Positions 1-64,000 of a DNA stretch of 64,000 nucleotides are shown piece by piece. Origin of the DNA: Eubacteriales bacterium (GTDB taxonomy: Bacteria; Bacillota; Clostridia; Lachnospirales; Lachnospiraceae); NCBI GenBank assembly GCA_030524175.1, contig JAUNHC010000016.1, forward strand, positions 1-64,000, in the 5' to 3' direction. The notes below the pieces were generated by a model, which was not told the origin of the DNA, searched no databases, and was given only the letters and a program-made list of their open reading frames with translations. Numbering within the stretch: the stretch's first letter is position 1; every line of letters begins with the position of its first letter. A program made the translations under genes and the position numbers.

Positions 1-186
1 GAGTACGATCCCGGAAACGGAGTCGGTGTAGATTATGATCCTGGATACGGAGGCGGTGACGACGGCGGAGGAGATGTCGGCGGCGGAGATACCGGCGGAG
101 GCGGAGAAGACACAGGAGATTTCGGAGACGGAAGTAATATGGAAAGTCCGGGAGATGTTCCTGTTGCTGAGCCCGCAGTAGAATAA
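1..186 (+). CDS. C-terminal tail of a Gly/Asp-rich protein (5' end outside window)
   Basis: Frame 1 is open from the first base to a TAA at 184-186. The 61 visible residues are almost entirely Gly, Asp, Glu, Pro and Tyr, in loose repeats such as YDPG-G and GDTGGGGED, and end in PVAEPAVE. Such a low-complexity acidic tail is unstructured and typical of surface-exposed or wall-associated proteins. A similar Asp/Ser/Gly-rich tail ends the lipoprotein at 18155-19015, so the missing 5' part may encode a lipoprotein of the same kind; that is inference. No domain can be identified from this fragment. A hairpin terminator follows directly. Confidence 0.7.
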   Translation, partial: EYDPGNGVGVDYDPGYGGGDDGGGDVGGGDTGGGGEDTGDFGDGSNMESPGDVPVAEPAVE

Positions 187-197
187 ATAATTAGGAA

Positions 198-231
198 GAA
201 GGCCATCCACAGTCAGGGATGGCCTTCTCTG
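198..231 (+). terminator. Rho-independent terminator
   Basis: GAAGGCCATCC (198-208) pairs with GGATGGCCTTC (217-227) across an 8-base loop and is followed by a short T/C run. It separates the Gly-rich gene from the glycosyltransferase at 250. Confidence 0.75.
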
Positions 232-249
232 TACACAGAGAGGCAGGAT

Positions 250-1200
250 ATGGAAAGAGTAAAAGTTGACGTGGTGGTTCCTACGTACCGTCCGGGAAAG
301 GAATTTTCCCTGTTGTTAAAACGGCTGGAAGAACAGGACTATCCAATTGAAAAAATCCTGGTAATGAATACGGAGGAAGAGTTCTGGGACAAAGCCTGGG
401 AGGTACAGTTCCCTCTTGTGGAGGTCCGCCATATAAAAAAAGCAGATTTTGACCACGGTGGCACCCGGAGAAGGGCGGCAGAAATATCAGAGGCTGAGAT
501 TATGGTTTTTATGACCCAGGATGCCTTGCCGAGAAACAGAGAATTGATCAGCAGTCTTGTGCGCCCTATACTGGAAGGGGAAAAAACAGGGGCAGTTTAT
601 GCACGGCAGCTTCCCAAAGAGGACTGTGGCTTTCTTGAGCGTTACACGCGTTCCTTCAATTATCCCAGGGAATCCGCACTGAAGGTGGATGAGGATGTTT
701 CTGTTTATGGCATAAAAACTTATTTCTGTTCTAATGTATGTGCGGCTTATGATAAAAAGGTATATAATGAGGTTGGAGGCTTTACTGAAAGGGCCATATT
801 TAATGAAGATATGATATATGTGGGAAATATGGTGAAAAAAGGATATGCTGTGGCCTATGCAGCAGACGCCCAGGTGTTTCATTCTCACAATTATACCTGC
901 GTACAGCAGTTCCATAGGAATTTTGATTTAGGAGTGTCCCAGGCAGAGCATCCTGAGATATTCGCCAATATATCTTCCGAGGGAGAAGGATTGCGTCTTG
1001 TAAAAAAAAGTCTCGTCTATTTGTGCCGGAAAGGGCGTATCTGGCTGATCCCTCAGCTTGTCTTCCAAAGCGGATTTAAATTTATGGGGTATTTTCTGGG
1101 AAAGCGTTATAAAAAGCTTCCGGGAAGAGTTATTCTTGCCTGTACTATGAATCCTTCTTATTGGAGTAAGGAAATCCATGATCAGGGATTGCTGGATTAG
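250..1200 (+). CDS. Family 2 glycosyltransferase (rhamnosyltransferase-like)
   Basis: A 316-residue GT-A-fold glycosyltransferase, expected to move a sugar from a nucleotide-sugar donor onto a surface polysaccharide or lipid carrier at the cytoplasmic face of the membrane. Visible features are the N-terminal nucleotide-binding strand VVVPTYRPG (about residues 8-16), the TQDALP segment near residue 95 in the place of the metal-binding DXD region, and NEDM near residue 187, the usual acceptor-side acidic motif. The length and HGGTR segment resemble RfbF/rhamnosyltransferase-type GT2 enzymes. The ATG at 250 has an AGAGAGG about 6 bases upstream. It stands alone between a terminator and the protease gene, with no polysaccharide cluster around it, so donor and acceptor cannot be named. 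Confidence 0.85.
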   Translation: MERVKVDVVVPTYRPGKEFSLLLKRLEEQDYPIEKILVMNTEEEFWDKAWEVQFPLVEVRHIKKADFDHGGTRRRAAEISEAEIMVFMTQDALPRNRELISSLVRPILEGEKTGAVYARQLPKEDCGFLERYTRSFNYPRESALKVDEDVSVYGIKTYFCSNVCAAYDKKVYNEVGGFTERAIFNEDMIYVGNMVKKGYAVAYAADAQVFHSHNYTCVQQFHRNFDLGVSQAEHPEIFANISSEGEGLRLVKKSLVYLCRKGRIWLIPQLVFQSGFKFMGYFLGKRYKKLPGRVILACTMNPSYWSKEIHDQGLLD

Positions 1201-1348
1201 ACCAGACACTCTTTTTTTAAATATCCATCACATTTTAAACACAATTGACTGATAAACTAATCTCATAAAAGAAAGATACCCTCTGAAACGGACATGTCTG
1301 CTAACACAGACATTACCAATCATGAAATATAGAAGGGAGCCAAAGAAC

Positions 1349-3094
1349 ATGAGTGATGAAATGAAATGGGGCCGGACGCCTTCGGAGCCGGAGATATCCG
1401 GGGAGGAAAGCGTAAACACCGGCAGCACTGATAAACCTGCTGTACCTCAAGGCAGCGCAGCAGGACAGAATGAAAAACAAGGCGGACAAGAGAACCCAAA
1501 GCCTGTTGGTACCTATATAAATAACCACCCTTACAGCCAGAGGAGAACCAGTCCTTACGGTACGGGCCAAAGCCGGCCGGGCGGAGGAGAACATTCAGGA
1601 TATACAGGAAACAGTACAGGAGATTCTCAGGGAAGACAGCCTTATACCCAGGATCGTATCGGCCAGAGCACCCAAGGGGCATCACAGGGAGATGGACAAA
1701 TCCCTCCAAGGTATGCTCACTACCAGACTCAGCAGGAGCAGCGGATGCAGCAGCCTTCCCAGGGCGGACAGCCGCCCAGGAAACCCGGCAGGAAGAAAGA
1801 CAGTTTCGGCAGAAAGGCAGGGTCAGTCATTGCGTTGGCGGTGATTTTCGGTCTGGTGGCCGGTGTTGTATTTCAGGGTGTGAACATAGCCTCTGACAAA
1901 TATCTGAGAACCAGTAAAACTCAGCAGCAGGTAAGTTTGACCGAGACAGTGCCCGGCGCTTCCGCAGAGGGTACTTCCACGGCAGACGGCGGCAATATGG
2001 AAAGTCTGGTGGCGGAGAGCGGCACAGTGGCAGGGGTTGCCAAGGCTGCAATGCCTAGTGTTGTGGCTATTACATCCGTGAGTATCCAGGAGATTTCCAG
2101 CTTTTTCGGATATGGTTTCCGCGGATATCAGTATCCCACCACAGGCAGCGGATCCGGTATTATTGTGGGCGAAAATGATGATGAACTTTTAATAGCCACC
2201 AACAATCATGTAGTGGAAGGTGCAACAACCTTGAGCGTATGCTTTATCGGCAATGACGTGGTGAAGGCGGAGGAAGAAACTCAGAATCTTGCCAGCGGCG
2301 ACGGCGATATCAATGTAAAGGATGCGGTGACTGCCAAGATTAAAGGTACGGATGCCGACAATGATCTGGCTGTCGTAGCGGTAAAGAAGGAAGATATTCC
2401 CGAAGAAACTATGAACGAGATTAAAATAGCCCAGTTAGGAAGTTCAGATGACCTTGCGGTAGGTGAGCAGGTGGTGGCTATCGGCAACGCTCTCGGCTAC
2501 GGACAGTCTGTGACCTCAGGATGGGTGAGCGCCCTGAACAGAAGCGTTTCTCTGGAAAATGGAAACAGTGCGGATTTAATCCAGACAGACGCTGCCATCA
2601 ATCCGGGAAACAGCGGCGGTGCCCTTTTGAATCTGCGGGGAGAGCTTATCGGGATCAATTCAGCCAAATATGCCAGCAACACTGTTGAAGGCATGGGCTA
2701 CGCCATTCCTATTTCCAAGGCAAAGCCAATCCTGGAGGAACTGATGAACCGCCAGACAAGAGAGAAAGTTGCAGAGTCAAAAGCTGCATTTCTCGGGGTA
2801 AATGTCCAGGATCTCACAGCAGAGGCAATACAGATGTATAATATGCCTGCAGGAGCCTTTGTGATCGAGGTGATTTCCGGACAAGCTGCAGAAAATGCAG
2901 GGATGAAAAAAGGCGATATAGTGGTGAAGCTGGACGGTCAGAAAGTAAGCGGCAAGCAGGATCTGGTAGATAAGCTTACGTATTATGAAGCCGGGGAAGT
3001 GGTGAATGTGGAAGTAGCAAGAGCCAATAACGGAGAATATGTAGAGCAGACGCTGGAAGTGACACTGGGAGCCCAGCAGTCCGCAGAGGATTGA
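1349..3094 (+). CDS. htrA: Membrane-anchored HtrA/DegP-type serine protease with PDZ domain
   Basis: S1C-family trypsin-like protease that degrades or processes misfolded proteins outside the membrane. The order is: a cytoplasmic Gln/Gly/Pro-rich low-complexity N-terminus (about residues 1-150), one transmembrane helix (about 158-179), a protease domain with catalytic His in NNHVVEG (about 287), Asp in DNDLAVV (about 339) and Ser in PGNSGGAL (about 422), and one C-terminal PDZ domain (about 478-573). An upstream in-frame ATG exists at 1322, but AAGGGAG at 1333-1339 is correctly spaced for the ATG at 1349. The long disordered N-terminus is a common elaboration in clostridial HtrA proteins. It is monocistronic; no CssRS-type regulator is adjacent. 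Confidence 0.92.
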   Translation: MSDEMKWGRTPSEPEISGEESVNTGSTDKPAVPQGSAAGQNEKQGGQENPKPVGTYINNHPYSQRRTSPYGTGQSRPGGGEHSGYTGNSTGDSQGRQPYTQDRIGQSTQGASQGDGQIPPRYAHYQTQQEQRMQQPSQGGQPPRKPGRKKDSFGRKAGSVIALAVIFGLVAGVVFQGVNIASDKYLRTSKTQQQVSLTETVPGASAEGTSTADGGNMESLVAESGTVAGVAKAAMPSVVAITSVSIQEISSFFGYGFRGYQYPTTGSGSGIIVGENDDELLIATNNHVVEGATTLSVCFIGNDVVKAEEETQNLASGDGDINVKDAVTAKIKGTDADNDLAVVAVKKEDIPEETMNEIKIAQLGSSDDLAVGEQVVAIGNALGYGQSVTSGWVSALNRSVSLENGNSADLIQTDAAINPGNSGGALLNLRGELIGINSAKYASNTVEGMGYAIPISKAKPILEELMNRQTREKVAESKAAFLGVNVQDLTAEAIQMYNMPAGAFVIEVISGQAAENAGMKKGDIVVKLDGQKVSGKQDLVDKLTYYEAGEVVNVEVARANNGEYVEQTLEVTLGAQQSAED

Positions 3095-3228
3095 CATTTC
3101 AGATGGGGTATCGTGAGTTGGCGGTACCTCATTTTGTTGTATATTAGGGAAATACTCCATTTTGTTCTTATCAGCCGATGGCCGTCAATAATAAACATTT
3201 TCTTTTATAACTTTATAAAAACTTTATT

Positions 3229-3256
3229 TTGATACTGCTCTGTAATGTGGTATAAT
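3229..3256 (+). promoter_or_regulatory. Sigma-A-type promoter of clpX
   Basis: TTGATA (3229-3234), 16-bp spacer, TATAAT (3251-3256); about 90 bases upstream of the clpX start at 3348. No CtsR or HrcA/CIRCE operator is seen around it. Confidence 0.65.
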
Positions 3257-3347
3257 TATTAGATAAAATCAGCCTTAAATGGTTGGAAGTCCAGGTGGGA
3301 TCCCTGAAGGGATAAGGACATACCCTGGAGTATGGAAAGGAGTCACT

Positions 3348-4780
3348 ATGACAGACCGATTTGACAACGATGATGAACTGATAGAGGATAAAACTGTGGA
3401 GGAAGACACAGATGATGAGGATGACGGATATGAGAAATTCTGTTTCCTCTGCCGCCGTCCTGAGAGCCAGGCGGGGAAGATGATCGAACTCCCCAATAAT
3501 ATACATATATGTACACAGTGTATGCAGAAGAGTTTTGACACTATGAACCAGCACATGAGCGACGGCAAGATTAATTATTCTGATTTGTTCAACATGCCTA
3601 ATGTAAGCATGATCGACCTGAGCAATCTGCAGAATACCACGCCCCAGCCCAAGAAGATAAAAAAGAAAAAGAAGAAGAGAAAAAGCCTGTCCTGGACCTG
3701 CGCAGAATGCCGGCACCCCATAAGATCAAAGCCAGCCTGGACGAGTATGTGATCGGACAGGAGTACGCGAAGAAGGTTATGTCAGTGGCAGTTTACAACC
3801 ACTATAAGAGAGTGGCCACAGACACCATGGATGAGATCGAGATAGAGAAATCCAATATGCTGATGATCGGGCCGACCGGATGCGGTAAGACATATCTGGT
3901 GAAGACTCTGGCGCGGCTTCTGGATGTGCCTCTGGCAATTGCAGATGCAACCTCCCTCACTGAGGCCGGTTATATCGGAGATGATATTGAGAGTGTTGTG
4001 TCCAAGCTGTTAGCCGCAGCAGACAATGATGTGGAGAAAGCAGAACACGGAATCATATTTATTGATGAGATTGATAAAATTGCCAAGAAGAAGAATACTA
4101 ATCAGAGAGATGTGAGCGGAGAGGCAGTACAGCAGGGAATGCTGAAGCTTCTGGAAGGCAGTGAGGTGGAAGTTCCTGTAGGGGCCAACAGCAAAAATGC
4201 CATGGTTCCTCTCACAACCGTGAATACAAGAAATATTCTTTTCATCTGCGGGGGAGCATTCCCGGATCTGGAGAATATCATCAAGGAAAGACTGAATAAG
4301 CAGGCATCCATTGGATTTTATGCTGACCTTAAAGATAAATATGACGATGATCCTCATATTCTTGAGAAGGTTACAGTGGATGATATCCGTGCTTTTGGAA
4401 TGATTCCGGAGTTTATCGGACGTCTGCCCATCGTCTTCACACTGGACGGCCTCAGCGAAGATATGCTGGTGAAGATACTCCAAGAGCCGAAAAATGCAAT
4501 CCTTAAGCAATACCAGAAGCTTCTGGCCCTTGACGAGGTTAAGCTGGAATTTGAAGAAGGGGCGCTTCACGCCATTGCAGCCAAAGCCATGGAGAAGAAG
4601 ACCGGAGCCAGGGCGCTGCGTGCCATTCTTGAGCAGTACATGCTTGATATTATGTACGAGATTCCCAAGGATGACAGTATCGGAGAGGTGATCATCACCA
4701 GAGAATATATAGAGGGCACAGGCGGGCCGAGGATTCTTCTTCGGGGGCAGGAGATACCGCTGCTTGGCAGTGCACAGTAA
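3348..4780 (+). CDS. clpX: ClpX ATPase subunit of Clp protease, interrupted by an apparent -1 frameshift
   Basis: AAA+ unfoldase that feeds substrates to ClpP. The N-terminal part (3348-3752) carries the acidic leader and the zinc-binding domain with Cys32, Cys35, Cys55 and Cys58 (CFLC/CTQC). It runs out of frame into a stop at 3750. The ATPase part continues in the -1 frame through KKPVLDLRRMPAPHKI to 4780, with Walker A GPTGCGKT, the GYIG pore loop, Walker B IIFIDEID, the IGF loop that docks on ClpP and the sensor-2 GAR motif. Reading -1 at the A-AAA-AAG at 3659-3665 gives a 477-residue protein, somewhat longer than usual because of the acidic leader. The start is ATG 3348 (AAGGAG 5 bases upstream). 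A sequencing error or a mutation in the A-run would look the same as programmed slippage. An internal ATG at 3707 could give a ClpX lacking the zinc domain. No clpP gene adjoins it. Confidence 0.9.
3659..3665 (+). other. Slippery heptamer A-AAA-AAG at the clpX frame change
   Basis: In the frame of the zinc domain the bases divide as A AAA AAG, the same heptamer that drives -1 frameshifting in E. coli dnaX. Slipping back one base here joins the frame to the ATPase part exactly. A second, weaker G-AAA-AAG lies 6 bases downstream (3665-3671). I see no strong Shine-Dalgarno-like stimulator upstream and no convincing stem-loop just downstream, so programmed use is unproven. Confidence 0.6.
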
Positions 4781-4867
4781 TATGGCAGCAAGAGGATGAC
4801 GCATATGTATGCGCACCTTATAACCGTACGCGTCAGCGTATGACAATTAAAGTAAAGGAGAAAGTGT

Positions 4868-5431
4868 ATGGGAACTGAATTTTTTGATGAATTAGGGGAG
4901 ACAATAACAAGGACAGCAAAAGAATTGGGAGAACGTGCGGAGATGCTTTATGAGTCACAGCGGATCCGCAATAAGCTTGCCGGTGAGGAGAGGATCATTG
5001 ATAAGGTTATGGCGGATTTAGGCAACCTTATTTATAAGAGATATTCTGACGGGGAAACAGTGGATGAGGAATTATGTGTTCTCTGTGAAGAGATTGACCA
5101 GCATATGCAGAAAATCGCAGAATATAAAGAAGCCATGGCCGGAATGAGAGGACAGAAGATCTGCCCGTCCTGCCAGAAAGCAGTAGATAAGGATGTATCC
5201 TTCTGCCCGTACTGCGGAGCAGCATGCCCTACACCAGAACCGGAAGAAGCTTCAGAGGATGAAGCGAAGTCAGAAGATGACGGGGAGGATGCCTGCTGCG
5301 GGAGTGCAGACGCTCCACAAGGAGCGGACACAGAGCAGGAACCGTCAGAGAACGAGAGCATGGAGCAGGACATCAGCGAACCAGTGGAAGAAAAGGAAAC
5401 CGACAGTCAGGAAGCCGGGGACCAGAAATAA
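4868..5431 (+). CDS. Zinc-ribbon protein with N-terminal helical region and acidic tail
   Basis: A 187-residue protein of unknown function. Residues 1-95 are predicted helical and charged, with coiled-coil character (repeated Glu/Lys/Leu). A zinc ribbon follows with Cys99, Cys102, Cys113 and Cys116 in CPSC...CPYC. The last 65 residues are an acidic, disordered Glu/Ser/Asp tail. It lies 13 bp upstream of the signal peptidase gene and is probably co-transcribed with it. Short zinc-ribbon proteins of this kind are often annotated only by the ribbon; no activity can be assigned. There is an AAAGGAG 5' of the ATG. Confidence 0.75.
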   Translation: MGTEFFDELGETITRTAKELGERAEMLYESQRIRNKLAGEERIIDKVMADLGNLIYKRYSDGETVDEELCVLCEEIDQHMQKIAEYKEAMAGMRGQKICPSCQKAVDKDVSFCPYCGAACPTPEPEEASEDEAKSEDDGEDACCGSADAPQGADTEQEPSENESMEQDISEPVEEKETDSQEAGDQK

Positions 5432-5444
5432 AAGAGGATGAAAA

Positions 5445-5915
5445 ATGTTTTTTATCTTATTGATCGCGGGAATATTCCTTCTTGACTATACCTTGAAGGA
5501 ACATACGGACAGCACACGCCTGAAGGGCACGAAACAGGAGATTCTGGGTGGTAAGCTTATTCTGCGCAACTGCCATAACGAGGGAACAGCCTTCGGACTG
5601 TACAAGGCAGGCAAGAAGGAATGTCTTACAGCATCTGCTTTTGCCCTCGGTGGTGTGACATGGGAATTTGTGCGCCATCTTATCAGCGGCGGTTCCAAGA
5701 TTGCTAAATTGGGATTATCATTTATTCTCGGAGGCGGCCTGAGCAATTATTTTGACCGGCACACCAAGGGATATGTGACAGATTATGTAAGCTTCGGGGT
5801 AAAGAACCCCAAAATACGGAATCTTGTTTTTAATGTGTCCGATTTCTTTATTCTTGCAGGAACAGTGATATGGGCTGTATCATCCATTCTTCCTTCATCT
5901 GGAAAGAAGAAATAG
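5445..5915 (+). CDS. lspA: Signal peptidase II (lipoprotein signal peptidase)
   Basis: An aspartyl membrane protease that removes signal peptides from diacylglyceryl-modified prolipoproteins. At 156 residues it has the family length and four hydrophobic segments. The family motifs are visible: NEGTAFG (residues 45-51), GYVTDY with catalytic Asp113, and FNVSDFFI with catalytic Asp133. The first hydrophobic segment carries LLDYTLKE in place of the usual D-xx-K region. Start ATG 5445 follows GAGG at suitable spacing. It is in a probable two-gene unit with the zinc-ribbon gene and ends at a strong terminator. It may be a second lspA copy, because the divergence from textbook LspA is noticeable; only the rest of the genome could tell. 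Confidence 0.85.
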   Translation: MFFILLIAGIFLLDYTLKEHTDSTRLKGTKQEILGGKLILRNCHNEGTAFGLYKAGKKECLTASAFALGGVTWEFVRHLISGGSKIAKLGLSFILGGGLSNYFDRHTKGYVTDYVSFGVKNPKIRNLVFNVSDFFILAGTVIWAVSSILPSSGKKK

Positions 5916-5930
5916 GGAATCTGATATTTA

Positions 5931-5961
5931 GGGGACTTTCTATACTAAGGAAGTCCCTTTT
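5931..5961 (+). terminator. Rho-independent terminator after lspA
   Basis: GGGACTT (5932-5938) pairs with AAGTCCC (5951-5957), followed by TTTT. Confidence 0.8.
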
Positions 5962-6134
5962 AACATTTCTGAAGAAGCAAAAAGTTATTTTTACTTCTGT
6001 GTGCAGAAACTAAGTATTACAGGTTGAACCACACAATATGGTAAAATATTACAGAATCATAATGACCACAAGAGAAAACGCAATAGAAAAGTAAAGTTTT
6101 AGAGATTGTTTTTTCATAAAATCAGGAATGTGGG

Positions 6135-6163
6135 TTGCGTTTCTTGGAGAAATGGGTTAGAAT
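6135..6163 (+). promoter_or_regulatory. Weak candidate promoter of the LRR protein
   Basis: TTGCGT (6135-6140), 17-bp spacer, TAGAAT (6158-6163), 56 bases before the LRR start. An alternative is TTGAAC (6024-6029), 17 bp, TATTAC (6047-6052). The rest of the 5962-6218 gap is AT-rich, with no ORF or recognisable riboswitch. Confidence 0.35.
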
Positions 6164-6218
6164 GACGCAGTAGGAATCTTTTAACACGGTTTTTTATGGA
6201 AAAATTAGGAGTGAAACG

Positions 6219-7811
6219 ATGAAAAACAAAAAACTTTTTCATGCTTGTATGGCAGGTATGCTCAGCGCAGCAATGCTCATGACAAGTGTACCGGTAATGG
6301 CGGCAGAATTTGATGACGACCCCTCTTCCCAGGGAGTTACCGTTGCAGCCGAGGTACAGACAGAAGAACAGAAAGAAGAAGTATTTGATGCAGGGGTGGA
6401 GGAAGTGGAAGACTTTTCTTCAGAATCTGCCAGAGCCGCATCTGAAATTGCCATTGACAGCAAAAATTTCCCGGACAGTAATTTCCGTACTTTCGTTCAG
6501 ACCCTGGACAAAGACGGAAGCAAAGGCTTATCCACTGCCGAGATTAAAGCAGTCACAAAGATGGATGTATCAGGAAAAGGTATTGCCAAGCTCAATGGTA
6601 TTGAGAGATTTACTTCCCTGAAAGAACTGAATGCGTCCAATAACAAGATCGCCAGTGTAAACCTTACTAAGAATACAGCACTTACTGAGATTTATCTTTC
6701 CGGCAATAAGCTGACAAGTATTGACCTTACGAAAAATACAAAGCTTACATATATCAATTTAAGCAAGAACAGTTTAAAGGGCACTTTAAATTTGAGCAAA
6801 TGTACGGCTATGGTTACACTTGTGTGCTCAAACAATGCACTGACAAAAATCACCATGCCAAGCAAAACATACCTGAAAAAACTGGATTACATTGATGTCA
6901 GCCATAACAAGTTTACCACACAGGCCAACGCAGGACTGGCAACAATATCCAAATCATCACTAAAGGCACTCTCTGATGTAAACGTAAGTTACAACAGTAT
7001 TACTTCCTTTAACTGCTCCGGTTTTGAAGGGATTCTTGATGTGAGCAATAACAAGATCACCACTTTTACCGGCGGAAGTGAGGGGTATCAGGCTGCTGCA
7101 ATTTATCTGGAAGGCAGCGGAAATACTTTAAGCAAGACATCTACAGTTGATTTTGCCAGCCTTGGCAACCGTGTACCCCAGCGTTTTAGCTGCAACAGCG
7201 CAGTAAAGAAGAAAATCGTCATGGTCAGCCCGAGACTGACTGCCAAGGCGAAGACAACTCTGGACGAAATCAGTGTATCTTTCGGCTCCACTTCTGACTA
7301 TGCTTCTTATAAGCTTGAAAGAAAGACAGGAAGCGGTGCTTACAAGACACTGAAAACCTGGAGCGAAGGTGAAGTAGATGATCCGGAATTCGGAGATGAC
7401 GGCTATGTGGATAAGAGCGTGGCTGCCAATACAACTTACACCTACAGATTGACGGCAACTGTTAAGGTACAGGACAGAAACCAGAAGGATGTTTCCTGGT
7501 CCAAAGCGAAAGAGGTCACTGTTAAGACGATTCCCGGAACAATGGCGCTTACAGTGAAATCCAGCGCGAAGAAAGTTGCTGCCATCAGTTGGAAAGCTGT
7601 CTCCGGTGCAAGCGGATATGATGTATATTACGGTACAAGCAAAAGTAAAGTCACATCTAAAGTAGTGACAGGAACAACAAAGCTTACTGTAAATAAGACA
7701 AAGCTTACAAGCGGTAAGACCTACTATTTCAGAGCACGAGCTTACAGAGTAGTAAACGGTAAGAAGGTTTACGGTGCATACAGCGCAGTAAAGAGTGTAA
7801 AAGTAAAATAA
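6219..7811 (+). CDS. Secreted leucine-rich-repeat protein with fibronectin type III-like domains
   Basis: A 530-residue exported protein. A signal peptide occupies residues 1-29 (MKNKK, hydrophobic core, cleavage near VMAAEF). A short acidic spacer leads into a motif resembling the 'FPDSNFRTFV' head of clostridial LRR proteins (about 84-93). Leucine-rich repeats then run to about residue 310, with units such as LKELNASNNKIASV and LTEIYLSGNKLTSI. Two Fn3-like modules follow (about 335-435 and 438-530), the second containing WKAVSGASGYDVYYG and YYFRARAY. There is no LPXTG or wall-binding module, so it is likely released or loosely bound. Proteins of this build usually mediate protein or glycan contacts. 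It is monocistronic, with terminator 7837-7881 downstream. Confidence 0.85.
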   Translation: MKNKKLFHACMAGMLSAAMLMTSVPVMAAEFDDDPSSQGVTVAAEVQTEEQKEEVFDAGVEEVEDFSSESARAASEIAIDSKNFPDSNFRTFVQTLDKDGSKGLSTAEIKAVTKMDVSGKGIAKLNGIERFTSLKELNASNNKIASVNLTKNTALTEIYLSGNKLTSIDLTKNTKLTYINLSKNSLKGTLNLSKCTAMVTLVCSNNALTKITMPSKTYLKKLDYIDVSHNKFTTQANAGLATISKSSLKALSDVNVSYNSITSFNCSGFEGILDVSNNKITTFTGGSEGYQAAAIYLEGSGNTLSKTSTVDFASLGNRVPQRFSCNSAVKKKIVMVSPRLTAKAKTTLDEISVSFGSTSDYASYKLERKTGSGAYKTLKTWSEGEVDDPEFGDDGYVDKSVAANTTYTYRLTATVKVQDRNQKDVSWSKAKEVTVKTIPGTMALTVKSSAKKVAAISWKAVSGASGYDVYYGTSKSKVTSKVVTGTTKLTVNKTKLTSGKTYYFRARAYRVVNGKKVYGAYSAVKSVKVK

Positions 7812-7836
7812 TAACTCTTGTTAAATACAGGACAAT

Positions 7837-7881
7837 AAAAAACAGCTGCCCGGCGGATCCTTCCGTTGGACAGCTGTTTTT
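7837..7881. terminator. Bidirectional terminator between LRR gene and XRE gene
   Basis: AAAAACAGCTG (7837-7847) pairs with CAGCTGTTTTT (7871-7881). Both strands carry a T run, so it can serve the convergent genes on both sides. Confidence 0.8.
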
Positions 7882-7909
7882 ACGCTGACAGAGCTTTTGC
7901 TCACTGAAT

Positions 7910-8167
7910 TTACTGCTTTTTATGGGGAAAAGGGCGTTTAACATTTGTGAGGCCGCAGATATAATTCATATCTACATTATAAACCCTGGCCAGGTCTATA
8001 AGAATATCCAAAGGAATACGTCTCTTGCCGCATTCATATCCGGAGTAAGTACGCTGTCCGATATGTAAAAGCTTTGCAAGATATTCCTGAGTATAATCAT
8101 GGTCCTCCCGCAGGTCACGGATACGCGTTAAGGTATCCACCTCAGGAATCGCCTGGCTTTTTATCAT
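7910..8167 (-). CDS. XRE-family helix-turn-helix regulator
   Basis: A small Cro/C1-type DNA-binding protein of 85 residues. It is almost entirely one HTH_3 domain: IRDLREDHDYTQEYLAKLL, recognition region IGQRTYSGYECGKRRIP, then LARVYNVDMNYICGLT. A GTG at 8173 is also in frame, but AGGTG is correctly spaced for the ATG at 8167. It overlaps the 3' end of the next upstream XRE gene, so the two are probably co-transcribed. No ligand-binding domain is present; the target is unknown. Confidence 0.8.
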   Translation of the reverse strand: MIKSQAIPEVDTLTRIRDLREDHDYTQEYLAKLLHIGQRTYSGYECGKRRIPLDILIDLARVYNVDMNYICGLTNVKRPFPHKKQ

Positions 8168-8471
8168 TTCCACACCTGTTTTTGCGGAAAATTTCCATGG
8201 TTTGTATCAGGACAGCAATTTCTTCTTCTCTTAAATCACTCACATCCAAAACCTGCGTTGTGCTAATCCCCAATAAATAATCTGTAGAAACATGAAGAAT
8301 CCGTGCCAGACTGATTAAAATGTCATAAGAAGGGTACCTGGTTCCGTTCTCATAACTTGAAATAGTATTTTCTGATACACCAACCTGTAATGCTAAGGAC
8401 TTTTGAGTCAAATTACGTGCTTTTCTCTTTGCAGATAGCTTATCCCCGATATTTACCACCAATACCACCAA
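8142..8471 (-). CDS. XRE-family helix-turn-helix regulator
   Basis: A 109-residue Cro/C1-type regulator. The HTH covers about residues 8-62 (IGDKLSAKRKARNLTQ, VGVSENTISSYENG, LARILHVSTDYLLGI), and a C-terminal helix (LREEEIAVLIQTMEIF) may be for dimerisation. No ATG is available near the HTH; the start is TTG 8471 or GTG 8459, the latter having GGTGG 5 bases upstream. Its 3' end overlaps the downstream XRE gene. Confidence 0.75.
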   Translation of the reverse strand: MVVLVVNIGDKLSAKRKARNLTQKSLALQVGVSENTISSYENGTRYPSYDILISLARILHVSTDYLLGISTTQVLDVSDLREEEIAVLIQTMEIFRKNRCGNDKKPGDS

Positions 8472-8581
8472 CTTTCATAGACAGTGTACTAAATATGACA
8501 CTACAGATGGTGTGCAAAACTGCACCAGTAGAGATGTTTTTAAAATTTTATATCAGGATACAAAATAGAATACAGCATTTA

Positions 8582-8809
8582 TCAAGTCTGCTTCAAAGGC
8601 TGGTCATGATCAGAAGGCACATATCTGGCAATATCCTGAATTTCACAGTTTAAGATCCTGCACAAATCATTTACTGTTTTCATAGAAATACATTTATTAT
8701 GTTTCAAACGATGCAGCGTACTGCTGGAAAGCCCATACCTGATCGTAAGCGTATAAGAATTTTCACTGGATTTTTTAAGCGTATTCCAAAAAGGAGTGTA
8801 ATCTATCAT
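8582..8809 (-). CDS. Small XRE/HTH_26-type regulator
   Basis: A 75-residue protein built of one Cro/C1-type HTH (YTLTIRYGLSSSTLHRLKHN, MKTVNDLCRILNCEIQDIARYV). ATG 8809 is preceded by GAGGTGG. It is the first of three XRE genes reading leftward. The CEIQDI signature at the end of the domain is typical of stand-alone clostridial regulators of this type. Target unknown. Confidence 0.75.
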   Translation of the reverse strand: MIDYTPFWNTLKKSSENSYTLTIRYGLSSSTLHRLKHNKCISMKTVNDLCRILNCEIQDIARYVPSDHDQPLKQT

Positions 8810-9019
8810 ATGTCCACCTCATTAAGTCTGATTATTATTACAACTAAAATATATTAACAGATTTAAATAAAAATGTCTTGTATATTTGGAAAATTTTACC
8901 TATGGTAAATAATGGAAGAAATCAAAAATCCCTTTCTCCACAGTCATCCCAGTAAATCAACACCTCCCTGAACAATAACGAGGTTTCAACACATTTTTTA
9001 TTTTTTTTCAATTTTTGTA

Positions 9020-9048
9020 TTGACATATTTTTAAGATTGCGGTATTAT
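9020..9048 (+). promoter_or_regulatory. Promoter of tRNA-Leu
   Basis: Consensus TTGACA (9020-9025), 17-bp spacer, TATTAT (9043-9048), 36 bases before the tRNA. TATAAT at 9046-9051 overlaps, but would need a 20-bp spacer. Confidence 0.7.
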
Positions 9049-9083
9049 AATCAAGCAGTCGCGAGAACGGCTGAGATAGAAAT

Positions 9084-9167
9084 GCAGGAGTGGCGGAATT
9101 GGCAGACGCGCAGGCTTCAGGTGCCTGTGGTCGCAAGATCGTGTGGGTTCAAGTCCCATCTCCTGCA
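9084..9167 (+). tRNA. tRNA-Leu (anticodon CAG)
   Basis: An 84-nt class II tRNA. The acceptor stem is GCAGGAG/CTCCTGC with discriminator A9167. The D-arm is GGCGGAATTGGCAGACGC-like, the anticodon stem CAGGC/GCCTG frames the loop TTCAGGT giving CAG, a long variable arm follows, and the T-arm contains GTTCAAGTC. CCA is not encoded. Confidence 0.95.
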
Positions 9168-9218
9168 CTTTTCTTTTATATAAACAAAAACTCAAATCAT
9201 AACAAAGATACAAATCCA

Positions 9219-9251
9219 GCGCACGTCAACAAATTGATGTGCGCCTTTTTT
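9219..9251 (+). terminator. Terminator after tRNA-Leu
   Basis: GCGCACGTCAA (9219-9229) pairs with TTGATGTGCGC (9234-9244), with one mismatch, followed by six T. Confidence 0.8.
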
Positions 9252-9281
9252 AACGCTCCCCATCCCTCTAATCCTTCCAAT

Positions 9282-9298
9282 CCCCACCCGCCCAACCC
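9282..9298 (-). other. G-quadruplex motif in C-rich intergenic tract
   Basis: On the + strand the bases read CCCCACCCGCCCAACCC, so the - strand has four G runs of at least three with loops of 1-2 bases. It lies in a strongly C-biased tract (about 9255-9345) that codes for nothing convincing. Confidence 0.6.
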
Positions 9299-9395
9299 AA
9301 CAATCCCCCTCATACCATCCCCTAAGGCCCAAGCCCCCTGTCCACCCATTACAACTCTAGACACCCAAGGCGGCTTCAAAAAGCGCGAAGGGAGT

Positions 9396-9449
9396 GCAGA
9401 GGGTCCGGCGCCCGGACCCTTTGCAAATTCCGCCGCCCGGACCCTCTGC
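9396..9449. repeat. Inverted repeat with two alternative partners
   Basis: GCAGAGGGTCCGG (9396-9408) can pair with the near copy CCGGACCCTTTGC (9412-9424, one G-T wobble) or perfectly with the far copy CCGGACCCTCTGC (9437-9449). The two structures exclude each other. It lies upstream of the probable carA promoter. Confidence 0.65.
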
Positions 9450-9512
9450 AATTTCCAACAACCCTGCTGAATCTTTTTAAGTAAAACAGAATTATTTTTA
9501 GCATCGATTTAG

Positions 9513-9541
9513 TTGAAAAAGAGCGCCCGTTGTGATACAAT
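9513..9541 (+). promoter_or_regulatory. Promoter of carAB
   Basis: TTGAAA (9513-9518), 17-bp spacer, TACAAT (9536-9541). The leader to carA would be only about 45 nt, leaving no room for a PyrR-type attenuator; no PyrR-binding loop was seen. Confidence 0.6.
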
Positions 9542-9591
9542 TTTGAAGATTTAGGATAAAATAAGAAGAAAACGACAGAAAGGGAGATTGT

Positions 9592-10668
9592 ATGAAAGCA
9601 TTTCTGATATTAGAAGATGGCCATGTATTTAAAGGAACCAGCATTGGCTCCACAAGAGAAGTCATCAGTGAAATCGTCTTTAATACTTCCATGACCGGTT
9701 ATCTGGAAGTGATGACAGACCCCTCCTATGCAGGACAAGCGGTCTGCATGACATATCCATTGATAGGAAATTACGGAATCTGCTATGATGACCAGGAATC
9801 CAGAAAGCCCTGGATCGATGGTTTTATCGTTCGTGAATTGTCCCGCATTCCCAGCAACTTCAGAAGCGTGGATACCATCCAGCATTTCTTAAGCAAACAT
9901 GACATTCCAGGGATTGCCGGAATTGATACCAGAGCATTGACGAAAATTCTTCGTGAAAAGGGTACCATGAACGGAATGATCACCGTCGACGAAAATTACG
10001 ATTTAGATGCAATCATCCCCCGATTAAAAGCGTATACAACAGGAAAAGTAGTAGAGAAAGTAACCTGCCGTGAAAAAGAAGTATTAAAAGGCAGCGGACC
10101 TAAAGTGGCTCTCATGGATTTCGGTGCAAAGCGCAATATTGCCCGTTCCTTAAATGAGAGAGGATGCCAGGTGACAATTTATCCGGCCCTTACTTCCGCG
10201 GAAGAGATTTTAAAGGATGATCCCGATGGTATCATGCTCAGCAACGGACCGGGGGACCCAAAGGAATGTACTTCTATAATTAAGGAAATAAAAAAACTTT
10301 ATGATTCCCAGGTGCCCATATTTGCCATCTGCTTAGGGCACCAGCTTATGGCCTTGGCTGCAGGGGGAGATACCCATAAGATGAAATACGGCCACAGAGG
10401 CGGGAATCATCCTGTTAAGGATCTGGCAACAGGGAGAGTGTATATTTCATCCCAGAACCACGGCTACGTGGTTGATGCCAAGGACCTGGAGGAGAAGAAT
10501 ATTGCACATCCTGCATTTGTCAATGTAAATGACGGGACAAACGAAGGTATGGCTTACGAAGGTAAGAACATCTTTACCGTACAGTTCCATCCGGAAGCGT
10601 GTCCGGGACCGCAGGATTCCAGCTATTTATTTGAAAGATTTATGGAAATGATGGGAGGGAACAAATAA
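9592..10668 (+). CDS. carA: Carbamoyl-phosphate synthase, small (glutaminase) subunit
   Basis: Hydrolyses glutamine to supply ammonia to CarB for carbamoyl phosphate, the precursor of pyrimidines and arginine. At 358 residues it has the usual length. The N-terminal CPSase small-chain domain (1-150) contains FNTSMTGYLEV and TYPLIGNYG. The class I glutamine amidotransferase domain (about 170-355) has nucleophile Cys247 in AICLGHQL and His333/Glu335 in FHPEA. The ATG follows AAAGGGAG. The stop shares its last base with the start of carB, so translation is coupled. No pyr or arg genes adjoin, so this copy could serve either pathway. Confidence 0.97.
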   Translation: MKAFLILEDGHVFKGTSIGSTREVISEIVFNTSMTGYLEVMTDPSYAGQAVCMTYPLIGNYGICYDDQESRKPWIDGFIVRELSRIPSNFRSVDTIQHFLSKHDIPGIAGIDTRALTKILREKGTMNGMITVDENYDLDAIIPRLKAYTTGKVVEKVTCREKEVLKGSGPKVALMDFGAKRNIARSLNERGCQVTIYPALTSAEEILKDDPDGIMLSNGPGDPKECTSIIKEIKKLYDSQVPIFAICLGHQLMALAAGGDTHKMKYGHRGGNHPVKDLATGRVYISSQNHGYVVDAKDLEEKNIAHPAFVNVNDGTNEGMAYEGKNIFTVQFHPEACPGPQDSSYLFERFMEMMGGNK

Positions 10669-13600
10669 TGCCAAGAAATAAAGACATTAAAAAGGTACTT
10701 GTGTTAGGTTCCGGTCCGATCATCATCGGCCAGGCAGCAGAGTTTGATTATGCAGGCACCCAGGCATGCCGTTCCCTGAAGGAAGAAGGACTGGAGGTAG
10801 TCCTTTTAAACTCTAATCCTGCCACTATCATGACGGATAAGGATATTGCAGACAAAGTATATATTGAACCGCTTACAGTAGAAGTGGTAGAACAGCTTAT
10901 TTTGAAAGAGAACCCTGACAGCGTGCTTCCTACCCTGGGAGGACAGGCAGGACTTAATCTTGCCATGGAGCTGGAAGAAAACGGTTTTCTCAAGGAACAT
11001 AATGTACGCCTCATCGGAACTACTGCCGAGACTATCAAAAAAGCTGAAGACCGCCAGGAATTTAAGGATACTATGGAGAAGATCGGTGAGCCGGTGGCAG
11101 CATCCAAGGTGGTGACAACAGTGGAAGATGGCCTGGAATTTACCAATACCATCGGATATCCTGTGGTTCTACGTCCTGCTTACACCTTAGGCGGAAGCGG
11201 CGGCGGCATTGCCAACAATGAGCATGAGCTTCGTGAAATCCTGGAGAACGGACTCCGTCTTTCCCGTGTTGGGGAGGTTCTGGTAGAGCGCTGTATCGCA
11301 GGATGGAAGGAAATCGAATATGAGGTGATGCGTGACAGTGCAGGAAACTGCATCACTGTATGTAATATGGAGAACATTGACCCGGTGGGTGTACACACAG
11401 GTGACTCCATCGTTGTTGCACCCTCACAGACTTTGGGGGACAAAGAATACCAGATGCTGAGAACCTCTGCCCTGAATATCATCACAGAGCTTGGGATCAC
11501 AGGCGGCTGTAACGTACAGTATGCTCTTCATCCGGAGAGCTTTGAATACTGTGTGATCGAGGTAAACCCCCGTGTAAGCCGTTCCTCCGCACTGGCCAGC
11601 AAAGCCACAGGATACCCCATTGCCAAGGTTGCAGCCAAGATCGCACTGGGATATACTCTGGATGAGATCCCCAACGCCATCACAGGCAAAACCTATGCAA
11701 GCTTTGAACCAATGCTGGATTACTGCGTTGTAAAAATCCCCCGCCTGCCCTTTGACAAATTCATCACTGCCAAGAGAACACTTACTACCCAGATGAAGGC
11801 CACCGGAGAGGTTATGAGTATCTGTTACAACTTTGAAGGTGCGCTTATGAAGGCGATCCGTTCCCTGGAACAGCATGTTGACAGCCTTATGTCCTATGAT
11901 TTCGGAGGGCTTTCGGAAGATGAGCTTCTGGAAGAACTGCGCGTTGTGGATGACCGCAGAATATGGAAAATCGCAGAAGCACTCCGCAGAGGACTTCCTC
12001 AGGATCTGCTGCATAAAATTACAAAAATCGACCTTTGGTTTATTGACAAAATAGCAATCCTTGTAGAAATGGAGCAGGCTCTTAAGAATGAGGAGCTTAC
12101 AGAAGAACTTCTTCTGGAAGCCAAACGCCTGGAGTTCCCGGACTACATGATCGCCCGCTTAAACGGAAAAACAGAGGAAGAGGTGAAGGCACTCCGCAAG
12201 GAGTATGGGATCACAGCCGCTTATAAGATGGTTGATACCTGCGCTGCAGAGTTTGCAGCCGCCACTCCGTATTATTATTCTGTTTACGGTGACAAGGATA
12301 CAGAGAACGAAGCCATTGCAACAGAAGGCAAAAAGAAAGTCCTTGTACTCGGTTCCGGTCCGATCCGTATCGGGCAGGGAATAGAGTTTGACTTCTGCTC
12401 TGTGCACTGTACCTGGGCATTTTCAAAAGAAGGCTATGAGACGATCATCGTAAATAATAACCCGGAAACAGTGAGTACAGACTTTGACATAGCAGACAAA
12501 CTGTATTTCGAGCCTCTCACACCAGAGGATGTGGAGAATATTGTAAATATAGAAAAACCTGACGGAGCAGTGGTACAGTTCGGCGGACAGACGGCCATCA
12601 AGCTGACAGAAGCTCTGATCAAAATGGGTGTAAAAATCCTGGGAACCTCTGCAGAGAACGTTGATGCTGCCGAGGACCGTGAGCTTTTCGACGGAATTCT
12701 GGAACAGTGCCAGATTCCACGTCCCAAGGGACAAACCGTATTTACAGCAGACGAGGCTAAGAAAGCAGCCGCAGAGCTTGGCTATCCGGTGCTTGTACGT
12801 CCTTCGTATGTACTTGGAGGACAGGGGATGCGTATCGCTGTCAGTGATGAGGATGTGGAGGAATATATTGGTATCATCAACCAGATTGCACAGGAACATC
12901 CTATTCTGGTAGATAAATATCTGGTGGGAAAAGAAATCGAGGTAGACGCTGTCTGTGACGGTGAAGAAATACTCATCCCGGGAATTATGGAGCATATTGA
13001 ACGGGCAGGTATCCACTCCGGTGACAGTATCTCTGTATACCCCGCCCAGACCATAAGTGAAAAGGCAAAAGAGACCATTGCCGAGTACACCCGCCGTCTG
13101 GCAAAGGCATTGCAGGTGATCGGAATGATCAACATCCAGTTCATTGTCTGCGATGAGGAAGTATATGTCATTGAGGTCAATCCCCGTTCCAGCCGTACAG
13201 TTCCATATATCAGCAAGGTTACAGGAATCCCCATCGTGCCTCTGGCAACAAAGGTGATCCTGGGCTATAAGCTTAAGGACCTTGGATATGAACCCGGACT
13301 GCAGCCTGAGGCAAAGCATATAGCTATCAAGATGCCTGTTTTCTCCTTTGAGAAAATCCGCGGCGCTGATATCAGCCTGGGACCGGAGATGAAGTCCACC
13401 GGTGAATGTCTGGGTATAGCTGAGACCTTTAACGAGGCCCTCTATAAAGCATTCCTGGGAGCTGGGATCAGGCTCCCGAAATATAAAAACATGATCATCA
13501 CTGTGAAGGATGAGGATAAAGAGGATATTATCCCTATTGCCAGAAGATTCGAAAGCCAGGGATACCGTATCTATGCAACCCGCGGGACAGCAAGGGTGTT

Positions 13601-13883
13601 AAAGGAAAACGGCATCAAGGTCATCCGCACCAACAAGCTTGAGCAGCCTGCGCCCAACCTTATGGACCTGATCCTTGGCCACAAAATTGATGTGGTCATC
13701 GATACACCACCTCAGGGCGTGGAGCATCAGAAAGATGGTTTCGTCATCCGCCGGAACGCCATAGAGACAGGTGTGAATGTACTCACCTCTCTGGATACGG
13801 CAGAAGCACTTGTAACCAGCCTGGAGAATACGGATCTTCACAACTTGACGTTAATTGATATTGCGACCATTGATAACCGCTGA
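10668..13883 (+). CDS. carB: Carbamoyl-phosphate synthase, large subunit
   Basis: Makes carbamoyl phosphate from bicarbonate, ammonia and two ATP. At 1071 residues it is full length. Two homologous halves each begin with a pre-ATP-grasp/ATP-grasp unit: VLGSGPIIIGQAAEFDYAG (residues about 12-30) and VLGSGPIRIGQGIEFDF (about 562-578), with ATP-grasp signatures YPVVLRPAYTLGGSGGG and YPVLVRPSYVLGGQGM. An oligomerisation region separates them. A C-terminal MGS-like allosteric domain (about 935-1071) contains FESQGYRIYATRGTA and VIDTPPQG, the usual site for UMP or IMP/ornithine control. It overlaps carA by one base. Confidence 0.97.
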   Translation: MPRNKDIKKVLVLGSGPIIIGQAAEFDYAGTQACRSLKEEGLEVVLLNSNPATIMTDKDIADKVYIEPLTVEVVEQLILKENPDSVLPTLGGQAGLNLAMELEENGFLKEHNVRLIGTTAETIKKAEDRQEFKDTMEKIGEPVAASKVVTTVEDGLEFTNTIGYPVVLRPAYTLGGSGGGIANNEHELREILENGLRLSRVGEVLVERCIAGWKEIEYEVMRDSAGNCITVCNMENIDPVGVHTGDSIVVAPSQTLGDKEYQMLRTSALNIITELGITGGCNVQYALHPESFEYCVIEVNPRVSRSSALASKATGYPIAKVAAKIALGYTLDEIPNAITGKTYASFEPMLDYCVVKIPRLPFDKFITAKRTLTTQMKATGEVMSICYNFEGALMKAIRSLEQHVDSLMSYDFGGLSEDELLEELRVVDDRRIWKIAEALRRGLPQDLLHKITKIDLWFIDKIAILVEMEQALKNEELTEELLLEAKRLEFPDYMIARLNGKTEEEVKALRKEYGITAAYKMVDTCAAEFAAATPYYYSVYGDKDTENEAIATEGKKKVLVLGSGPIRIGQGIEFDFCSVHCTWAFSKEGYETIIVNNNPETVSTDFDIADKLYFEPLTPEDVENIVNIEKPDGAVVQFGGQTAIKLTEALIKMGVKILGTSAENVDAAEDRELFDGILEQCQIPRPKGQTVFTADEAKKAAAELGYPVLVRPSYVLGGQGMRIAVSDEDVEEYIGIINQIAQEHPILVDKYLVGKEIEVDAVCDGEEILIPGIMEHIERAGIHSGDSISVYPAQTISEKAKETIAEYTRRLAKALQVIGMINIQFIVCDEEVYVIEVNPRSSRTVPYISKVTGIPIVPLATKVILGYKLKDLGYEPGLQPEAKHIAIKMPVFSFEKIRGADISLGPEMKSTGECLGIAETFNEALYKAFLGAGIRLPKYKNMIITVKDEDKEDIIPIARRFESQGYRIYATRGTARVLKENGIKVIRTNKLEQPAPNLMDLILGHKIDVVIDTPPQGVEHQKDGFVIRRNAIETGVNVLTSLDTAEALVTSLENTDLHNLTLIDIATIDNR

Positions 13884-13972
13884 TTTACAGCAAAGCATGG
13901 ATGAAGAGGCAATGTTTTTTCATACCACAAAAATTAAAAGTTTACGAACCGCATAATGTGTAATATACTTAA

Positions 13973-14014
13973 GAGGACGGAGATTTTGAAGTCATAAAAT
14001 CTCCGTCCTCGTTA
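13973..14014 (+). terminator. Strong hairpin downstream of carB
   Basis: GAGGACGGAGATTTT (13973-13987) pairs perfectly with AAAATCTCCGTCCTC (13996-14010) around an 8-base loop. It lacks a long T tail, so termination could be partial. Confidence 0.6.
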
Positions 14015-14080
14015 TTAATTTCAGGGGCGTGTGCCGTGGCCTTTGAAATATAGGGAGTATATAAACAGAAAGGGGAATCT

Positions 14081-14983
14081 ATGGAAATTTTAGAATTACT
14101 GAAAGCAATCTTGCTTGGAATTGTTGAGGGCATAACGGAGTGGCTGCCCATAAGCAGTACGGGGCATATGATACTTGTGGATGAATTTATCAATCTGAAT
14201 GTGAGCGCGGAGTTTAAGGAGTTTTTTCTGGTGGTCATACAGTTGGGGGCGATCCTGGCCGTAGTGGTTTTGTACTGGGGAAAACTGTGGCCCTTTTATA
14301 ACAGGCAGCTCTCCAGGAGTACGCGGGCGGCGCTGAATAAACAGCCTGTGGCTTCACGCTGGGTGATGACATTTGTGGAGAGATTCTGTGACAAGGAGAA
14401 ATGGGTGCTGTGGTTTAAGATTTTGGTGGCCTGTATTCCTACTATCATTATTGCTCTGCCCTTCAACGATTTTATAGAAGAGAAGTTCAATAATTATGTG
14501 GTGGTTGCCATTGCGCTGATTGTGTACGGCGTACTGTTTATCGTTATCGAAAATTACAATAAGACGAGAAGGCCGACCTGCACGAACCTTAAGGATTTGT
14601 CCTTCAAGACAGCCTTTCTCATCGGCATTTTCCAGGTGCTGTCCGTGGTGCCGGGAACCTCTCGCTCCGGTTCTACCATTATCGGCGGTATTCTTGTGGG
14701 AACCTCACGTACGCTGGCGGCGGAATTCACCTTCTTCCTGGCGATTCCGGTGATGTTTGGGGCCAGTCTGCTAAAGCTTGTGAAATTTGGGTTTCATTTC
14801 ACAGGAGCAGAGATTATGATTTTGATCGTTGGGGTTATTGTGGCCTTTGTGGTGTCCATCGTGGCAATTAAATTCCTTATGGGATATATCAAGAAACATG
14901 ATTTCAAAGCATTCGGCTGGTACCGGATTGTACTGGGTATTTTGGTGCTGGGATACTTTATCGGCAAAACTTTGTTGGGATGA
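14081..14983 (+). CDS. uppP: Undecaprenyl-diphosphatase (bacitracin resistance type)
   Basis: An integral membrane enzyme that dephosphorylates undecaprenyl pyrophosphate to recycle the lipid carrier for peptidoglycan and other wall polymers. It is 300 residues with about eight hydrophobic segments. Both family motifs are present: [18 protein letters not shown] (residues 13-30, catalytic Glu/His side) and [12 protein letters not shown] (about 187-198, with the Ser/Arg phosphate-binding residues). Start ATG 14081 follows AAAGGGGAA. It sits alone between the carB hairpin and glpK. Overexpression of this family gives bacitracin resistance; a Bce-type module lies at 48.9-53.6 kb, but linkage is not implied. 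Confidence 0.95.
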
Positions 14984-14997
14984 TCTTTTCCGGATAA

Positions 14998-16548
<1,551 letters not shown>

Positions 16549-16604
16549 CCCCTGTTCCGGCTTAAGAGTGCCCCTTATAACACAAGTTTACAAGAGGTAA
16601 AAAC

Positions 16605-16660
16605 AGGATTTCCCAGGTCATTAGATTCACGAAATGACAGGGGAAATCCTTTGTTTTTTT
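16605..16660 (+). terminator. Terminator after glpK
   Basis: AGGATTTCCC (16605-16614) pairs with GGGAAATCCT (16641-16650); an inner GGTCATT/AATGAC extends the stem, and TTGTTTTTTT follows. Confidence 0.85.
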
Positions 16661-16693
16661 GTAGAAAAAAACCATAGGAATTTGAACCAGAAA

Positions 16694-16702
16694 TGTTATA
16701 AT
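16694..16702 (+). promoter_or_regulatory. Extended -10 promoter of the antiporter gene
   Basis: TGTTATAAT (16694-16702) is an extended -10 (TGnTATAAT). No good -35 is visible. It lies 53 bases before the start codon. Confidence 0.5.
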
Positions 16703-16755
16703 GTAGGTTGGCTGTGAGCCGTACTTGAACATATTACAGGGAGGATATTTATATT

Positions 16756-18075
16756 ATGGAGTCCTATGGGTTTTTACTGGATTTGGCCTTAATTTTGTTA
16801 TCAACAAAAATCTTCGGGCTTGTTACAAAAAGGATACACATGCCTCAGGTGGTTGGGGCGCTGGTTGCAGGAGTGTTGATGGGGCCTGCAGTGTTCAATA
16901 TTATTCATGAAACAGAGTTTATCCATCAGATGTCGGAAATCGGTGTTATCGTACTGATGTTCTGCGCCGGTCTGGAAACGGACATTGATGAACTGAAAAA
17001 GTGCGGGAAAGCGTCTTTTATCATTGCCATGCTGGGAGTGATCGTTCCTCTTGCAGGCGGCTTCGGCGTAGCATGGTTTTTCAACCGTCCTGGAGTGATA
17101 GATTCCACAGCAGACAGCAGTCTGCTTCTGCAGAATATTTTTATTGGGGTTATTCTTACGGCAACCTCTGTAAGTATTTCCGTAGAGACACTGAAAGAGA
17201 TGGGAAAGCTGAATACAAAGGCCGGAAATGCAATCCTCGGCGCAGCGATCATTGATGATATTCTGGGGATCATTGCCTTGACTTTGATCACAAGTATGGC
17301 AGATACTAATGTGAATATAGCAGTGGTCCTTCTTAAGATTGTCGGCTTTCTGGTTATGGTCCTTGTGGCCGGAGTCCTGCTTCACAGGCTGTATAAATAC
17401 TGGGTACAGTGTTACGAGGGAAATCTCAGAAGATTCGTAATTGCCGCTTTTGTTATATGCCTTCTCATGGCATATTTTGCGGAAGTGATTTTCGGAGTTG
17501 CAGATATTACCGGGGCGTTCTTTGCCGGACTAATGGTGACTAAGACTACGAAAACAAATTATGTGGCAAGACGTTTCGACACGTTATCCTATATATTGCT
17601 GTCGCCCATCTTCTTTGCCAGTATCGGAATCCAGGTGGAACTGCCTTCCATGTCGGCAAATATCGTCTGGTTTGCAGTTGCCCTGACGGTGGTGGCAATT
17701 CTGACAAAGATAATAGGATGCGGCGCAGGCGCAAAAATATGTCACTATAAAAATAAAGACTGTGTGCGTATCGGCGCAGGTATGATTTCCCGTGGTGAGG
17801 TTGCCTTGATCGTGGCTGCCAAAGGAAATTCAGTGGGGCTGATGTCTGCCGCACTTCTGGGGCCGGTGGTTATTGTTGTGGTCATCACTACGATCGTGGC
17901 GCCTATTTTCCTGAAAATGGCCTTTGCACATAAGAAAACCACAGGCGGAAGCGGTAAGGCAGAGGAAGCAGAGATTACATATGAGTCTGACTTGATGAAG
18001 AATTACAACCAGCAGGAGAACTGGGACGTGCCTGCCCGGGCACAGGAGCTTGCGGTCAAGCTGCAGCAGCAGTAA
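16756..18075 (+). CDS. CPA2-family cation/proton antiporter (Na+/H+ exchanger domain)
   Basis: A membrane transporter of 439 residues with about 12-13 hydrophobic segments, matching the Na_H_Exchanger fold. Family marks include MPQVVGALVAGVLMGP near residue 30, MFCAGLETDIDELKK near 72 (the conserved 'aGLe' helix), AAIIDDILGI near 163 with paired Asp residues in the ion-binding unwound helix, and GMISRGEVALIVA near 342. The C-terminal 45 residues are polar and cytoplasmic, without a TrkA-N (RCK) domain, so it is closer to NapA/GerN-type exchangers than to KefB. The exchanged cation (Na+, K+) cannot be told from sequence. It has its own promoter. Confidence 0.9.
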   Translation: MESYGFLLDLALILLSTKIFGLVTKRIHMPQVVGALVAGVLMGPAVFNIIHETEFIHQMSEIGVIVLMFCAGLETDIDELKKCGKASFIIAMLGVIVPLAGGFGVAWFFNRPGVIDSTADSSLLLQNIFIGVILTATSVSISVETLKEMGKLNTKAGNAILGAAIIDDILGIIALTLITSMADTNVNIAVVLLKIVGFLVMVLVAGVLLHRLYKYWVQCYEGNLRRFVIAAFVICLLMAYFAEVIFGVADITGAFFAGLMVTKTTKTNYVARRFDTLSYILLSPIFFASIGIQVELPSMSANIVWFAVALTVVAILTKIIGCGAGAKICHYKNKDCVRIGAGMISRGEVALIVAAKGNSVGLMSAALLGPVVIVVVITTIVAPIFLKMAFAHKKTTGGSGKAEEAEITYESDLMKNYNQQENWDVPARAQELAVKLQQQ

Positions 18076-18154
18076 AGACCCTTGGAATGATAAGGAGAGG
18101 GCATATATCCCTCTGCTTTAGCCATCTAAAATCTGTCAGGAGGAGTTGAGTTCT

Positions 18155-19015
18155 ATGAGGAATAAAAAAATATTAACAGTAATCTGTATGGTTGCAGCCC
18201 TGACGGCGGCCGGCTGCGGAAAAGATAACAATACAAAGGAAATCACACCAACCCCGGTACCGACGGCTGCGCCCACTCCGGCACCGGCTACGGCAACACC
18301 TTTGCCAACCTCTACCCCGGCACCGCGCCTTATCGGCAGCAAAACCTCAACAGCTAAGTTCGTCTATCTCACAAACAGTACGGGAAAAGTTCTGCGCGAG
18401 ATATATGTAAAGGTTTCCGGCGGAGAAGAATGGGGCAGAAACTTAATTCCTTCAGAAGCATCTGTAAAAGCTTCTGAACAGGTACAAATGTATTATGCGC
18501 CTGGAGAGCAGGAAGAAAAAGCATTGTATGATATGAAGATCATTACAGATAATGCTGATATCTATGAAATTTACAATGTGGATCTGGAAGATATGAAAAG
18601 CGCCAGCCTCCGTGCAGAGGAAGATTCAGCCTACATCCGCTATATGAGCCTCAGTGCGAAGAAGGAAATGGATACAAAAGGCTCTTCTTCAGATTCTGAA
18701 ATGGATGAGGATGACAGCAGCGGTGATTATGATAACTCATACAATGATTATCAGGACAGCAGCAATGATTATAATGAAAATTACGGCGGGAATGACGATG
18801 ACGGCTATGATGGTGATTACGGCGGCGACGGCAGTACTGACGACGGAAATGATGACGGCACTAATCCTCCTTCAGGAGACGGCAGTTCATCAGGAGATGA
18901 CGGCGGTACAGACGATGGTTCATCAGGAGATGACGACACATCAGACGGCGGAGATGACGGAAGTTCAGGCGGAGATATTGTGTGGGATGAAAACGGCGGC
19001 TGGACTGAGAACTAG
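18155..19015 (+). CDS. Lipoprotein with acidic Asp/Ser/Gly-rich tail
   Basis: An exported lipoprotein of 286 residues, function unknown. The signal peptide is MRNKK plus a hydrophobic core ending in the lipobox LTAAGC (Cys20), a substrate for Lgt and for the LspA encoded at 5445. A Thr/Pro/Ala linker (about 30-57) resembles clostridial wall-spanning spacers. A compact domain follows (about 58-165; KTSTAKFVYLTNSTGKV), rich in beta-strand-forming residues, then a 115-residue tail of Asp, Ser, Gly, Asn and Tyr. AGGAGGAG at 18138-18145 fits ATG 18155; the in-frame TTG at 18146 is too close. It ends at a strong terminator. Its tail resembles that of the partial gene at 1-186. Confidence 0.8.
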   Translation: MRNKKILTVICMVAALTAAGCGKDNNTKEITPTPVPTAAPTPAPATATPLPTSTPAPRLIGSKTSTAKFVYLTNSTGKVLREIYVKVSGGEEWGRNLIPSEASVKASEQVQMYYAPGEQEEKALYDMKIITDNADIYEIYNVDLEDMKSASLRAEEDSAYIRYMSLSAKKEMDTKGSSSDSEMDEDDSSGDYDNSYNDYQDSSNDYNENYGGNDDDGYDGDYGGDGSTDDGNDDGTNPPSGDGSSSGDDGGTDDGSSGDDDTSDGGDDGSSGGDIVWDENGGWTEN

Positions 19016-19067
19016 AAGCAAAAGAACAAAATATTTAACAAAATAATTAGCAAGATAAACAGCCAGG

Positions 19068-19108
19068 AAATCCCGGTACTCAGAAATATTCTGAGGCCGG
19101 GATTTTTT
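19068..19108 (+). terminator. Terminator after the lipoprotein gene
   Basis: AAATCCCGG (19068-19076) pairs with CCGGGATTT (19097-19105); an inner CTCAG/CTGAG extends the stem, and a T run follows. Confidence 0.85.
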
Positions 19109-19219
19109 GTATCTTTAATTGTATGGCACTAATGAAGATGGAAAAAATACCAATGAAATCAGGATATATATGGTTTACTATATACTGCATAAATGCTTAA
19201 CTTTCATTTTGAATATCAT

Positions 19220-19392
19220 CATGATACTTCATAAACATGATAGTTCACAGTAAATAAAATATGGATATACTACATGATATTACATATGTCTTCCAGTAAA
19301 AACATGAAAATTCATAAGAAAATGCATGAAATAAGTAAATAGAGTCATGTTTAAGAAGAATACATGATAAAGTCCATAGAAAACATCATGAT
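19220..19392. repeat. Iterated CATGAT motif in AT-rich region upstream of the aldolase gene
   Basis: The gap 19109-19511 has no ORF. CATGAT occurs at 19220-19225, 19236-19241, 19273-19278, 19363-19368 and 19387-19392, with CATGA variants at 19303 and 19325. A weak promoter (TTGAAT 19437, 18 bp, TATTTT 19461) lies downstream of the cluster. The motif may be a regulator-binding array or a consequence of base composition. Confidence 0.4.
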
Positions 19393-19511
19393 ATGCAATA
19401 ATAACATCATAGACTTACGATAAAAGATAATATATATTGAATATAACGATAAAAAACAGATATTTTAAGAAATATCAGTAAATTAAACTGGAAATATAGG
19501 AGGACATGAAA

Positions 19512-20276
19512 ATGAAAGAAGTAACATTTGATGAGAAAACCTTTCCAAAAGTAAGTCTGGAGGGACTTGATTCTGCTAAGATTGCAAAGATGGTGGACCA
19601 TTCTCTATTGCATCCTTCGATGACAGACCAAGAGTTCGAAGCTGAATGTGAGACGGCACGGAAATATAATGTAGGGGCCGTTTGCGTGAAGCCATACCAT
19701 GTGAAACGGGCAGCAGAGCTGATGGCCGGAACTGATATCAAGGTAGCAGCAGTTGTCGCATTTCCTCATGGAAACAGCACAATGGAGATTAAGCTTGCCG
19801 AGGCCAGGCAGGTTCTGGAAGATGGTGCAACTGAGGTAGATTTTGTTGTAAATATCGGCAAAGCTGTCAGCGGTGATTGGGCGTATGTTGATGAGGAAAT
19901 CAGAAGACTGGTTCAGCTCATAAAGAGTTATGGCGCTGATTCAAAGGTTATCTTTGAAAATGATATGCTGACAAGTGATGAACAGAAAATCAAACTGTGC
20001 AGAATCTGCAGCAAATACAAAGTCACCTTTGTCAAAACCTCTACCGGTTACTGTTACAAAAAGGATACAGATGGAAAATATTATTACGATGGTGCGACCC
20101 ATCATGATCTTATGCTAATGCGTACATATTCAGATGCAGAGGTACAGGTTAAGGCGGCAGGTGCGGTAAGTACGCTGGAACCGGTTCTGACAGCATATGA
20201 GCTGGGGGCTACCCGTTTTGGACTGAAGGGCGCCGGCAAACTGGTTGAGGATGCAAAGGCAAAATTTGGAAAATGA
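19512..20276 (+). CDS. Divergent DeoC-family (deoxyribose-phosphate-like) aldolase
   Basis: A class I aldolase that cleaves a phosphorylated sugar through a lysine Schiff base; 254 residues. The catalytic Lys lies in VKTSTGY (about 175), with the partner Lys in QVKAAG (about 214) and the acidic residue in TEVDFVVN (about 110). Compared with typical DeoC, the phosphate-loop motif GGVR reads GAVS, the terminal GAS(S) reads GLKGAG, and a Tyr/Asp/Lys-rich insertion (CYKKDTDGKYYYDG) follows the active-site Lys. This suggests that the substrate is not simply 2-deoxyribose 5-phosphate. AGGAGG at 19498-19503 favours ATG 19512 over ATG 19506. It heads a cluster with a kinase, ABC importer, AraC regulator and SIS isomerase. 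Confidence 0.8.
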   Translation: MKEVTFDEKTFPKVSLEGLDSAKIAKMVDHSLLHPSMTDQEFEAECETARKYNVGAVCVKPYHVKRAAELMAGTDIKVAAVVAFPHGNSTMEIKLAEARQVLEDGATEVDFVVNIGKAVSGDWAYVDEEIRRLVQLIKSYGADSKVIFENDMLTSDEQKIKLCRICSKYKVTFVKTSTGYCYKKDTDGKYYYDGATHHDLMLMRTYSDAEVQVKAAGAVSTLEPVLTAYELGATRFGLKGAGKLVEDAKAKFGK

Positions 20277-20361
20277 TCAGTCAGATTCCTGCTCATAATT
20301 GTTGACAGTGAAGAACATATGGGCAATGAAGCATAACACTGAAGGGTGCGGGGGGATATGG

Positions 20362-21312
20362 ATGACAAATTATATACTTGCAGTTGAGACAGGAGGGACC
20401 AAACTCCAGATGGCACTTGGCACTGCGGAAGGTGAAATACACTTTAACTATCGGACTATAATTTATCCGGAAAACGGATGTCAGGGAATTTTAGAGGATG
20501 TGATCAAAGCGTTTCCTGTTCTGGAGGAGGAGGCGGAAAAAAGAGATGGTAAAATAACAAAAATCGGAATCGGTTTTGGGGGTCCGGTAGATTCAAACAA
20601 AGGTGTGGTCATAGCTTCTGTACAGGTACCTGGATGGAATGGGTTTTCCGTAATGGATTTTTTCAAGGAACGTGTTGGTATCCCCGCCTATATTTATAAT
20701 GACAGCAATGCGGCGGCGTGGGGGGAGTACTGCAGGGGCACAGGCCGTGGGACAAAAAACTTTTTTTATACAAATCTAGGAAGCGGAGTAGGCGGCGGTT
20801 TGATCATTGATGGAAAGCTGTATGACGGACAGGGATACGGAGCAGCGGAGATGGGGCAAACATGGCTGTGTGACTTCGGGCATGGTAAGGGCAGGCCTGA
20901 GAAGATAGAAAATATGTGTTCCGGATGGGCCATAGAAAAAAAGCTGCGCAGGGCAAAGATTCCTGCGGATTCTATACTGTGGAAGCTGTGCAAGGGCAGG
21001 CAGGGGGAATTGAACTGTGCAATGCTTGGACAGGCAGTAAAAGCAGGGGATTACTACGCAAATGATTTTTTAGATCATATTGCACAGATTTTTTCGGTAG
21101 CATTGTCAAACATAATCAGTCTGTTTAGCCCTGAATGTATTGCAGTGGGAGGCGGAGTGTCACTGATAGGAGAACCATTAATTGAGAGATTGCGAAAATA
21201 TACGGACCCATTTGTATTTATCAGCAGTAGGAACCGATATCATATCGAAAAGAGCAGACTGGACGAATCCATCGTCCTGGTGGGTACACTTCTGCTGACA
21301 GGAATGAAATAA
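20362..21312 (+). CDS. ROK-family sugar kinase lacking the zinc cluster
   Basis: Predicted to phosphorylate the sugar imported by the neighbouring ABC system. It is 316 residues. Visible are the N-terminal phosphate loop AVETGGTKLQMALG, GFGGPVD (about 74-80), the catalytic-base region YNDSNAAAWGEY (about 112-123), LGSGVGGGLIIDGKLY, and the C-terminal GGGVS. The Cys-rich ROK zinc motif (CxCGxxGC) expected after the EMG segment is replaced by CDFGHGKGRPEKIENMCSG, so this is an atypical ROK protein. There is no N-terminal HTH, hence a kinase rather than a NagC-type repressor. GGGGGGA 5 bases upstream sets ATG 20362; an upstream in-frame ATG at 20299 lacks a site. Confidence 0.85.
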   Translation: MTNYILAVETGGTKLQMALGTAEGEIHFNYRTIIYPENGCQGILEDVIKAFPVLEEEAEKRDGKITKIGIGFGGPVDSNKGVVIASVQVPGWNGFSVMDFFKERVGIPAYIYNDSNAAAWGEYCRGTGRGTKNFFYTNLGSGVGGGLIIDGKLYDGQGYGAAEMGQTWLCDFGHGKGRPEKIENMCSGWAIEKKLRRAKIPADSILWKLCKGRQGELNCAMLGQAVKAGDYYANDFLDHIAQIFSVALSNIISLFSPECIAVGGGVSLIGEPLIERLRKYTDPFVFISSRNRYHIEKSRLDESIVLVGTLLLTGMK

Positions 21313-21337
21313 CCATACAAGATATAGGGGGGATGAC

Positions 21338-22849
21338 ATGTACAGTGCAGAAGATGTGATTCTGGAATTTAAAAATGTTTCAAAGACATTTCCGGGAGTT
21401 AAGGCGCTGGATGGAATATCCTTTTCTGTAAGAAGAGGACGTGTGCATTGCCTGATGGGAGAGAACGGAGCCGGTAAGTCTACTCTCCTGAAAGTAATAA
21501 ATGGAATGTACAAGCCGGATGAGGGAGAAATCATCTTTGACGGTAAGAAATGGGCTCCAAATGGAAGTGCCGTGGCCAGGGAGCAGGGAATATCCATGAT
21601 TCACCAGGAACTTAATATTATTCCTGAGATGACCATAGCTCAAAATATGTTTCTCGGAAAAGAAGTCAGCAAAAAGAATCCGCTGCTGATGGATGATTCC
21701 ATGATGTGCCGGGAGGCACAGAAGCTTCTGGAAGCTCATGGATTAGGGCAGTATAGTGCAAAAATGAAAATGAAGGAGCTGACGATTGGGGAAGCGCAGA
21801 TGGTAGAAATCATCAAAGCGGTGTCCAGCAGCTCAAAAATCATCCTGATGGATGAACCTACCTCATCTCTTTCTGAACAGGAAGTAAAGATTCTTTTTGA
21901 CCATATTTTTAAACTGAGAGAACAGGGAATCACCATTATTTATATCTCCCATAAAATGGATGAAATTTTTCAGGTGGGAGATGATATTTCCATCTTCCGC
22001 GACGGCCAGCATATTGAGACAGGCGAAATGAAAAACTATAACAGAGATATCATTATTGAGAAAATGGTAGGAAGAAAGATGAGCGAGGTATATCCTCCAA
22101 GAAATCCCAGACTGGGAAGAGTAGCTTTAAGGGTAGAAAACCTGACAAGAAAAGGTTATTTTGAGAATATTTCTTTTGAGGTGAGAGAAGGAGAAATTCT
22201 CGGTATGTCAGGGCTTATCGGGGCAGGACGAACAGAGATTGCAAGATGTATCGTGGGTCTGGATAAGTTGGACAGCGGCGATATCTACATATTTGATAAA
22301 AAAACAGAGATTCATTCTGTGAACGCTGCAATAGATGAAAAGATAGTGATGGTATCAGAAAACCGAAGAAAATATGGACTGATACTTCTTCGCAGCATAA
22401 AGGAAAATATCAGTCTGGCAGCATTGCAGCATGTATTTAAAAGCAGGTTTCTTAATAAAAACAAAGAGAAAAATATGGTGGAAAATCTAATGAACCAGCT
22501 GTCGATCAAAGCACCGGGCGCAGAGACAAGAGCAGGTGCGCTCAGCGGTGGTAATCAGCAGAAGGTGGTACTTGCAAAATGGCTGTCCGTTTCGCCAAAA
22601 ATCCTCATTATGGACGAACCTACACGAGGAATTGATGTGGGTACTAAATATGAAATCTACAAACTGATGAATCAGATGACGGATGAGGGCGCTGCAATTA
22701 TTATGATCGATTCTGATATGGAGGAACTTTTGGGTATGAGCGACCGTATTGCAGTGGTGAGACATGGGATGTTGTCCGGAGTATTAGCCAGAGAAGAATT
22801 CAATGCGGAGGCGGTAATGAATTTGGCTGTTGAAGGGGGAAATACATAA
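21338..22849 (+). CDS. Ribose-type sugar ABC transporter, tandem ATPase
   Basis: A 503-residue RbsA-like protein with two ABC domains that drives sugar import. The first half has Walker A GENGAGKST (about 42-50), LTIGEAQMVEIIKA in the signature position and Walker B ILMDEPTSSL. The second half has a degenerate Walker A (GLIGAGRTE), the signature LSGGNQQKVVLAKWL and Walker B ILIMDEPTRG. This asymmetry is normal in CUT2 importers. A GGGGGGA precedes ATG 21338. The stop overlaps the permease start by one base, so the two are coupled. Confidence 0.93.
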   Translation: MYSAEDVILEFKNVSKTFPGVKALDGISFSVRRGRVHCLMGENGAGKSTLLKVINGMYKPDEGEIIFDGKKWAPNGSAVAREQGISMIHQELNIIPEMTIAQNMFLGKEVSKKNPLLMDDSMMCREAQKLLEAHGLGQYSAKMKMKELTIGEAQMVEIIKAVSSSSKIILMDEPTSSLSEQEVKILFDHIFKLREQGITIIYISHKMDEIFQVGDDISIFRDGQHIETGEMKNYNRDIIIEKMVGRKMSEVYPPRNPRLGRVALRVENLTRKGYFENISFEVREGEILGMSGLIGAGRTEIARCIVGLDKLDSGDIYIFDKKTEIHSVNAAIDEKIVMVSENRRKYGLILLRSIKENISLAALQHVFKSRFLNKNKEKNMVENLMNQLSIKAPGAETRAGALSGGNQQKVVLAKWLSVSPKILIMDEPTRGIDVGTKYEIYKLMNQMTDEGAAIIMIDSDMEELLGMSDRIAVVRHGMLSGVLAREEFNAEAVMNLAVEGGNT

Positions 22850-23826
22850 TGAAGAAAGATGAGAAAAGCAGTTTTTTATCCTTTTATAACAGATTTGGAA
22901 TACTGTTTATCCTGATTGGGCTGATTGTCATATGTGCCATTGCATCCCCGGTTTTCCTCAGCAGCGCCAATATTGTAAATCTATTGTCACAAATTGCTGT
23001 TGTGACCATTATTTCCTGCGGCATCACACTTTTGATCATTGCCGGGCAGACAGATTTGTCAGGGGGGTCCATTGTAGCTCTTACAGGGTGTGTCTGTGTA
23101 GGGACCTTTAAAGATCTGGCAGAGGGCGGTATGGGGGATTTCCCGGCAGGAATCATCGCAGTGCTTGCGGCTATGCTCATTGGTATGATTGTAAACGGTC
23201 TGTCCGGATTGATAATTGCAAAGTTCCGCGCACCGGCCTTTATTGTGACACTGGCCATGATGCAGGCGGGAAGAGGTGCATGCTATCTTTACACAGGCGG
23301 GCTTCCGATTTATGGGATTGGCAATATTTCCAGACTTGGACAGGGCAGAATAGGCGGAATTCTTCCCATCTCTGTAATCATTATGACAGGAGTCATCATT
23401 GCAGCGTATATTGTTCTGAATAAGATGAGACTTGGAAGACATTTATATGCAGTGGGCGGAAATGAAGATGCAGCAAAGGCGTCTGGTGTAAATGTGGGTA
23501 TGACCTTAATAAAAGCCTTTTTAATTCATGGAGCTATGATCGGGCTGGCCGGAGTTCTGTTTATGACACGGTTGAATTCCGGTCAGCCGGCAGAGGCAAG
23601 CGGTCTGGAATTTGATGCTATTACGGCGGCAATTATCGGCGGCGCCAGCCTGGCAGGAGGTGTGGGAACAATTCCGGGAACGATTGTCGGCTCTGTTATC
23701 ATCGGTATTATCAGCAATATCCTAACATTGAAATCTGTACAGTCTTATTATCAGATGGTGATTACAGGGTTCATTATCGTATTGGCAGTTATTTTAGATA
23801 TTAAGACAAAGGGAAAGAAAGAATAG
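22849..23826 (+). CDS. Ribose-type sugar ABC transporter, permease
   Basis: A 325-residue RbsC-like membrane protein (BPD_transp_2 fold, about 9-10 hydrophobic segments). Characteristic stretches are IAGQTDLSGGSIVALTG, the cytoplasmic GRHLYAVGGNEDAAKASGV (coupling helix region) and AIIGGASLAGGVGTIPGT. It forms the channel with the ATPase encoded upstream, to which it is translationally coupled. The substrate is presumably a pentose, hexose or related polyol or aldose; it cannot be named. Confidence 0.93.
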   Translation: MKKDEKSSFLSFYNRFGILFILIGLIVICAIASPVFLSSANIVNLLSQIAVVTIISCGITLLIIAGQTDLSGGSIVALTGCVCVGTFKDLAEGGMGDFPAGIIAVLAAMLIGMIVNGLSGLIIAKFRAPAFIVTLAMMQAGRGACYLYTGGLPIYGIGNISRLGQGRIGGILPISVIIMTGVIIAAYIVLNKMRLGRHLYAVGGNEDAAKASGVNVGMTLIKAFLIHGAMIGLAGVLFMTRLNSGQPAEASGLEFDAITAAIIGGASLAGGVGTIPGTIVGSVIIGIISNILTLKSVQSYYQMVITGFIIVLAVILDIKTKGKKE

Positions 23827-23913
23827 GGACACAGGGAACGGGTTCGGAACAGCCCGCATAAAAAAGAACCGTTTTTGGTTGACAAATTCATATAATTTAA
23901 GGAGGGTTTTATC

Positions 23914-24855
23914 ATGTACAAAAAAGTAATGGCATTAGGGATGGCAATGGTAATGGCAGCGGCACTTCCGGTTTCAGTGCTTGCAAAAGACACGGCGGAT
24001 GGAAAGCTGGCTAAAGTGGCATTTATCTGTAAAGGTTACTCGGACAATTTTTGTCTGAAGGTTCAGCAGGAGATGGAAAAAAGTGCAGTTGACTACGAAG
24101 ATGAATTCAAAGTGGATTATTTTGATGCTGAGACAGACGCAGAAAAAGAAGTAAACCTGATTCAGACTTGCACAGACAGTGGATATGATGTGATCATTTT
24201 TCAGGAAACAGATGCAGAGTCTTCTGTTTCTGTGGTAAAAGAAGCAGTGGAAAAGGGGATTCATGTCATTGTTACTACCGGACAGATCAATGATGATGGG
24301 GAAAGCCATTATATTAATGCTGATCCATATCAGCAGGGAGAGGTCCTGGTGAATTATGCAATTGATGAGGGCTATTGCGATGATGCTCAGATTGCAATTC
24401 TCCGCGGTGTAGGCGGAAATTTCCACGCGGAAAGCAGATATTCTGCATTTACCGATGCATTGGACAAGAAGGAAGATGCAGAAGTGGTTGCGGCAGAGAT
24501 AGCCAATTGGACCAAGAATGAAGCTATGACTATCACACAGAATTGGATGGTAACTTATCCGGATCTGGACGTAATCTTCGCATCCTGCGATGACATGGCA
24601 TTTGGTGCTTATGAGGCCGTCCAGATGGCAGGCAAAGAGGAGCAGGTTAAAATATTTGCTATTGATGGGACTGATGAAGGTGTTCAGGCTGTGAAGGATG
24701 GCATCTTTCTTGCAGAGGTACAGCAGAATGCAAAGTCATATGCAGACGATGCCCTTGAGATGGCGTCAGCACTTTTAAAAGGGGAAGAAGTGGAAAACAT
24801 GAATCTTGAAAGTGAGCTTATTACACCGGAGAATGTTGATGACTTCTTAAAGTAA
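23914..24855 (+). CDS. Sugar-binding protein of the ribose-type ABC importer
   Basis: A 313-residue periplasmic-binding-protein-1 fold protein (RbsB-like) that would deliver sugar to the permease. The signal peptide is MYKKV plus a hydrophobic core ending VSVLAKD. No Cys follows, so there is no lipobox, although a Gram-positive binding protein is normally lipid-anchored. Fold marks include VAFICKGYSDNF at the start, VIIFQETDAESS, YINADPYQQGE, and VIFASCDDMAFGAYEAV with IFAIDGTDEG near the hinge. It is separated from the permease by 87 bp holding an imperfect hairpin (about 23836-23875), so its level may be set separately. AAGGAGG precedes ATG 23914. Confidence 0.9.
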   Translation: MYKKVMALGMAMVMAAALPVSVLAKDTADGKLAKVAFICKGYSDNFCLKVQQEMEKSAVDYEDEFKVDYFDAETDAEKEVNLIQTCTDSGYDVIIFQETDAESSVSVVKEAVEKGIHVIVTTGQINDDGESHYINADPYQQGEVLVNYAIDEGYCDDAQIAILRGVGGNFHAESRYSAFTDALDKKEDAEVVAAEIANWTKNEAMTITQNWMVTYPDLDVIFASCDDMAFGAYEAVQMAGKEEQVKIFAIDGTDEGVQAVKDGIFLAEVQQNAKSYADDALEMASALLKGEEVENMNLESELITPENVDDFLK

Positions 24856-24861
24856 ATAAAT

Positions 24862-24896
24862 GCCGGGCTGTCGGAAAGGACAGCCCTGTCATTGTT
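24862..24896 (+). terminator. Hairpin between binding protein and AraC gene
   Basis: GGGCTGTC (24865-24872) pairs with GACAGCCC (24879-24886), followed by TGTCATTGTTT. Probably a partial terminator that lowers expression of the regulator and isomerase relative to the binding protein. Confidence 0.65.
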
Positions 24897-24911
24897 TCAA
24901 AGGAGAAAATT

Positions 24912-25823
24912 ATGGCGGTAAAACAGCAAAAAGAGGTAAAAGAAGTCCACAGTAATCCGTATCAAGTGAAATATGAAGAGTATTTGGACCATTTTGACAA
25001 GATCGACATTGAAAAAAAGGTGCTGGACCGTTCTGTGTATATGCACTGGCACGAGTTCTGTGAACTGGAGCTTGTTTTTGACGGGGAAGGGATCCAGAGA
25101 AAAAAGAATGTTCCAAAACCCTTCAGCAAGGGCGTTTTGTCCCTGCAGCTTCCCATGGACTTCCATGAGGTAATCGTCAACAATGAAAATCCGCCCGAAT
25201 TATACAGCGTAAAATTTGTGGAGATGTTTATCTCTCCAAAGATTTATCAGGCGGTCTTTTCAGGAAAAAGAAATCAGCAGATTACATTGACAGATGAGAA
25301 CTTTGAGAACGTGAAAGCTGACTTTGAACAGTTATACACTGAATTTAACGGAAATGGTGAGTTTCGGGAAATTTTATTGAAAAATATTCTGGAAAAGATT
25401 ATCATCCAATATCACAGATATCTGGAGGCTATGGAGGTGCCGGAGGAATTGACACCGCACACGGTGACAGGAATGGATTACATGGCATCTTATAACACAC
25501 TCATTGACTGTATGGATTACATTCAAAATAACTTCAATAAAAATATAACGCTTACTGAGATGGCAGAGAGGGCCAATATGTCCCAAAACTATTTCAGTAC
25601 ATTTTTCAGGCAGAGTACAGGGTGTACGTTCAGAGATTATTTAAAAAATGTTCGTATCCGCTATGCCCTTTCCTTTTTAACGAACTCAGAATTACCTGTC
25701 TATAAGGTAAGCGAAATGGCAGGATTTGCATCCTGTGAACATTTTTCCAGACTGTTTACAAAAGAGGTGGGGATTTCTCCCAGTAATTTCCGCAAACAAT
25801 TAAACGAAAAAAGATTATCATAA
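24912..25823 (+). CDS. AraC-family regulator of the sugar cluster
   Basis: A 303-residue transcription factor. The N-terminal part (about 40-140) looks like a cupin sugar-sensing domain (MHWHEFCELELVFDG, then SLQLPMDFHEV). The C-terminal 100 residues form the double HTH: FNKNITLTEMAERANMSQNY and LPVYKVSEMAGFASCEHFSR, ending VGISPSNFRKQ. It lies inside the cluster between the binding-protein and isomerase genes, so it most likely controls the cluster in response to the imported sugar. The CATGAT array upstream of the aldolase is a candidate target, but nothing in the sequence proves this. AAAGGAG precedes ATG 24912. Confidence 0.88.
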   Translation: MAVKQQKEVKEVHSNPYQVKYEEYLDHFDKIDIEKKVLDRSVYMHWHEFCELELVFDGEGIQRKKNVPKPFSKGVLSLQLPMDFHEVIVNNENPPELYSVKFVEMFISPKIYQAVFSGKRNQQITLTDENFENVKADFEQLYTEFNGNGEFREILLKNILEKIIIQYHRYLEAMEVPEELTPHTVTGMDYMASYNTLIDCMDYIQNNFNKNITLTEMAERANMSQNYFSTFFRQSTGCTFRDYLKNVRIRYALSFLTNSELPVYKVSEMAGFASCEHFSRLFTKEVGISPSNFRKQLNEKRLS

Positions 25824-25837
25824 TATGGAGGAGGCTT

Positions 25838-26416
25838 ATGGTATACGATTCCTATATAAAGGATTATATTGATAAAGAGAGGGAGCTGCTTAATTTGTTG
25901 GACTGTACCTCCATCAGCAGCCTGCTGCTGCAAATACTCAATGCATATGAGCAGGAAGCTGCTATCTACATATTTGGAAACGGCGGAAGTGCAGCAACAG
26001 CTTCCCATTTTGCCAATGATTTTAACAAAGGTATATCTGAATATACAGATAAAAAATTTCGGTTTTGCTGTCTGAATGACAACATTCCAACTGTGATGGC
26101 CATTGCCAATGATATTGGATATGAAAATGTTTTTGAATTTCAGCTGGCAGGTAAGGTGAAGGAAAACGACTTGGTAATAGGTATCAGTGGAAGCGGAAAC
26201 AGTGACAATGTGGTCCGCGCGGTCAGACTTGCTAATCAGGCAGGCGCTATGACGGCAGGAATCTGCGGCTTCTCCGGAGGCGCACTTGCAAATGAGGCAA
26301 AAGTTGTTATGCATGTACCCTGCAATAATATGCAGTTGGTGGAGGATATTCATATGATTCTCTGCCATACCATGATGTCAGCCTGTTATCAGATGTGGAA
26401 TATCAAGACACACTGA
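25838..26416 (+). CDS. SIS-domain phosphosugar isomerase (GmhA-like)
   Basis: A 192-residue sugar-isomerase-fold protein. Marks are IFGNGGSAATASHFANDF (about 46-63), which closely follows the GNGGSAADA-HFA motif of sedoheptulose-7-phosphate isomerase, and GISGSGNSDNVVRAV (about 113-127), the phosphate-binding SIS loop. A His near the C-terminus (QLVEDIHMILCH) matches the catalytic helix of GmhA. It may interconvert an aldose and a ketose phosphate between the ROK kinase and aldolase steps. It is the last gene of the cluster, 14 bp after araC, with GGAGG before ATG 25838. Confidence 0.85.
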   Translation: MVYDSYIKDYIDKERELLNLLDCTSISSLLLQILNAYEQEAAIYIFGNGGSAATASHFANDFNKGISEYTDKKFRFCCLNDNIPTVMAIANDIGYENVFEFQLAGKVKENDLVIGISGSGNSDNVVRAVRLANQAGAMTAGICGFSGGALANEAKVVMHVPCNNMQLVEDIHMILCHTMMSACYQMWNIKTH

Positions 26417-26457
26417 CGGAAGGCTGCGGTGTGTAAGTCATATTGTTAAAATTAAGT

Positions 26458-26495
26458 AAGGCTGGATAGCAGATTTTGCCATCCGGCCTTATTTA
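26458..26495 (+). terminator. Terminator ending the sugar cluster
   Basis: AAGGCTGGAT (26458-26467) pairs with ATCCGGCCTT (26481-26490), with one G-T pair, followed by ATTTAT. Confidence 0.7.
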
Positions 26496-26542
26496 TGCAT
26501 GGTTGATTGTAGTTTATAATCAGTTTATGAAGCTGGCAATTT

Positions 26543-27994
26543 TTATATTTCCGCAGGAACTTTGTCCGGGTTTTTAAAGCAGATCAGGGTATACAGGCGG
26601 GCATCCAGAAATATGGCCCGGAAAGTCCGTTGGACGGCGGCGGCAGCGCTTTTCCGGTTACCTTTTCTTAGAGAACTGCACGCAAGGCGGAATTGTTCAA
26701 AGCCTTCCTGGGCCAAATCTACGCATTCTTCAATGATCACAAATGGACGGTCAAGATAATGTCCCCATATCAAAGCATCGTCAAACTGCTCAAGAATGTT
26801 TTCCAGACATTTTGAAGGCATATGAGCCTTTAGAAATGCCGTAATAATGTGTATGATACCGGAGCTTCGCTGTCTCAGCGGACTTAACTCCCACTCTGAG
26901 GCTGTTGCTGCAAGCTCACGGTCATCCAGCAAGGAAAAGGCGGCGAAGGACAAGTTTTTAGAACACACAGCCAAAATTTGCATAACATTCAAAAAAAGAG
27001 TGAGGTTGTCCTCAATGATATTTTGTTCTATACGGATAGGTGCCAATTCTTCTGAAGTCCGCAGTACAGAGCCTTTCTTTTCAATGGTGTGGATGAGGCC
27101 GATATCACTGAGCAGGGCCATCGCCTTGGAAGCCGTGGATTTGGAAATATTGTAGGTGCGCATAATTTCCGGTTCCGACGGGAAATATACACGGTTGCTG
27201 AATTCTCCTAACTGAGCACGCCGATACAGGTTTTGTGCCACTGCCGCATAAAGTGGGGAGCGGTTTTTTCCTCTGAACCATTGGTAGGACACTGTGTTTT
27301 CAGGTGTTGGTACAATTTTCTGTAATTCGTTTAGATACTGTTTCGCCTGCTGTCCTGCGTTTTTGTACATTTCTTCAAATTTGGCGGTCAGAGCTTCACG
27401 TTCTTTCCGTTGAGCCATATCGGCAATAACAGGAAGATTATGTTTAATAAAATCTGCAGAAGCAGTGAAGGGATTTTCTAACCGGGACTGCATTATATAA
27501 GGAAACCGTGCATAGTGCTCCATGTCGGTCTGAAGATCCAGAACAGTCTGGCTGCAGTAGGGCAGAAGCATTTTATTAAAAAAGGCAATTGTTTGCTTAC
27601 TGTTGATAATCTCATTGCCAGCAGGGACAGCAGCATCCACCAAAGCACTTAAATTGCAGCTGTGCATCGCACCTTCGGCATAAAGGGAAGGCATCATTAA
27701 TTCCAAACCGCTGTAAATGTCCAGGATACTTTCTCGCCTTTGCATCAATGACTGGACATAGCCCTGTTCGCTTTCGTCAAAGGAAACGATGGCACGTTTG
27801 CCGGCAGAGGTACATATCACACCTTCTTGCTCCAGCATACGGATTACTTTTCGCACAGTTGTGATTCCCACCTGATACCGTTGGCAAATCTCCCTTTGAC
27901 TGGGGAATATGTCCCCCCGGCGGAGAACACCGCTGTATATCTGAGTGAGAACGGACTGATAAAGCACTTTATAAAGCCGACTTTCTTGTTCCAT
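26543..27994 (-). CDS. GntR-type regulator with two winged-helix domains in tandem
   Basis: A 483-residue protein, about twice the usual GntR length. A first GntR winged helix spans residues 6-71 (GDIFPSQREICQRYQVGITTVRKVIRMLEQEGVI, cited here as its FPSQREI and TTVRKVI helices) and a second spans about 247-313 (YFPSEPEIMRTYNISKST). Each is followed by a mainly helical region of about 170 residues with no recognisable FCD or UTRA signature. It therefore looks like a fused or internally duplicated regulator. GGAGG lies before ATG 27994. It is divergent from the chemotaxis receptor gene and could regulate it. Function unknown. Confidence 0.8.
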   Translation of the reverse strand: MEQESRLYKVLYQSVLTQIYSGVLRRGDIFPSQREICQRYQVGITTVRKVIRMLEQEGVICTSAGKRAIVSFDESEQGYVQSLMQRRESILDIYSGLELMMPSLYAEGAMHSCNLSALVDAAVPAGNEIINSKQTIAFFNKMLLPYCSQTVLDLQTDMEHYARFPYIMQSRLENPFTASADFIKHNLPVIADMAQRKEREALTAKFEEMYKNAGQQAKQYLNELQKIVPTPENTVSYQWFRGKNRSPLYAAVAQNLYRRAQLGEFSNRVYFPSEPEIMRTYNISKSTASKAMALLSDIGLIHTIEKKGSVLRTSEELAPIRIEQNIIEDNLTLFLNVMQILAVCSKNLSFAAFSLLDDRELAATASEWELSPLRQRSSGIIHIITAFLKAHMPSKCLENILEQFDDALIWGHYLDRPFVIIEECVDLAQEGFEQFRLACSSLRKGNRKSAAAAVQRTFRAIFLDARLYTLICFKNPDKVPAEI

Positions 27995-28059
27995 GATACG
28001 CCTCCTAATGAATAAGCTGGCTGCTGGTCACAAAGTGAACAGCAACATAAGCTATTTTG

Positions 28060-28065
28060 AGTATA
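28060..28065 (-). promoter_or_regulatory. Extended -10 for the tandem GntR gene
   Basis: On the - strand TGGTATACT forms an extended -10 (TATACT at 28065-28060), 65 bases before the start. It faces the divergent MCP promoter only 22 bp away. Confidence 0.4.
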
Positions 28066-28086
28066 CCACAAATAAAATGAAAACAC

Positions 28087-28115
28087 TTGATAATTCAGTA
28101 AAAGGCAGATATAAT
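28087..28115 (+). promoter_or_regulatory. Promoter of the methyl-accepting chemotaxis gene
   Basis: TTGATA (28087-28092), 17-bp spacer, TATAAT (28110-28115). The leader is about 135 nt. Confidence 0.65.
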
Positions 28116-28255
28116 AAAACCTATAGCCTATTCGGGGAAGGTGTGATAATTACATCGCGTGAACTTCGCAGTACCAGTCCTTAACGCAATACCGGCACTA
28201 TTGTAAAAAGGAACGGATTAAGGGGCGTACAATTTGCAAAAGGGAGAATTACCAA

Positions 28256-29932
28256 ATGTTGAAAAATATGAAAATCAGGACACGGATGCTGCTATCTTAC
28301 GCTGTTATCATTGTACTATGTCTTGCGGCAAGTGTGACGGCGCTTTTTATGATGAATCGGATCAGTGAGAATCTGACAAGCTTTTATGACAATAATTATA
28401 TTGTTACAGTCAAAGCCTGGACAGCCAGGCGAGAGATGCAGTATGCAAGGGCTGACATTCTGAAAGGGATTCTGGAGACAGATGATGCTGATATGCAGAC
28501 GGCGCTGGATAATGCCTCTGCTGCACTCACCAATATGCGTGCTGCATTTCCTGTGATCCGCGAACGTTTCAAGGGGGACATGGCACTAATGGATGAAATC
28601 GATTCTGTATTAGCCAAGGCGGTGGTTTACCGGGATCAGGTGTTTGATCTGGTAGCTGAAAAGAGAAATGAGGAAGCGTTCGCATTGATGAAAGCCAGCT
28701 ATATACCGTTGCTCAATGATATGGCGGACACACTGAATGAAATTTCAATACAGGCTGAGCGCAGTGCCAAGGAAAAGGTGGATGAAGGGCAGACGCTTCA
28801 GGCAACTTTTATGTTAGTTGTTATTGCAATTATTGTGTTGAATATTATTCTGGCTGTTTTACTGGCACTTTATATTTCCGATGGAATCCGAAGACCGGTG
28901 GAAGAAATCAGAAATACAGCGGAAAAAATGGCATCGGGAAGCTTAGATGTGTCAATAGATTACCATTCCAAGGATGAGTTGGGGAATTTGTCCGACAGTA
29001 TACGTTCTTTAATACATATATTCCGGGGGATTATCAGCGACATGGGCTATGGACTTAATGCTTTAGGAAACGGAGACTTCACAGTTGATTCCAAAGCAAA
29101 AGAGCTTTATGTAGGCGATTTTCAAAAGCTGAAAGTTTCCATGGACGAGATTATTAAGAAGCTGAGTGTGATGATGGTACAGATCAGTCAAGCCTCAGAC
29201 CAGATATTTGCCGGCAGCGACCAGGTTTCTTTTGGAGCTCAGACGGTGGCACAAGGTGCAACAGAGCAGGCTTCCGCCGCAGAAGAATTGGCAGCTTCAA
29301 TAAAAGAGGTATCATCCCAGGTCAGTACAAATGCACAAAATGCACGGTATGGCAGTGAACTGGCTGAAGCTGCCGGAATAAAAATCATAGAAAGTAACCG
29401 GGAAATGCAGGAGTTGATCACTGCAATGGAAGATATCAGAGATAAATCCGGTCAAATAGAAAAAGTGCTCAAAACTATTGAAGATATTGCTTTTCAGACC
29501 AACATCCTTGCGTTGAATGCTGCTGTGGAAGCAGCCCATGCTGACACAACAGGCAATGGTTTTGGGGTGGTAGCCGATGAGGTACGTAATCTGGCCCAGA
29601 AATCCACCGAAGCTTCTAAGAGTACAGCAACCCTGATCGAAGGGACCATTCAGGCTGTAAAACGGGGAACTGCACTGGCAGATGAAACAGCACACACACT
29701 TACAGAAGTGGTGGAAAATGCAAAACAAGTTGTGGTCGCGGCTGACAAGATTTCCAAAGCATGCAGTGAGCAGGCGGTATCCATTACCCAGGTAACCCAG
29801 AGCGTCAACCAGATATCAGATGTAGTGCAGAACAACTCGGCTACTGCGGAGGAAAGCGCTGCCGCCAGCGAGGAGCTTTCTGCCCAGGCGCATATTTTGA
29901 CAGGTCTGGTGAGCCAGTTTAAATTCAGATAA
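28256..29932 (+). CDS. Methyl-accepting chemotaxis protein
   Basis: A 558-residue transmembrane chemoreceptor. The order is: TM1 (about 10-32), an extracellular four-helix-bundle sensor with no PAS or Cache features (33-180), TM2 (about 182-206), HAMP (about 207-260; IRRPVEEIRNTAEKMASG), then a long coiled-coil signalling domain. The hairpin tip for CheA/CheW contact reads IAFQTNILALNAAVEAAHA, the near-invariant MCP motif. The start ATG 28256 has AGGGAGAA upstream. No che or flagellar genes are in the window. The 4HB_MCP-type sensor domain gives no ligand. Confidence 0.93.
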   Translation: MLKNMKIRTRMLLSYAVIIVLCLAASVTALFMMNRISENLTSFYDNNYIVTVKAWTARREMQYARADILKGILETDDADMQTALDNASAALTNMRAAFPVIRERFKGDMALMDEIDSVLAKAVVYRDQVFDLVAEKRNEEAFALMKASYIPLLNDMADTLNEISIQAERSAKEKVDEGQTLQATFMLVVIAIIVLNIILAVLLALYISDGIRRPVEEIRNTAEKMASGSLDVSIDYHSKDELGNLSDSIRSLIHIFRGIISDMGYGLNALGNGDFTVDSKAKELYVGDFQKLKVSMDEIIKKLSVMMVQISQASDQIFAGSDQVSFGAQTVAQGATEQASAAEELAASIKEVSSQVSTNAQNARYGSELAEAAGIKIIESNREMQELITAMEDIRDKSGQIEKVLKTIEDIAFQTNILALNAAVEAAHADTTGNGFGVVADEVRNLAQKSTEASKSTATLIEGTIQAVKRGTALADETAHTLTEVVENAKQVVVAADKISKACSEQAVSITQVTQSVNQISDVVQNNSATAEESAAASEELSAQAHILTGLVSQFKFR

Positions 29933-29956
29933 CCGGGGATATCAAGTATTGTCATT

Positions 29957-30883
29957 TCAGAGGCGGATGCACTCTCCTGTATGGGAAATATCATAGCCTG
30001 TCTGGTTTCTGAGACTTGTTTTGAAATCCTCAGAACACACTATTTCCAGCAAGGCAGAAAAACCGGGTTTTCCCATGGATGAGGTTTCTGCCACCAGATA
30101 CATGGGCAAGGTTTCCAAAGGCAGGAAAGAAAGGCACTGGGATTGTCTGGCAACATATTCTTCCCCCACTGCAGCATCAGCCTTATGGCCGGCCACAGCA
30201 GCAGCTGTTGACAGGTCAGAAACCAGCTCGTTGTGGTAACCGGATATTTCTTCTGGGGAAATTCCTAAGTGCTTTAGTTTTTCATCCAGGAAAATGCGGC
30301 GTGTACTTCCCTTTTCACGATTTGCAAGGATCACGTCTGCCCTTGTTAGGTCAGTGAGAGCAGTAATATTTTTAGGATTCCCCTTCTGAACATATAATCC
30401 GATAGGGTATTCGTAAAGGCACACTGCTTCCAGGGATATTCCGGGAACCAGTTTTCGGATAGTGTCCCTGTCAAGACTTGCAGAGGCAATATGCGCCTTC
30501 TGAAAATAAAGGGCATAGAGTCCGTTATAACTGTTCATATGAGACTGCAGAATGGGAAGTCCGTCAGGATGTACTGCCATCTGGCTCTGAAGAAGCTCAA
30601 GGGCCGGTGATGTCTGGCCGCTAAGGATCAAACCGCTGGAATGGAGGAGATAATCTCTCTTGAGCATTGAGCTTTCCGGCTGGGAGTCAGGGAGATGCAA
30701 TCCGCTTTCCCGGGCTCTTTGCTGAGAACTGTTCAGATATTGTGACAACTGTTCCTCACTGACCCTCAATTGTTTACCTATTTTGGAGGAATTTAATTCT
30801 CCCCGTTTGATCAATTCATATACGGTAGTCTTTTTAATTTTTAATTTATCGGCCACCTCCTGGGCAGTGTAAAGTTTATTCAT
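29957..30883 (-). CDS. HTH/PBP-like regulator, probably molybdate-responsive
   Basis: A 308-residue protein: an excisionase-type HTH (residues 1-55, YTAQEVADKLKIKKTTVYELIKRG) fused to a periplasmic-binding-protein-like domain of the PF12727 type (about 85-305; NSYNGLYALYFQKAHIASAS, TDLTRADVILANREKGSTRR). Such fusions commonly lie beside molybdate transport or molybdopterin genes and are thought to sense molybdate or tungstate in place of ModE. The ATG at 30883 overlaps the end of the molbindin gene by 8 bases (ATGAATAA), so an upstream in-frame start at 30901 is less likely. It is divergent from modABC. Confidence 0.8.
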   Translation of the reverse strand: MNKLYTAQEVADKLKIKKTTVYELIKRGELNSSKIGKQLRVSEEQLSQYLNSSQQRARESGLHLPDSQPESSMLKRDYLLHSSGLILSGQTSPALELLQSQMAVHPDGLPILQSHMNSYNGLYALYFQKAHIASASLDRDTIRKLVPGISLEAVCLYEYPIGLYVQKGNPKNITALTDLTRADVILANREKGSTRRIFLDEKLKHLGISPEEISGYHNELVSDLSTAAAVAGHKADAAVGEEYVARQSQCLSFLPLETLPMYLVAETSSMGKPGFSALLEIVCSEDFKTSLRNQTGYDISHTGECIRL

Positions 30884-31094
30884 CAATGCCCACCATAACA
30901 TTCGTGGCCTTGATCACCGCATAGGCATCAGAGCCTACTTCAAGCTTCAATTCCTCCACAGCAGCACAGGAGATTGTAGCCACGATAATATTTCCGCCTC
31001 CGATATCTATGGAGACGATAGAATTGACGGCTCCTTTATTAATGTTGATGACTTTTCCTTTTAATTGATTGCGTGCGCTCAGTTTCATATCCAT
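30876..31094 (-). CDS. Molbindin (single Mop/TOBE domain)
   Basis: A 72-residue protein made of one Mop domain: LSARNQLKGKVININKGAVN, VSIDIGGGNIIVATI, VGSDAYAVIKATNVMV. Free-standing Mop proteins form hexamers that bind molybdate or tungstate and act as a store or buffer in the cytoplasm. It is translationally coupled to the HTH/PBP-like regulator and divergent from modA. In many bacteria the Mop unit is the C-terminus of ModC or ModE; here it is a separate gene. Confidence 0.88.
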   Translation of the reverse strand: MDMKLSARNQLKGKVININKGAVNSIVSIDIGGGNIIVATISCAAVEELKLEVGSDAYAVIKATNVMVGIDE

Positions 31095-31237
31095 TAACCT
31101 CTTTTCTTATTTTTCCTTATTCCGTAAAGTTCTCTATACATTCATCCATAAAAATCCCAGGGGACAACAGATGGACCTGTCTCCGTGTTTTCAGCACAGA
31201 TTACTTGCTGAATGCATAAAGACCACCGGAACATTTT

Positions 31238-31248
31238 TGAACAGTTAC
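31238..31248. repeat. Single copy of the MITE terminal repeat
   Basis: TGAACAGTTAC is identical to the 11-bp end of the miniature elements at 51800 and 63790. No matching left end or target duplication is found nearby, so it may be a remnant or chance. Confidence 0.3.
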
Positions 31249-31329
31249 AATATGATTGCTATGCCCGGATCACAGGCCGGCAACAGTCACACCATGTGTT
31301 TAAAAATATGATATCATGCCAACCCTATC

Positions 31330-31358
31330 TTGACAAGAATGTAATAATTAGATAAAAT
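31330..31358 (+). promoter_or_regulatory. Promoter of modABC
   Basis: TTGACA (31330-31335), 17-bp spacer, TAAAAT (31353-31358). A palindrome ATGATATCAT lies just upstream (31308-31317) and is a candidate site for the divergent HTH/PBP-like regulator. The remainder of the 31095-31417 gap holds no gene. Confidence 0.65.
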
Positions 31359-31417
31359 GAATAAAACATAACAAAACAGAACAAAAATAAACTAAATGGA
31401 AAAGGAGAGTCGGGATA

Positions 31418-32305
31418 ATGAAGAAGAAATTTTTAGCAGCAGTGATTGCAGGAACTTTGGCCGCAGGTTTATGCTGCAGTAATGTAATGGCAGTATCCGG
31501 AGATACTTCAGAAATTAAGGGAGAGGTATATACCTTCATAGCAGCCAGCCTAAGCAATGCAATGGAAGAGATACAGAAGGATTTTAATGAGATTTATCCC
31601 GATGTTGAGATTCTTTATAATGCAGACAGTTCAGGTACCCTCCAGACACAGATAGAAGAAGGGGCACGATGTGATATTTTCTTTTCCGCAGCCCGGAAGC
31701 AGATGGATGCTCTGATCCAGGGCGGACAGGCGAAGAAGGATTCAGTTGTGGACCTTTTGGAAAATAAAGTGGTTTTGATCAAGCCAAAGGACGGCCATAC
31801 TAAGGTGACTGGTTTTGAGAATATTACCCAGGCGGAGAATCTTGCCTTGGCTGGTGACAGTGTACCGGTGGGACAGTATGCAAGGGAGATTTTTGCCAAT
31901 CTTGGTATCTCTGATGATGTGGATAAGATGGAAATTAACGAAGGTAAAAATGTCACAGAGGTTTTGGCCGCAGTAAGTGAAGGCAGCAATGAGGTGGGAG
32001 TAGTCTATGCTACTGACGCTGCGTCTGTGGCAGACAGTGTGGAGATAATCGCAGAAGCTCCGGAAGGAAGCCTGCAGACACCGGTTCTTTATCCGGTGGG
32101 ACTGATCGAGGATCAGGAGGCAGGAGAGGAAGACACTGAGGCAGCTGATGCTTTCCTTAAATATCTTCAGACAGATGCTGCGTTGAAGGTGTTTGAAGAA
32201 TATGGTTTTACACCTTATACAGCCAATGAGACAGAAGCAGCGGAGGATGCCGCAGCAGCAGATTCAGAGGCATCAGATAAGGCTGAAACAGAAGAAGCAG
32301 CCTGA
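31418..32305 (+). CDS. modA: Molybdate-binding protein of ABC importer
   Basis: A 295-residue type II binding protein. The signal peptide is MKKK plus a hydrophobic core; the sequence AAGLCCSNVMAV contains Cys but no canonical lipobox residue before it. The mature part has the ModA pattern: FIAASLSNAMEEI, YNADSSGTLQTQIEEGARCDIFFSA, and VVYATDAASV. The last 30 residues are a low-complexity Ala/Glu/Asp/Ser tail not usual in ModA. AAAGGAGAG precedes ATG 31418. It is first of modABC. Confidence 0.92.
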   Translation: MKKKFLAAVIAGTLAAGLCCSNVMAVSGDTSEIKGEVYTFIAASLSNAMEEIQKDFNEIYPDVEILYNADSSGTLQTQIEEGARCDIFFSAARKQMDALIQGGQAKKDSVVDLLENKVVLIKPKDGHTKVTGFENITQAENLALAGDSVPVGQYAREIFANLGISDDVDKMEINEGKNVTEVLAAVSEGSNEVGVVYATDAASVADSVEIIAEAPEGSLQTPVLYPVGLIEDQEAGEEDTEAADAFLKYLQTDAALKVFEEYGFTPYTANETEAAEDAAAADSEASDKAETEEAA

Positions 32306-32345
32306 GGGCCGTCTGTGTTTACTACGATAAAGGCGGATACATACA

Positions 32346-33041
32346 ATGATGGAGTTTTTACAGGAAATTAACTGGAGTCCTTTGTGGATTTCGTTAAAAA
32401 CAGGAATCGTGGCAACTTTCATAGCCTTTTTTCTGGGCATATTCTGTGCGAGAAAGATTATGAAGATCAATCCTACAGCCAGAGGAATTCTTGACGGTAT
32501 TCTAACTATGCCTCTTGTTCTGCCGCCTACGGTGGCAGGATTTTTCCTGTTGCTGCTTTTTAGCGTAAAACGGCCCTTGGGTAAGTTCATGCTTGAGAAT
32601 TTTGACTGGAAAATTGTCCAGACCTGGAAAGGCTGTGTCATTGCTGCGGCGGTGATAGCCTTTCCGCTGATGTACCGCAATGCTCGGGCTGCTTTTGAAC
32701 AGGTGGATGTGAATCTGATATACGCCGGGCAGACACTGGGAATGAGTGACAGTAAAATTTTCTGGAAAGTAGTTATGCCTACAGCCGCTCCGGGTATTGC
32801 ATCAGGTACTGTTCTTGCTTTTGCCCGGGCAATCGGCGAGTACGGCGCTACCTCCATGCTGGCAGGGAATATCCTTGGAAAAACAAGAACAGTTTCTGTG
32901 GCCATTGCATCGGAGACGGCTGCCGGAAACTATGGAATGGCAGGATTTTGGGTTGTGGTGATCGTATTCATTTCCTTTATTATTGTGGCAGCTATCAATA
33001 TTGTCTCAGGAAAAGGGATGAAAACAAAAAGATGGATTTAG
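32346..33041 (+). CDS. modB: Molybdate ABC transporter permease
   Basis: A 231-residue inner-membrane permease with five to six hydrophobic segments. The cytoplasmic EAA-type coupling loop is AGQTLGMSDSKIFWKVVMPTA, cited here in part (GQTLGMSDSKIFWKV), followed by ARAIGEYGATSMLAGN, which is highly characteristic of ModB. The N-terminus PLWISLKTGIVATFIAFFLG also fits. Start ATG 32346 (ATG ATG) has only a weak site. It follows modA by 40 bp. Confidence 0.93.
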   Translation: MMEFLQEINWSPLWISLKTGIVATFIAFFLGIFCARKIMKINPTARGILDGILTMPLVLPPTVAGFFLLLLFSVKRPLGKFMLENFDWKIVQTWKGCVIAAAVIAFPLMYRNARAAFEQVDVNLIYAGQTLGMSDSKIFWKVVMPTAAPGIASGTVLAFARAIGEYGATSMLAGNILGKTRTVSVAIASETAAGNYGMAGFWVVVIVFISFIIVAAINIVSGKGMKTKRWI

Positions 33042-33081
33042 TTACTCCATCCAGCCAAAAACCATAGTGACAGCACTGAAT

Positions 33082-33096
33082 ATGAATGTGTCAGCA
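33082..33096 (+). repeat. Direct repeat flanking modC, left copy
   Basis: ATGAATGTGTCAGCA is identical to 34303-34317. Both copies are preceded by CAGCACTG (33071-33078 and 34284-34291). Confidence 0.5.
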
Positions 33097-33113
33097 TGAG
33101 AAAGGAATATCTG

Positions 33114-34166
33114 ATGGCAGTGGTTATAGATATTGAAAAGCATTTCCGGGGTTTCAGCCTGGATGTAAAGTGGGAGAGCAGTTCCCGCACAATGGGTATC
33201 CTGGGGGCTTCCGGAAGTGGTAAGAGCATGACACTGCGCTGTATCGCCGGAATTGAAAAGCCGGATTCCGGAAAAATTGTGGTTGGGGGAAGAACTGTGT
33301 TTGATTCCGGTCAGGGGATCGATCTCAGGCCTCAGGAGCGGAGAATCGGATATTTATTCCAGAATTATGCCCTGTTCCCGTCCATGACTGTGCAGGAGAA
33401 TATAGGATGCGGTTTTCGGGGGTCCAGACAGGAACTGGAATCAAGGGTAAAGGATTATCTTAGACGTTATCAGCTGGAGGGGCTGGAAAAGCATTATCCA
33501 TCCCAACTGTCTGGAGGCCAGCAGCAGAGAGTTGCCCTGGCCAGGATGATGATAGGAGAGCCGGAGATGATTCTCCTTGACGAGCCATTTTCTGCGCTTG
33601 ACGGATATTTAAAAGATGTGATGCAGAGGGATATGCAGGAATTTCTGAAGGAATACACAGGAGATATGATGCTTGTGACCCACAGCAGAGATGAAGCGTA
33701 TAAGTTTTGTACAGAGCTGATGCTTATGAGGGACGGCAGACCTATAATTTCAGGAGGTACAAAGGATCTTTTTGAACATCCCCGCCTTTTGGATGCCGCA
33801 AGACTTACCGGCTGTAAAAATTATTCCAGGATTGAAAAACTGGATGATGACCATGTGTATGCACTAGACTGGGGAATGAAGCTTCGGACAGCGGAAAAAG
33901 TGTCAAGAGAGTATACCCATGTGGGAATCAGAGGTCATTGGATGCGCCCGGCAGAGGAGGAAGGGGACAACTGTCTTCCCCTGGAGATCGTAGAATATAT
34001 AGAGACAACCTTTGAACATCAGTATCTGCTGAGAAATCCAAGATTTGCCCAGTCAGAGAGTCTGTGGTGGATGCGTCCGAAAGCCAGTTTTGAGGAACTG
34101 CCTGATGCGGGAGTTCCGCCCTGCCTGTTTCTTCCCCCGGAGCATTTGATGCTGCTAAAGCAATAG
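33114..34166 (+). CDS. modC: Molybdate ABC transporter ATPase
   Basis: A 350-residue ABC ATPase. Walker A is GASGSGKS, the Q-loop is LFQNYALFPSMTV, the signature is LSGGQQQRVALARMM and Walker B is MILLDEPFSAL. The C-terminal 110 residues form a regulatory extension (YSRIEKLDDDHVYALDWG, THVGIRGHWMRP), but a clear Mop repeat is not evident; the Mop domain is encoded separately at 30876. AAAGGA 7 bases upstream favours ATG 33114 over the in-frame ATG at 33096. It is the last gene of modABC. Confidence 0.92.
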   Translation: MAVVIDIEKHFRGFSLDVKWESSSRTMGILGASGSGKSMTLRCIAGIEKPDSGKIVVGGRTVFDSGQGIDLRPQERRIGYLFQNYALFPSMTVQENIGCGFRGSRQELESRVKDYLRRYQLEGLEKHYPSQLSGGQQQRVALARMMIGEPEMILLDEPFSALDGYLKDVMQRDMQEFLKEYTGDMMLVTHSRDEAYKFCTELMLMRDGRPIISGGTKDLFEHPRLLDAARLTGCKNYSRIEKLDDDHVYALDWGMKLRTAEKVSREYTHVGIRGHWMRPAEEEGDNCLPLEIVEYIETTFEHQYLLRNPRFAQSESLWWMRPKASFEELPDAGVPPCLFLPPEHLMLLKQ

Positions 34167-34182
34167 AAGGAGAATATATATA

Positions 34183-34238
34183 CAGCCCCATACGAGAGAT
34201 TTCTTCTGCGGCAGAAGGATATCTCTCATATGGGGCTG
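34183..34238 (+). terminator. Long hairpin ending modABC
   Basis: CAGCCCCATA-C-GAGAGAT (34183-34200) pairs with ATCTCTC-ATATGGGGCTG (to 34238); an inner TTCTTCTGC/GCAGAAGGA extends it. The T tract is weak (GTACTTCGCTTTCTT). Confidence 0.65.
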
Positions 34239-34302
34239 CTGTACTTCGCTTTCTTCCTCCGCCTTGCAGACTGACAAAATATGCAGCACTGTTAGGCTAA
34301 AC

Positions 34303-34317
34303 ATGAATGTGTCAGCA
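34303..34317 (+). repeat. Direct repeat flanking modC, right copy
   Basis: ATGAATGTGTCAGCA, identical to 33082-33096, in the gap between modC and the CdaR-like gene. Confidence 0.5.
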
Positions 34318-34363
34318 CACTAGATGTAAGCTGCATAAAAGATTACTGGCATACAACGTATGT

Positions 34364-35452
34364 TTACGAACGTTGATTCACACAGTATTTAATATAATCA
34401 ACCACCATCATTGACAGCTTAAAGGTGAGTGCATCCTCAAAGGTACGGATGTCCAGGCCGAATTTCTTCTGAAGCTTTTCAAAACGGTATACCAGAGTGT
34501 TACGGTGCACATATAGCTGCCGGGATGTCTCAGAAAGATTCAGGTTGTTTTCAAAGAAGGTACGGATGGTGATGAGAGTTTCCTCATCCAGGGAATCCAG
34601 CGTTTCGTCTTTGAATATTTCATCAATAAACATTTCGCAGATGGACACGGGAAGCTGGTAGATCAGTCTTCCGATACCAAGCTTACTGTAACCGAATACA
34701 TTTTTTTCTGCATAAAAAATCTTGCCAACCTCAAGAGCTGTTCGGGCTTCCTTGTAGGCATTGGAGAGATGCTTGATGTCATCTGCAATATTACTGTAGG
34801 ACACCCATGCAGAGGTCATGGCTTCTGTGTTCAGCATATCCACAAGCATGAAAGCGATACTCTGCAGATCTTCATATGTTTCTGTAGACTGAAGTTCCCG
34901 GACTATAATGATGCCAGAATCGTCCAGGGCAGTGATGAAATCCTTGGTTCTGGCAGAAAAGATATTCCGGATGGTTGCCAGAGCGTTTTCGTCCTTGGCC
35001 TGCTTGGTTTCCACAAGAAAGACAGCCCGGCGCACAGAGGTGGCTACATGGAGCTTCTTGGCCCGGTTAAAGGCATCTACCTCAGAGTATGAGTCCAGCA
35101 GCAGGTTCTGCATGAACATGTTCTTATCATTCTTTTCTGCATATGCGGTGAGCAGGCTCTGTATCTGACACACTGCCAATTCTCCGATCGTGGTCATTGC
35201 TTCGCCGTTTCCCCATACAATGAGAACGAAGATAAGCTGGCTGCCTTCCAGTATTTTGTACAAACAGCAGGATGTATTTGAAACGCACAGAGCCTGTCCG
35301 TCTTTAAATTCTTCAAGCCTGGAGGCCGCCGGGAGATTCTTGTCACAGGTACTTGCATAAATACTGTCATCTGCATTCAGCAGACAAAAATCCAGCCGGC
35401 TTATATTTTTCCAATCCTCAAGGCATTTCTGCAATATTTGCTGTGTTTTCAT
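34364..35452 (-). CDS. CdaR/PucR-type transcriptional regulator
   Basis: A 362-residue regulator. The N-terminal half is a sensory region with several Cys residues (ALCVSNTSCCLYKIL). A GGDEF-like central fold covers about 135-270. The C-terminal HTH_30 motif covers about 300-355 (NNLNLSETSRQLYVHRNTLVYRFEKLQKKFGLD, of which RNTLVYRFEKL is the diagnostic part). Family members include the sugar-diacid regulator CdaR and PucR. It lies downstream of the MsmX-like ATPase gene on the same strand, with a hairpin and a possible promoter between them. Effector unknown. AAAGGA precedes ATG 35452. Confidence 0.87.
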   Translation of the reverse strand: MKTQQILQKCLEDWKNISRLDFCLLNADDSIYASTCDKNLPAASRLEEFKDGQALCVSNTSCCLYKILEGSQLIFVLIVWGNGEAMTTIGELAVCQIQSLLTAYAEKNDKNMFMQNLLLDSYSEVDAFNRAKKLHVATSVRRAVFLVETKQAKDENALATIRNIFSARTKDFITALDDSGIIIVRELQSTETYEDLQSIAFMLVDMLNTEAMTSAWVSYSNIADDIKHLSNAYKEARTALEVGKIFYAEKNVFGYSKLGIGRLIYQLPVSICEMFIDEIFKDETLDSLDEETLITIRTFFENNLNLSETSRQLYVHRNTLVYRFEKLQKKFGLDIRTFEDALTFKLSMMVVDYIKYCVNQRS

Positions 35453-35534
35453 TTTTGTATCCTTTCGGTAGAAATTGTTTTAAAGGAATCTAATCTCGCC
35501 TGTCGCCTTCGGCTCGGGCTCGCTAAGTGTTCTC

Positions 35535-35543
35535 ATTATATCA
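35535..35543 (-). promoter_or_regulatory. Extended -10 for the CdaR-like gene
   Basis: The - strand reads TGATATAAT (35543-35535), an extended -10. The leader of about 75 nt contains an imperfect GC-rich hairpin (GCCTGTCGCCTTCGG region). Confidence 0.45.
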
Positions 35544-35548
35544 CAAAG

Positions 35549-35573
35549 ACCCGGGGATGTGTCCCCCCGGGCC
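35549..35573 (-). terminator. Hairpin downstream of the MsmX-type ATPase gene
   Basis: CCCGGGG (35550-35556) and CCCCGGG (35565-35571) pair on either strand. On the - strand TCTTTGT follows, giving a moderate terminator. Confidence 0.6.
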
Positions 35574-35594
35574 TTAAAAAGATTCCTACAATAA

Positions 35595-36707
35595 TTAGTT
35601 TGTGATTACCAGTTCTGTTTCTTTATCGAAGAAATGAGATTTCTCCATATCGAAAGCAAATTTGATCGGGTCACCTGTCTTGGAGGTAGTACGTGGGTCA
35701 ACACGTGCAGTTACCTGAGTTCCGTTTACATCGAAGTATAGGAATACTTCAGCACCCAGAAGCTCGTAAACCTTAACAACAGAAGTCATAGGTTTGCTTG
35801 GAGTAGCCTCGATGAACATTTCGGAATCATGGATATTCTCAGGACGGATACCCATAACAACTGTTTTACCGATGTAACCGCCGTCTTTCAGAGCTTTTGC
35901 TTTAGCAGCCGGAACTACAAGGTCATATTCGCCGATAGTAGCGATAACATCGCCGCCCTTCTGAGAGATCACAGCATCCAGGAAGTTCATCTGCGGAGAT
36001 CCCATGAAGCCTGCTACGAACAGGTTCTGAGGTTTCTGATACAGATTCTGAGGAGTATCTACCTGCTGAACAATACCATCTTTCATAACAACGATTCTGG
36101 TACCAAGTGTCATAGCCTCTGTCTGGTCATGTGTTACATAGATGATAGTAGCACCAAGTCTCTGGTGGATCTTGGAAATCTCAATACGCATCTGTACACG
36201 AAGTTTTGCATCCAGGTTGGACAGCGGCTCATCCATAAGGAATACCTTAGGATTACGAACGATAGCACGGCCCATGGCAACACGCTGTCTCTGACCACCG
36301 GAAAGAGCCTTCGGTTTACGGTCAAGAAGCTTCTCCAGGTCAAGGATCCTTGCTGCTTCACGTACTTCTTTGTCAATCTGGTCTTTCGGAACTTTACGAA
36401 GCTTAAGGCCGAATGCCATGTTGTCATAAACTGTCATATGAGGATACAGAGCGTAGTTCTGGAATACCATTGCGATATCACGGTCCTTAGGCTCTACGTC
36501 ATTCATAACTTTATCGCCGATTTTCAAGGTACCGCTGGAGATTTCTTCCAGACCGGCAATCATACGGAGTGTGGTAGATTTACCGCATCCGGATGGTCCT
36601 ACGAAAATGATAAATTCTTTGTCATCAATTTCCAGATTGAAGTCTTTAACTGCCTGGAAACCATTAGGATACTGTTTGTTAATGTGCTGTAATGATAAGC
36701 TTGCCAT
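35595..36707 (-). CDS. ugpC: Multi-sugar ABC transporter ATPase (MsmX/UgpC type)
   Basis: A 370-residue CUT1-type ATPase. Walker A is GPSGCGKSTTL (about 39-49), the Q-loop is VFQNYALYPHMTV, the signature is LSGGQRQRVAMGRA, Walker B is VFLMDEPLSNL and the H-loop is YVTHDQTEAM. A C-terminal TOBE-type domain follows from about residue 235 (MGIRPENIHDSEMF). In Firmicutes one such gene, lying apart from any permeases, energises many CUT1 sugar importers. The importer at 44278-47679 has no ATPase of its own and is a likely client. GGAGGA precedes ATG 36707. Confidence 0.93.
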   Translation of the reverse strand: MASLSLQHINKQYPNGFQAVKDFNLEIDDKEFIIFVGPSGCGKSTTLRMIAGLEEISSGTLKIGDKVMNDVEPKDRDIAMVFQNYALYPHMTVYDNMAFGLKLRKVPKDQIDKEVREAARILDLEKLLDRKPKALSGGQRQRVAMGRAIVRNPKVFLMDEPLSNLDAKLRVQMRIEISKIHQRLGATIIYVTHDQTEAMTLGTRIVVMKDGIVQQVDTPQNLYQKPQNLFVAGFMGSPQMNFLDAVISQKGGDVIATIGEYDLVVPAAKAKALKDGGYIGKTVVMGIRPENIHDSEMFIEATPSKPMTSVVKVYELLGAEVFLYFDVNGTQVTARVDPRTTSKTGDPIKFAFDMEKSHFFDKETELVITN

Positions 36708-36939
36708 GATTCTTCCTCCAAAATAATCTTTTTAATATGTTCGCTGTTACGTTGTAGTTGTTTTTCATCTGTAAACAGTATAGCGAAAAGACCTGAAAAG
36801 GGCTAGGGAAGAATCGTACAAACTTTTTTTTGGTTTCTTGTCAATCTGACGAAAAAAACCAAGGTGTTTTTTCGTCATACTGTCAAAAGGATAAGGGATG
36901 TGTACAAACCAGGGGCTCTTTGAACAGGAAATACAGAAA

Positions 36940-37824
36940 TCAGCGGTGTACATTCACACGCCGTTCGTTTACGAACATGCCCTGGAGAGGTTCAGCCTGA
37001 AACATTCTTACAAACCAGTCACATTTACAGAGAAACAGATAATAAATATTTAATCCGCAGCCATTGAGGGTTTCGAAATTGCCCTGTCCCTTGGAGATGA
37101 TCACGTCCGCATTGTTTAACAGTGTGAGTGTTTCTTCATTTACATCTTTCAGCCAGGTTCCGCATACACCGCTGCCATTACCCATCACAGGGACAATTTC
37201 CGTCAATCCGCACATGACCGCATCCTCTAAGGTGGCATCATTGACCACCGGCTCACCTCTCACAACAGCTGTAATATTAAGGTCAGGGTAGTGTTCCTTT
37301 ATAATGCTGAGTGCTATTTTGTCCAGAACGATTTCACCACAGTTGTCTGTGAGATAGACAAGATTTTTTGCGGATGCCATCTCAGAGAGGAATTGGGAAT
37401 ATTCCACAGGATCAAGGGGAGACTTGTTTTTCTCTTCGATCATGGACAATACCTGAGACTTGTCCACCTGGGAAAGTGCGGCAAAATCAATATAGTTGCC
37501 GATACGGGCATGCTGGAGTGCAGATGCCAGGGGATCGGGGGAGGCACAGATAACCTTTCGGAGCCTGCCTTCCAATTCCATCATCAGGGAATTGTATTCC
37601 TTCTTTATATCTGTATAGTCCTCCTGGGGAACGTTCCAGAAGGTGCTGAAATATTCCTGGAATTCCTGGTAAATGCTGGGAGATGATTCCTCCGGGTCAG
37701 CCTCTGCCAGACGACGTAAGATTCCCTTCATATAGTTTACTTTTTTCTCTTCATCCTCAAAGTTTCGGATGATTTTTTCCTGCTTATTGATGAGACAGCA
37801 CATACAATATGGATTTAATTGCAT
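36940..37824 (-). CDS. DUF89/ARMT1-like damage-control phosphatase
   Basis: A 294-residue member of the DUF89 family of metal-dependent phosphatases that hydrolyse harmful phosphometabolites such as sugar phosphates. Marks are MQLNPYCMCCLINKQ (N-terminal Cys pair typical of the archaeal/bacterial subgroup), the metal-site strand YLTDNCGEIVLDK (about 154-166), VVRGEPVVNDAT (about 187-198) and ISKGQGNFETLNG (about 244-256). It is the third gene of a leftward unit after a GNAT gene and a 57-residue ORF; spacing to the latter is 19 bp and AAGGAG precedes the ATG. The real substrate is unknown. Confidence 0.88.
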   Translation of the reverse strand: MQLNPYCMCCLINKQEKIIRNFEDEEKKVNYMKGILRRLAEADPEESSPSIYQEFQEYFSTFWNVPQEDYTDIKKEYNSLMMELEGRLRKVICASPDPLASALQHARIGNYIDFAALSQVDKSQVLSMIEEKNKSPLDPVEYSQFLSEMASAKNLVYLTDNCGEIVLDKIALSIIKEHYPDLNITAVVRGEPVVNDATLEDAVMCGLTEIVPVMGNGSGVCGTWLKDVNEETLTLLNNADVIISKGQGNFETLNGCGLNIYYLFLCKCDWFVRMFQAEPLQGMFVNERRVNVHR

Positions 37825-37843
37825 TGGATTCTCCTTCTATTTG

Positions 37844-38017
37844 TTAATCAGCCATACTGTACTGCATCCATTCATAGTGGAGCACACAGCCTTCGTAGAT
37901 TTCCTGGGGCAAAAGGGCGCGGGCAACAAGTTTTTCTTCTTCCTCGGGCATGTCAGTGCGCTGAAGATGGGCATAGTCACCGTCAATAGAAATTACTTTG
38001 TAATCACAAGTAAGCAT
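37844..38017 (-). CDS. Small protein of 57 residues, function unknown
   Basis: An uninterrupted ORF with ATG 38017 preceded by GGAGG at proper spacing and a stop at 37846-37844. The product starts MLTCDYKVISIDGDYAHLQR and ends YEWMQYSMAD; the middle is acidic (MPEEEEKLVARALLP). It fits tightly between the GNAT gene (10-bp gap) and the DUF89 gene (19-bp gap) in the same orientation, which supports a real gene. There is no signal peptide, membrane segment or Cys cluster. No family recognised. Confidence 0.75.
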   Translation of the reverse strand: MLTCDYKVISIDGDYAHLQRTDMPEEEEKLVARALLPQEIYEGCVLHYEWMQYSMAD

Positions 38018-38027
38018 TGTGGACCTC

Positions 38028-38303
38028 CTATTTCTTTAAGATATCTGCAAATTCCGGATGCTTTTCAAACCAGGCCTGTGCGTAGGAACAGGTTGGCACA
38101 GCCTTTTTCCCGCTGCGTCTGAGACTTTCCGCGGCAGCCAGCATAAGCTTCCCGGCAACTCCTTGTCCCCGCAGGGAATCGTCAACGAATGTGTGGTCGA
38201 TATTTACAGTGTCTTTGTCCATTGGTGGAAAGGTGATTTCGGCAATGGTGTCGCCTTTTTCATTTAAGGCGTAAATACGGTTCATTGTATAGTAGAATTC
38301 CAT
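38028..38303 (-). CDS. Small GNAT-family N-acetyltransferase
   Basis: A 91-residue protein of the short GCN5-related type (PF14542-like). The acetyl-CoA loop is seen in DDSLRGQGVAGKLMLAA (about 41-57; the R/QxxGxG/A core is RGQGVAG), preceded by the strand NIDHTFVDD and followed by CSYAQAWFEKHPEF, a typical ending of this subgroup. GGAGG 7 bases upstream sets ATG 38303. It is first of a three-gene unit with the 57-residue ORF and the DUF89 phosphatase. Substrate unknown. Confidence 0.88.
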   Translation of the reverse strand: MEFYYTMNRIYALNEKGDTIAEITFPPMDKDTVNIDHTFVDDSLRGQGVAGKLMLAAAESLRRSGKKAVPTCSYAQAWFEKHPEFADILKK

Positions 38304-38559
38304 GTAGATGCCTCCTTTGATCTGGATGATATGGGTGGTTTAATGTTTTTATTATAGAGCAAGAGTGATGGGGATGCAAGGTGGGGGGATTAATAATTGA
38401 GGATTTCCGGAAAGTTGTCGAACGGTGAGGAGAAGGGAAACCGATGCGGGGACATCGCTTGCGGCGGACAACATGCAAAGAAGATAATTATCAGGTTGAG
38501 GTGCAGGGTGGCTTTTGGTATGATAGTATTAAAGTATACGATTGTATTGGATGGGGAAT

Positions 38560-40407
38560 ATGAAAAAATATAAGAACTGGAAGTTGATTACCAAGGTTGT
38601 CATGTCTATGACAGTGATCATTCTGATTTATAGTATCATCTTTATTGTTGTCTCGGTAAGGAATGCTCAGCGGGAGATCAATGCGCAGATAGAGATTTCC
38701 AATGAAGAATCTCTGGAGCAGTTTAATAATTATTTAAATACTTTGCAGACTGATCTGCTGAATATATCATCTCTGACTTATACCAATGACACAGTCCTTG
38801 ATATTGTGAGCGGGGCACAGGATTTCTCGGGAACAAAAAGTAAAACCGTGCTGAATAATTTTCTTTTGGGTATGACCTTGTTTAAGGATGATATAGATTT
38901 TACAGGTATCATAAATGAGCAGAGTCTTTCTGACGGATATTATGTGGCAAAGGATAACAGCTTTGGCATGAGAGAGTATACGGAATTAGTGGAGAGTGAG
39001 ATTTTCAGGGATTTTACAGCCTCGGGGCAGGATTATGCCTGTTATCTCCTTGGCAAGGAAGATACTTCGGTTATTCTTCAGAACAGGATGGACAAGCTCT
39101 TGTATATTCGTACATTGCGCAATCCACAGAAGAATTTTGAACTTCAGGGATACCTTCTTCTGGGGGTGAATCTGGAGCATCTCACAGATTTCTGCAGGAG
39201 TTTTCTTAAGGATGACAGCAGTTCGCTGGCTGTCTATGATAATAAAGGAAATCAATTGTTCAGCGCCGGAAATGAATTGCCGGAAGCCGTTCTTAAGAAT
39301 GGAGATAAAGAAAAGATATCCCACCAGTTAATAGACAGCCGCCAGCATCTTGTGTGCTTTACAGACAGAAATTCTCTTGGATGGAAGATATATTATGATA
39401 TGGATCTGTCGCGGATCATTAAGAAAGATTTTTGGAATTCCTATGCTTATGTGATCCTTATTGCCCTTGCGGCAGTAAGTGTTTTTGGAATTATGGCAGT
39501 GCTCCTGACTAAGGCAGTTACTTCCCCTCTTAAAAAGCTGATCGGTTCTATGGAAAAGTTCCAGAAAGGTGATTTTGACCAGTATGTAGAAGTGAAATAT
39601 GAGGATGAAATAGGCCAGCTTACAAGAGGATATAACCATATGGTATCTCATATTAAGGATTTGATCCACCAGAATTATGCAATAAAAATGAAGGAACAGG
39701 AAGCCATGCTCGGGGCACTTCAGGCTCAGATCAATCCTCATTTCCTGTATAATATGCTGGATTTAATTTATTGGAAGGCAAGTGCCTGCGGACAGACAGA
39801 AATCGCAGACACAATTTATTCCATGGCTAAGCTTTTCCGGCTTTCGCTGAATAAAGGGGAGATGTGGCTGACAATAAAAGATGAAAAAGAGTTTTTAATG
39901 CACTATCTGACACTGCAGAAATCATTAATGTCAGAACAGCTGTCATCTGCTATCAATGTGGAAAAAGGATTGGAAAATGTGCGTATACCACGGTTCCTTC
40001 TGCAGCCATTTGTGGAAAACTCAATTGTACATGGATTTTCAAAAAGGGTGGAGAAGCCTGAAATCATAGTTTCTTTTAGCCGTAATGGAAAAAATCTTGT
40101 TATAATATTGACGGATAATGGATGCGGAATGACCAGTGAGGAATCAGAACGTATTTTTGATGTGGAAGCTGAGAAGAGCGGAGAGAAAAAAGAGAGCAGC
40201 AGCTATGCCATTTCCAATGTAATAAAACGCCTTCGGCTTTATTTTGGAGAGGGATTTTCTCTCAATATTAAATCACAGCCGGGAAATGGAACGGAAATCA
40301 TACTTATACTTAACAATTTTTTGGATTTTGACAGAGAAGATCAAGTGATGCTCAGGCAGCACAGCGGCCTGCTTCTGTCCGCAGAAGAAGGGGAAGGGAG
40401 ACAGTAA
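38560..40407 (+). CDS. Sensor histidine kinase, YesM/LytS type
   Basis: A 615-residue membrane kinase. TM1 covers about 11-32, an extracellular Cache-like sensor about 33-290, TM2 about 295-317 and HAMP about 320-372. A His_kinase domain (PF06580) has phospho-acceptor His394 in QAQINPHFLYNML, and a HATPase_c domain has N-box FVENSIVHGF and G-box LTDNGCGMT. In Firmicutes such kinases pair with AraC-type response regulators and sense extracellular oligosaccharides through the adjacent binding protein. The cognate regulator starts one base after the stop. ATG 38560 has GGGG a few bases upstream; TTG 38542 and ATG 38551 are in frame but lack sites. Confidence 0.9.
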   Translation: MKKYKNWKLITKVVMSMTVIILIYSIIFIVVSVRNAQREINAQIEISNEESLEQFNNYLNTLQTDLLNISSLTYTNDTVLDIVSGAQDFSGTKSKTVLNNFLLGMTLFKDDIDFTGIINEQSLSDGYYVAKDNSFGMREYTELVESEIFRDFTASGQDYACYLLGKEDTSVILQNRMDKLLYIRTLRNPQKNFELQGYLLLGVNLEHLTDFCRSFLKDDSSSLAVYDNKGNQLFSAGNELPEAVLKNGDKEKISHQLIDSRQHLVCFTDRNSLGWKIYYDMDLSRIIKKDFWNSYAYVILIALAAVSVFGIMAVLLTKAVTSPLKKLIGSMEKFQKGDFDQYVEVKYEDEIGQLTRGYNHMVSHIKDLIHQNYAIKMKEQEAMLGALQAQINPHFLYNMLDLIYWKASACGQTEIADTIYSMAKLFRLSLNKGEMWLTIKDEKEFLMHYLTLQKSLMSEQLSSAINVEKGLENVRIPRFLLQPFVENSIVHGFSKRVEKPEIIVSFSRNGKNLVIILTDNGCGMTSEESERIFDVEAEKSGEKKESSSYAISNVIKRLRLYFGEGFSLNIKSQPGNGTEIILILNNFLDFDREDQVMLRQHSGLLLSAEEGEGRQ

Positions 40408-40408
40408 T

Positions 40409-41632
40409 ATGTATGGTGTGGCAGTGGTGGAGGATCAGGTATTTATTGCAAATACCATTGCGGATATGATACGCAAGGAATCAAAGGAATTTGAAATCTG
40501 CGGCATCTATCATGACGGCAAGGAGTTTCTGGATAATATAAAAGGCAGTCCGCCTGACATTGTGATCACAGACATAAAAATGCCGCAGATGGACGGCCTG
40601 GAGCTGTCAGAGAATTTGGTGAGCCATTATCCGGACATTAAAATCATTATATTATCAGGCTACGAAGATTTTCAGTATGCCAGAGAAGCAATCCGTCTGG
40701 GGGTGTGCAATTATCTGTTAAAGCCGTGTTCTGTACAGGAACTTATGGAGACCTTGGAAAAGGTGGCAGAAAAAATCAGCCAGCAGAAAAAGAGAGAGGT
40801 TATGCTTCATGAATATGAGGAGTTCTTTATCGACAACCTTCCGACTCTCAGACAGCAGGCCCTCATTTCACTGATGTTTACACAAGATTCTGCAGTACCG
40901 GTTCAGAAGCTTCATCTGGAGCACCTGGAAGGCCCATGCCAGTTGTTTCTCATTATTCCCCAACTGGACTGCCGGGATAGTGCAGAAGAGGAACTGCTGC
41001 TTTTCTGCTGCATGAATATTCTGGAAGAGCTTCTTGAGCCAATAATACATAAAGAATTGTTTATCTGCAACCATCAATTTGTTTTGATAGCACCTGTAGA
41101 TAAAGCCCTTTCCGGTAAAAATAAAATATGCCTCCAGAAAGCCTGTGCCACCATTGAAAAAATTATCCATCACAAAGTTTTATTTTATGAGGGAAAAAAG
41201 ATGACGGGAATTTCTCAGTGCAGAGAGTCCTACCAGAGCGCTCTGGAGCAATCCAGGCAGACTGCTTTTCTGGACAGCAGCGAAGTACGGGAGGATTCAG
41301 ATAGTATTCTGGATAAGGCAATACAGTATATCCGGGATAATTATGCAAGGGACATCAGTCTTCAGGATGTGGCAGACGCTGCCTATGTATCTTATAATTA
41401 CCTGTCCACGCTTTTTACACAGAATCTTGGTGTGAATTTTTCAGTATATCTCTCAAAAACGCGGATTGAAAAGGCTTGTACACTTTTAAGGCGGCCGGAC
41501 AGTAAGGTGGCAGAGGTGGCGGAAACGGTGGGGTACAGTAATTACAGATATTTTAATCATGTGTTTAAAAAATTAACAGGGTATACTCCTTCCGAGTACA
41601 GAAGAAACCAGGACAGAAGGCCTGCACTGTAG
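40409..41632 (+). CDS. Response regulator, YesN/AraC type
   Basis: A 407-residue protein. The receiver domain (1-120) has phospho-acceptor Asp55 in VITDIKMPQMDG and Lys in LKPC. A 170-residue linker follows, then an AraC double HTH (about 305-402; YARDISLQDVADAAYVSYNY, KVAEVAETVGYSNYRYFNHV), ending GYTPSEYRRN. It forms a two-component pair with the kinase immediately upstream (1-base gap) and most likely activates the GH116/ABC genes that follow. The last eight codons lie inside the terminator stem at 41608-41656. Confidence 0.92.
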   Translation: MYGVAVVEDQVFIANTIADMIRKESKEFEICGIYHDGKEFLDNIKGSPPDIVITDIKMPQMDGLELSENLVSHYPDIKIIILSGYEDFQYAREAIRLGVCNYLLKPCSVQELMETLEKVAEKISQQKKREVMLHEYEEFFIDNLPTLRQQALISLMFTQDSAVPVQKLHLEHLEGPCQLFLIIPQLDCRDSAEEELLLFCCMNILEELLEPIIHKELFICNHQFVLIAPVDKALSGKNKICLQKACATIEKIIHHKVLFYEGKKMTGISQCRESYQSALEQSRQTAFLDSSEVREDSDSILDKAIQYIRDNYARDISLQDVADAAYVSYNYLSTLFTQNLGVNFSVYLSKTRIEKACTLLRRPDSKVAEVAETVGYSNYRYFNHVFKKLTGYTPSEYRRNQDRRPAL

Positions 41633-41656
41633 TCATGCGCAGGCCTTCTGTCCTGG
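41608..41656. terminator. Bidirectional terminator overlapping coding sequence
   Basis: CCAGGACAGAAGGCCTGC (41608-41625) pairs perfectly over 18 bp with its complement at 41639-41656. The left arm encodes the C-terminus of the response regulator, and the right arm abuts the stop of the convergent GH116 gene. TTATTGTTTT follows on the + strand. Confidence 0.8.
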
Positions 41657-44263
41657 TTATTGTTTTGATTCCAGGCGGAAAATAAGAGATTCTCCTTCTT
41701 TAAGTGTGACAGGACATTTTATGGTGTCAGGTTCCGTTTTAACGGCAGCGCCAAAATCTGTTATCACTTGTTTATCTCTGAAAAGTGAACAGCGGAAGGT
41801 TTTTATTTGAAGAGTGCCATATAGGACAGTAAGCCTGGCTGTGGTTTCATCTTCCTTATAAAACATACCCCATGCATTTTCCAGGCTCCAGAAAAAACGG
41901 AAGGCAGGTGCATTTATGGCGGGGCAGAATCCCAGAAGCCCTTTAGTCATATCGTATTGGAATCCGCTGTATGCCAGCAGCAGTGCATAGCTTGCCATAC
42001 TTCTGGCATAATTGCTTCCGCATTCGATTTCGTTATATGGATTTCTCTTATAACCATCATATCGGTCCCTGATGGAAACTACAATGTCGTGGGCTTCTTT
42101 AAGCATTCCTTCCTGCACCATATGGGCTGCTACTCCATATTCAAATCCAGCCATGGTTTCACTGTTGTATGTGAGTGGGATGGAGGGACGTTTTTCCTCA
42201 TCCGGCCAAGTGCAGATCATGACCCCTCCTTCATCGTTTAAAGTGTAAAGTCTCCAGGGGTTTACAATGTTTCTGACAGAAGGATGATAATTGTAATGAT
42301 AGATACTTTCCAGTGCATGTTTAACTTTAGCGGAATCCAGTATCTCGCCCAGGCCGCAGTTGTTGGCGTGCCACTGCCCAATCACCTGATCGATCATACA
42401 TCCTTCGCCTATCTGGTATTTCATTTCTTTTTTTTCTGCGTTCCAGTATACTTCCATGGTGGAATCTCCGTGAAGGCATGGCTGATCTGCAAAAGGAAGC
42501 AGAGTATCCAGGCTGTTGTCCACCGCTGCCTGATGAAAATAGGAGCCGTTATAAAGCTGGGACTCTGTGAAGCTTTTACCTTCGGCAAGCAGTTCCCGGC
42601 AAAGTTCAGCCTCTTTGTGTTTGGACAGAGCCTCTGCCATTTCCGCAGCTGCCTTTAAGGCACAGAGATAGAAGCTCTCAAGCCAGGAATTGGCTCCGAA
42701 CAGTTCCATATCCAGAGTGTGGTGCTGGCGGCCGGTGATTATGCCCTTTTGTCCTAAGTCCCATTGATCCTCATTGGCAGGGGACCAGGCATAGGACAGA
42801 GCTTTCCACACAGAGGGCCAAAGCTGTTCCAGCCAATGATTGTTGCCGCAGATTTTCCATTCCCGGTAAGTTTTGATCACAGCGCCCATCTGACCATCCA
42901 CACAGGCACGGAAGTCATCCGGGGGAGATCCCAGCGGAAGTATAAGCCGAAATCCCATTCGTCCGTCTTCTCTCATACTGTAACGAAATTCCAGTTCTCT
43001 CATGGTACGTTCCAGTTTTGGGAATAAGAAGGGGAGTGCATAGGCATAATTCCAAACATGCTGGCAGGAACCTTCGCAGCACCCACAGTCGGAGATCACC
43101 CCTTCAAAGCCGTAAAATTCCCCATTAGTCAGCCGCAGTACAGTAGGTGATTTTAAGGTTGAGAGGTTGGAGGCAATGGCATCCAGCTCCTGTGCAGGCA
43201 AAGAGGAAGAAAGGAGGGCATTTTGGAAAAGCTCTGTCTTACTTTTTAACCATTGGAATCGCGGCAGGATATAATCTGCACAGTCAAAGGCAGATGAAAA
43301 CAAGCCGGCATAATAATGCTTCCAAACAGGGGCATCCTCTGCTTTTTTCTCAGGGTGGTACCGGTGTTCCCAATGTTTGGACATATTTGGATAATACCAG
43401 GTAAGAAGAAAACGGAAGGTCTTTGTCTCACCAGGCAGAATGGAGTTATGTGCGGCAAGGGTGCCCACATCGTAAACAAGCTGCTGGTTAGAACTGAAAT
43501 CACTCTCATACCGCCTGTTTTTTAATGGGCCGCCGGCTGTGAAATCCCGCCAGAACATTTCAATGCCGTCACTCCATCCTCCCCGGTACCAGTATTCCTG
43601 AAAGCTGACCTGGTCTGAATCTGTTGCAAGACACAGGCTGCCGAAATGAGGGGTGTCTTCAGAGTGCTCGGTACACTCCAGTTTCAGGAATTTTCCATTT
43701 TCGTTCTCACAGAAGCGGTTACGTACTCCTTTCAGCCCTGTAGGATTCTGGACACTGAGCGCAATGGTGCAGTCCAGGGTATCTTCTGTTGGGTTCAGAA
43801 CTTCAAATTCAAAAAAAGCAGCAGGAAGAGAGGAATGGAAATCATCTGAAGGAATAAAAGGGTTAAAGGCTTTCATTTCCATAGGCACAGGAAAAGTCTC
43901 ATCGTGAAAAGATAGCTGTGCAATGGGAAAATCCCCCTGAAAAACCACATCTTTGAAATGAGGAAATCCTGCCATTGTTATCTGGTCAGGGCCGAAGCCA
44001 AAACCGCTGTGAAGCCAATGGGTTTTTGTGCTGCCAATGTAGTGGGGAGGCAGGTCGCCGTTTAAAACTCTGGTATCCAGGACTTTTCCGTCCTTTTCCA
44101 GTTTCACAGCGAAGTGGCTGTACCCGTTATAACTTTCTTTATTAGGACGCCCGAAAATCTCCCAGTCAATAAGACGTCCGGTTCCTGACAGCCCGATACA
44201 TCCGGTACCGATGCCCCCCAAGGGAAATGATATTTGATTGGTATGTGAAGCTGTGTATTTCAT
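41657..44263 (-). CDS. GH116-type glycoside hydrolase (DUF608/beta-glucosidase-like)
   Basis: An 868-residue protein without a signal peptide, hence probably cytoplasmic and acting on imported oligosaccharides. The N-terminal beta-sandwich starts ISFPLGGIGTGCIGLSGTG, with GDLPPHYIGSTKTHWLHSG; this is the typical opening of GH116/DUF608 proteins. The C-terminal (alpha/alpha)6 domain holds CCEGSCQHVWNYAYALPF, LERTMRELEFRYSM, ETMAGFEYGVAAHM and NPYNEIECGSNYARSMASY. Family members include beta-glucosidases, beta-xylosidases and beta-glucosaminidases, so the linkage cut here is not assigned. It is last in a leftward operon after two ABC permeases (14-bp gap), with AGGAGG before ATG 44263. Confidence 0.88.
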   Translation of the reverse strand: MKYTASHTNQISFPLGGIGTGCIGLSGTGRLIDWEIFGRPNKESYNGYSHFAVKLEKDGKVLDTRVLNGDLPPHYIGSTKTHWLHSGFGFGPDQITMAGFPHFKDVVFQGDFPIAQLSFHDETFPVPMEMKAFNPFIPSDDFHSSLPAAFFEFEVLNPTEDTLDCTIALSVQNPTGLKGVRNRFCENENGKFLKLECTEHSEDTPHFGSLCLATDSDQVSFQEYWYRGGWSDGIEMFWRDFTAGGPLKNRRYESDFSSNQQLVYDVGTLAAHNSILPGETKTFRFLLTWYYPNMSKHWEHRYHPEKKAEDAPVWKHYYAGLFSSAFDCADYILPRFQWLKSKTELFQNALLSSSLPAQELDAIASNLSTLKSPTVLRLTNGEFYGFEGVISDCGCCEGSCQHVWNYAYALPFLFPKLERTMRELEFRYSMREDGRMGFRLILPLGSPPDDFRACVDGQMGAVIKTYREWKICGNNHWLEQLWPSVWKALSYAWSPANEDQWDLGQKGIITGRQHHTLDMELFGANSWLESFYLCALKAAAEMAEALSKHKEAELCRELLAEGKSFTESQLYNGSYFHQAAVDNSLDTLLPFADQPCLHGDSTMEVYWNAEKKEMKYQIGEGCMIDQVIGQWHANNCGLGEILDSAKVKHALESIYHYNYHPSVRNIVNPWRLYTLNDEGGVMICTWPDEEKRPSIPLTYNSETMAGFEYGVAAHMVQEGMLKEAHDIVVSIRDRYDGYKRNPYNEIECGSNYARSMASYALLLAYSGFQYDMTKGLLGFCPAINAPAFRFFWSLENAWGMFYKEDETTARLTVLYGTLQIKTFRCSLFRDKQVITDFGAAVKTEPDTIKCPVTLKEGESLIFRLESKQ

Positions 44264-44277
44264 AAATGATCCTCCTG

Positions 44278-45108
44278 TTATCCTTTCACTGAACCTGCCA
44301 TGATTCCTTCGGTGATTTTTTCACTGAAGGCAAAATATACAATGATTGCGGGAATGGCTACGATTGACATAACCGCAAACTGAGAAGCCAGGTCGGCACC
44401 ATGCTCAGTGGTGAATTTTGTTATAGAAAGGGGCAGCGTTTTATAAGTGTCTTTACTGAGAAACGTAGAGGCCATGACATATTCATTCCAACAATTCAGG
44501 AAGGTTGTGATGCCGATGCTTGAAAGTGCAGGCTTGGTCAACGGTCCTACAATGGAAAAGATCGTCTGGAATGTGCCGCATCCGTCAATTTTTGCCGATT
44601 CTATGATACTGTCCGGGATTGTCTTTAAATAACCGGCCATGAGAAATAGTCCGAAGGGAACATTAAAGGCAATATAGGGTATGATCATAGATAAGTAGCT
44701 GTCGCGGATTCCAAGAGCCTCATAAAGTCCGTAGTTGGGAATGAGGGTGGTATGAGGCGGAATCATCATTCCAAGGAGCATTATTCCAAAGAGCAGTTTA
44801 CGTCCATGCCACTGCATTTTAATAAAAGCGTAGGATAAGGTGAGCACAAGGAATAAGGTGACTGCAATAGAAACTGTGCACACAACAACACTGTTAAGGA
44901 AAAACCTGGGGACATTTCCGTTGGTCCATGCATTTATGTAGTTGCCCCATTGAGGGGAAGAGGGCCATTTAAAAAGTCCTGATACATAAAAATCGCTTGT
45001 CTTTAAAAAGGAAAAATCAATCAGGTAGATAATGGGATAAATTTGAATAGCGGATATTATCACAAAAATGATCATCCAGATCCGGGTATATAAATGTTTC
45101 TTTTTCAT
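44278..45108 (-). CDS. CUT1 sugar ABC transporter permease (MalG type)
   Basis: A 276-residue membrane protein with six hydrophobic segments. The family's cytoplasmic EAA loop is ESAKIDGCGTFQTIFSIVGP (about 186-205), and the ending EGIMAGSVKG is typical of MalG-like permeases. It pairs with the MalF-type permease 10 bp upstream. AGGAGG precedes ATG 45108. There is no ATPase in the operon. Confidence 0.93.
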   Translation of the reverse strand: MKKKHLYTRIWMIIFVIISAIQIYPIIYLIDFSFLKTSDFYVSGLFKWPSSPQWGNYINAWTNGNVPRFFLNSVVVCTVSIAVTLFLVLTLSYAFIKMQWHGRKLLFGIMLLGMMIPPHTTLIPNYGLYEALGIRDSYLSMIIPYIAFNVPFGLFLMAGYLKTIPDSIIESAKIDGCGTFQTIFSIVGPLTKPALSSIGITTFLNCWNEYVMASTFLSKDTYKTLPLSITKFTTEHGADLASQFAVMSIVAIPAIIVYFAFSEKITEGIMAGSVKG

Positions 45109-45118
45109 TTGCAGCCTC

Positions 45119-46012
45119 CTATTCTGTAATATCGTTCTTTGTGAGCCGGAAAAATAATACTGTTACCAGGATGCAGATCAGGGCGAAGACAATGCTGATA
45201 GCGTTTGCATATCCTGTCTGGAAAGTACGGAATCCCCGGAGATACATGTAGTTTGCCACAAATTGTGTGGTGTTTAATGGCCCACCGTCAGTGGAAAGCA
45301 TGACAACTTCCATTGTTTTAAAAGCGTTAATAATAGCAGTTGCGAAAAATACACTGATCACGGGAAGGATCATTGGCAAAGTGATCCGGAAATGCAGCTG
45401 GAATCCATGTGCCCCATCGACTCTGGTAGCCTCGAATACATCCTGGGGGAGACTTTTCACTGCCACATAATCATACAGGAAACTCCAGCTCCAGCCTATC
45501 CAGATCGCCATCACGATTACACTTGGTAGAGCTGTTGATAAATCGCTGAGCCAGTTTCTGGTGAGTGAGTCCAGTCCCAGCATACGCAGAAGAGTATTGA
45601 TGGAGCCGAAATCGGGATTATACATAAAGGCCCAGATTTTGACAAGGACGATCACGTTAATGACAGCAGGTACAAATAGTAGCGTACGGAACAGCTTTTC
45701 CATACGGTCCCCAAGTTTGCGGATATTCCAGGCTATCACAACCGCAATGGGATGTGAAATAAAGATATATCCTAACGCCAGTAATGCCGCATTCCGGATA
45801 GAAATCCAGAAAATTTTATCCTTCATTAATGTCTGGTAATTCTGTAATCCCACAAAGGTGCCGGAATCCAGTCCGCTTGCACTGTACAGGGACATTTTAA
45901 GGCTTCTCATGAGAGGAAACAGGATTCCTCCTACAAAGAAGAGAAGTCCGGGGAGAATAATAATGGTTACTTCCAGATATTTTCTGAATGTTTTTCTTGT
46001 TTTTTCTTTCAT
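45119..46012 (-). CDS. CUT1 sugar ABC transporter permease (MalF type)
   Basis: A 297-residue membrane protein, six hydrophobic segments. The EAA loop is EATRVDGAHGFQLHFRITLP (about 187-206). The AGGAGGG 4-5 bases before ATG 46012 fixes the start; an in-frame extension to 46093 has no site. It heads the leftward operon MalF-MalG-GH116, and its binding protein is divergently transcribed at 46375. Confidence 0.92.
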   Translation of the reverse strand: MKEKTRKTFRKYLEVTIIILPGLLFFVGGILFPLMRSLKMSLYSASGLDSGTFVGLQNYQTLMKDKIFWISIRNAALLALGYIFISHPIAVVIAWNIRKLGDRMEKLFRTLLFVPAVINVIVLVKIWAFMYNPDFGSINTLLRMLGLDSLTRNWLSDLSTALPSVIVMAIWIGWSWSFLYDYVAVKSLPQDVFEATRVDGAHGFQLHFRITLPMILPVISVFFATAIINAFKTMEVVMLSTDGGPLNTTQFVANYMYLRGFRTFQTGYANAISIVFALICILVTVLFFRLTKNDITE

Positions 46013-46374
46013 ATAGCCCTCCTTGTGATATATTATGTTTATCTTTATGAAGGAAGCCGGCTCATTGCCGGATGTCTGAGCGGCGGCAGGCATCAGCCAT
46101 GGTACTTCCTTTACAGCAGCTTAATTTTAACAATCCGGTATGAAAGAGATAAGTTCAAAAAATTATCATATGTCAGTTATTTTCCGAAAATAGTAAATGA
46201 GCACCGTATATTATTGATAATTGTAAAATTTATGACATTTCCGTAAAAAATGTACTATTGCTGTGGGGACAAGGATGCTAGAATCAAATCATCAAAACGG
46301 AATTCCGAAATGAAAACAAAGACAAATAGTGATTGGAAAATGGAATGGAACAAATTCCAAAGGGAGGGCAAGAT
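46013..46374. other. Divergent intergenic region between permease and binding-protein genes
   Basis: A 362-bp region with no convincing ORF. It must hold promoters for both directions and presumably the binding site of the YesN-type regulator. A TGCTAGAAT extended -10 (46276-46284) preceded by TTGCTG (46258-46263, only 15-bp spacing) is the best + strand candidate. The centre (46140-46260) is AT-rich. No inverted repeat stood out. Confidence 0.4.
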
Positions 46375-47679
46375 ATGTTAAAAAAAGCGATCAGTGTAAT
46401 GCTGGCAGGTTGTATGGCACTATCAGTACCGTTTATCTCACCAAAGGAGGTAAAGGCAGAGGATGATGTGGTGATTACTGTTATGCATGGCACACCAGAT
46501 ACCACAAATCCGCTGAACCAATATTATGAGGAGACAAAGGCGAGATTTGAAGAAGCAAATCCCGGAGTTAAAGTAGAATTTGAAATTTATGACAATGAAA
46601 CCTATAAGAAAAAACTTCAGATTTACGGTTCTACGAAAACAATGCCTGATGTTTTCTTTGTATGGGCCAATCCGTCAGAATTTCTGCCATATGTAAATGC
46701 AGGAGTGGCAGCAGAACTTGACCCTGCTGAATTTGCAGATTTTGATTTCGTTCCCGGTGCGCTGGAAGGGGCCACAGTTGATGGAAAGCTTTTGGGAATC
46801 CCCCAGCTGATAGATTACTGGTATCTGTATTATAATGAAAAACTGTTCACAGATAATGATATTAAAGTACCGGAAGCTATAGATGAATTAAAAGAAGCGA
46901 TCACAAAGTTCAATGAATTAGGGATTGCACCTGTATCCATGAATGGTAAAGATCTGTGGAATCAATCCGTTTTGTTTAATGATATACTTCTCAGATATAC
47001 CGGCGGCGATCCCCAGCCTATCTGGGATGCAACAGCTATGAAGACTTCTTTTGCAGATACCCCTGAGTTTACAGAGGCTGCAAATACGTATAAAGAACTG
47101 GTTGATATGGGAATGTTCCAGAGCAGCTGGACAGCGGATGATGCACCCACAGCAAAAAATCTTTTCCAGCAGGGGAAAGCTGCCATGTATTATACCGGAA
47201 CATGGGAGAACAGCCTAAGCACAGAGGAAAATACACCGGACGAACTGAAAGAAAATCTTCGCGTTATTTCCTTCCCTTCTGTGGCAGGAAAAGATTCTCA
47301 TACTTCATTGATGGGCAGAGAAGGAATTGTGATGATGGTGGCTGAAAATTCAGAGCATAAAGAAGAAGCGACGGAATTTGTGAAAACCTTCTTTGATCCG
47401 GAATATTACCCCAAGGCTTGTATTGAAAACGGATTGGGGATACCTATGCAGAATTTTGATTCCTATGTGAAGGATACTGATCCGGTGGTGATTCAGGAGG
47501 TTGCTAAATCTATCTCAGAATCTACTGCATTTGCCAGCCATCCATTTTCCTTCCGGCTCTCAGCAGTATTTGAGCAGGAATCCAAGGATCTGAACATGCA
47601 GTTTTTACTGGGCCAGATTGACGCAGAACAGTTATGGCAGGCAACAGATGAATCTGTAGCTATGAATCAAGTGGAATAA
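46375..47679 (+). CDS. CUT1 extracellular sugar-binding protein
   Basis: A 434-residue SBP_bac_1-type binding protein. The signal peptide is MLKKAISVMLAGCMALSVPF and ends near VKAEDD. The segment MLAGC could be read as a lipobox, but the hydrophobic core continues after the Cys, so cleavage at VKA-ED by signal peptidase I is at least as likely. The mature part shows the family pattern: YEETKARFEEANPGVKVEFE, MPDVFFVWANPSEF, IPQLIDYWYLYYNEKLF and GKAAMYYTGTWEN. GGGAGG upstream sets ATG 46375. It is divergent from its presumed permeases and followed by a terminator-like hairpin, so it may be expressed at a higher level than the genes around it. Confidence 0.92.
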   Translation: MLKKAISVMLAGCMALSVPFISPKEVKAEDDVVITVMHGTPDTTNPLNQYYEETKARFEEANPGVKVEFEIYDNETYKKKLQIYGSTKTMPDVFFVWANPSEFLPYVNAGVAAELDPAEFADFDFVPGALEGATVDGKLLGIPQLIDYWYLYYNEKLFTDNDIKVPEAIDELKEAITKFNELGIAPVSMNGKDLWNQSVLFNDILLRYTGGDPQPIWDATAMKTSFADTPEFTEAANTYKELVDMGMFQSSWTADDAPTAKNLFQQGKAAMYYTGTWENSLSTEENTPDELKENLRVISFPSVAGKDSHTSLMGREGIVMMVAENSEHKEEATEFVKTFFDPEYYPKACIENGLGIPMQNFDSYVKDTDPVVIQEVAKSISESTAFASHPFSFRLSAVFEQESKDLNMQFLLGQIDAEQLWQATDESVAMNQVE

Positions 47680-47702
47680 TAATTTTTGAAAACTTAATTG
47701 AG

Positions 47703-47747
47703 AAGGCTGTCGCACCTGTATTTACCTATGGTGTGCCGGCCTTTTCC
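47703..47747 (+). terminator. Terminator-like hairpin between binding protein and oxidoreductase
   Basis: AAGGCTGTCGCACC (47703-47716) pairs with GGTGTGCCGGCCTT (47730-47743), 14 bp with one mismatch and two G-T pairs, followed by TTCC. The next gene starts 20 bp later with no promoter, so read-through is implied. Confidence 0.6.
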
Positions 47748-47766
47748 GCTAAAAGGAGAAGCAAAT

Positions 47767-48792
47767 ATGGAAAAAATAAGAATAGGAATTGTAGGGGCAG
47801 GCGTATGGGGAGAGACTCACGCATCAATTTACCGGGAGCATCCGCTGGCAGAGATCGTAGCTGTCTGTGACAGACAGGAGGAACGGGCCAGAGCACTTGC
47901 AGATAAATATAATATTCCGAAAGTATATGAGGATTATCATGATCTGGCAGAGGATAAAATGTGTGATGCTGTTGCTATCGTGACGCCGGATTTTCTACAT
48001 GCAGATATTGCCGTGGAGATGGCGGAACATCATAAACATATGCTGATAGAAAAACCGTTGGCCACAAGCAGGGAAGATATTGACCGTATTTACAAAGCAT
48101 CAGAAGAGAATAAGGTCCGGGTCATGGTTGATCTGCATAACAGATGGAATCCTCCGTTTAATACAGCATGGCAGGAAATCCGTCAGGGAAAGCTGGGTGA
48201 ACCCTATTCAGCGTATATACGCCATAATGATATAAAATGGGTGGCTACCGATATGCTTTCCTGGGCCGGACAATCTTCTATTATGTGGTTCCTTGGAAGT
48301 CACAGCCTTGATACTTTAAGATGGATGTTTCAGGATGAGGTGAAGAGGGTATACAGCGTAAAGAAAAGAGGAATCCTGGAAAACCTGGGAGTACCCGCAG
48401 ATGATTTATTTCTCACAACGATCGAATTTACCAGGGGCGGAGTTGCGCAGATGGAAAACGGCTGGGTCACACCCAACGGAAACATGAATATTAATGATTT
48501 CAAATTCAGCATGCTTTGTACAGAGGGCATGGTTTCCATTGATGCGTCCGGCCATAATATGCTTCAGATGGTTACGGAGGAGAAAACTACCACACCGGAT
48601 ATTCTGGTGGCCAACCGGGTATTTGATAAGTGCAAAGGTTTGTCCTATGAAAGTATCAGGGATTTTGTAGACAGGCTTGCAGATGGCAGGGAGTTCCGTG
48701 TAAGCCTGGAAGATGCAAGAAACACCGCAATTGCCATATTAGCTGTTTTGGAATCTGCGGAGAAAAGGCAGGCGGTTGAGGTGGTGTATTAA
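47767..48792 (+). CDS. Gfo/Idh/MocA-family NAD(P)-dependent oxidoreductase
   Basis: A 341-residue sugar or polyol dehydrogenase-like enzyme. The Rossmann fold is IGIVGAGVWGETH (about 5-17), the family motif is IEKPLATSREDID (EKP, about 96-100) and the C-terminal domain begins VRVMVDLHNRWNPPF. GDSHxxD-type catalytic residues are replaced by WFLGSHSLDTLRWM (His/Asp present). Such enzymes in glycan-use clusters oxidise or epimerise the released sugars or inositol-like groups; some GH109/GH179-type relatives are glycosidases. AAGGAG upstream sets ATG 47767. It follows the binding-protein gene and likely works with the GH116 enzyme. Confidence 0.9.
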   Translation: MEKIRIGIVGAGVWGETHASIYREHPLAEIVAVCDRQEERARALADKYNIPKVYEDYHDLAEDKMCDAVAIVTPDFLHADIAVEMAEHHKHMLIEKPLATSREDIDRIYKASEENKVRVMVDLHNRWNPPFNTAWQEIRQGKLGEPYSAYIRHNDIKWVATDMLSWAGQSSIMWFLGSHSLDTLRWMFQDEVKRVYSVKKRGILENLGVPADDLFLTTIEFTRGGVAQMENGWVTPNGNMNINDFKFSMLCTEGMVSIDASGHNMLQMVTEEKTTTPDILVANRVFDKCKGLSYESIRDFVDRLADGREFRVSLEDARNTAIAILAVLESAEKRQAVEVVY

Positions 48793-48914
48793 AAGTCACC
48801 CGTATGAATTTCCTGGCATATCTTTCACCAACTGTAAGTGTTATCTTATTCTGTTTTTTTGTATAATCAGATTATAAGAAATATGTAATCAGTTTGGGAG
48901 GAAGGTGTGTCAGG

Positions 48915-49691
48915 ATGAACGAGAAAATATTGGAAGTACAGTCTCTGCAAAAATATTATGGAAAAAGAAATGCAGTTACCAAGGCCCTGGATGGGATTAG
49001 TTTTCATGTTGCACAGGGAGAGTTTATCGGGATAATGGGGAGCAGCGGGTCGGGGAAGACCACGCTGCTTAATTGTATTGCCGCAGCTTCCCGGCCTACG
49101 GGAGGGAAAATCCTTATGAAGGGGCAGGAGATAGGCGCTCTGAGAGGAAAAAAGCTTGCAGATTATAGGGGGACCAGTATTGGATATCTTTTCCAGAATT
49201 TTGAATTAATTGATAATCTTACTGCAAGAGAGAATATTATGCTTCCTGCAGCGATCCACAATATGATGGGAAAGGGAGGGGAACAGCGTATCCAGGAACT
49301 TACAGATTATCTGGAGATAAAGGATATTCTGGACAAGTATCCTTCGGAAATGTCAGGAGGTCAGAAGCAGCGTGTGGCAGCAGCAAGGGCCTTGATCATG
49401 AATCCGGAAATTGTGCTGGCCGATGAGCCTACAGGTGCTTTGGACTCTAAAAATGCCAAAGCCTTGATGAACAAACTTTGCGGACTGAACGAGATGCAGA
49501 AGTCCACAATCCTGATGGTCACACATGACCCTAACACGGCCAGCTATTGTTCCAGAATCCTGTTTATCCAGGATGGGGTGATCTTCCATGAATTGAGGAG
49601 ACAGGTCCCAGATGAGGCCAGGGATGATTTTTATGAAAGGATTATCGCAGTGCTTGCACAGCTGGGAGGAGGGAGCGCCAATGTTCTTTAA
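48915..49691 (+). CDS. bceA: BceA-type ABC transporter ATPase
   Basis: A 258-residue ATPase of the MacB/BceA group. Walker A is GSSGSGKTTLL, the Q-loop is YLFQNFELIDNLT, the signature is MSGGQKQRVAAARAL and Walker B is IVLADEPTGALDS. It overlaps the permease gene by 11 bases. With the downstream two-component genes it forms a Bce-type module, which in Firmicutes senses and resists bacitracin or other cell-wall peptides by flux sensing. ATG 48915 is chosen because the TTG at 48894 lacks a site; GGGAGG is 13 bases from the ATG. Confidence 0.9.
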   Translation: MNEKILEVQSLQKYYGKRNAVTKALDGISFHVAQGEFIGIMGSSGSGKTTLLNCIAAASRPTGGKILMKGQEIGALRGKKLADYRGTSIGYLFQNFELIDNLTARENIMLPAAIHNMMGKGGEQRIQELTDYLEIKDILDKYPSEMSGGQKQRVAAARALIMNPEIVLADEPTGALDSKNAKALMNKLCGLNEMQKSTILMVTHDPNTASYCSRILFIQDGVIFHELRRQVPDEARDDFYERIIAVLAQLGGGSANVL

Positions 49692-51729
49692 TCTGGTCAG
49701 AAAAAACAGCAGTAGGAACAGAAAGGAGAATGGTCTCCTGTTTGTATCCCTTGTGGTGTCTATCATTGCCTTTTATATTATTTTGTCACTGGAGAATCAG
49801 GATGTGATGGTGTTTCTCAGGACAATGGAAAGCGATGCGGTGAGCCGCCTGCTTTCTCTTATCCCTGTTATGTATGTGGTTACACTTTTTATACTCTTTT
49901 TTCTGGTATATTTTGCGGGGAAATACAACATGGATAAGAGAAGCCATGAACTTGGCATGTATCTTATGATGGGAATGGGCAGGGGCAGGTTATTATTTCT
50001 TCTTTTAGCGGAGGAACTATGGAACAGTGTGCTCTCTCTTATAGTAGGTATCCCTGCGGCTGTTTTTCTGTCTGAAATGGTCAGCCTTATCACTGCTAAG
50101 GTTGTGGGGCTTGGGATTATCGGGCACCATTTTTCATTTTCGCTCAGTGCAGTCCTATGGACGATTACAGGATATTTTGCGGTGCGTCTGGCTGCCCTGA
50201 TCATATTAAGCGGCAGTGCGGCGGGGAAAGAGATCACACAGCTTTTGTCCGGTGCTGAGGACAAGATGCATAAGAGATATCATACTTTGCCTGGGGTGAT
50301 CAAGGCTGTGTGCGGCCTTTTGCTGCTTGGAGCTGCTTATACTATGGCGATCATGGGGGTATCCTGGAGTTCTGTTGGTAAGATGGGAATTACAGTAATT
50401 TTTGGAATTGCAGGAACATTTCTTTTTTTTAAGGGGATTGGGGTTCTTTTTTCTATAGTTCTGAAGAGAAAAAAGGATGAAAACGGTCTCGCTGTCTTTA
50501 CATTCCGCCAGCTTCAGGAAGCGGTATTTCATAAATCAAGTTCTCTGGCAGTCTCTTCTCTGCTGGTTTTGGCTGCCTTGTGCTGTTTTGGGTATGGGGT
50601 CTCGGTAAGCCTGAGTTTTCAGGAAAGAAACAATCATGCCACAGACTATACCTTTCAAGGGGAAGGCGCTGAGATAGAGGAACAGCTTGAGAGCTTGGGA
50701 TTGAAAGATGATATAAAACAATTATTTGAGGTAAGGACCGGGGCGTTTGCTTCAGATGAGGAGGGAACAAGCTTTTCAGTGAAAGGTATCACCGATATTT
50801 TGGAGAAACAGGAGGAGAGCAAGGGAAAAGAGGTGCTGCTAAATAATCTGCAGTATTTCACTTATCCCTATCTTATTTCTTTGTCCGGGTATAACCGTGT
50901 ATTACAGTCCGGAGGAAAAGAGCCTGTGCAGATTGGGGATAAAGAGGCGGTATTTTATTTCGGCAAGGATTTTTCCAGCGCCGATACCGCGGAAGTGTTG
51001 AAAACTGTGCTGAAGGAGCACGCATATGTGGAAATCAACGGAGAAAAAATCCAGCTTGCAGAACAATATGTGCAGGAAAATCTTGTGACAGACCGTTCCA
51101 TTAATATTCAATACGGATTGGTAGTCACAGATTCAGTATTTGACAATCTTCTTAGGGGAAAATACGACTCCTACTGGAATGCATCCCTGAAGGATGAGCT
51201 TGTGGAAAAAGACGGTCTCATCAGGGCGATTAGAAGAGTCAACGGTATACTGAACAATTCACCGCTGGTCTATGAGAGCTATCTGCAGAATATAGGAAGA
51301 CAGATGTTTTATACAGTGGCAGCCAGCTATACCACTATCTATCTGGCAGTGATTTTTCTCATCATATCCAATACGGTTATGGGCGTTCAGTTTTTGCTTC
51401 AGCAGCAAAAGAACAAAAAGAGATACCTGACAGTGATCAGGCTTGGCTGTCAGAGCAAAGAATTATGTGCATCCGCCAGAAGACAGGTAAGCTGGTATTT
51501 CTTCCTCCCTGTGATCACTGCGCTGGCGGGAAGCGTGTTTGGGGTCAGATCCCTTCTTACAGGAATGGTGAGTACATCTATGGGCACCAGGACAGGAACC
51601 ATGATAAAAATTGCCATACCTATGATTCTCCTGTTGTTTGTGGTAGAATTTATTTATATATTTGCGGTTAAAAAAATGAGCGACAAGAGAATCCGCAGAT
51701 TGATGGAAATGAAAAGAGAAGATGACTGA
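49681..51729 (+). CDS. bceB: BceB-type ABC transporter permease
   Basis: A 682-residue membrane protein with the BceB layout: one N-terminal TM helix, FtsX-like TM groups, a large extracellular domain of about 200 residues (about 320-520) between TM7 and TM8, and three C-terminal TM helices. GKYNMDKRSHELGMYLMMGMGR is cited in part: RSHELGMYLMMGMGR is the FtsX-type cytoplasmic helix, repeated near the C-terminus as NKKRYLTVIRLGCQ. GGAGG before ATG 49681 sets the start within the end of bceA. The extracellular domain is where peptide antibiotics are contacted in characterised relatives; the ligand here is unknown. Confidence 0.88.
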   Translation: MFFNLVRKNSSRNRKENGLLFVSLVVSIIAFYIILSLENQDVMVFLRTMESDAVSRLLSLIPVMYVVTLFILFFLVYFAGKYNMDKRSHELGMYLMMGMGRGRLLFLLLAEELWNSVLSLIVGIPAAVFLSEMVSLITAKVVGLGIIGHHFSFSLSAVLWTITGYFAVRLAALIILSGSAAGKEITQLLSGAEDKMHKRYHTLPGVIKAVCGLLLLGAAYTMAIMGVSWSSVGKMGITVIFGIAGTFLFFKGIGVLFSIVLKRKKDENGLAVFTFRQLQEAVFHKSSSLAVSSLLVLAALCCFGYGVSVSLSFQERNNHATDYTFQGEGAEIEEQLESLGLKDDIKQLFEVRTGAFASDEEGTSFSVKGITDILEKQEESKGKEVLLNNLQYFTYPYLISLSGYNRVLQSGGKEPVQIGDKEAVFYFGKDFSSADTAEVLKTVLKEHAYVEINGEKIQLAEQYVQENLVTDRSINIQYGLVVTDSVFDNLLRGKYDSYWNASLKDELVEKDGLIRAIRRVNGILNNSPLVYESYLQNIGRQMFYTVAASYTTIYLAVIFLIISNTVMGVQFLLQQQKNKKRYLTVIRLGCQSKELCASARRQVSWYFFLPVITALAGSVFGVRSLLTGMVSTSMGTRTGTMIKIAIPMILLLFVVEFIYIFAVKKMSDKRIRRLMEMKREDD

Positions 51730-51799
51730 AAAATCGTGAAGAAAGATATATTCCGACGCCGGTCATATAAATGGTGTAAAATATGGGATATAAAAAGTG

Positions 51800-51863
51800 G
51801 TAACTGTTCAACGTTTTCGCACGGACTGTGCAGTAAATGCACAGTCCTGTACTGAACAGTTAC
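51800..51863. mobile_element. MITE copy 1 (64 bp, IS66-like ends)
   Basis: Terminal inverted repeats GTAACTGTTCA (51800-51810) and TGAACAGTTAC (51853-51863) enclose an inner perfect hairpin GGACTGTGCA/TGCACAGTCC. It is flanked by AAAAAGTG (51792-51799) and AGAAAGTG (51864-51871), a 7/8-matching 8-bp duplication. Sixty bases are identical, in opposite orientation, to 63790-63849. IS66-family elements are known for ends starting GTAA and 8-bp duplications. It sits between bceB and the response regulator gene. Confidence 0.85.
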
Positions 51864-51901
51864 AGAAAGTGATCTATAATATACGGCAAGGGGGGAGTTC
51901 T

Positions 51902-52588
51902 GTGAAGAGGATCGTTATTGTTGAGGATGAAGTGTTTATGCGTGAGGAATTAGTATCTATCTTAGAAAAAGAGAACTATGAAATTCACTGTATCACTTGT
52001 TTCTCCCATACTGCTTCTGATATTTTAAAGAATTCCCCTGACCTTGTGCTATTGGATCTGAACCTGCCGGGAGCCAGCGGGTTTGAGATATGTAAATTTC
52101 TGAGGAAAAAAAGCACAGTTCCCATCCTGGTTCTGACCAGCCGGGATCAGCTTAAGGATGAGCTGCATGCCCTGGGTCTTGGGGCGGATGAATTTCTCAC
52201 AAAGCCTTGTCATAAAGATCGTCTTCTTGCCAGGATCAGCAATCTGCTGCGCAGATATGAAGACCGGGAATATTTTGTGGAGACACAAGGGGCCAGGCTG
52301 GATATACGGACCTATACTTTATATTCTGAAGGAAAATCTATTGTATTGCCGGAGAATCAGGGGAAAATTCTGGAGCTTCTTATGTCCGCACAGGATGAGA
52401 TCGTGACAAAATCAGCACTTTTCCAGAAACTTTGGGGCACAATGGAATATGTGGACGAGAATGCCCTTCAGGTGAATATGACCAGGCTCAAAAAGACGCT
52501 GTCTTCTCTGGATACTGCATTAAAAATTGCCACGGTCAGGGGGAAGGGATACAGTCTGGAGGTGGCTGGCAGTGCATATGATGATTAA
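51902..52588 (+). CDS. bceR: Response regulator of the Bce module (OmpR type)
   Basis: A 228-residue OmpR-family regulator. The receiver has phospho-acceptor Asp52 in LVLLDLNLPG, EDE near the N-terminus and LTKPCHKDRL at the conserved Lys. The winged-helix effector has the ending NALQVNMTRLKKTL and TVRGKGYSLE. The start is GTG 51902, with GGGGGGAG 4 bases upstream; upstream in-frame codons run into the MITE. It is co-transcribed with the sensor kinase, and their ends overlap. The MITE may have changed how it is transcribed relative to bceAB. Confidence 0.9.
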   Translation: MKRIVIVEDEVFMREELVSILEKENYEIHCITCFSHTASDILKNSPDLVLLDLNLPGASGFEICKFLRKKSTVPILVLTSRDQLKDELHALGLGADEFLTKPCHKDRLLARISNLLRRYEDREYFVETQGARLDIRTYTLYSEGKSIVLPENQGKILELLMSAQDEIVTKSALFQKLWGTMEYVDENALQVNMTRLKKTLSSLDTALKIATVRGKGYSLEVAGSAYDD

Positions 52589-53618
52589 AAAACTGATCCG
52601 CATTTTCCTGAAATACAAGATATGGCTGGTTTTCATGTTTATTTGGAATATGGTGTTGGGAGCCTTTCTGTGGATTATGGATGCGGAGACATTCCCTTTT
52701 ATTTTCTCCACAATGCTGCTGGGATGTGCTGTTATCTGGGCTGGGATGGGATTCTGGATTTACAGGCGTGAGGAAGGAAGAGAAGAGTTGTTCCGGGAAT
52801 TTCTTGAGAATCCTGATATGTACCTGGAGGAACTTATTGCTGTAAGCAGCAGCCACAGTGAGAAGGAGGCAATACGGAACATAGCCGGAATCCTTGGGAA
52901 AAAAGATGCGGTGATCCGCACACAGGAGTCTAATATCCGGGAATATGAGGAATATATAGAAAAATGGGCACATGAGATTAAAACTCCGTTGTCTTTGATG
53001 ACCTTTATCCTTGACAACCGCAGAGAAGAGTTATCTCCTGAAATCTACCGCAGGCTGGAATATGTGAGGACAGAAATCCAGGAAGATATAGAAAAGATGC
53101 TCTTCTATGCCCGGCTGAAATCAGCCCATACAGACTATTTTTTTACTCTCTTAAACTTGGATGAAATCTGTAGGGAGGCAGTGGCGGAATACAGGATTCT
53201 GATGGAAGAAATGGGGATTTCAGTGATAAACCAAGCGGAAAATATCCTGGTTCTTTCTGACGAAAGGGGGCTGATGTTTATCCTGAGACAAATTTTGAGC
53301 AATTGTGTCAAATATATGAGCGGGCAGCATAGCCCGGTTATCCGCATAATGACAACAGTAAACGAAGAGGAGGGGAAGGCGGTACTTACCATAAGAGACA
53401 ACGGAACAGGGGTAAAGCCCTATGATCTTCCTTTCATTTTTGATAAAGGATTTACCGGAGATAAGGGACGGCAGGAAAAAAGTTCAACAGGGATGGGACT
53501 TTATCTTGCCCGCCAGGCCGCAGACAACCTGAAAATCGAGCTGAAGGTCTCCGGAGAATATAAAGATGGATTTGAGATCAGTCTCCTGTTTCCCCAGATA
53601 TGTGAAAAGGCCCGCTAA
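52578..53618 (+). CDS. bceS: Sensor histidine kinase of the Bce module (intramembrane-sensing)
   Basis: A 346-residue kinase of the BceS type: two TM helices close together (about 16-33 and 40-61) with almost no extracellular loop, so it cannot sense ligand itself and relies on BceAB. His132 lies in EKWAHEIKTPLSLM, and the HATPase domain has the N-box region LRQILSNCVKYMSG, IRDNGTGVKPYDLPFIFDKG and STGMGLYLARQAADNL. The start ATG 52578 (MMIKK) overlaps the bceR stop; GGAGG is 14 bases upstream. The next gene is convergent, 42 bp away, with a small AAGTCC/GGACTT hairpin between them. Confidence 0.9.
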   Translation: MMIKKLIRIFLKYKIWLVFMFIWNMVLGAFLWIMDAETFPFIFSTMLLGCAVIWAGMGFWIYRREEGREELFREFLENPDMYLEELIAVSSSHSEKEAIRNIAGILGKKDAVIRTQESNIREYEEYIEKWAHEIKTPLSLMTFILDNRREELSPEIYRRLEYVRTEIQEDIEKMLFYARLKSAHTDYFFTLLNLDEICREAVAEYRILMEEMGISVINQAENILVLSDERGLMFILRQILSNCVKYMSGQHSPVIRIMTTVNEEEGKAVLTIRDNGTGVKPYDLPFIFDKGFTGDKGRQEKSSTGMGLYLARQAADNLKIELKVSGEYKDGFEISLLFPQICEKAR

Positions 53619-53660
53619 GTCCAAAATACAGCGGACTTAAGCGGGCGCCTTATGCATTTC

Positions 53661-54677
53661 CTATTTACTTACGGCATTCTGTGCGTATTCGGTGGTTACC
53701 AAATCTTCATAGGCAACCCTTGTTTCCAGCTCACCGGCGCTGTCCAGAATATCCTGAAGCAGCTCGAAGCTGTCTTTTTCAAATACCAGATTATCTTTCC
53801 AGGTATCCTGGTCATAGTAACGTTTGACAATAGTAGTAACTGTGTCAAGGTCCGTCTCTGTAAACTGGGGAGCGATCACCTCTGCAATCTCTTCAGGAGT
53901 ATGGTTCTGCACGTAATCCATACCCTTCTGCAAAGCATTGGTAAATTTCTGTACAACGTCCGGATGCTCTTCCATAAAGCTGGTTTTTGCACTGTAGGAA
54001 GTATAGGGAACATAACCGGAGTCCACACCAAGGGAAGCAACGACGTAGCCGGCGCCTTCTTTTTCCAGGGCTGTGGCTGACGGCTCAAATTCGACGCTGA
54101 ACTCTCCTAAACCGCCCGAAAATGCGGCAGCGGTAGAACCGAAGTCAATGCTCTGGTCGATTTCCAGATCCTTTTCCGGGTCAATACCGTTCTCTTTAAG
54201 GATATATTCAAATACCATTTCGGGCATTCCGCCCTTCCGTCCTCCCAGTACCTTGCTGTCTTTTAGATCATTCCAGGTAAAGGAAGGCATTTCTTCCCGT
54301 GCCACCAGAAAGTTTCCGGCCCTCTGGGTGAGCTGTGCAAAGTTTACCACCGGGTCAGTGGCGCCTTCCTGGAAGGCATAGACAGATGCCTCTGCGCCCA
54401 TAAAGCCGATGTCTGCTTCGCCGGAGAGGACAGCGGTCATAGTTTTATCTGCGCCGAATCCTGTAACCAATGTGAGGTCAAGCCCTTCCTCTGCAAAATA
54501 TCCTTCCTCAATAGCCACATACTGGGGAGCATAAAAGATTGAATGTGCCACTTCATTTAATGTCACCTCAGTAAGCTCTGCGTCTTTAGCGTCCTTTTTG
54601 CCTGCAAAGGCAGTCACAGGCAGGGCGGTTGCCGCTAAAATTACGGCTGCCGCCACTGCGATCCATTTCTTCTTCAT
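53661..54677 (-). CDS. Orphan NMT1/ThiY-type ABC binding protein
   Basis: A 338-residue type II binding protein of the NitT/TauT/ThiY group. The signal peptide MKKKWIAVAAAVILAATALP ends AFAGKK with no Cys. Marks are HSIFYAPQYVAIEEGYFAEEG, cited in part (YAPQYVAIEEGYFAEEG), LSGEADIGFMGAEASV and the ligand-loop GGRKGGMPEMVFEYIL. Family members bind nitrate, taurine, sulfonates or thiamine precursors. No permease or ATPase gene adjoins; it is a single-gene unit between the Bce module and the DUF3791/DUF3990 genes. AAGGAGG precedes ATG 54677. The ligand cannot be named. Confidence 0.87.
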   Translation of the reverse strand: MKKKWIAVAAAVILAATALPVTAFAGKKDAKDAELTEVTLNEVAHSIFYAPQYVAIEEGYFAEEGLDLTLVTGFGADKTMTAVLSGEADIGFMGAEASVYAFQEGATDPVVNFAQLTQRAGNFLVAREEMPSFTWNDLKDSKVLGGRKGGMPEMVFEYILKENGIDPEKDLEIDQSIDFGSTAAAFSGGLGEFSVEFEPSATALEKEGAGYVVASLGVDSGYVPYTSYSAKTSFMEEHPDVVQKFTNALQKGMDYVQNHTPEEIAEVIAPQFTETDLDTVTTIVKRYYDQDTWKDNLVFEKDSFELLQDILDSAGELETRVAYEDLVTTEYAQNAVSK

Positions 54678-54872
54678 ATAATACAGCCTCCTTGTTTTGC
54701 TGATATATAATATATGGAGAAAAGGAAAGTTGGTGACTGATAGGGGGTGGATTTTTGAATATAAAAATTGTTTGCAGTGAATGCTAAAACGCGTCCTAAT
54801 ACAATGTGTATAAATGATATAATAAAAAGGTAAGTAGCTTGCCTTATGAAAAACGTCCTTCTTATATGAATA

Positions 54873-55103
54873 TTAATATTCCAGCTGTTTCAGCCTGCCA
54901 TTATCAAGTTCCGCTTTTAGAATATCATAAATATATGCTGCCCCTTCTAAATATAATCCGGTTTCCTCATCCAGTATTTTTTCATAGGTTTCGGATGTAT
55001 AAAGTATCCGCATTGCTTCTGTATAGTCTAATTTTCTGTCATCTACTAAGAAAGCCACGATATCTTGCGTGATGTATTCCATTAGCTGTTCCTGCTTACT
55101 CAT
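54873..55103 (-). CDS. DUF3791-family protein, second copy
   Basis: A 76-residue helical protein (MSKQEQLMEYITQDIVAFLV, MRILYTSETYEKILDEETGL, EGAAYIYDILKAEL). DUF3791 proteins are short, of unknown function, and are repeatedly found next to DUF3990 genes. ATG 55103 lies within the last codons of the DUF3990 gene (8-base overlap, ATGAGTAA), so translation is coupled. A longer in-frame start at 55112 is possible. It is the last gene of the trio. Confidence 0.8.
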   Translation of the reverse strand: MSKQEQLMEYITQDIVAFLVDDRKLDYTEAMRILYTSETYEKILDEETGLYLEGAAYIYDILKAELDNGRLKQLEY

Positions 55104-55605
55104 ATATAACACCTGCCTTTTTAAGATACGCTAAAGCCTTGGTCGTATGGAAGGAGTATTGATTAGTCAGTTTCTTAAATTCCATTTCTTTTACTAACGT
55201 ATCTACGCTAATCAATTTATTAGAAAACTGGCGGAAAAGCAGTGCTAAATCATCATTTGCAATGGGACCTGTAACAAAATCATACTTTAGATCATGGTTG
55301 CATTCTGTGTCAGTATGATCTTTAAAATCTCGATTGCGGTTATTGATCACGAATAATGCCCATTCTTTGCTGGGATTTTGAAAAATACGTGTGCTAAGGT
55401 TGGATTGTTTCAATAAAGAATTGTCGAAATCGAACACGGTCGTACAAGGTCTGCCGCCATAGATACGAGAAACCCTGTTTGCCATTTTTACAGCCTGTCC
55501 TGGCAAGCTGGTGAGATAGAAGCCTTGTCCAAAATCTTTGTAAGGCCGGCATCTCGATAAATCGATTTCATTTATTTCTATATTTGATCCATGATATAGT
55601 TTCAT
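55096..55605 (-). CDS. DUF3990-family protein (ADP-ribosyltransferase-like fold)
   Basis: A 169-residue protein starting MKLYHGSNIEINEID, with DFGQGFYLTSLPGQAVKMAN at about 24-43. The YHGS...GFYLT pattern is that of DUF3990, which is placed in the ADP-ribosyltransferase superfamily; the nucleotide-binding His and the GFYLT strand are present, and a catalytic Glu may lie toward the C-terminus (KEMEFKKLTNQYSFHT). It is overlapped at both ends by DUF3791 genes (4 bases upstream, 8 downstream). The arrangement suggests an effector with partner proteins, possibly a toxin-antitoxin type unit. That is inference; no activity is shown. Confidence 0.8.
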   Translation of the reverse strand: MKLYHGSNIEINEIDLSRCRPYKDFGQGFYLTSLPGQAVKMANRVSRIYGGRPCTTVFDFDNSLLKQSNLSTRIFQNPSKEWALFVINNRNRDFKDHTDTECNHDLKYDFVTGPIANDDLALLFRQFSNKLISVDTLVKEMEFKKLTNQYSFHTTKALAYLKKAGVIYE

Positions 55606-55826
55606 TCCAGCACACCTCCATTATTTTTACAGATTATTTCTAAATCTTCAATGGCATCATCCAGTGATAATGTGTGCTCTACGTCATAATTTTCCTTTAA
55701 GAAATCTAGTCCTTTATAATTATAGAGGTATAAAAAAGCGGCACGAGGATGCAGTGCTTTCTTTCGTGCAAATTCATTTACACAGACTACAGTGTAATTA
55801 ATTTGTTTTTTGATTGCTTCTGACAT
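55602..55826 (-). CDS. DUF3791-family protein, first copy
   Basis: A 74-residue helical protein (MSEAIKKQINYTVVCVNEFA, HPRAAFLYLYNYKGLDFLKE, SLDDAIEDLEIICKNNGG). The start is ATG 55826 after AGGAGGG; an in-frame extension to 55922 lacks a site. Its stop overlaps the DUF3990 start by four bases (ATGA). It differs from the second copy at 54873-55103 in sequence but shares the helix pattern, so the two are likely paralogues flanking one DUF3990 gene. Confidence 0.82.
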   Translation of the reverse strand: MSEAIKKQINYTVVCVNEFARKKALHPRAAFLYLYNYKGLDFLKENYDVEHTLSLDDAIEDLEIICKNNGGVLE

Positions 55827-55945
55827 AAGATCCGCCCTCCTTTTCTTATCTCTATTATAACCGAAATCACACAGTGAACCAAGATGATTTTTTAAATAGT
55901 GACCAGTAACCCAATAACACACCCTGGTAAACCGCAGCTGCCTTG

Positions 55946-57271
55946 TTAATTGGTATGCAGTATAATGTTAACACTGAAGTATTCACTGTCGTGTTTTACC
56001 TGCATATGGCCTTTATTTTTCTCTACAACATGTCTCACGGAAAGCAATCCCACACCGGCGCCTTCATGTTTGGTTGAATAGTACACACGATCTTTTACTA
56101 GAATTTTATTTCCGTATGTGTTTTTGATCATCAGTACCAAAAGGTCATCTTTCATGGCGGCAGTTATATTGATCAATTTATAAACTCCGTTTTGGCTGAT
56201 GCAGGCTTCGATGGCATTTTCAGCCAGATTTCCGAAGACAATACATAAATCAATATCTGAAAGGGACAGGGAACGGGGAAGGTCTGCCTTGATAGTTATA
56301 GTGATGCCCTCTGCCTTAGCCATTGCTCTGTAGTGCTGAAGAATGATATTTATCACATGGTTCTGACATACAGGGGCATCCTCTTCCGCCAGATATACAG
56401 GCATTAAATCGGCTGTATACTTAGTGAGTTCTTCTAATTTCTGTTCTTTTGCCAATCCGTAAATAGTGAGCAGATGGTGCCGCCAATCATGGCGTATACG
56501 TGTTGTTTCAGCGATGTTGTCCAATAGCTGCTGATATTGTTCTTCCTGCATTTTTAAGTGGGACAGTACCATTCTGGTCTGTTCCTCAGCTGTTATTTTT
56601 TGATAGGTCTGGATTAAAAGCAGCAATGCAATACAGAAAAATACATAAGAGCTGAAAGACCATAAAATAGAGAAGACCAGGTCGCTTGCCGTCACATATA
56701 TGGGATCCTCCCAGTAATCATTTATGATTTTTACATAAAAGATTAAGTAAGTCAGTGCCGGGATCAGCCAGATGTATTTCCAGGCAGAAAAATCTGTCTG
56801 GAATTCAATCACTTTTTTATAAAGCCGGAACATTAAAATCCAGATCAGGGGTATATACAGGATCAGGAGGCATGCTGATGTCACAGTCCGTGCCATATGC
56901 AGAGGGAGGTTCCAGTCCTCCAGACTCACTGCCAGCTTGGCGATGGTCATAATATCAGCATATAAATTCAAGGCAACAAGAACGATAAATAGAATCTCGC
57001 AAAAACTGGATTTTACTGTTATATAAAATATAAAGACAGTATACAGGATCCAGAAAATAATGGCTGGCGTATTGTATTTCTGATAAGGTGCGCCTGTTGT
57101 CAGAAACAGGATTGTCACAAGATCGCTGACAATTATAAGGGATAAGAGCAGCAGCCCCGTTTTAAGGTTGTTAAAACGGAGCCGGCTCTTTAATGGCACA
57201 AATATGAAAAAGAGAAAAATTACACAGCAGAAAAAGATTCTCAGGGAAATACTGATAATATCTGCTGTCAT
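55946..57271 (-). CDS. GHKL-type sensor histidine kinase (AgrC-like), no adjacent regulator
   Basis: A 441-residue kinase. Six to seven TM helices occupy about residues 5-222. A cytoplasmic coiled coil follows, then the H-box IRHDWRHHLLTIYG (His261) and a GHKL ATPase domain with NLAENAIEAC and GVGLLSVRHVVEKNKG. This is the architecture of AgrC/ComD peptide-pheromone receptors, but the gene is not followed by a LytTR regulator or a peptide-precursor gene. It is coupled by a four-base overlap to the upstream SH3b-protein gene, suggesting that the two products act together. Confidence 0.88.
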   Translation of the reverse strand: MTADIISISLRIFFCCVIFLFFIFVPLKSRLRFNNLKTGLLLLSLIIVSDLVTILFLTTGAPYQKYNTPAIIFWILYTVFIFYITVKSSFCEILFIVLVALNLYADIMTIAKLAVSLEDWNLPLHMARTVTSACLLILYIPLIWILMFRLYKKVIEFQTDFSAWKYIWLIPALTYLIFYVKIINDYWEDPIYVTASDLVFSILWSFSSYVFFCIALLLLIQTYQKITAEEQTRMVLSHLKMQEEQYQQLLDNIAETTRIRHDWRHHLLTIYGLAKEQKLEELTKYTADLMPVYLAEEDAPVCQNHVINIILQHYRAMAKAEGITITIKADLPRSLSLSDIDLCIVFGNLAENAIEACISQNGVYKLINITAAMKDDLLVLMIKNTYGNKILVKDRVYYSTKHEGAGVGLLSVRHVVEKNKGHMQVKHDSEYFSVNIILHTN

Positions 57272-58077
57272 TCCACTGCGGCGAGATAGTCACTGTAGGA
57301 ATATCCCACTTCCTTTGTTTTTTCAAAAGTGAAGCGGTACCAGCCGTTTTCTATTCCGCTGACTTTGACCTTGTCACCGATGGAAAGTGTACCAAGCACA
57401 GTACCGTTAAGGGAAGGTTCTGTACGTACATTTACAATATGTGTGGCTGCCATAGTCTGGGGAAAATCCGGTACAAGATAATCATCGTACACATAAACAG
57501 TCTCCCCCTTATTTTCACACTGATACCAGCACAGATTATCCAGATTTCCGGTCACATGAATATCAGTTCCTGCCTTCAGTACATCCACAATCGTACCGCC
57601 GGGCTGCCTGCGCATATTTACATCTACAGTGGCCTGCATCATAATATCCAGTTTTGTAAACTCATAGTCATCTTCCTGTGAACTCTCGTCTGATGCACCT
57701 CCTGTCCGATTGCCAAGATATTCTTCCTCAGGTACAAGGAAGCTTGTGTACACATAGGCGTTAGAGACATACCCCGGAATCTGATACCAGTCACAGTCAG
57801 TACGTCTGGCATTGACATAATATTTTTCACCGGGAGTCAGGACATCGATGATATTTCCATTTGGATAATCCCGGACATTTCCTGCACCTGTAGCCACATA
57901 ATATGTGCCGATATCTTCTAAGAGCGCAGAGTCATCTATCAGATCTCCGTCCTCCTTTAAATCGTGTTCAAGTGCTTCTCTGATATCAGAAGGCATAGCA
58001 CTTACAGGTGCTGTGAATGCCAGTGAAACAGCAATTACGGCTGCGCCTCCAAGGATGTTTCTGTTTTTCATCTTCAT
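57268..58077 (-). CDS. Secreted protein with three SH3b domains
   Basis: A 269-residue exported protein. The signal peptide covers about 1-27 (hydrophobic core, SAMPSD). Three bacterial SH3-like units follow at about 57-115 (GTYYVATGAGNVRDYPNG, WYQIPGYVSNAYVY), 147-205 (VDVNMRRQPGGTIVDVLKAG, WYQCEN) and 210-267 (ATHIVNVRTEPSLNGTVLG, GWYRFTFE). SH3b units bind wall peptides or mediate protein contacts. There is no catalytic domain or lipobox. AAGGAG sets ATG 58077. Its stop overlaps the GHKL kinase start, so it may be the ligand-facing partner of that kinase; this is inferred from gene coupling only. Confidence 0.85.
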   Translation of the reverse strand: MKMKNRNILGGAAVIAVSLAFTAPVSAMPSDIREALEHDLKEDGDLIDDSALLEDIGTYYVATGAGNVRDYPNGNIIDVLTPGEKYYVNARRTDCDWYQIPGYVSNAYVYTSFLVPEEEYLGNRTGGASDESSQEDDYEFTKLDIMMQATVDVNMRRQPGGTIVDVLKAGTDIHVTGNLDNLCWYQCENKGETVYVYDDYLVPDFPQTMAATHIVNVRTEPSLNGTVLGTLSIGDKVKVSGIENGWYRFTFEKTKEVGYSYSDYLAAVE

Positions 58078-58266
58078 AATGTTTTCTCCTTATTGTTTTC
58101 ATATATTTTGCCTTTGATTCAATTTGCTTTTAAACAACATGTTTTATATCCTTCATACGGACAGGCAAGTTATATGTTAATAAATACCATTCTATTTTAT
58201 AATATTTTGTAAAATAATGCATCGGTAATGTGGGGGTATTTTGTCAAAAATTACTTGAGAAGGTAA

Positions 58267-58275
58267 AATTGGTTG
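58267..58275 (+). promoter_or_regulatory. Upstream half-site for the MocR-type regulator
   Basis: AATTGGTTG (58267-58275) repeats the left arm of the palindrome at 58332, 65 bp upstream of it and 25 bp before the -35 box. Paired sites are usual for MocR regulators. Confidence 0.5.
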
Positions 58276-58299
58276 TAAAAAAATAAAGAGGATTGGATG

Positions 58300-58328
58300 T
58301 TGAAACATATAAAAACCACGATTATAAT
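58300..58328 (+). promoter_or_regulatory. Promoter of the MocR-type gene
   Basis: TTGAAA (58300-58305), 17-bp spacer, TATAAT (58323-58328). The operator palindrome follows the -10 by 3 bp. Confidence 0.75.
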
Positions 58329-58331
58329 AAA

Positions 58332-58349
58332 AATTGGTTGCAACCAATT
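58332..58349. promoter_or_regulatory. Perfect 18-bp palindromic operator
   Basis: AATTGGTTGCAACCAATT is fully self-complementary. It lies between the -10 box and the ribosome-binding site of the MocR-type gene, over the expected transcription start, so binding there should block its own promoter. Confidence 0.7.
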
Positions 58350-58359
58350 GGAGGGGAAT

Positions 58360-59868
58360 ATGAAAATTCAAATTGACAAGTCAAAAAAAGTACCGTTATA
58401 TAGACAGATTGCAGAGCAAATACAGATGCAGATAGCTTCCGGGGAAATTCCGGAGGGTTTCCAGTTTCCGTCAGAACGCCAGCTGGCAGATGCCCTGGGC
58501 GTGAACAGGACAACAGTGCTGAACGCCTACAAGGAACTGAAAGCAGACGGATTGATGGTTTCTCATGTGGGCAGGGGCACCATTGCCGCAAAGGGAGGCG
58601 GTGACGGGGTTTATAAGGAGAATTACCAAAAGGAACCTATATGGGAGTATTTGTACAGTGATTATCTGAAAAATCATGATAACTTTGATGTAAATAAATA
58701 TCTGGAAATCGCCAACCAGAAAAATGTCATATCCTTTGCCGCGGGTATCGCTTCTTTTGAACATCTGCCGTTCCAGGCCTATGAGGGATTAGAACGGGAG
58801 TTATTGTCTAAACAGAAAGAACTGCTGGTTTCTCCTGTCACTGGCTTTTCTTCTCTCCGGCAGGCAATATGTTCTTATATGGAAAAAAGATCTTGTTTCT
58901 GTAAGCCCTCAGAAATAATGGTATTATCCGGCTCTCAGCAGGGGATTGATCTTATTGCCAGGGCGTTTGTGAATCCGGGGGATGTTGTGATCATTGAAGA
59001 GCCTTCCTTCTTTCCTGCTATTCAAAGCTTTCGTATGGCAGGCGCCAAGCTGATGGCTGTGCCTGTGGAAGAAGACGGAATGAATATGGATATCTTAGAG
59101 CATCTTATGTCCCGTTATCAGCCCAAACTGATATATACAATGCCTGTGTACCATAATCCCTCCGGTGTTTCCATGAGTATGACAAAGCGTATCCGTCTGC
59201 TGGAGCTGTCCGGCCGGTACGGTGTGCCTGTGCTGGAGGATGACCCCTACAGTGAACTCTATTATGAAGGGGAGTCCATAACTCCGCTAAAGTCCATGGA
59301 CAAGAGTGGTTATGTTATCTATCTCAGCACCTTTTCAAAGACAGTATCTCCGGGACTGCGGCTTGGGTGGATGTGTGCCGGCAAAAAGCTTATTCATGAG
59401 CTTGCTAATATCAGGCAGCTGGTGGACCTCCACGCTAATTGTATTTCCCAGCTGATTGCAGAACGTTTTATTGTAAGCGGGCAGATGGAAATATACCTTG
59501 AATCGATCAGGAAAGAGTACCGGGACAGACGTGATATCATGACAGACGCTTTGAGGCGGTATGCACCGTCTGGATTATCCTGGAACAGTCCGGCAGGGGG
59601 ATATTACCTCTGGTGCAGACTTCCCCGGGGGCTGCCGGCGGAGAAGCTGGCGTCTGAAGCAGCAAAAAACGGTGTGGCTGTATTACCGGGGATGCCCTCT
59701 TTTCTTGTGAATGCTAAAGGCGAAAACTATATCAGATTAAATTACACATTTCCGCCCAAAAATAAGATTGCTGAAGGGATCAGGATACTGTGTGAGGTTA
59801 TAAAAAAGCTTATCTCTAAGGAGACGGAGGAAGTTCCGGTCTCCAATGAAATAAATCCCATATTATAA
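58360..59868 (+). CDS. MocR-type regulator (GntR winged helix fused to aminotransferase domain)
   Basis: A 502-residue fusion. The N-terminal GntR winged helix (about 1-70; VPLYRQIAEQIQMQIASGEI, FPSERQLADALGVNRTTVLN) is joined by a linker to a fold-type I PLP aminotransferase domain (about 105-490). The PLP lysine lies in YLSTFSKTVSPGLRLGW, and VLEDDPYSEL and MPVYHNPSGVSM are cofactor-site motifs. MocR proteins sense PLP adducts or amino-acid ligands and control vitamin B6, GABA, taurine or amino-acid genes. GGAGGGG sets ATG 58360. It is followed 11 bp later by a paralogous free aminotransferase, its probable target. Confidence 0.92.
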   Translation: MKIQIDKSKKVPLYRQIAEQIQMQIASGEIPEGFQFPSERQLADALGVNRTTVLNAYKELKADGLMVSHVGRGTIAAKGGGDGVYKENYQKEPIWEYLYSDYLKNHDNFDVNKYLEIANQKNVISFAAGIASFEHLPFQAYEGLERELLSKQKELLVSPVTGFSSLRQAICSYMEKRSCFCKPSEIMVLSGSQQGIDLIARAFVNPGDVVIIEEPSFFPAIQSFRMAGAKLMAVPVEEDGMNMDILEHLMSRYQPKLIYTMPVYHNPSGVSMSMTKRIRLLELSGRYGVPVLEDDPYSELYYEGESITPLKSMDKSGYVIYLSTFSKTVSPGLRLGWMCAGKKLIHELANIRQLVDLHANCISQLIAERFIVSGQMEIYLESIRKEYRDRRDIMTDALRRYAPSGLSWNSPAGGYYLWCRLPRGLPAEKLASEAAKNGVAVLPGMPSFLVNAKGENYIRLNYTFPPKNKIAEGIRILCEVIKKLISKETEEVPVSNEINPIL

Positions 59869-59879
59869 GGAGTATTACC

Positions 59880-61061
59880 ATGGAATATAAGTATGCAAAG
59901 AGAATGGAACATATAAAAGCATCCGAAATCAGAGAACTTTTAAAACTTACGGAAAAACCGGAAGTGATTTCTTTTGCCGGAGGACTGCCGGCACCGGAGC
60001 TGTTTCCTGTGGAAGAAATAAAGGCAGTGAATGATCATGTATTGGACCATCACGGGGAACAGGCACTGCAGTATGCCACTACAGAAGGTTACAAGCCCCT
60101 GCGGGAATGGATCGCGAAGAGGATGAATGCTAATTTAGGTACCTCTTTTAGCGATGACAATATTATGATAACACATGGATCACAGCAAGCCCTCGACCTT
60201 TCCGGCAAGGTGTTTCTGGATGAGGGGGATGTTGTGCTGTGTGAAAGCCCTACTTACCTGGCTGCCATCAGCGCCTTTAACGCCTATGGCTGCCGGTTTG
60301 TGGAAGTAGAGACTGACGAGGAAGGAATGATAATCACAGAATTGGAAAAAGCACTGAAAGTGAACCCCGGCTCTAAACTCATTTATGTGATCCCTGATTT
60401 CCAGAATCCAACAGGCAGGACCTGGAGTCTCAAGCGCCGCCGGGAACTGGCAGATATGGCGGCAAAATACCAGGTTATGGTGTTAGAAGACAATCCATAC
60501 GGAGAGCTTAGATATGAAGGTGAATTCCTGCCTTCCGTAAAGTCCTTTGACAGGGTGGGCAGCGTGGTTTGCACAGGTACATTTTCCAAAGTTTTCTGCC
60601 CCGGCTACAGGATTGGGTGGATTGCAGGTGAGAAAGAAGTTATCCGCAAGTATGTTCTGGTAAAGCAGGGGGTGGATCTGCAGTGTAATACCATAGCACA
60701 GATGGTGATCGCCGCTTATCTGGAGAAATATGATATTGATGCCCATATTAACAAAATACGGGAAGTGTACAGAAAGCGGCGGGATGTGGCCTTGGATGCT
60801 GTCAGCAGGTATTTCCCTTCTGATATAAAATATACGAAACCGGAAGGAGGACTTTTTCTTTGGATTGAACTGGGGGAATCCGTTAATACGGTTGACCTTC
60901 TTGAAAAATGTCTGGAATACGATGTGGCATTTGTTCCTGGAAATTCCTTTTACCCCAACCAGAATAAGTGTAATACACTCAGGATCAACTTTTCAAATAT
61001 GCAGGAAGATAAAATCACAGAAGGGATCGCACGTATAGGCAGGATCCTCCGGCACAGCTGA
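59880..61061 (+). CDS. PLP-dependent aminotransferase (2-aminoadipate/LysN-like)
   Basis: A 393-residue fold-type I aminotransferase. The opening YAKRMEHIKASEIRELLKLT, FAGGLPAPELFPVEEI, ITHGSQQALDLSGKVFLDEG, PDFQNPTGRTWS and the PLP lysine in CTGTFSKVFCPGYRIGW are typical of the 2-aminoadipate/aromatic transaminase subgroup close to MocR C-domains. It lies 11 bp after the MocR-type gene, with AAGGAG before the ATG, and ends 13 bp from the convergent LuxR-type gene. The amino-acid substrate cannot be fixed from sequence. Confidence 0.93.
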   Translation: MEYKYAKRMEHIKASEIRELLKLTEKPEVISFAGGLPAPELFPVEEIKAVNDHVLDHHGEQALQYATTEGYKPLREWIAKRMNANLGTSFSDDNIMITHGSQQALDLSGKVFLDEGDVVLCESPTYLAAISAFNAYGCRFVEVETDEEGMIITELEKALKVNPGSKLIYVIPDFQNPTGRTWSLKRRRELADMAAKYQVMVLEDNPYGELRYEGEFLPSVKSFDRVGSVVCTGTFSKVFCPGYRIGWIAGEKEVIRKYVLVKQGVDLQCNTIAQMVIAAYLEKYDIDAHINKIREVYRKRRDVALDAVSRYFPSDIKYTKPEGGLFLWIELGESVNTVDLLEKCLEYDVAFVPGNSFYPNQNKCNTLRINFSNMQEDKITEGIARIGRILRHS

Positions 61062-61074
61062 CTCAATGCAGGGG

Positions 61075-63585
61075 TTAAGGTTCGTCCAAGAGATGAAGCC
61101 GTCGGATTATCTGAATGGCTTCATCCATAGAGCCGGCATCCAGTTTTCTGTAGATCAGCTCTATGTGGGAGCGGACAGTAGAAAACTGAACACCCAGTTC
61201 CTCCGCAATTTTGCGGTAGCTGTAGCCCTGGCACATGAGTCTGGCAACTTTCTTTTGCTTCTGGGTAAGCTTTATTTCCGGTTCCTTTCTCTCATTTTTA
61301 GTAATGGTGCTGCAGCTATCCTGTTCTGCAGCGCCTATGTACAGCTTTCTGACAAAGGTAGGCGAAAGCGGGCCTGTATAGTCACTGCGCATGGTCCAGT
61401 TTTTAAGGCTTGATAAAATATTTTTCAGATTGGCACCGTGGCTGATAAAGGCCTGTTCATACCCTATAGGCTGGGCGGTCAATACTGCTTCCTCCAGACA
61501 GGACAGTGCCTGCTTATGGGATCCGCGTTTCTTTTTCCAATAAGAGACTGCAAGGAGAATCTCAGCCTCTATGATATCAGCAGTTCTTTTCATGGCTTTG
61601 CACATCTCAAGAAGTTTTTCCAGCAGGATAATGGAATGGCTGTAATCTTCCAGGACAATGTAAGCTTCGGCTGTGGTGAAATGTCCGTACAGCCTGTAGA
61701 AATCCAAGGGGCCATACACCTCAGTCCCTCTGGATTCAAGCCATCTGCGGGCAGCTTCGGTGTCGCCGGATCCCATCTGGTTTCTGCACACTGCGGCATC
61801 AAAATTGAACTGAAGATAGAGTGCCTTATCCTTGTCGATCATTTTTTGGATATCTTTCTGGATCAAGGCTTCCTGTTCCGGCTGTTTCATGGCGTGAGTC
61901 ACAGCCAGCAGCAACATCATAGCGCAGAAATTTGATTCCGGCGCAAAGCCGTCCTGCAATTCAGTGACTGCACAGACTGCCAGTTCCTGGGCACGCTGCA
62001 TATTTCCCTGTTCATAATAAAGCCCTCCGCGGATACAGTCCAGCACCATGGTGCATTCACTTCCCAGAAGAGGCCCGAGTATCTGCCCAAGGCTCATGAC
62101 GCTTTCATCAATATCCCCTGGCAGCAGTTCTGAAAAATCTCTGTAAGATTTGTGATAGAAGGGAAGATACAGGGTGGCTGAACCGCGCACGCCCTGGAAC
62201 ATGCCGGAGAATTGTGCTTCGGAAGCGGCTTTTGCAATTTCTTTTAAAGTGATACGGAAATCCATGGAGTACAGAAAGAAGATATTGTGTGCCAGTTCAG
62301 GATTCCGTTCTGCAATCTTAGGATAATTCCGGTAATAATTGTCCGCATAAATCTTGAAATCTTCAATTTGTCCTTCATTGCGGGCGGTGAAGGCCATCAT
62401 AAAATACAGATGAGGATATCTTACCAATATGTTTTCGTCAAGGGTACTGCGGACAGCAAGCATGACCTGTTCAGCATCAAATCCGGCCCTGTCCATTTCC
62501 TCCAGCAGATCAAAGCAGCGGGCTATATGCTCATAGTCTTTGATATAAGAAAATCTTTCCACTGCATGATAAAAATCTTTATGCGCCAGATACCATTTTC
62601 CGGACTTCTGAATCTGGCCTTCACGGTATTCCGGGGGCATATCAAGAAACAGCTTTCTCAGAAATTCCCGGAACAGTCTGTGAAACCTGTAAGTGTGTCC
62701 CTCTTGTTTGTATAAAAACGCACCTTTTGTCACCAGTTCTTCAAGAAATCCAAGGCTGTCTTTTTCTCCTGTCAGCGCGCAGCAGATTTCTTCTGACAAC
62801 TCTTCTTCTATACATGTCCCAAGCATAAATTTCTTAATGCGGTCATCCCATATTTCCCACACCTGGGTTTTCAAAAAACTTTCCAGCCAGTGAGGCGACA
62901 GGTTTTTATCCGGCATATGACTGGCGGAAAGGAGCAGGGCGTTAATTCCGATAGGCCAGCCTTCCGTAAGCCGGAGAATCTCATCGGCCTCCGCGGGGGT
63001 TATGGCAAGGCTTTTATTTTTGTACAATTCACAGATTTCCCTGTTATCAAAAAGAAGCTGCTCCTGGGGAATAAATTGAATCTGATTTTTCAGAACCAGC
63101 CCGCTGAAGGCTTCCGGAAGTGAACTTCTGCTCAGAATGCATATTCTTATCCCTGAGGGAAGGCGAAGGATAAAATCCTTCAGGAGTTTTTGCGCAGAAA
63201 GATCTGTCAAATAGTGAAGGTCATCTATGACGAGATTAGCCGTTAAGTTTCCGGGCAGGGTTATGGCAGCCCTCATAAGAAATTCCACGGGGGCTTTGGT
63301 GAAGCCGGGATGTCTTGTGTATGCAGTTACGGTTTCCGGGAATTCCTCTGTGCACATAGCCTCCAAGGCTTTTTTCAGCTTGCAGCATATATCTGCCGGT
63401 GTATTGTCGTATTCATCTATGGTGATCATCCCGGAGGGCCCTTTTCTGCTGTCCAGCCATTGTGCTGCAAATATTGTCTTGCCGTAACCGGCGGGAGCCT
63501 GTACGTACAGGATACGGCATTGGCCCATTGCTTCTGCCAAGTCTGTCAATCTGCTGCGATGAATCATAATATTAGATGATATCAC
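61075..63585 (-). CDS. LuxR-family regulator of the MalT (STAND ATPase) type
   Basis: An 836-residue regulator. The N-terminal NTPase has Walker A APAGYGKT (residues 30-37) and Walker B-like LVIDDLHYL; a winged-helix/arm region follows (about 250-350), then a TPR-like helical sensor (about 350-740) and a LuxR HTH at the C-terminus (about 770-832; LTQKQKKVARLMCQGYSYRK, VQFSTVRSHIELIYRKL). MalT-like proteins are switched on by a small ligand bound to the helical domain and ATP. The start is GTG 63585, five bases after GGAGGT. It is divergent from the partial kinase gene and convergent with the aminotransferase. Target unknown. Confidence 0.9.
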   Translation of the reverse strand: MISSNIMIHRSRLTDLAEAMGQCRILYVQAPAGYGKTIFAAQWLDSRKGPSGMITIDEYDNTPADICCKLKKALEAMCTEEFPETVTAYTRHPGFTKAPVEFLMRAAITLPGNLTANLVIDDLHYLTDLSAQKLLKDFILRLPSGIRICILSRSSLPEAFSGLVLKNQIQFIPQEQLLFDNREICELYKNKSLAITPAEADEILRLTEGWPIGINALLLSASHMPDKNLSPHWLESFLKTQVWEIWDDRIKKFMLGTCIEEELSEEICCALTGEKDSLGFLEELVTKGAFLYKQEGHTYRFHRLFREFLRKLFLDMPPEYREGQIQKSGKWYLAHKDFYHAVERFSYIKDYEHIARCFDLLEEMDRAGFDAEQVMLAVRSTLDENILVRYPHLYFMMAFTARNEGQIEDFKIYADNYYRNYPKIAERNPELAHNIFFLYSMDFRITLKEIAKAASEAQFSGMFQGVRGSATLYLPFYHKSYRDFSELLPGDIDESVMSLGQILGPLLGSECTMVLDCIRGGLYYEQGNMQRAQELAVCAVTELQDGFAPESNFCAMMLLLAVTHAMKQPEQEALIQKDIQKMIDKDKALYLQFNFDAAVCRNQMGSGDTEAARRWLESRGTEVYGPLDFYRLYGHFTTAEAYIVLEDYSHSIILLEKLLEMCKAMKRTADIIEAEILLAVSYWKKKRGSHKQALSCLEEAVLTAQPIGYEQAFISHGANLKNILSSLKNWTMRSDYTGPLSPTFVRKLYIGAAEQDSCSTITKNERKEPEIKLTQKQKKVARLMCQGYSYRKIAEELGVQFSTVRSHIELIYRKLDAGSMDEAIQIIRRLHLLDEP

Positions 63586-63789
63586 TGTATACCTCCATGG
63601 CTTACGAAATTTTGTCTATATCTTCCTCTTCAGGGCACTTATGTGTGATAGGACTGATTGAAACCCTGATGGATTCAGTACAGAATAATTTTATCATTCT
63701 TAGAGCGGCCAGTCAAATTTGCCGGAGCTTTTTTGTCAGATTGTGATTGGTGTCACGGATTTTTCAGGGGGTAATAAGGTAGAATCATG

Positions 63790-63924
63790 GTAACTGTTCA
63801 GTACAGGACTGTGCATTTACTGCACAGTCCGTGCGAAAACGTTGAACAGCCAAAAGCAAGCCCCATCGCCAAAGGCGATTTTCATGGGCTTGCGGCGTAA
63901 CTGTTCATGGTTCTGAACAGTTAC
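63790..63924. mobile_element. MITE copy 2 (135 bp, compound, IS66-like ends)
   Basis: The outer ends are GTAACTGTTCA (63790-63800) and TGAACAGTTAC (63914-63924). It is flanked by a perfect 8-bp duplication GAATCATG (63782-63789 and 63925-63932). Bases 63790-63849 equal the reverse complement of copy 1. A second hairpin GCAAGCCC/GGGCTTGC (63856-63863/63886-63893) and a third made of a further inverted-repeat pair (63897-63924) follow. There is no ORF; transposition would need an IS66-type transposase in trans. It lies between the LuxR-type and kinase genes; the rest of the 63586-63963 gap shows no other gene. Confidence 0.88.
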
Positions 63925-63963
63925 GAATCATGATATTACATTCTACCATTTGGAGGTATCACT

Positions 63964-64000
63964 ATGAAGATATTGAATTTTGGCTCTTTAAATATAGACT
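63964..64000 (+). CDS. Start of a probable PfkB-family carbohydrate kinase (3' end outside window)
   Basis: ATG 63964 follows GGAGG (63952-63956) by seven bases and opens MKILNFGSLNID, the usual first strand of PfkB/ribokinase-family sugar kinases (xxxxFGSLNIDxxY). Only 12 residues are visible, so the call rests on that motif. The 135-bp MITE lies 39 bp upstream and probably separates the gene from its original promoter. Confidence 0.6.
   Translation, partial: MKILNFGSLNID

Follow-up and report, generated by a model that had tools for sequence, protein, structure and literature searches.

Nearly precise excision of Tn10 is a deletion between short direct repeats within an inverted-repeat element that leaves a short remnant with the target duplications intact, and the BOX elements of Streptococcus pneumoniae have a modular build. 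BOX elements are named in a review of bacterial MITEs (PMC10969869), in the main text of which the strings 'IS66' and 'Clostridi' occur 0 times. In ISDge4, an element of the ISBst12 group that has been transposed in the laboratory, one end reads GTAACTGCTCAGCA and the repeat is 8 bp long (PMC12898284). No description of the MITE family reported here was found among the listings and few passages of the open-access literature that were covered.

The window, meaning the whole 64,000-nucleotide stretch of DNA that was analysed, comes from a draft genome of 119 contigs (90.7% complete) of a member of the Lachnospiraceae. Sequence comparison agrees with the preliminary description that two elements in it, of 64 bp (51800-51863) and 135 bp (63790-63924), have 60 bases in common in opposite orientation, that both have the termini GTAACTGTTCA/TGAACAGTTAC, and that 8-bp direct repeats flank the longer element perfectly (GAATCATG/GAATCATG, 8/8) and the shorter one at 7/8 (AAAAAGTG/AGAAAGTG) (Table 1). 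Neither element contains a transposase ORF.

Table 1. Features of the two copies of the element, in positions of the window
Feature	Position	Strand	Remark
Left target duplication AAAAAGTG of copy 1	51792..51799		matches right one 7/8
64-bp copy (copy 1)	51800..51863	-	nt 1-60 joined to nt 132-135 of copy 2, without mismatch
Right target duplication AGAAAGTG of copy 1	51864..51871
Left target duplication GAATCATG of copy 2	63782..63789
135-bp three-hairpin element (copy 2)	63790..63924	+	L002 and L003 elsewhere in the genome match at 100%
Right target duplication GAATCATG of copy 2	63925..63932		8/8 with left
Module C: end and hairpin, conserved GCAGTAAATGC (GCATTTACTGC on this strand)	63790..63849	+
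Module B: middle hairpin, TCGCC-NNN-GGCGA core	63856..63893	+
Module A: 28-bp palindrome	63897..63924	-	outer 16 bases = IS66-type end in L260
Direct repeat GTAACTGTTCA, first	63790..63800	+	deletion to the second gives the 28-bp form
Direct repeat GTAACTGTTCA, second	63897..63907	+
Direct repeat TGAACAG, first	63843..63849	+	deletion to the second gives the 64-bp form
Direct repeat TGAACAG, second	63914..63920	+

The family had been described as having two members, which is the number of bounded copies in the window; further copies are abundant in the genome, where 29 have both outer ends defined (11 of 125-135 bp, one diverged copy of 137 bp, 3 of 64 bp and 14 of 28 bp). This count omits places with truncated or fragmentary sequence or a single end (L015, L016, L028, L032-L034, L035, the L031 end near base 387, and window positions 31238-31248). 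The standalone 28-bp copies (solos), at 14 sites besides module A itself, comprise 10 that are identical to module A and 4 close variants, and the genome contains 69 exact matches to GTAACTGTTCA (34 forward, 35 reverse), as against one to the same pattern read backwards. Insertion was accompanied by 8-bp target duplications, which are identical at 8/8 in 18 of the 29 bounded copies and at 7/8 or better in 24; when the left 8-mer of one copy is set against the right 8-mer of another, 1 of 812 pairs matches at 7/8 or better. No stop-free frame of 120 codons spans 27 of the 29 copies. The family is thus short, non-coding and multi-copy, with inverted terminal repeats and a target-site duplication, as MITEs are. 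No match to the 135-mer was found among plasmids and phages.

The explanation that we favour, with a probability of about 0.82, is a MITE family with 8-bp duplications, mobilised in trans most likely by an IS66-family transposase of the ISBst12 kind with a single ORF, and the short forms of which arose by collapse. The full element, of about 135 bp, is built as three tandem hairpins closed by the terminal repeats, and inserts as a non-autonomous element with an 8-bp target duplication. It contains two pairs of short direct repeats composed of its own end sequences. Deletion between these after insertion, probably by slippage at the hairpins in replication, shortens the element where it stands to 64 or 28 bp, while the duplications stay intact. 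The geometry of the copies is exact: bases 1-60 and 132-135 of the 135-mer make up the reverse-complemented 64-mer, which is the 135-mer minus the stretch between its two TGAACAG repeats, and the 28-bp form is the deletion product between the two GTAACTGTTCA repeats. The most plausible reading of both short forms is that they are deletion scars of a longer element, and this applies to the 64-bp copy in the window.

Orthologous sites in two sister MAGs bear on both insertion and collapse. A 294-bp copy (L106, duplication TACACTAT) lies opposite a sister site (L120) that lacks the element and keeps one copy of the duplication, 7/8 alike to that of L106. At another orthologous site, a 28-bp copy (L180) lies opposite a 54-bp remnant (L193) with a common duplication, AAGACTAG, and at a third, a 28-bp copy (L211) and a 294-bp copy (L299) end at the same base, the left deletion end of L211 falling outside the element. 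Since in both of the latter pairs the solo is at the same insertion site as a longer form, collapse in place does happen. The two MAGs contain 30 solos with flanks of at least 100 bp (one further solo with a short flank was skipped), of which 12 were already paired among the loci or had no recognisable duplication; the other 18 were queried against the sister genome. Three of these face an empty site (L160, L179 and L158, with flanks 95-100% identical), four face a solo (L101, established by reading, and L165, L174 and L097, established by match length), one faces a full element, three face another element, a remnant or a deletion (L134, L200, L156), and seven gave half a match or none (L163, L125, L181, L144, L192, L197, L206). 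Further pairs are full copies on both sides (L103-L137, L129-L155, L143-L196), copies of different length (L115-L204, 135 versus 295 bp; L128-L098, 296 versus 135 bp) and solos on both sides (L164-L189); the solos of L128, L152, L204 and L120 and one full copy of L200 were unclear or deleted. Full copies facing empty sites are under-counted, because whole sister genomes were queried with solo sites only. Empty sites, which the preliminary description had proposed to seek, were thus found for family members in the sister MAGs and for neither site in the window: the best relative (G053, 72-83% identical over neighbouring stretches) does not align past the gene at 61075-63585, so that the 63790 site could not be compared for an empty allele, and no stretch syntenic with the 51800 site was found.

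The same pairs weigh on whether the 64-bp and 28-bp forms are mobile in their own right, using internal ends and inserting directly with 8-bp duplications, which we consider unlikely. Module A does hold two ends back to back, the duplications are equally intact in solos (at least 7/8 in 12 of 14) and in full copies (9 of 11), and under collapse alone the solos L160, L179 and L158 opposite empty sites require either that an element inserted there and then collapsed or that the sister lost it precisely. However, in the pairs L180/L193 and L211/L299 the solo occupies the insertion site of a longer form, the solos equal the deletion product, so that their geometry does not favour direct insertion, and DNA of 28 bp would presumably have to bend into the transposase complex with its two ends abutting. 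The proposition that solos are necessarily independently mobile was set aside as not needed, given L180/L193. That the 28-bp palindrome can transpose by itself, as two IS66-type ends back to back, is rather doubtful; if true, it would belong with the shortest DNA sequences to insert and duplicate their targets.

The ends of the family are common to IS66-type elements of relatives. A 1,824-bp element around a single ORF of 487 amino acids (L260) has one end, GTAACTGTTCAGAACC, that matches module A at 16/16, and another, GTATCTGTTCAGAACC, that is the second end type present in the MITEs; the ends of L085, L258 and L354 match at 15/16, and those of a longer IS66 element (L073) at only 8-10 of 16. 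The transposase of L258 scores above the NCBIfam IS66 cut-off (264 versus 180). Perfect 8-bp duplications flank the IS66 partners L085, L091, L092, L093, L249, L256 and L259, of which L092, L093, L249, L256 and L259 start with GTTAC, not GTAAC; L260, the best end match, has no duplication (2/8), and only one end was found for L258, L353 and L354. IS66 elements with similar ends, anticipated in the preliminary description, occur in relatives, but searches at E 0.001 with PF03050 and with profile A1, built from eight rows of IS66-like proteins, gave 0 matches to an IS66 transposase in the window's own draft genome. Taken as worded, this is one of the three outcomes that the preliminary description named as speaking against its reading. 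Nothing from this genome appeared with the L085 protein as query, for which hits were listed only to E 1e-50, or in a second, family-wide search, listed only to 1e-60. Because the genome is a draft, the partner transposase may have been lost or may be unassembled. As judged from sequence, the family fits an IS66-derived (ISBst12-like) MITE by its ends and its 8-bp duplication, though not by a transposase in the same genome. This absence would suit a different transposase family that makes 8-bp duplications, with the resemblance to IS66 ends being coincidental; such coincidence is highly unlikely in the face of end matches of 16/16 and several of 15/16, and of a second MITE subfamily (L298, ends GTTACTGTTCAC and GTTATTGTTCAC) of which the GTTACTGTTCAC end is identical over 12 bases to the L093 and L249 ends.

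The three-hairpin build recurs in relatives of the element from other genomes. The hairpins are strong (z -6.6 to -9.4), and all three helices show compensatory changes. DNA palindromes can gain compensatory changes through template switching too. In the window, Rfam at gathering score identified only a tRNA, and the element matched no family. Copies of Clostridiales-1, an RNA class from comparative genomics, ride inside such elements: among 30 Clostridiales-1 loci fetched from the two MAGs, 6 lie inside by ends and duplication, 8 by flanking modules A and C, and 10 by either criterion, and among 30 loci from the genus 0 do, three of these having short flanks. That the family always carries this RNA was rejected by these counts. 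The strength of the hairpins, their compensatory changes and the 27 copies outside stop-free frames would also fit REP/REPIN-like palindromes mobilised by a single-strand (HUH) transposase, or conserved RNA or terminator hairpins that recombination had spread and that are not transposons, but this is scarcely credible, as the target duplications that REP/REPIN sequences lack are present, the duplications together with the empty site argue for insertion at staggered cuts by a DDE-type enzyme, and there is no match to a curated Rfam family of structured RNA.

The attribution to IS66-driven miniature elements is thus supported by the further copies, the empty sites in the sister MAGs and the matching ends in relatives. 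A MITE family that collapses in place offers a likely origin for the 28-bp and 64-bp palindromes scattered through such genomes, where they might otherwise pass for terminators or regulatory sites, and connects ISBst12-like IS66 elements with miniature relatives. The orthologous pairs are natural cases in which a transposon collapses and its duplications remain, so that rates of insertion and collapse are measurable by strain comparison.

Compared with the ISBst12 group, the family is alike in its end (GTAACTGCTCAG in ISDge4 versus GTAACTGTTCAG here) and 8-bp duplication (PMC12898284) and in the single-ORF transposase of the presumed partners; unlike that group, the window elements have no transposase ORF and only the terminal 12-16 bp in common with it, and this draft genome yielded no partner. 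Nearly precise excision of Tn10 is similar in its deletion between internal direct repeats, short remnant and intact target duplications, whereas the element here is of 135 bp and its collapse is known from sequence comparison alone. The likeness to BOX elements is one of build, in modular hairpin-forming repeats. Like other bacterial MITEs, the family is short, non-coding, multi-copy and mostly intergenic, with inverted ends and target duplications (PMC10969869); unlike them, it keeps three hairpins across species, has internal repeats through which the element shrinks to a 28-bp scar, and in two MAGs includes some copies that carry the Clostridiales-1 RNA.

The two copies in the window, re-read from the sequence as a 64-mer and a 135-mer (the reference element), are correctly given in the preliminary description, which took them for a two-member MITE family with GTAA ends and 8-bp duplications. 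On one side of the 135-bp copy is a gene encoding LuxR-type and MalT-type domains, on the other one for a PfkB-family kinase; the 64-bp copy is immediately upstream of a response-regulator gene. The 135-mer matches 32 places in its own genome (GCA_030524175.1), and these matches together with an end-pattern scan of that genome gave 29 copies bounded on both sides, namely 11 full elements, a diverged full one, three 64-bp and fourteen 28-bp copies. The 8-base flanks agree at 8/8 in 18 of the 29 copies and at 7/8 or better in 24, as against 1 of 812 left-right pairings across different copies, which reached 7/8. Shifted or homopolymer repeats explain why L003 and L008 miss this level, and L014, L018 and L037 also lie below it. 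The target octamers are 70% A+T, and no stop-free frame of 120 codons runs across 27 of the 29 copies. The single GTAACTGTTCA elsewhere in the window is either chance or a decayed copy.

Features of the element family and associated sequences (L-numbers are loci examined in the genome itself, genus relatives, two sister MAGs and family-wide IS66 matches)
Feature	Location	Strand	Detail
64-bp copy	window 51800-51863	-	
135-bp copy	window 63790-63924	+	
Single exact GTAACTGTTCA	window 31238-31248	-	no exact partner end nearby
Full-length matches to 135-mer			n = 10; 97-100% identity
125-bp match to 135-mer			n = 1; 91%
Diverged 137-bp relative	L017		n = 1; 72%
Shorter matches to 135-mer			several of ~60 bp, many of 28-34 bp
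Bounded copies, flanks at least 7/8			full 9/11; diverged 1/1; 64-bp 2/3; 28-bp 12/14
144-bp MITE	L298:216-359		
Clostridiales-1 RNA between modules B and C	L106:1217-1374; L128:5743-5900; L170:7524-7681		
Stand-alone Clostridiales-1 copies	L226, L213, L215; L322, L324, L336		
IS66-like transposase piece, then GTTCAGCCTATGGCTGAACTGTTAC	L246:1501-1810 (F. orotica)		palindromic end resembling module A

The 135-mer was matched in 16 of 60 genus genomes searched, its own included. An exact scan of genome contigs for the 28-bp frame gave at least 118 stretches; among the 118 matches listed, 104 are in two sister MAGs, CAMWUK (G064, labelled Clostridiaceae) and JAAVHR (G065, labelled Clostridiales), and 14 in JAAVZU, UBA3814, RUG231 (labelled Lachnospiraceae), Faecalicatena orotica and F. 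contorta (both Lachnospiraceae) and a Ruminococcus MAG. The sister MAGs hold 52 full elements with a recognisable far end (27 + 25), of which 41 have duplications at 7/8 or better; 28 further full elements, with no recognised end, lie outside the 52 scored.

Site-by-site comparison of these MAGs, whose paired flanks are 84-100% identical (mostly at least 95%), revealed empty sites. L120 lacks the element and one duplication opposite a 294-bp copy in L106 (duplication TACACTAT), its remaining duplication copy being one base off. Sites opposite the 28-bp copies L160, L179 and L158 are likewise empty (flanks 100, 95 and 97% identical). At other shared sites the two alleles differ in size: a 54-bp remnant in L193, containing by reading bits of modules C, B and A, is opposite a 28-bp copy in L180 with the same duplication AAGACTAG; a 28-bp copy in L211, whose left deletion end is outside the element, and the 294-bp copy of L299 end at one and the same base; and the shared insertions L115/L204 (135 vs 295 bp) and L128/L098 (296 vs 135 bp) differ by a Clostridiales-1 insert. 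Thus, short forms can arise in place.

Two direct-repeat pairs in the 135-mer, GTAACTGTTCA at bases 1 and 108 and TGAACAG at bases 54 and 125, are made from the element's own end sequences. The reverse complement of the window 64-mer is bases 1-60 plus 132-135 of the 135-mer, the exact product of a TGAACAG-to-TGAACAG deletion, and the 28-bp form GTAACTGTTCATGGTTCTGAACAGTTAC is the exact product of a GTAACTGTTCA-to-GTAACTGTTCA deletion. We read the 64-bp and most 28-bp forms as collapse scars; judging from the deletion geometry, the deletions between direct repeats would probably have occurred by replication slippage. Some 28-bp copies may also insert directly as 28 bp; the pairs of 28-bp copy and empty site at L160, L179 and L158 are consistent with such insertion and with collapse, and the sampling of 28-bp and full sites gives no insertion rates.

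The element has one build throughout the family: module A (a 28-bp palindrome), B (a hairpin with a TCGCC-NNN-GGCGA core) and C (a hairpin with GCAGTAAATGC). In a 15-sequence alignment, from which the structure was itself derived and which therefore favours it, pairing is found in 98.1% of cells, 39 cells are changed on both sides (shuffled mean 12.5; 0 of 500 shuffles as high; 6 or fewer when the structure is slid), and 8 pairs have both-side changes (shuffled mean 5.3; 3 of 500 as high). Because of this shared alignment, and because template switching inside palindromes could likewise yield compensatory changes, both-side changes show conserved hairpins and are not proof of RNA. A genus subfamily (L046-L049, L052, L056, L057, L060) keeps A and B with a different third module (GTCTCGGGATTTT..AAAACACCTCG), and 8-bp duplications were read at several of its copies.

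Clostridiales-1 RNA (RF01699), listed as 'probably RNA, probably not cis-regulatory' in a table of PMC2864571, is found within some of these MITEs. It is a high-copy dispersed repeat, with 92 and 91 matches in the sister MAGs and 9 in the genome of the window, and matches at E 0.001 occur in 49 of the 64 genomes of the genus (43 exceed the gathering score). Among 30 copies from the sister MAGs, 6 are within MITEs by ends and duplication and 8 by flanking modules; around 30 genus copies, no GT..AC element with an 8-bp duplication was found. Stand-alone copies have their own inverted ends, TGATACC..GGTATCA (genus) or TGAAAG..CTTTCA (MAGs), which suggests that this RNA class could be a mobile element or a repeat in its own right.

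The preliminary attribution to IS66 holds, with the driver inferred from IS66-type elements of relatives: a PF03050 search picked up IS66 transposases in 31 of the 64 genomes of the genus and none in the genome of the window. Five of 30 transposase loci inspected have bounded ends as scored here, all with perfect 8-bp duplications; L073 is a longer IS66 element with GTAAGCG ends, and L085, L091, L092 and L093 have ends of the type GTWACNNTTCA. Family-wide, a profile of these IS66-like proteins matched 17 of 397 genomes at 1e-60, and among 25 loci from that search (L243-L267, L243 being L091 again) such ends with perfect duplications recur at L249, L256 and L259. With the L085 protein piece as query, 4 of 397 genomes matched at 1e-50. 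Of these, L351/L260, 1,824 bp long and bounded by GTAACTGTTCAGAACC and GTATCTGTTCAGAACC, holds a single 487-aa ORF, partly masked, and shows no duplication; one end was found at L352/L258 (GTAACTATTCAGAACC) and a similar one at each of L353 and L354. The L352/L258 transposase exceeds PF03050 and the NCBIfam IS66 cut-off (264 vs 180); L091, the L085 pieces, L092, L093 and L090 pass PF03050 and are under the NCBIfam cut-off. Module A looks like two IS66-type ends back to back. The 144-bp MITE of L298, with a three-part layout that reads as similar to that of the 135-bp family, is bounded by GTTACTGTTCAC and GTTATTGTTCAC and carries the duplication TATTTTAC; the end types of MITEs may therefore track those of IS66 elements.

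Added to the preliminary description are the family's size, its conserved three-hairpin anatomy, empty sites in relatives and the collapse-scar reading of short forms; no account of this family was found in the open-access literature, as judged from search listings. Nearly precise excision of Tn10 is an analogue for the collapse. The IS66-type partners, by their single ORF and ends, appear ISBst12-like; ISDge4 of the ISBst12 group, as described in PMC12898284, has ends GTGACTACTCAGCA and GTAACTGCTCAGCA and an 8-bp repeat, and its transposition was observed.
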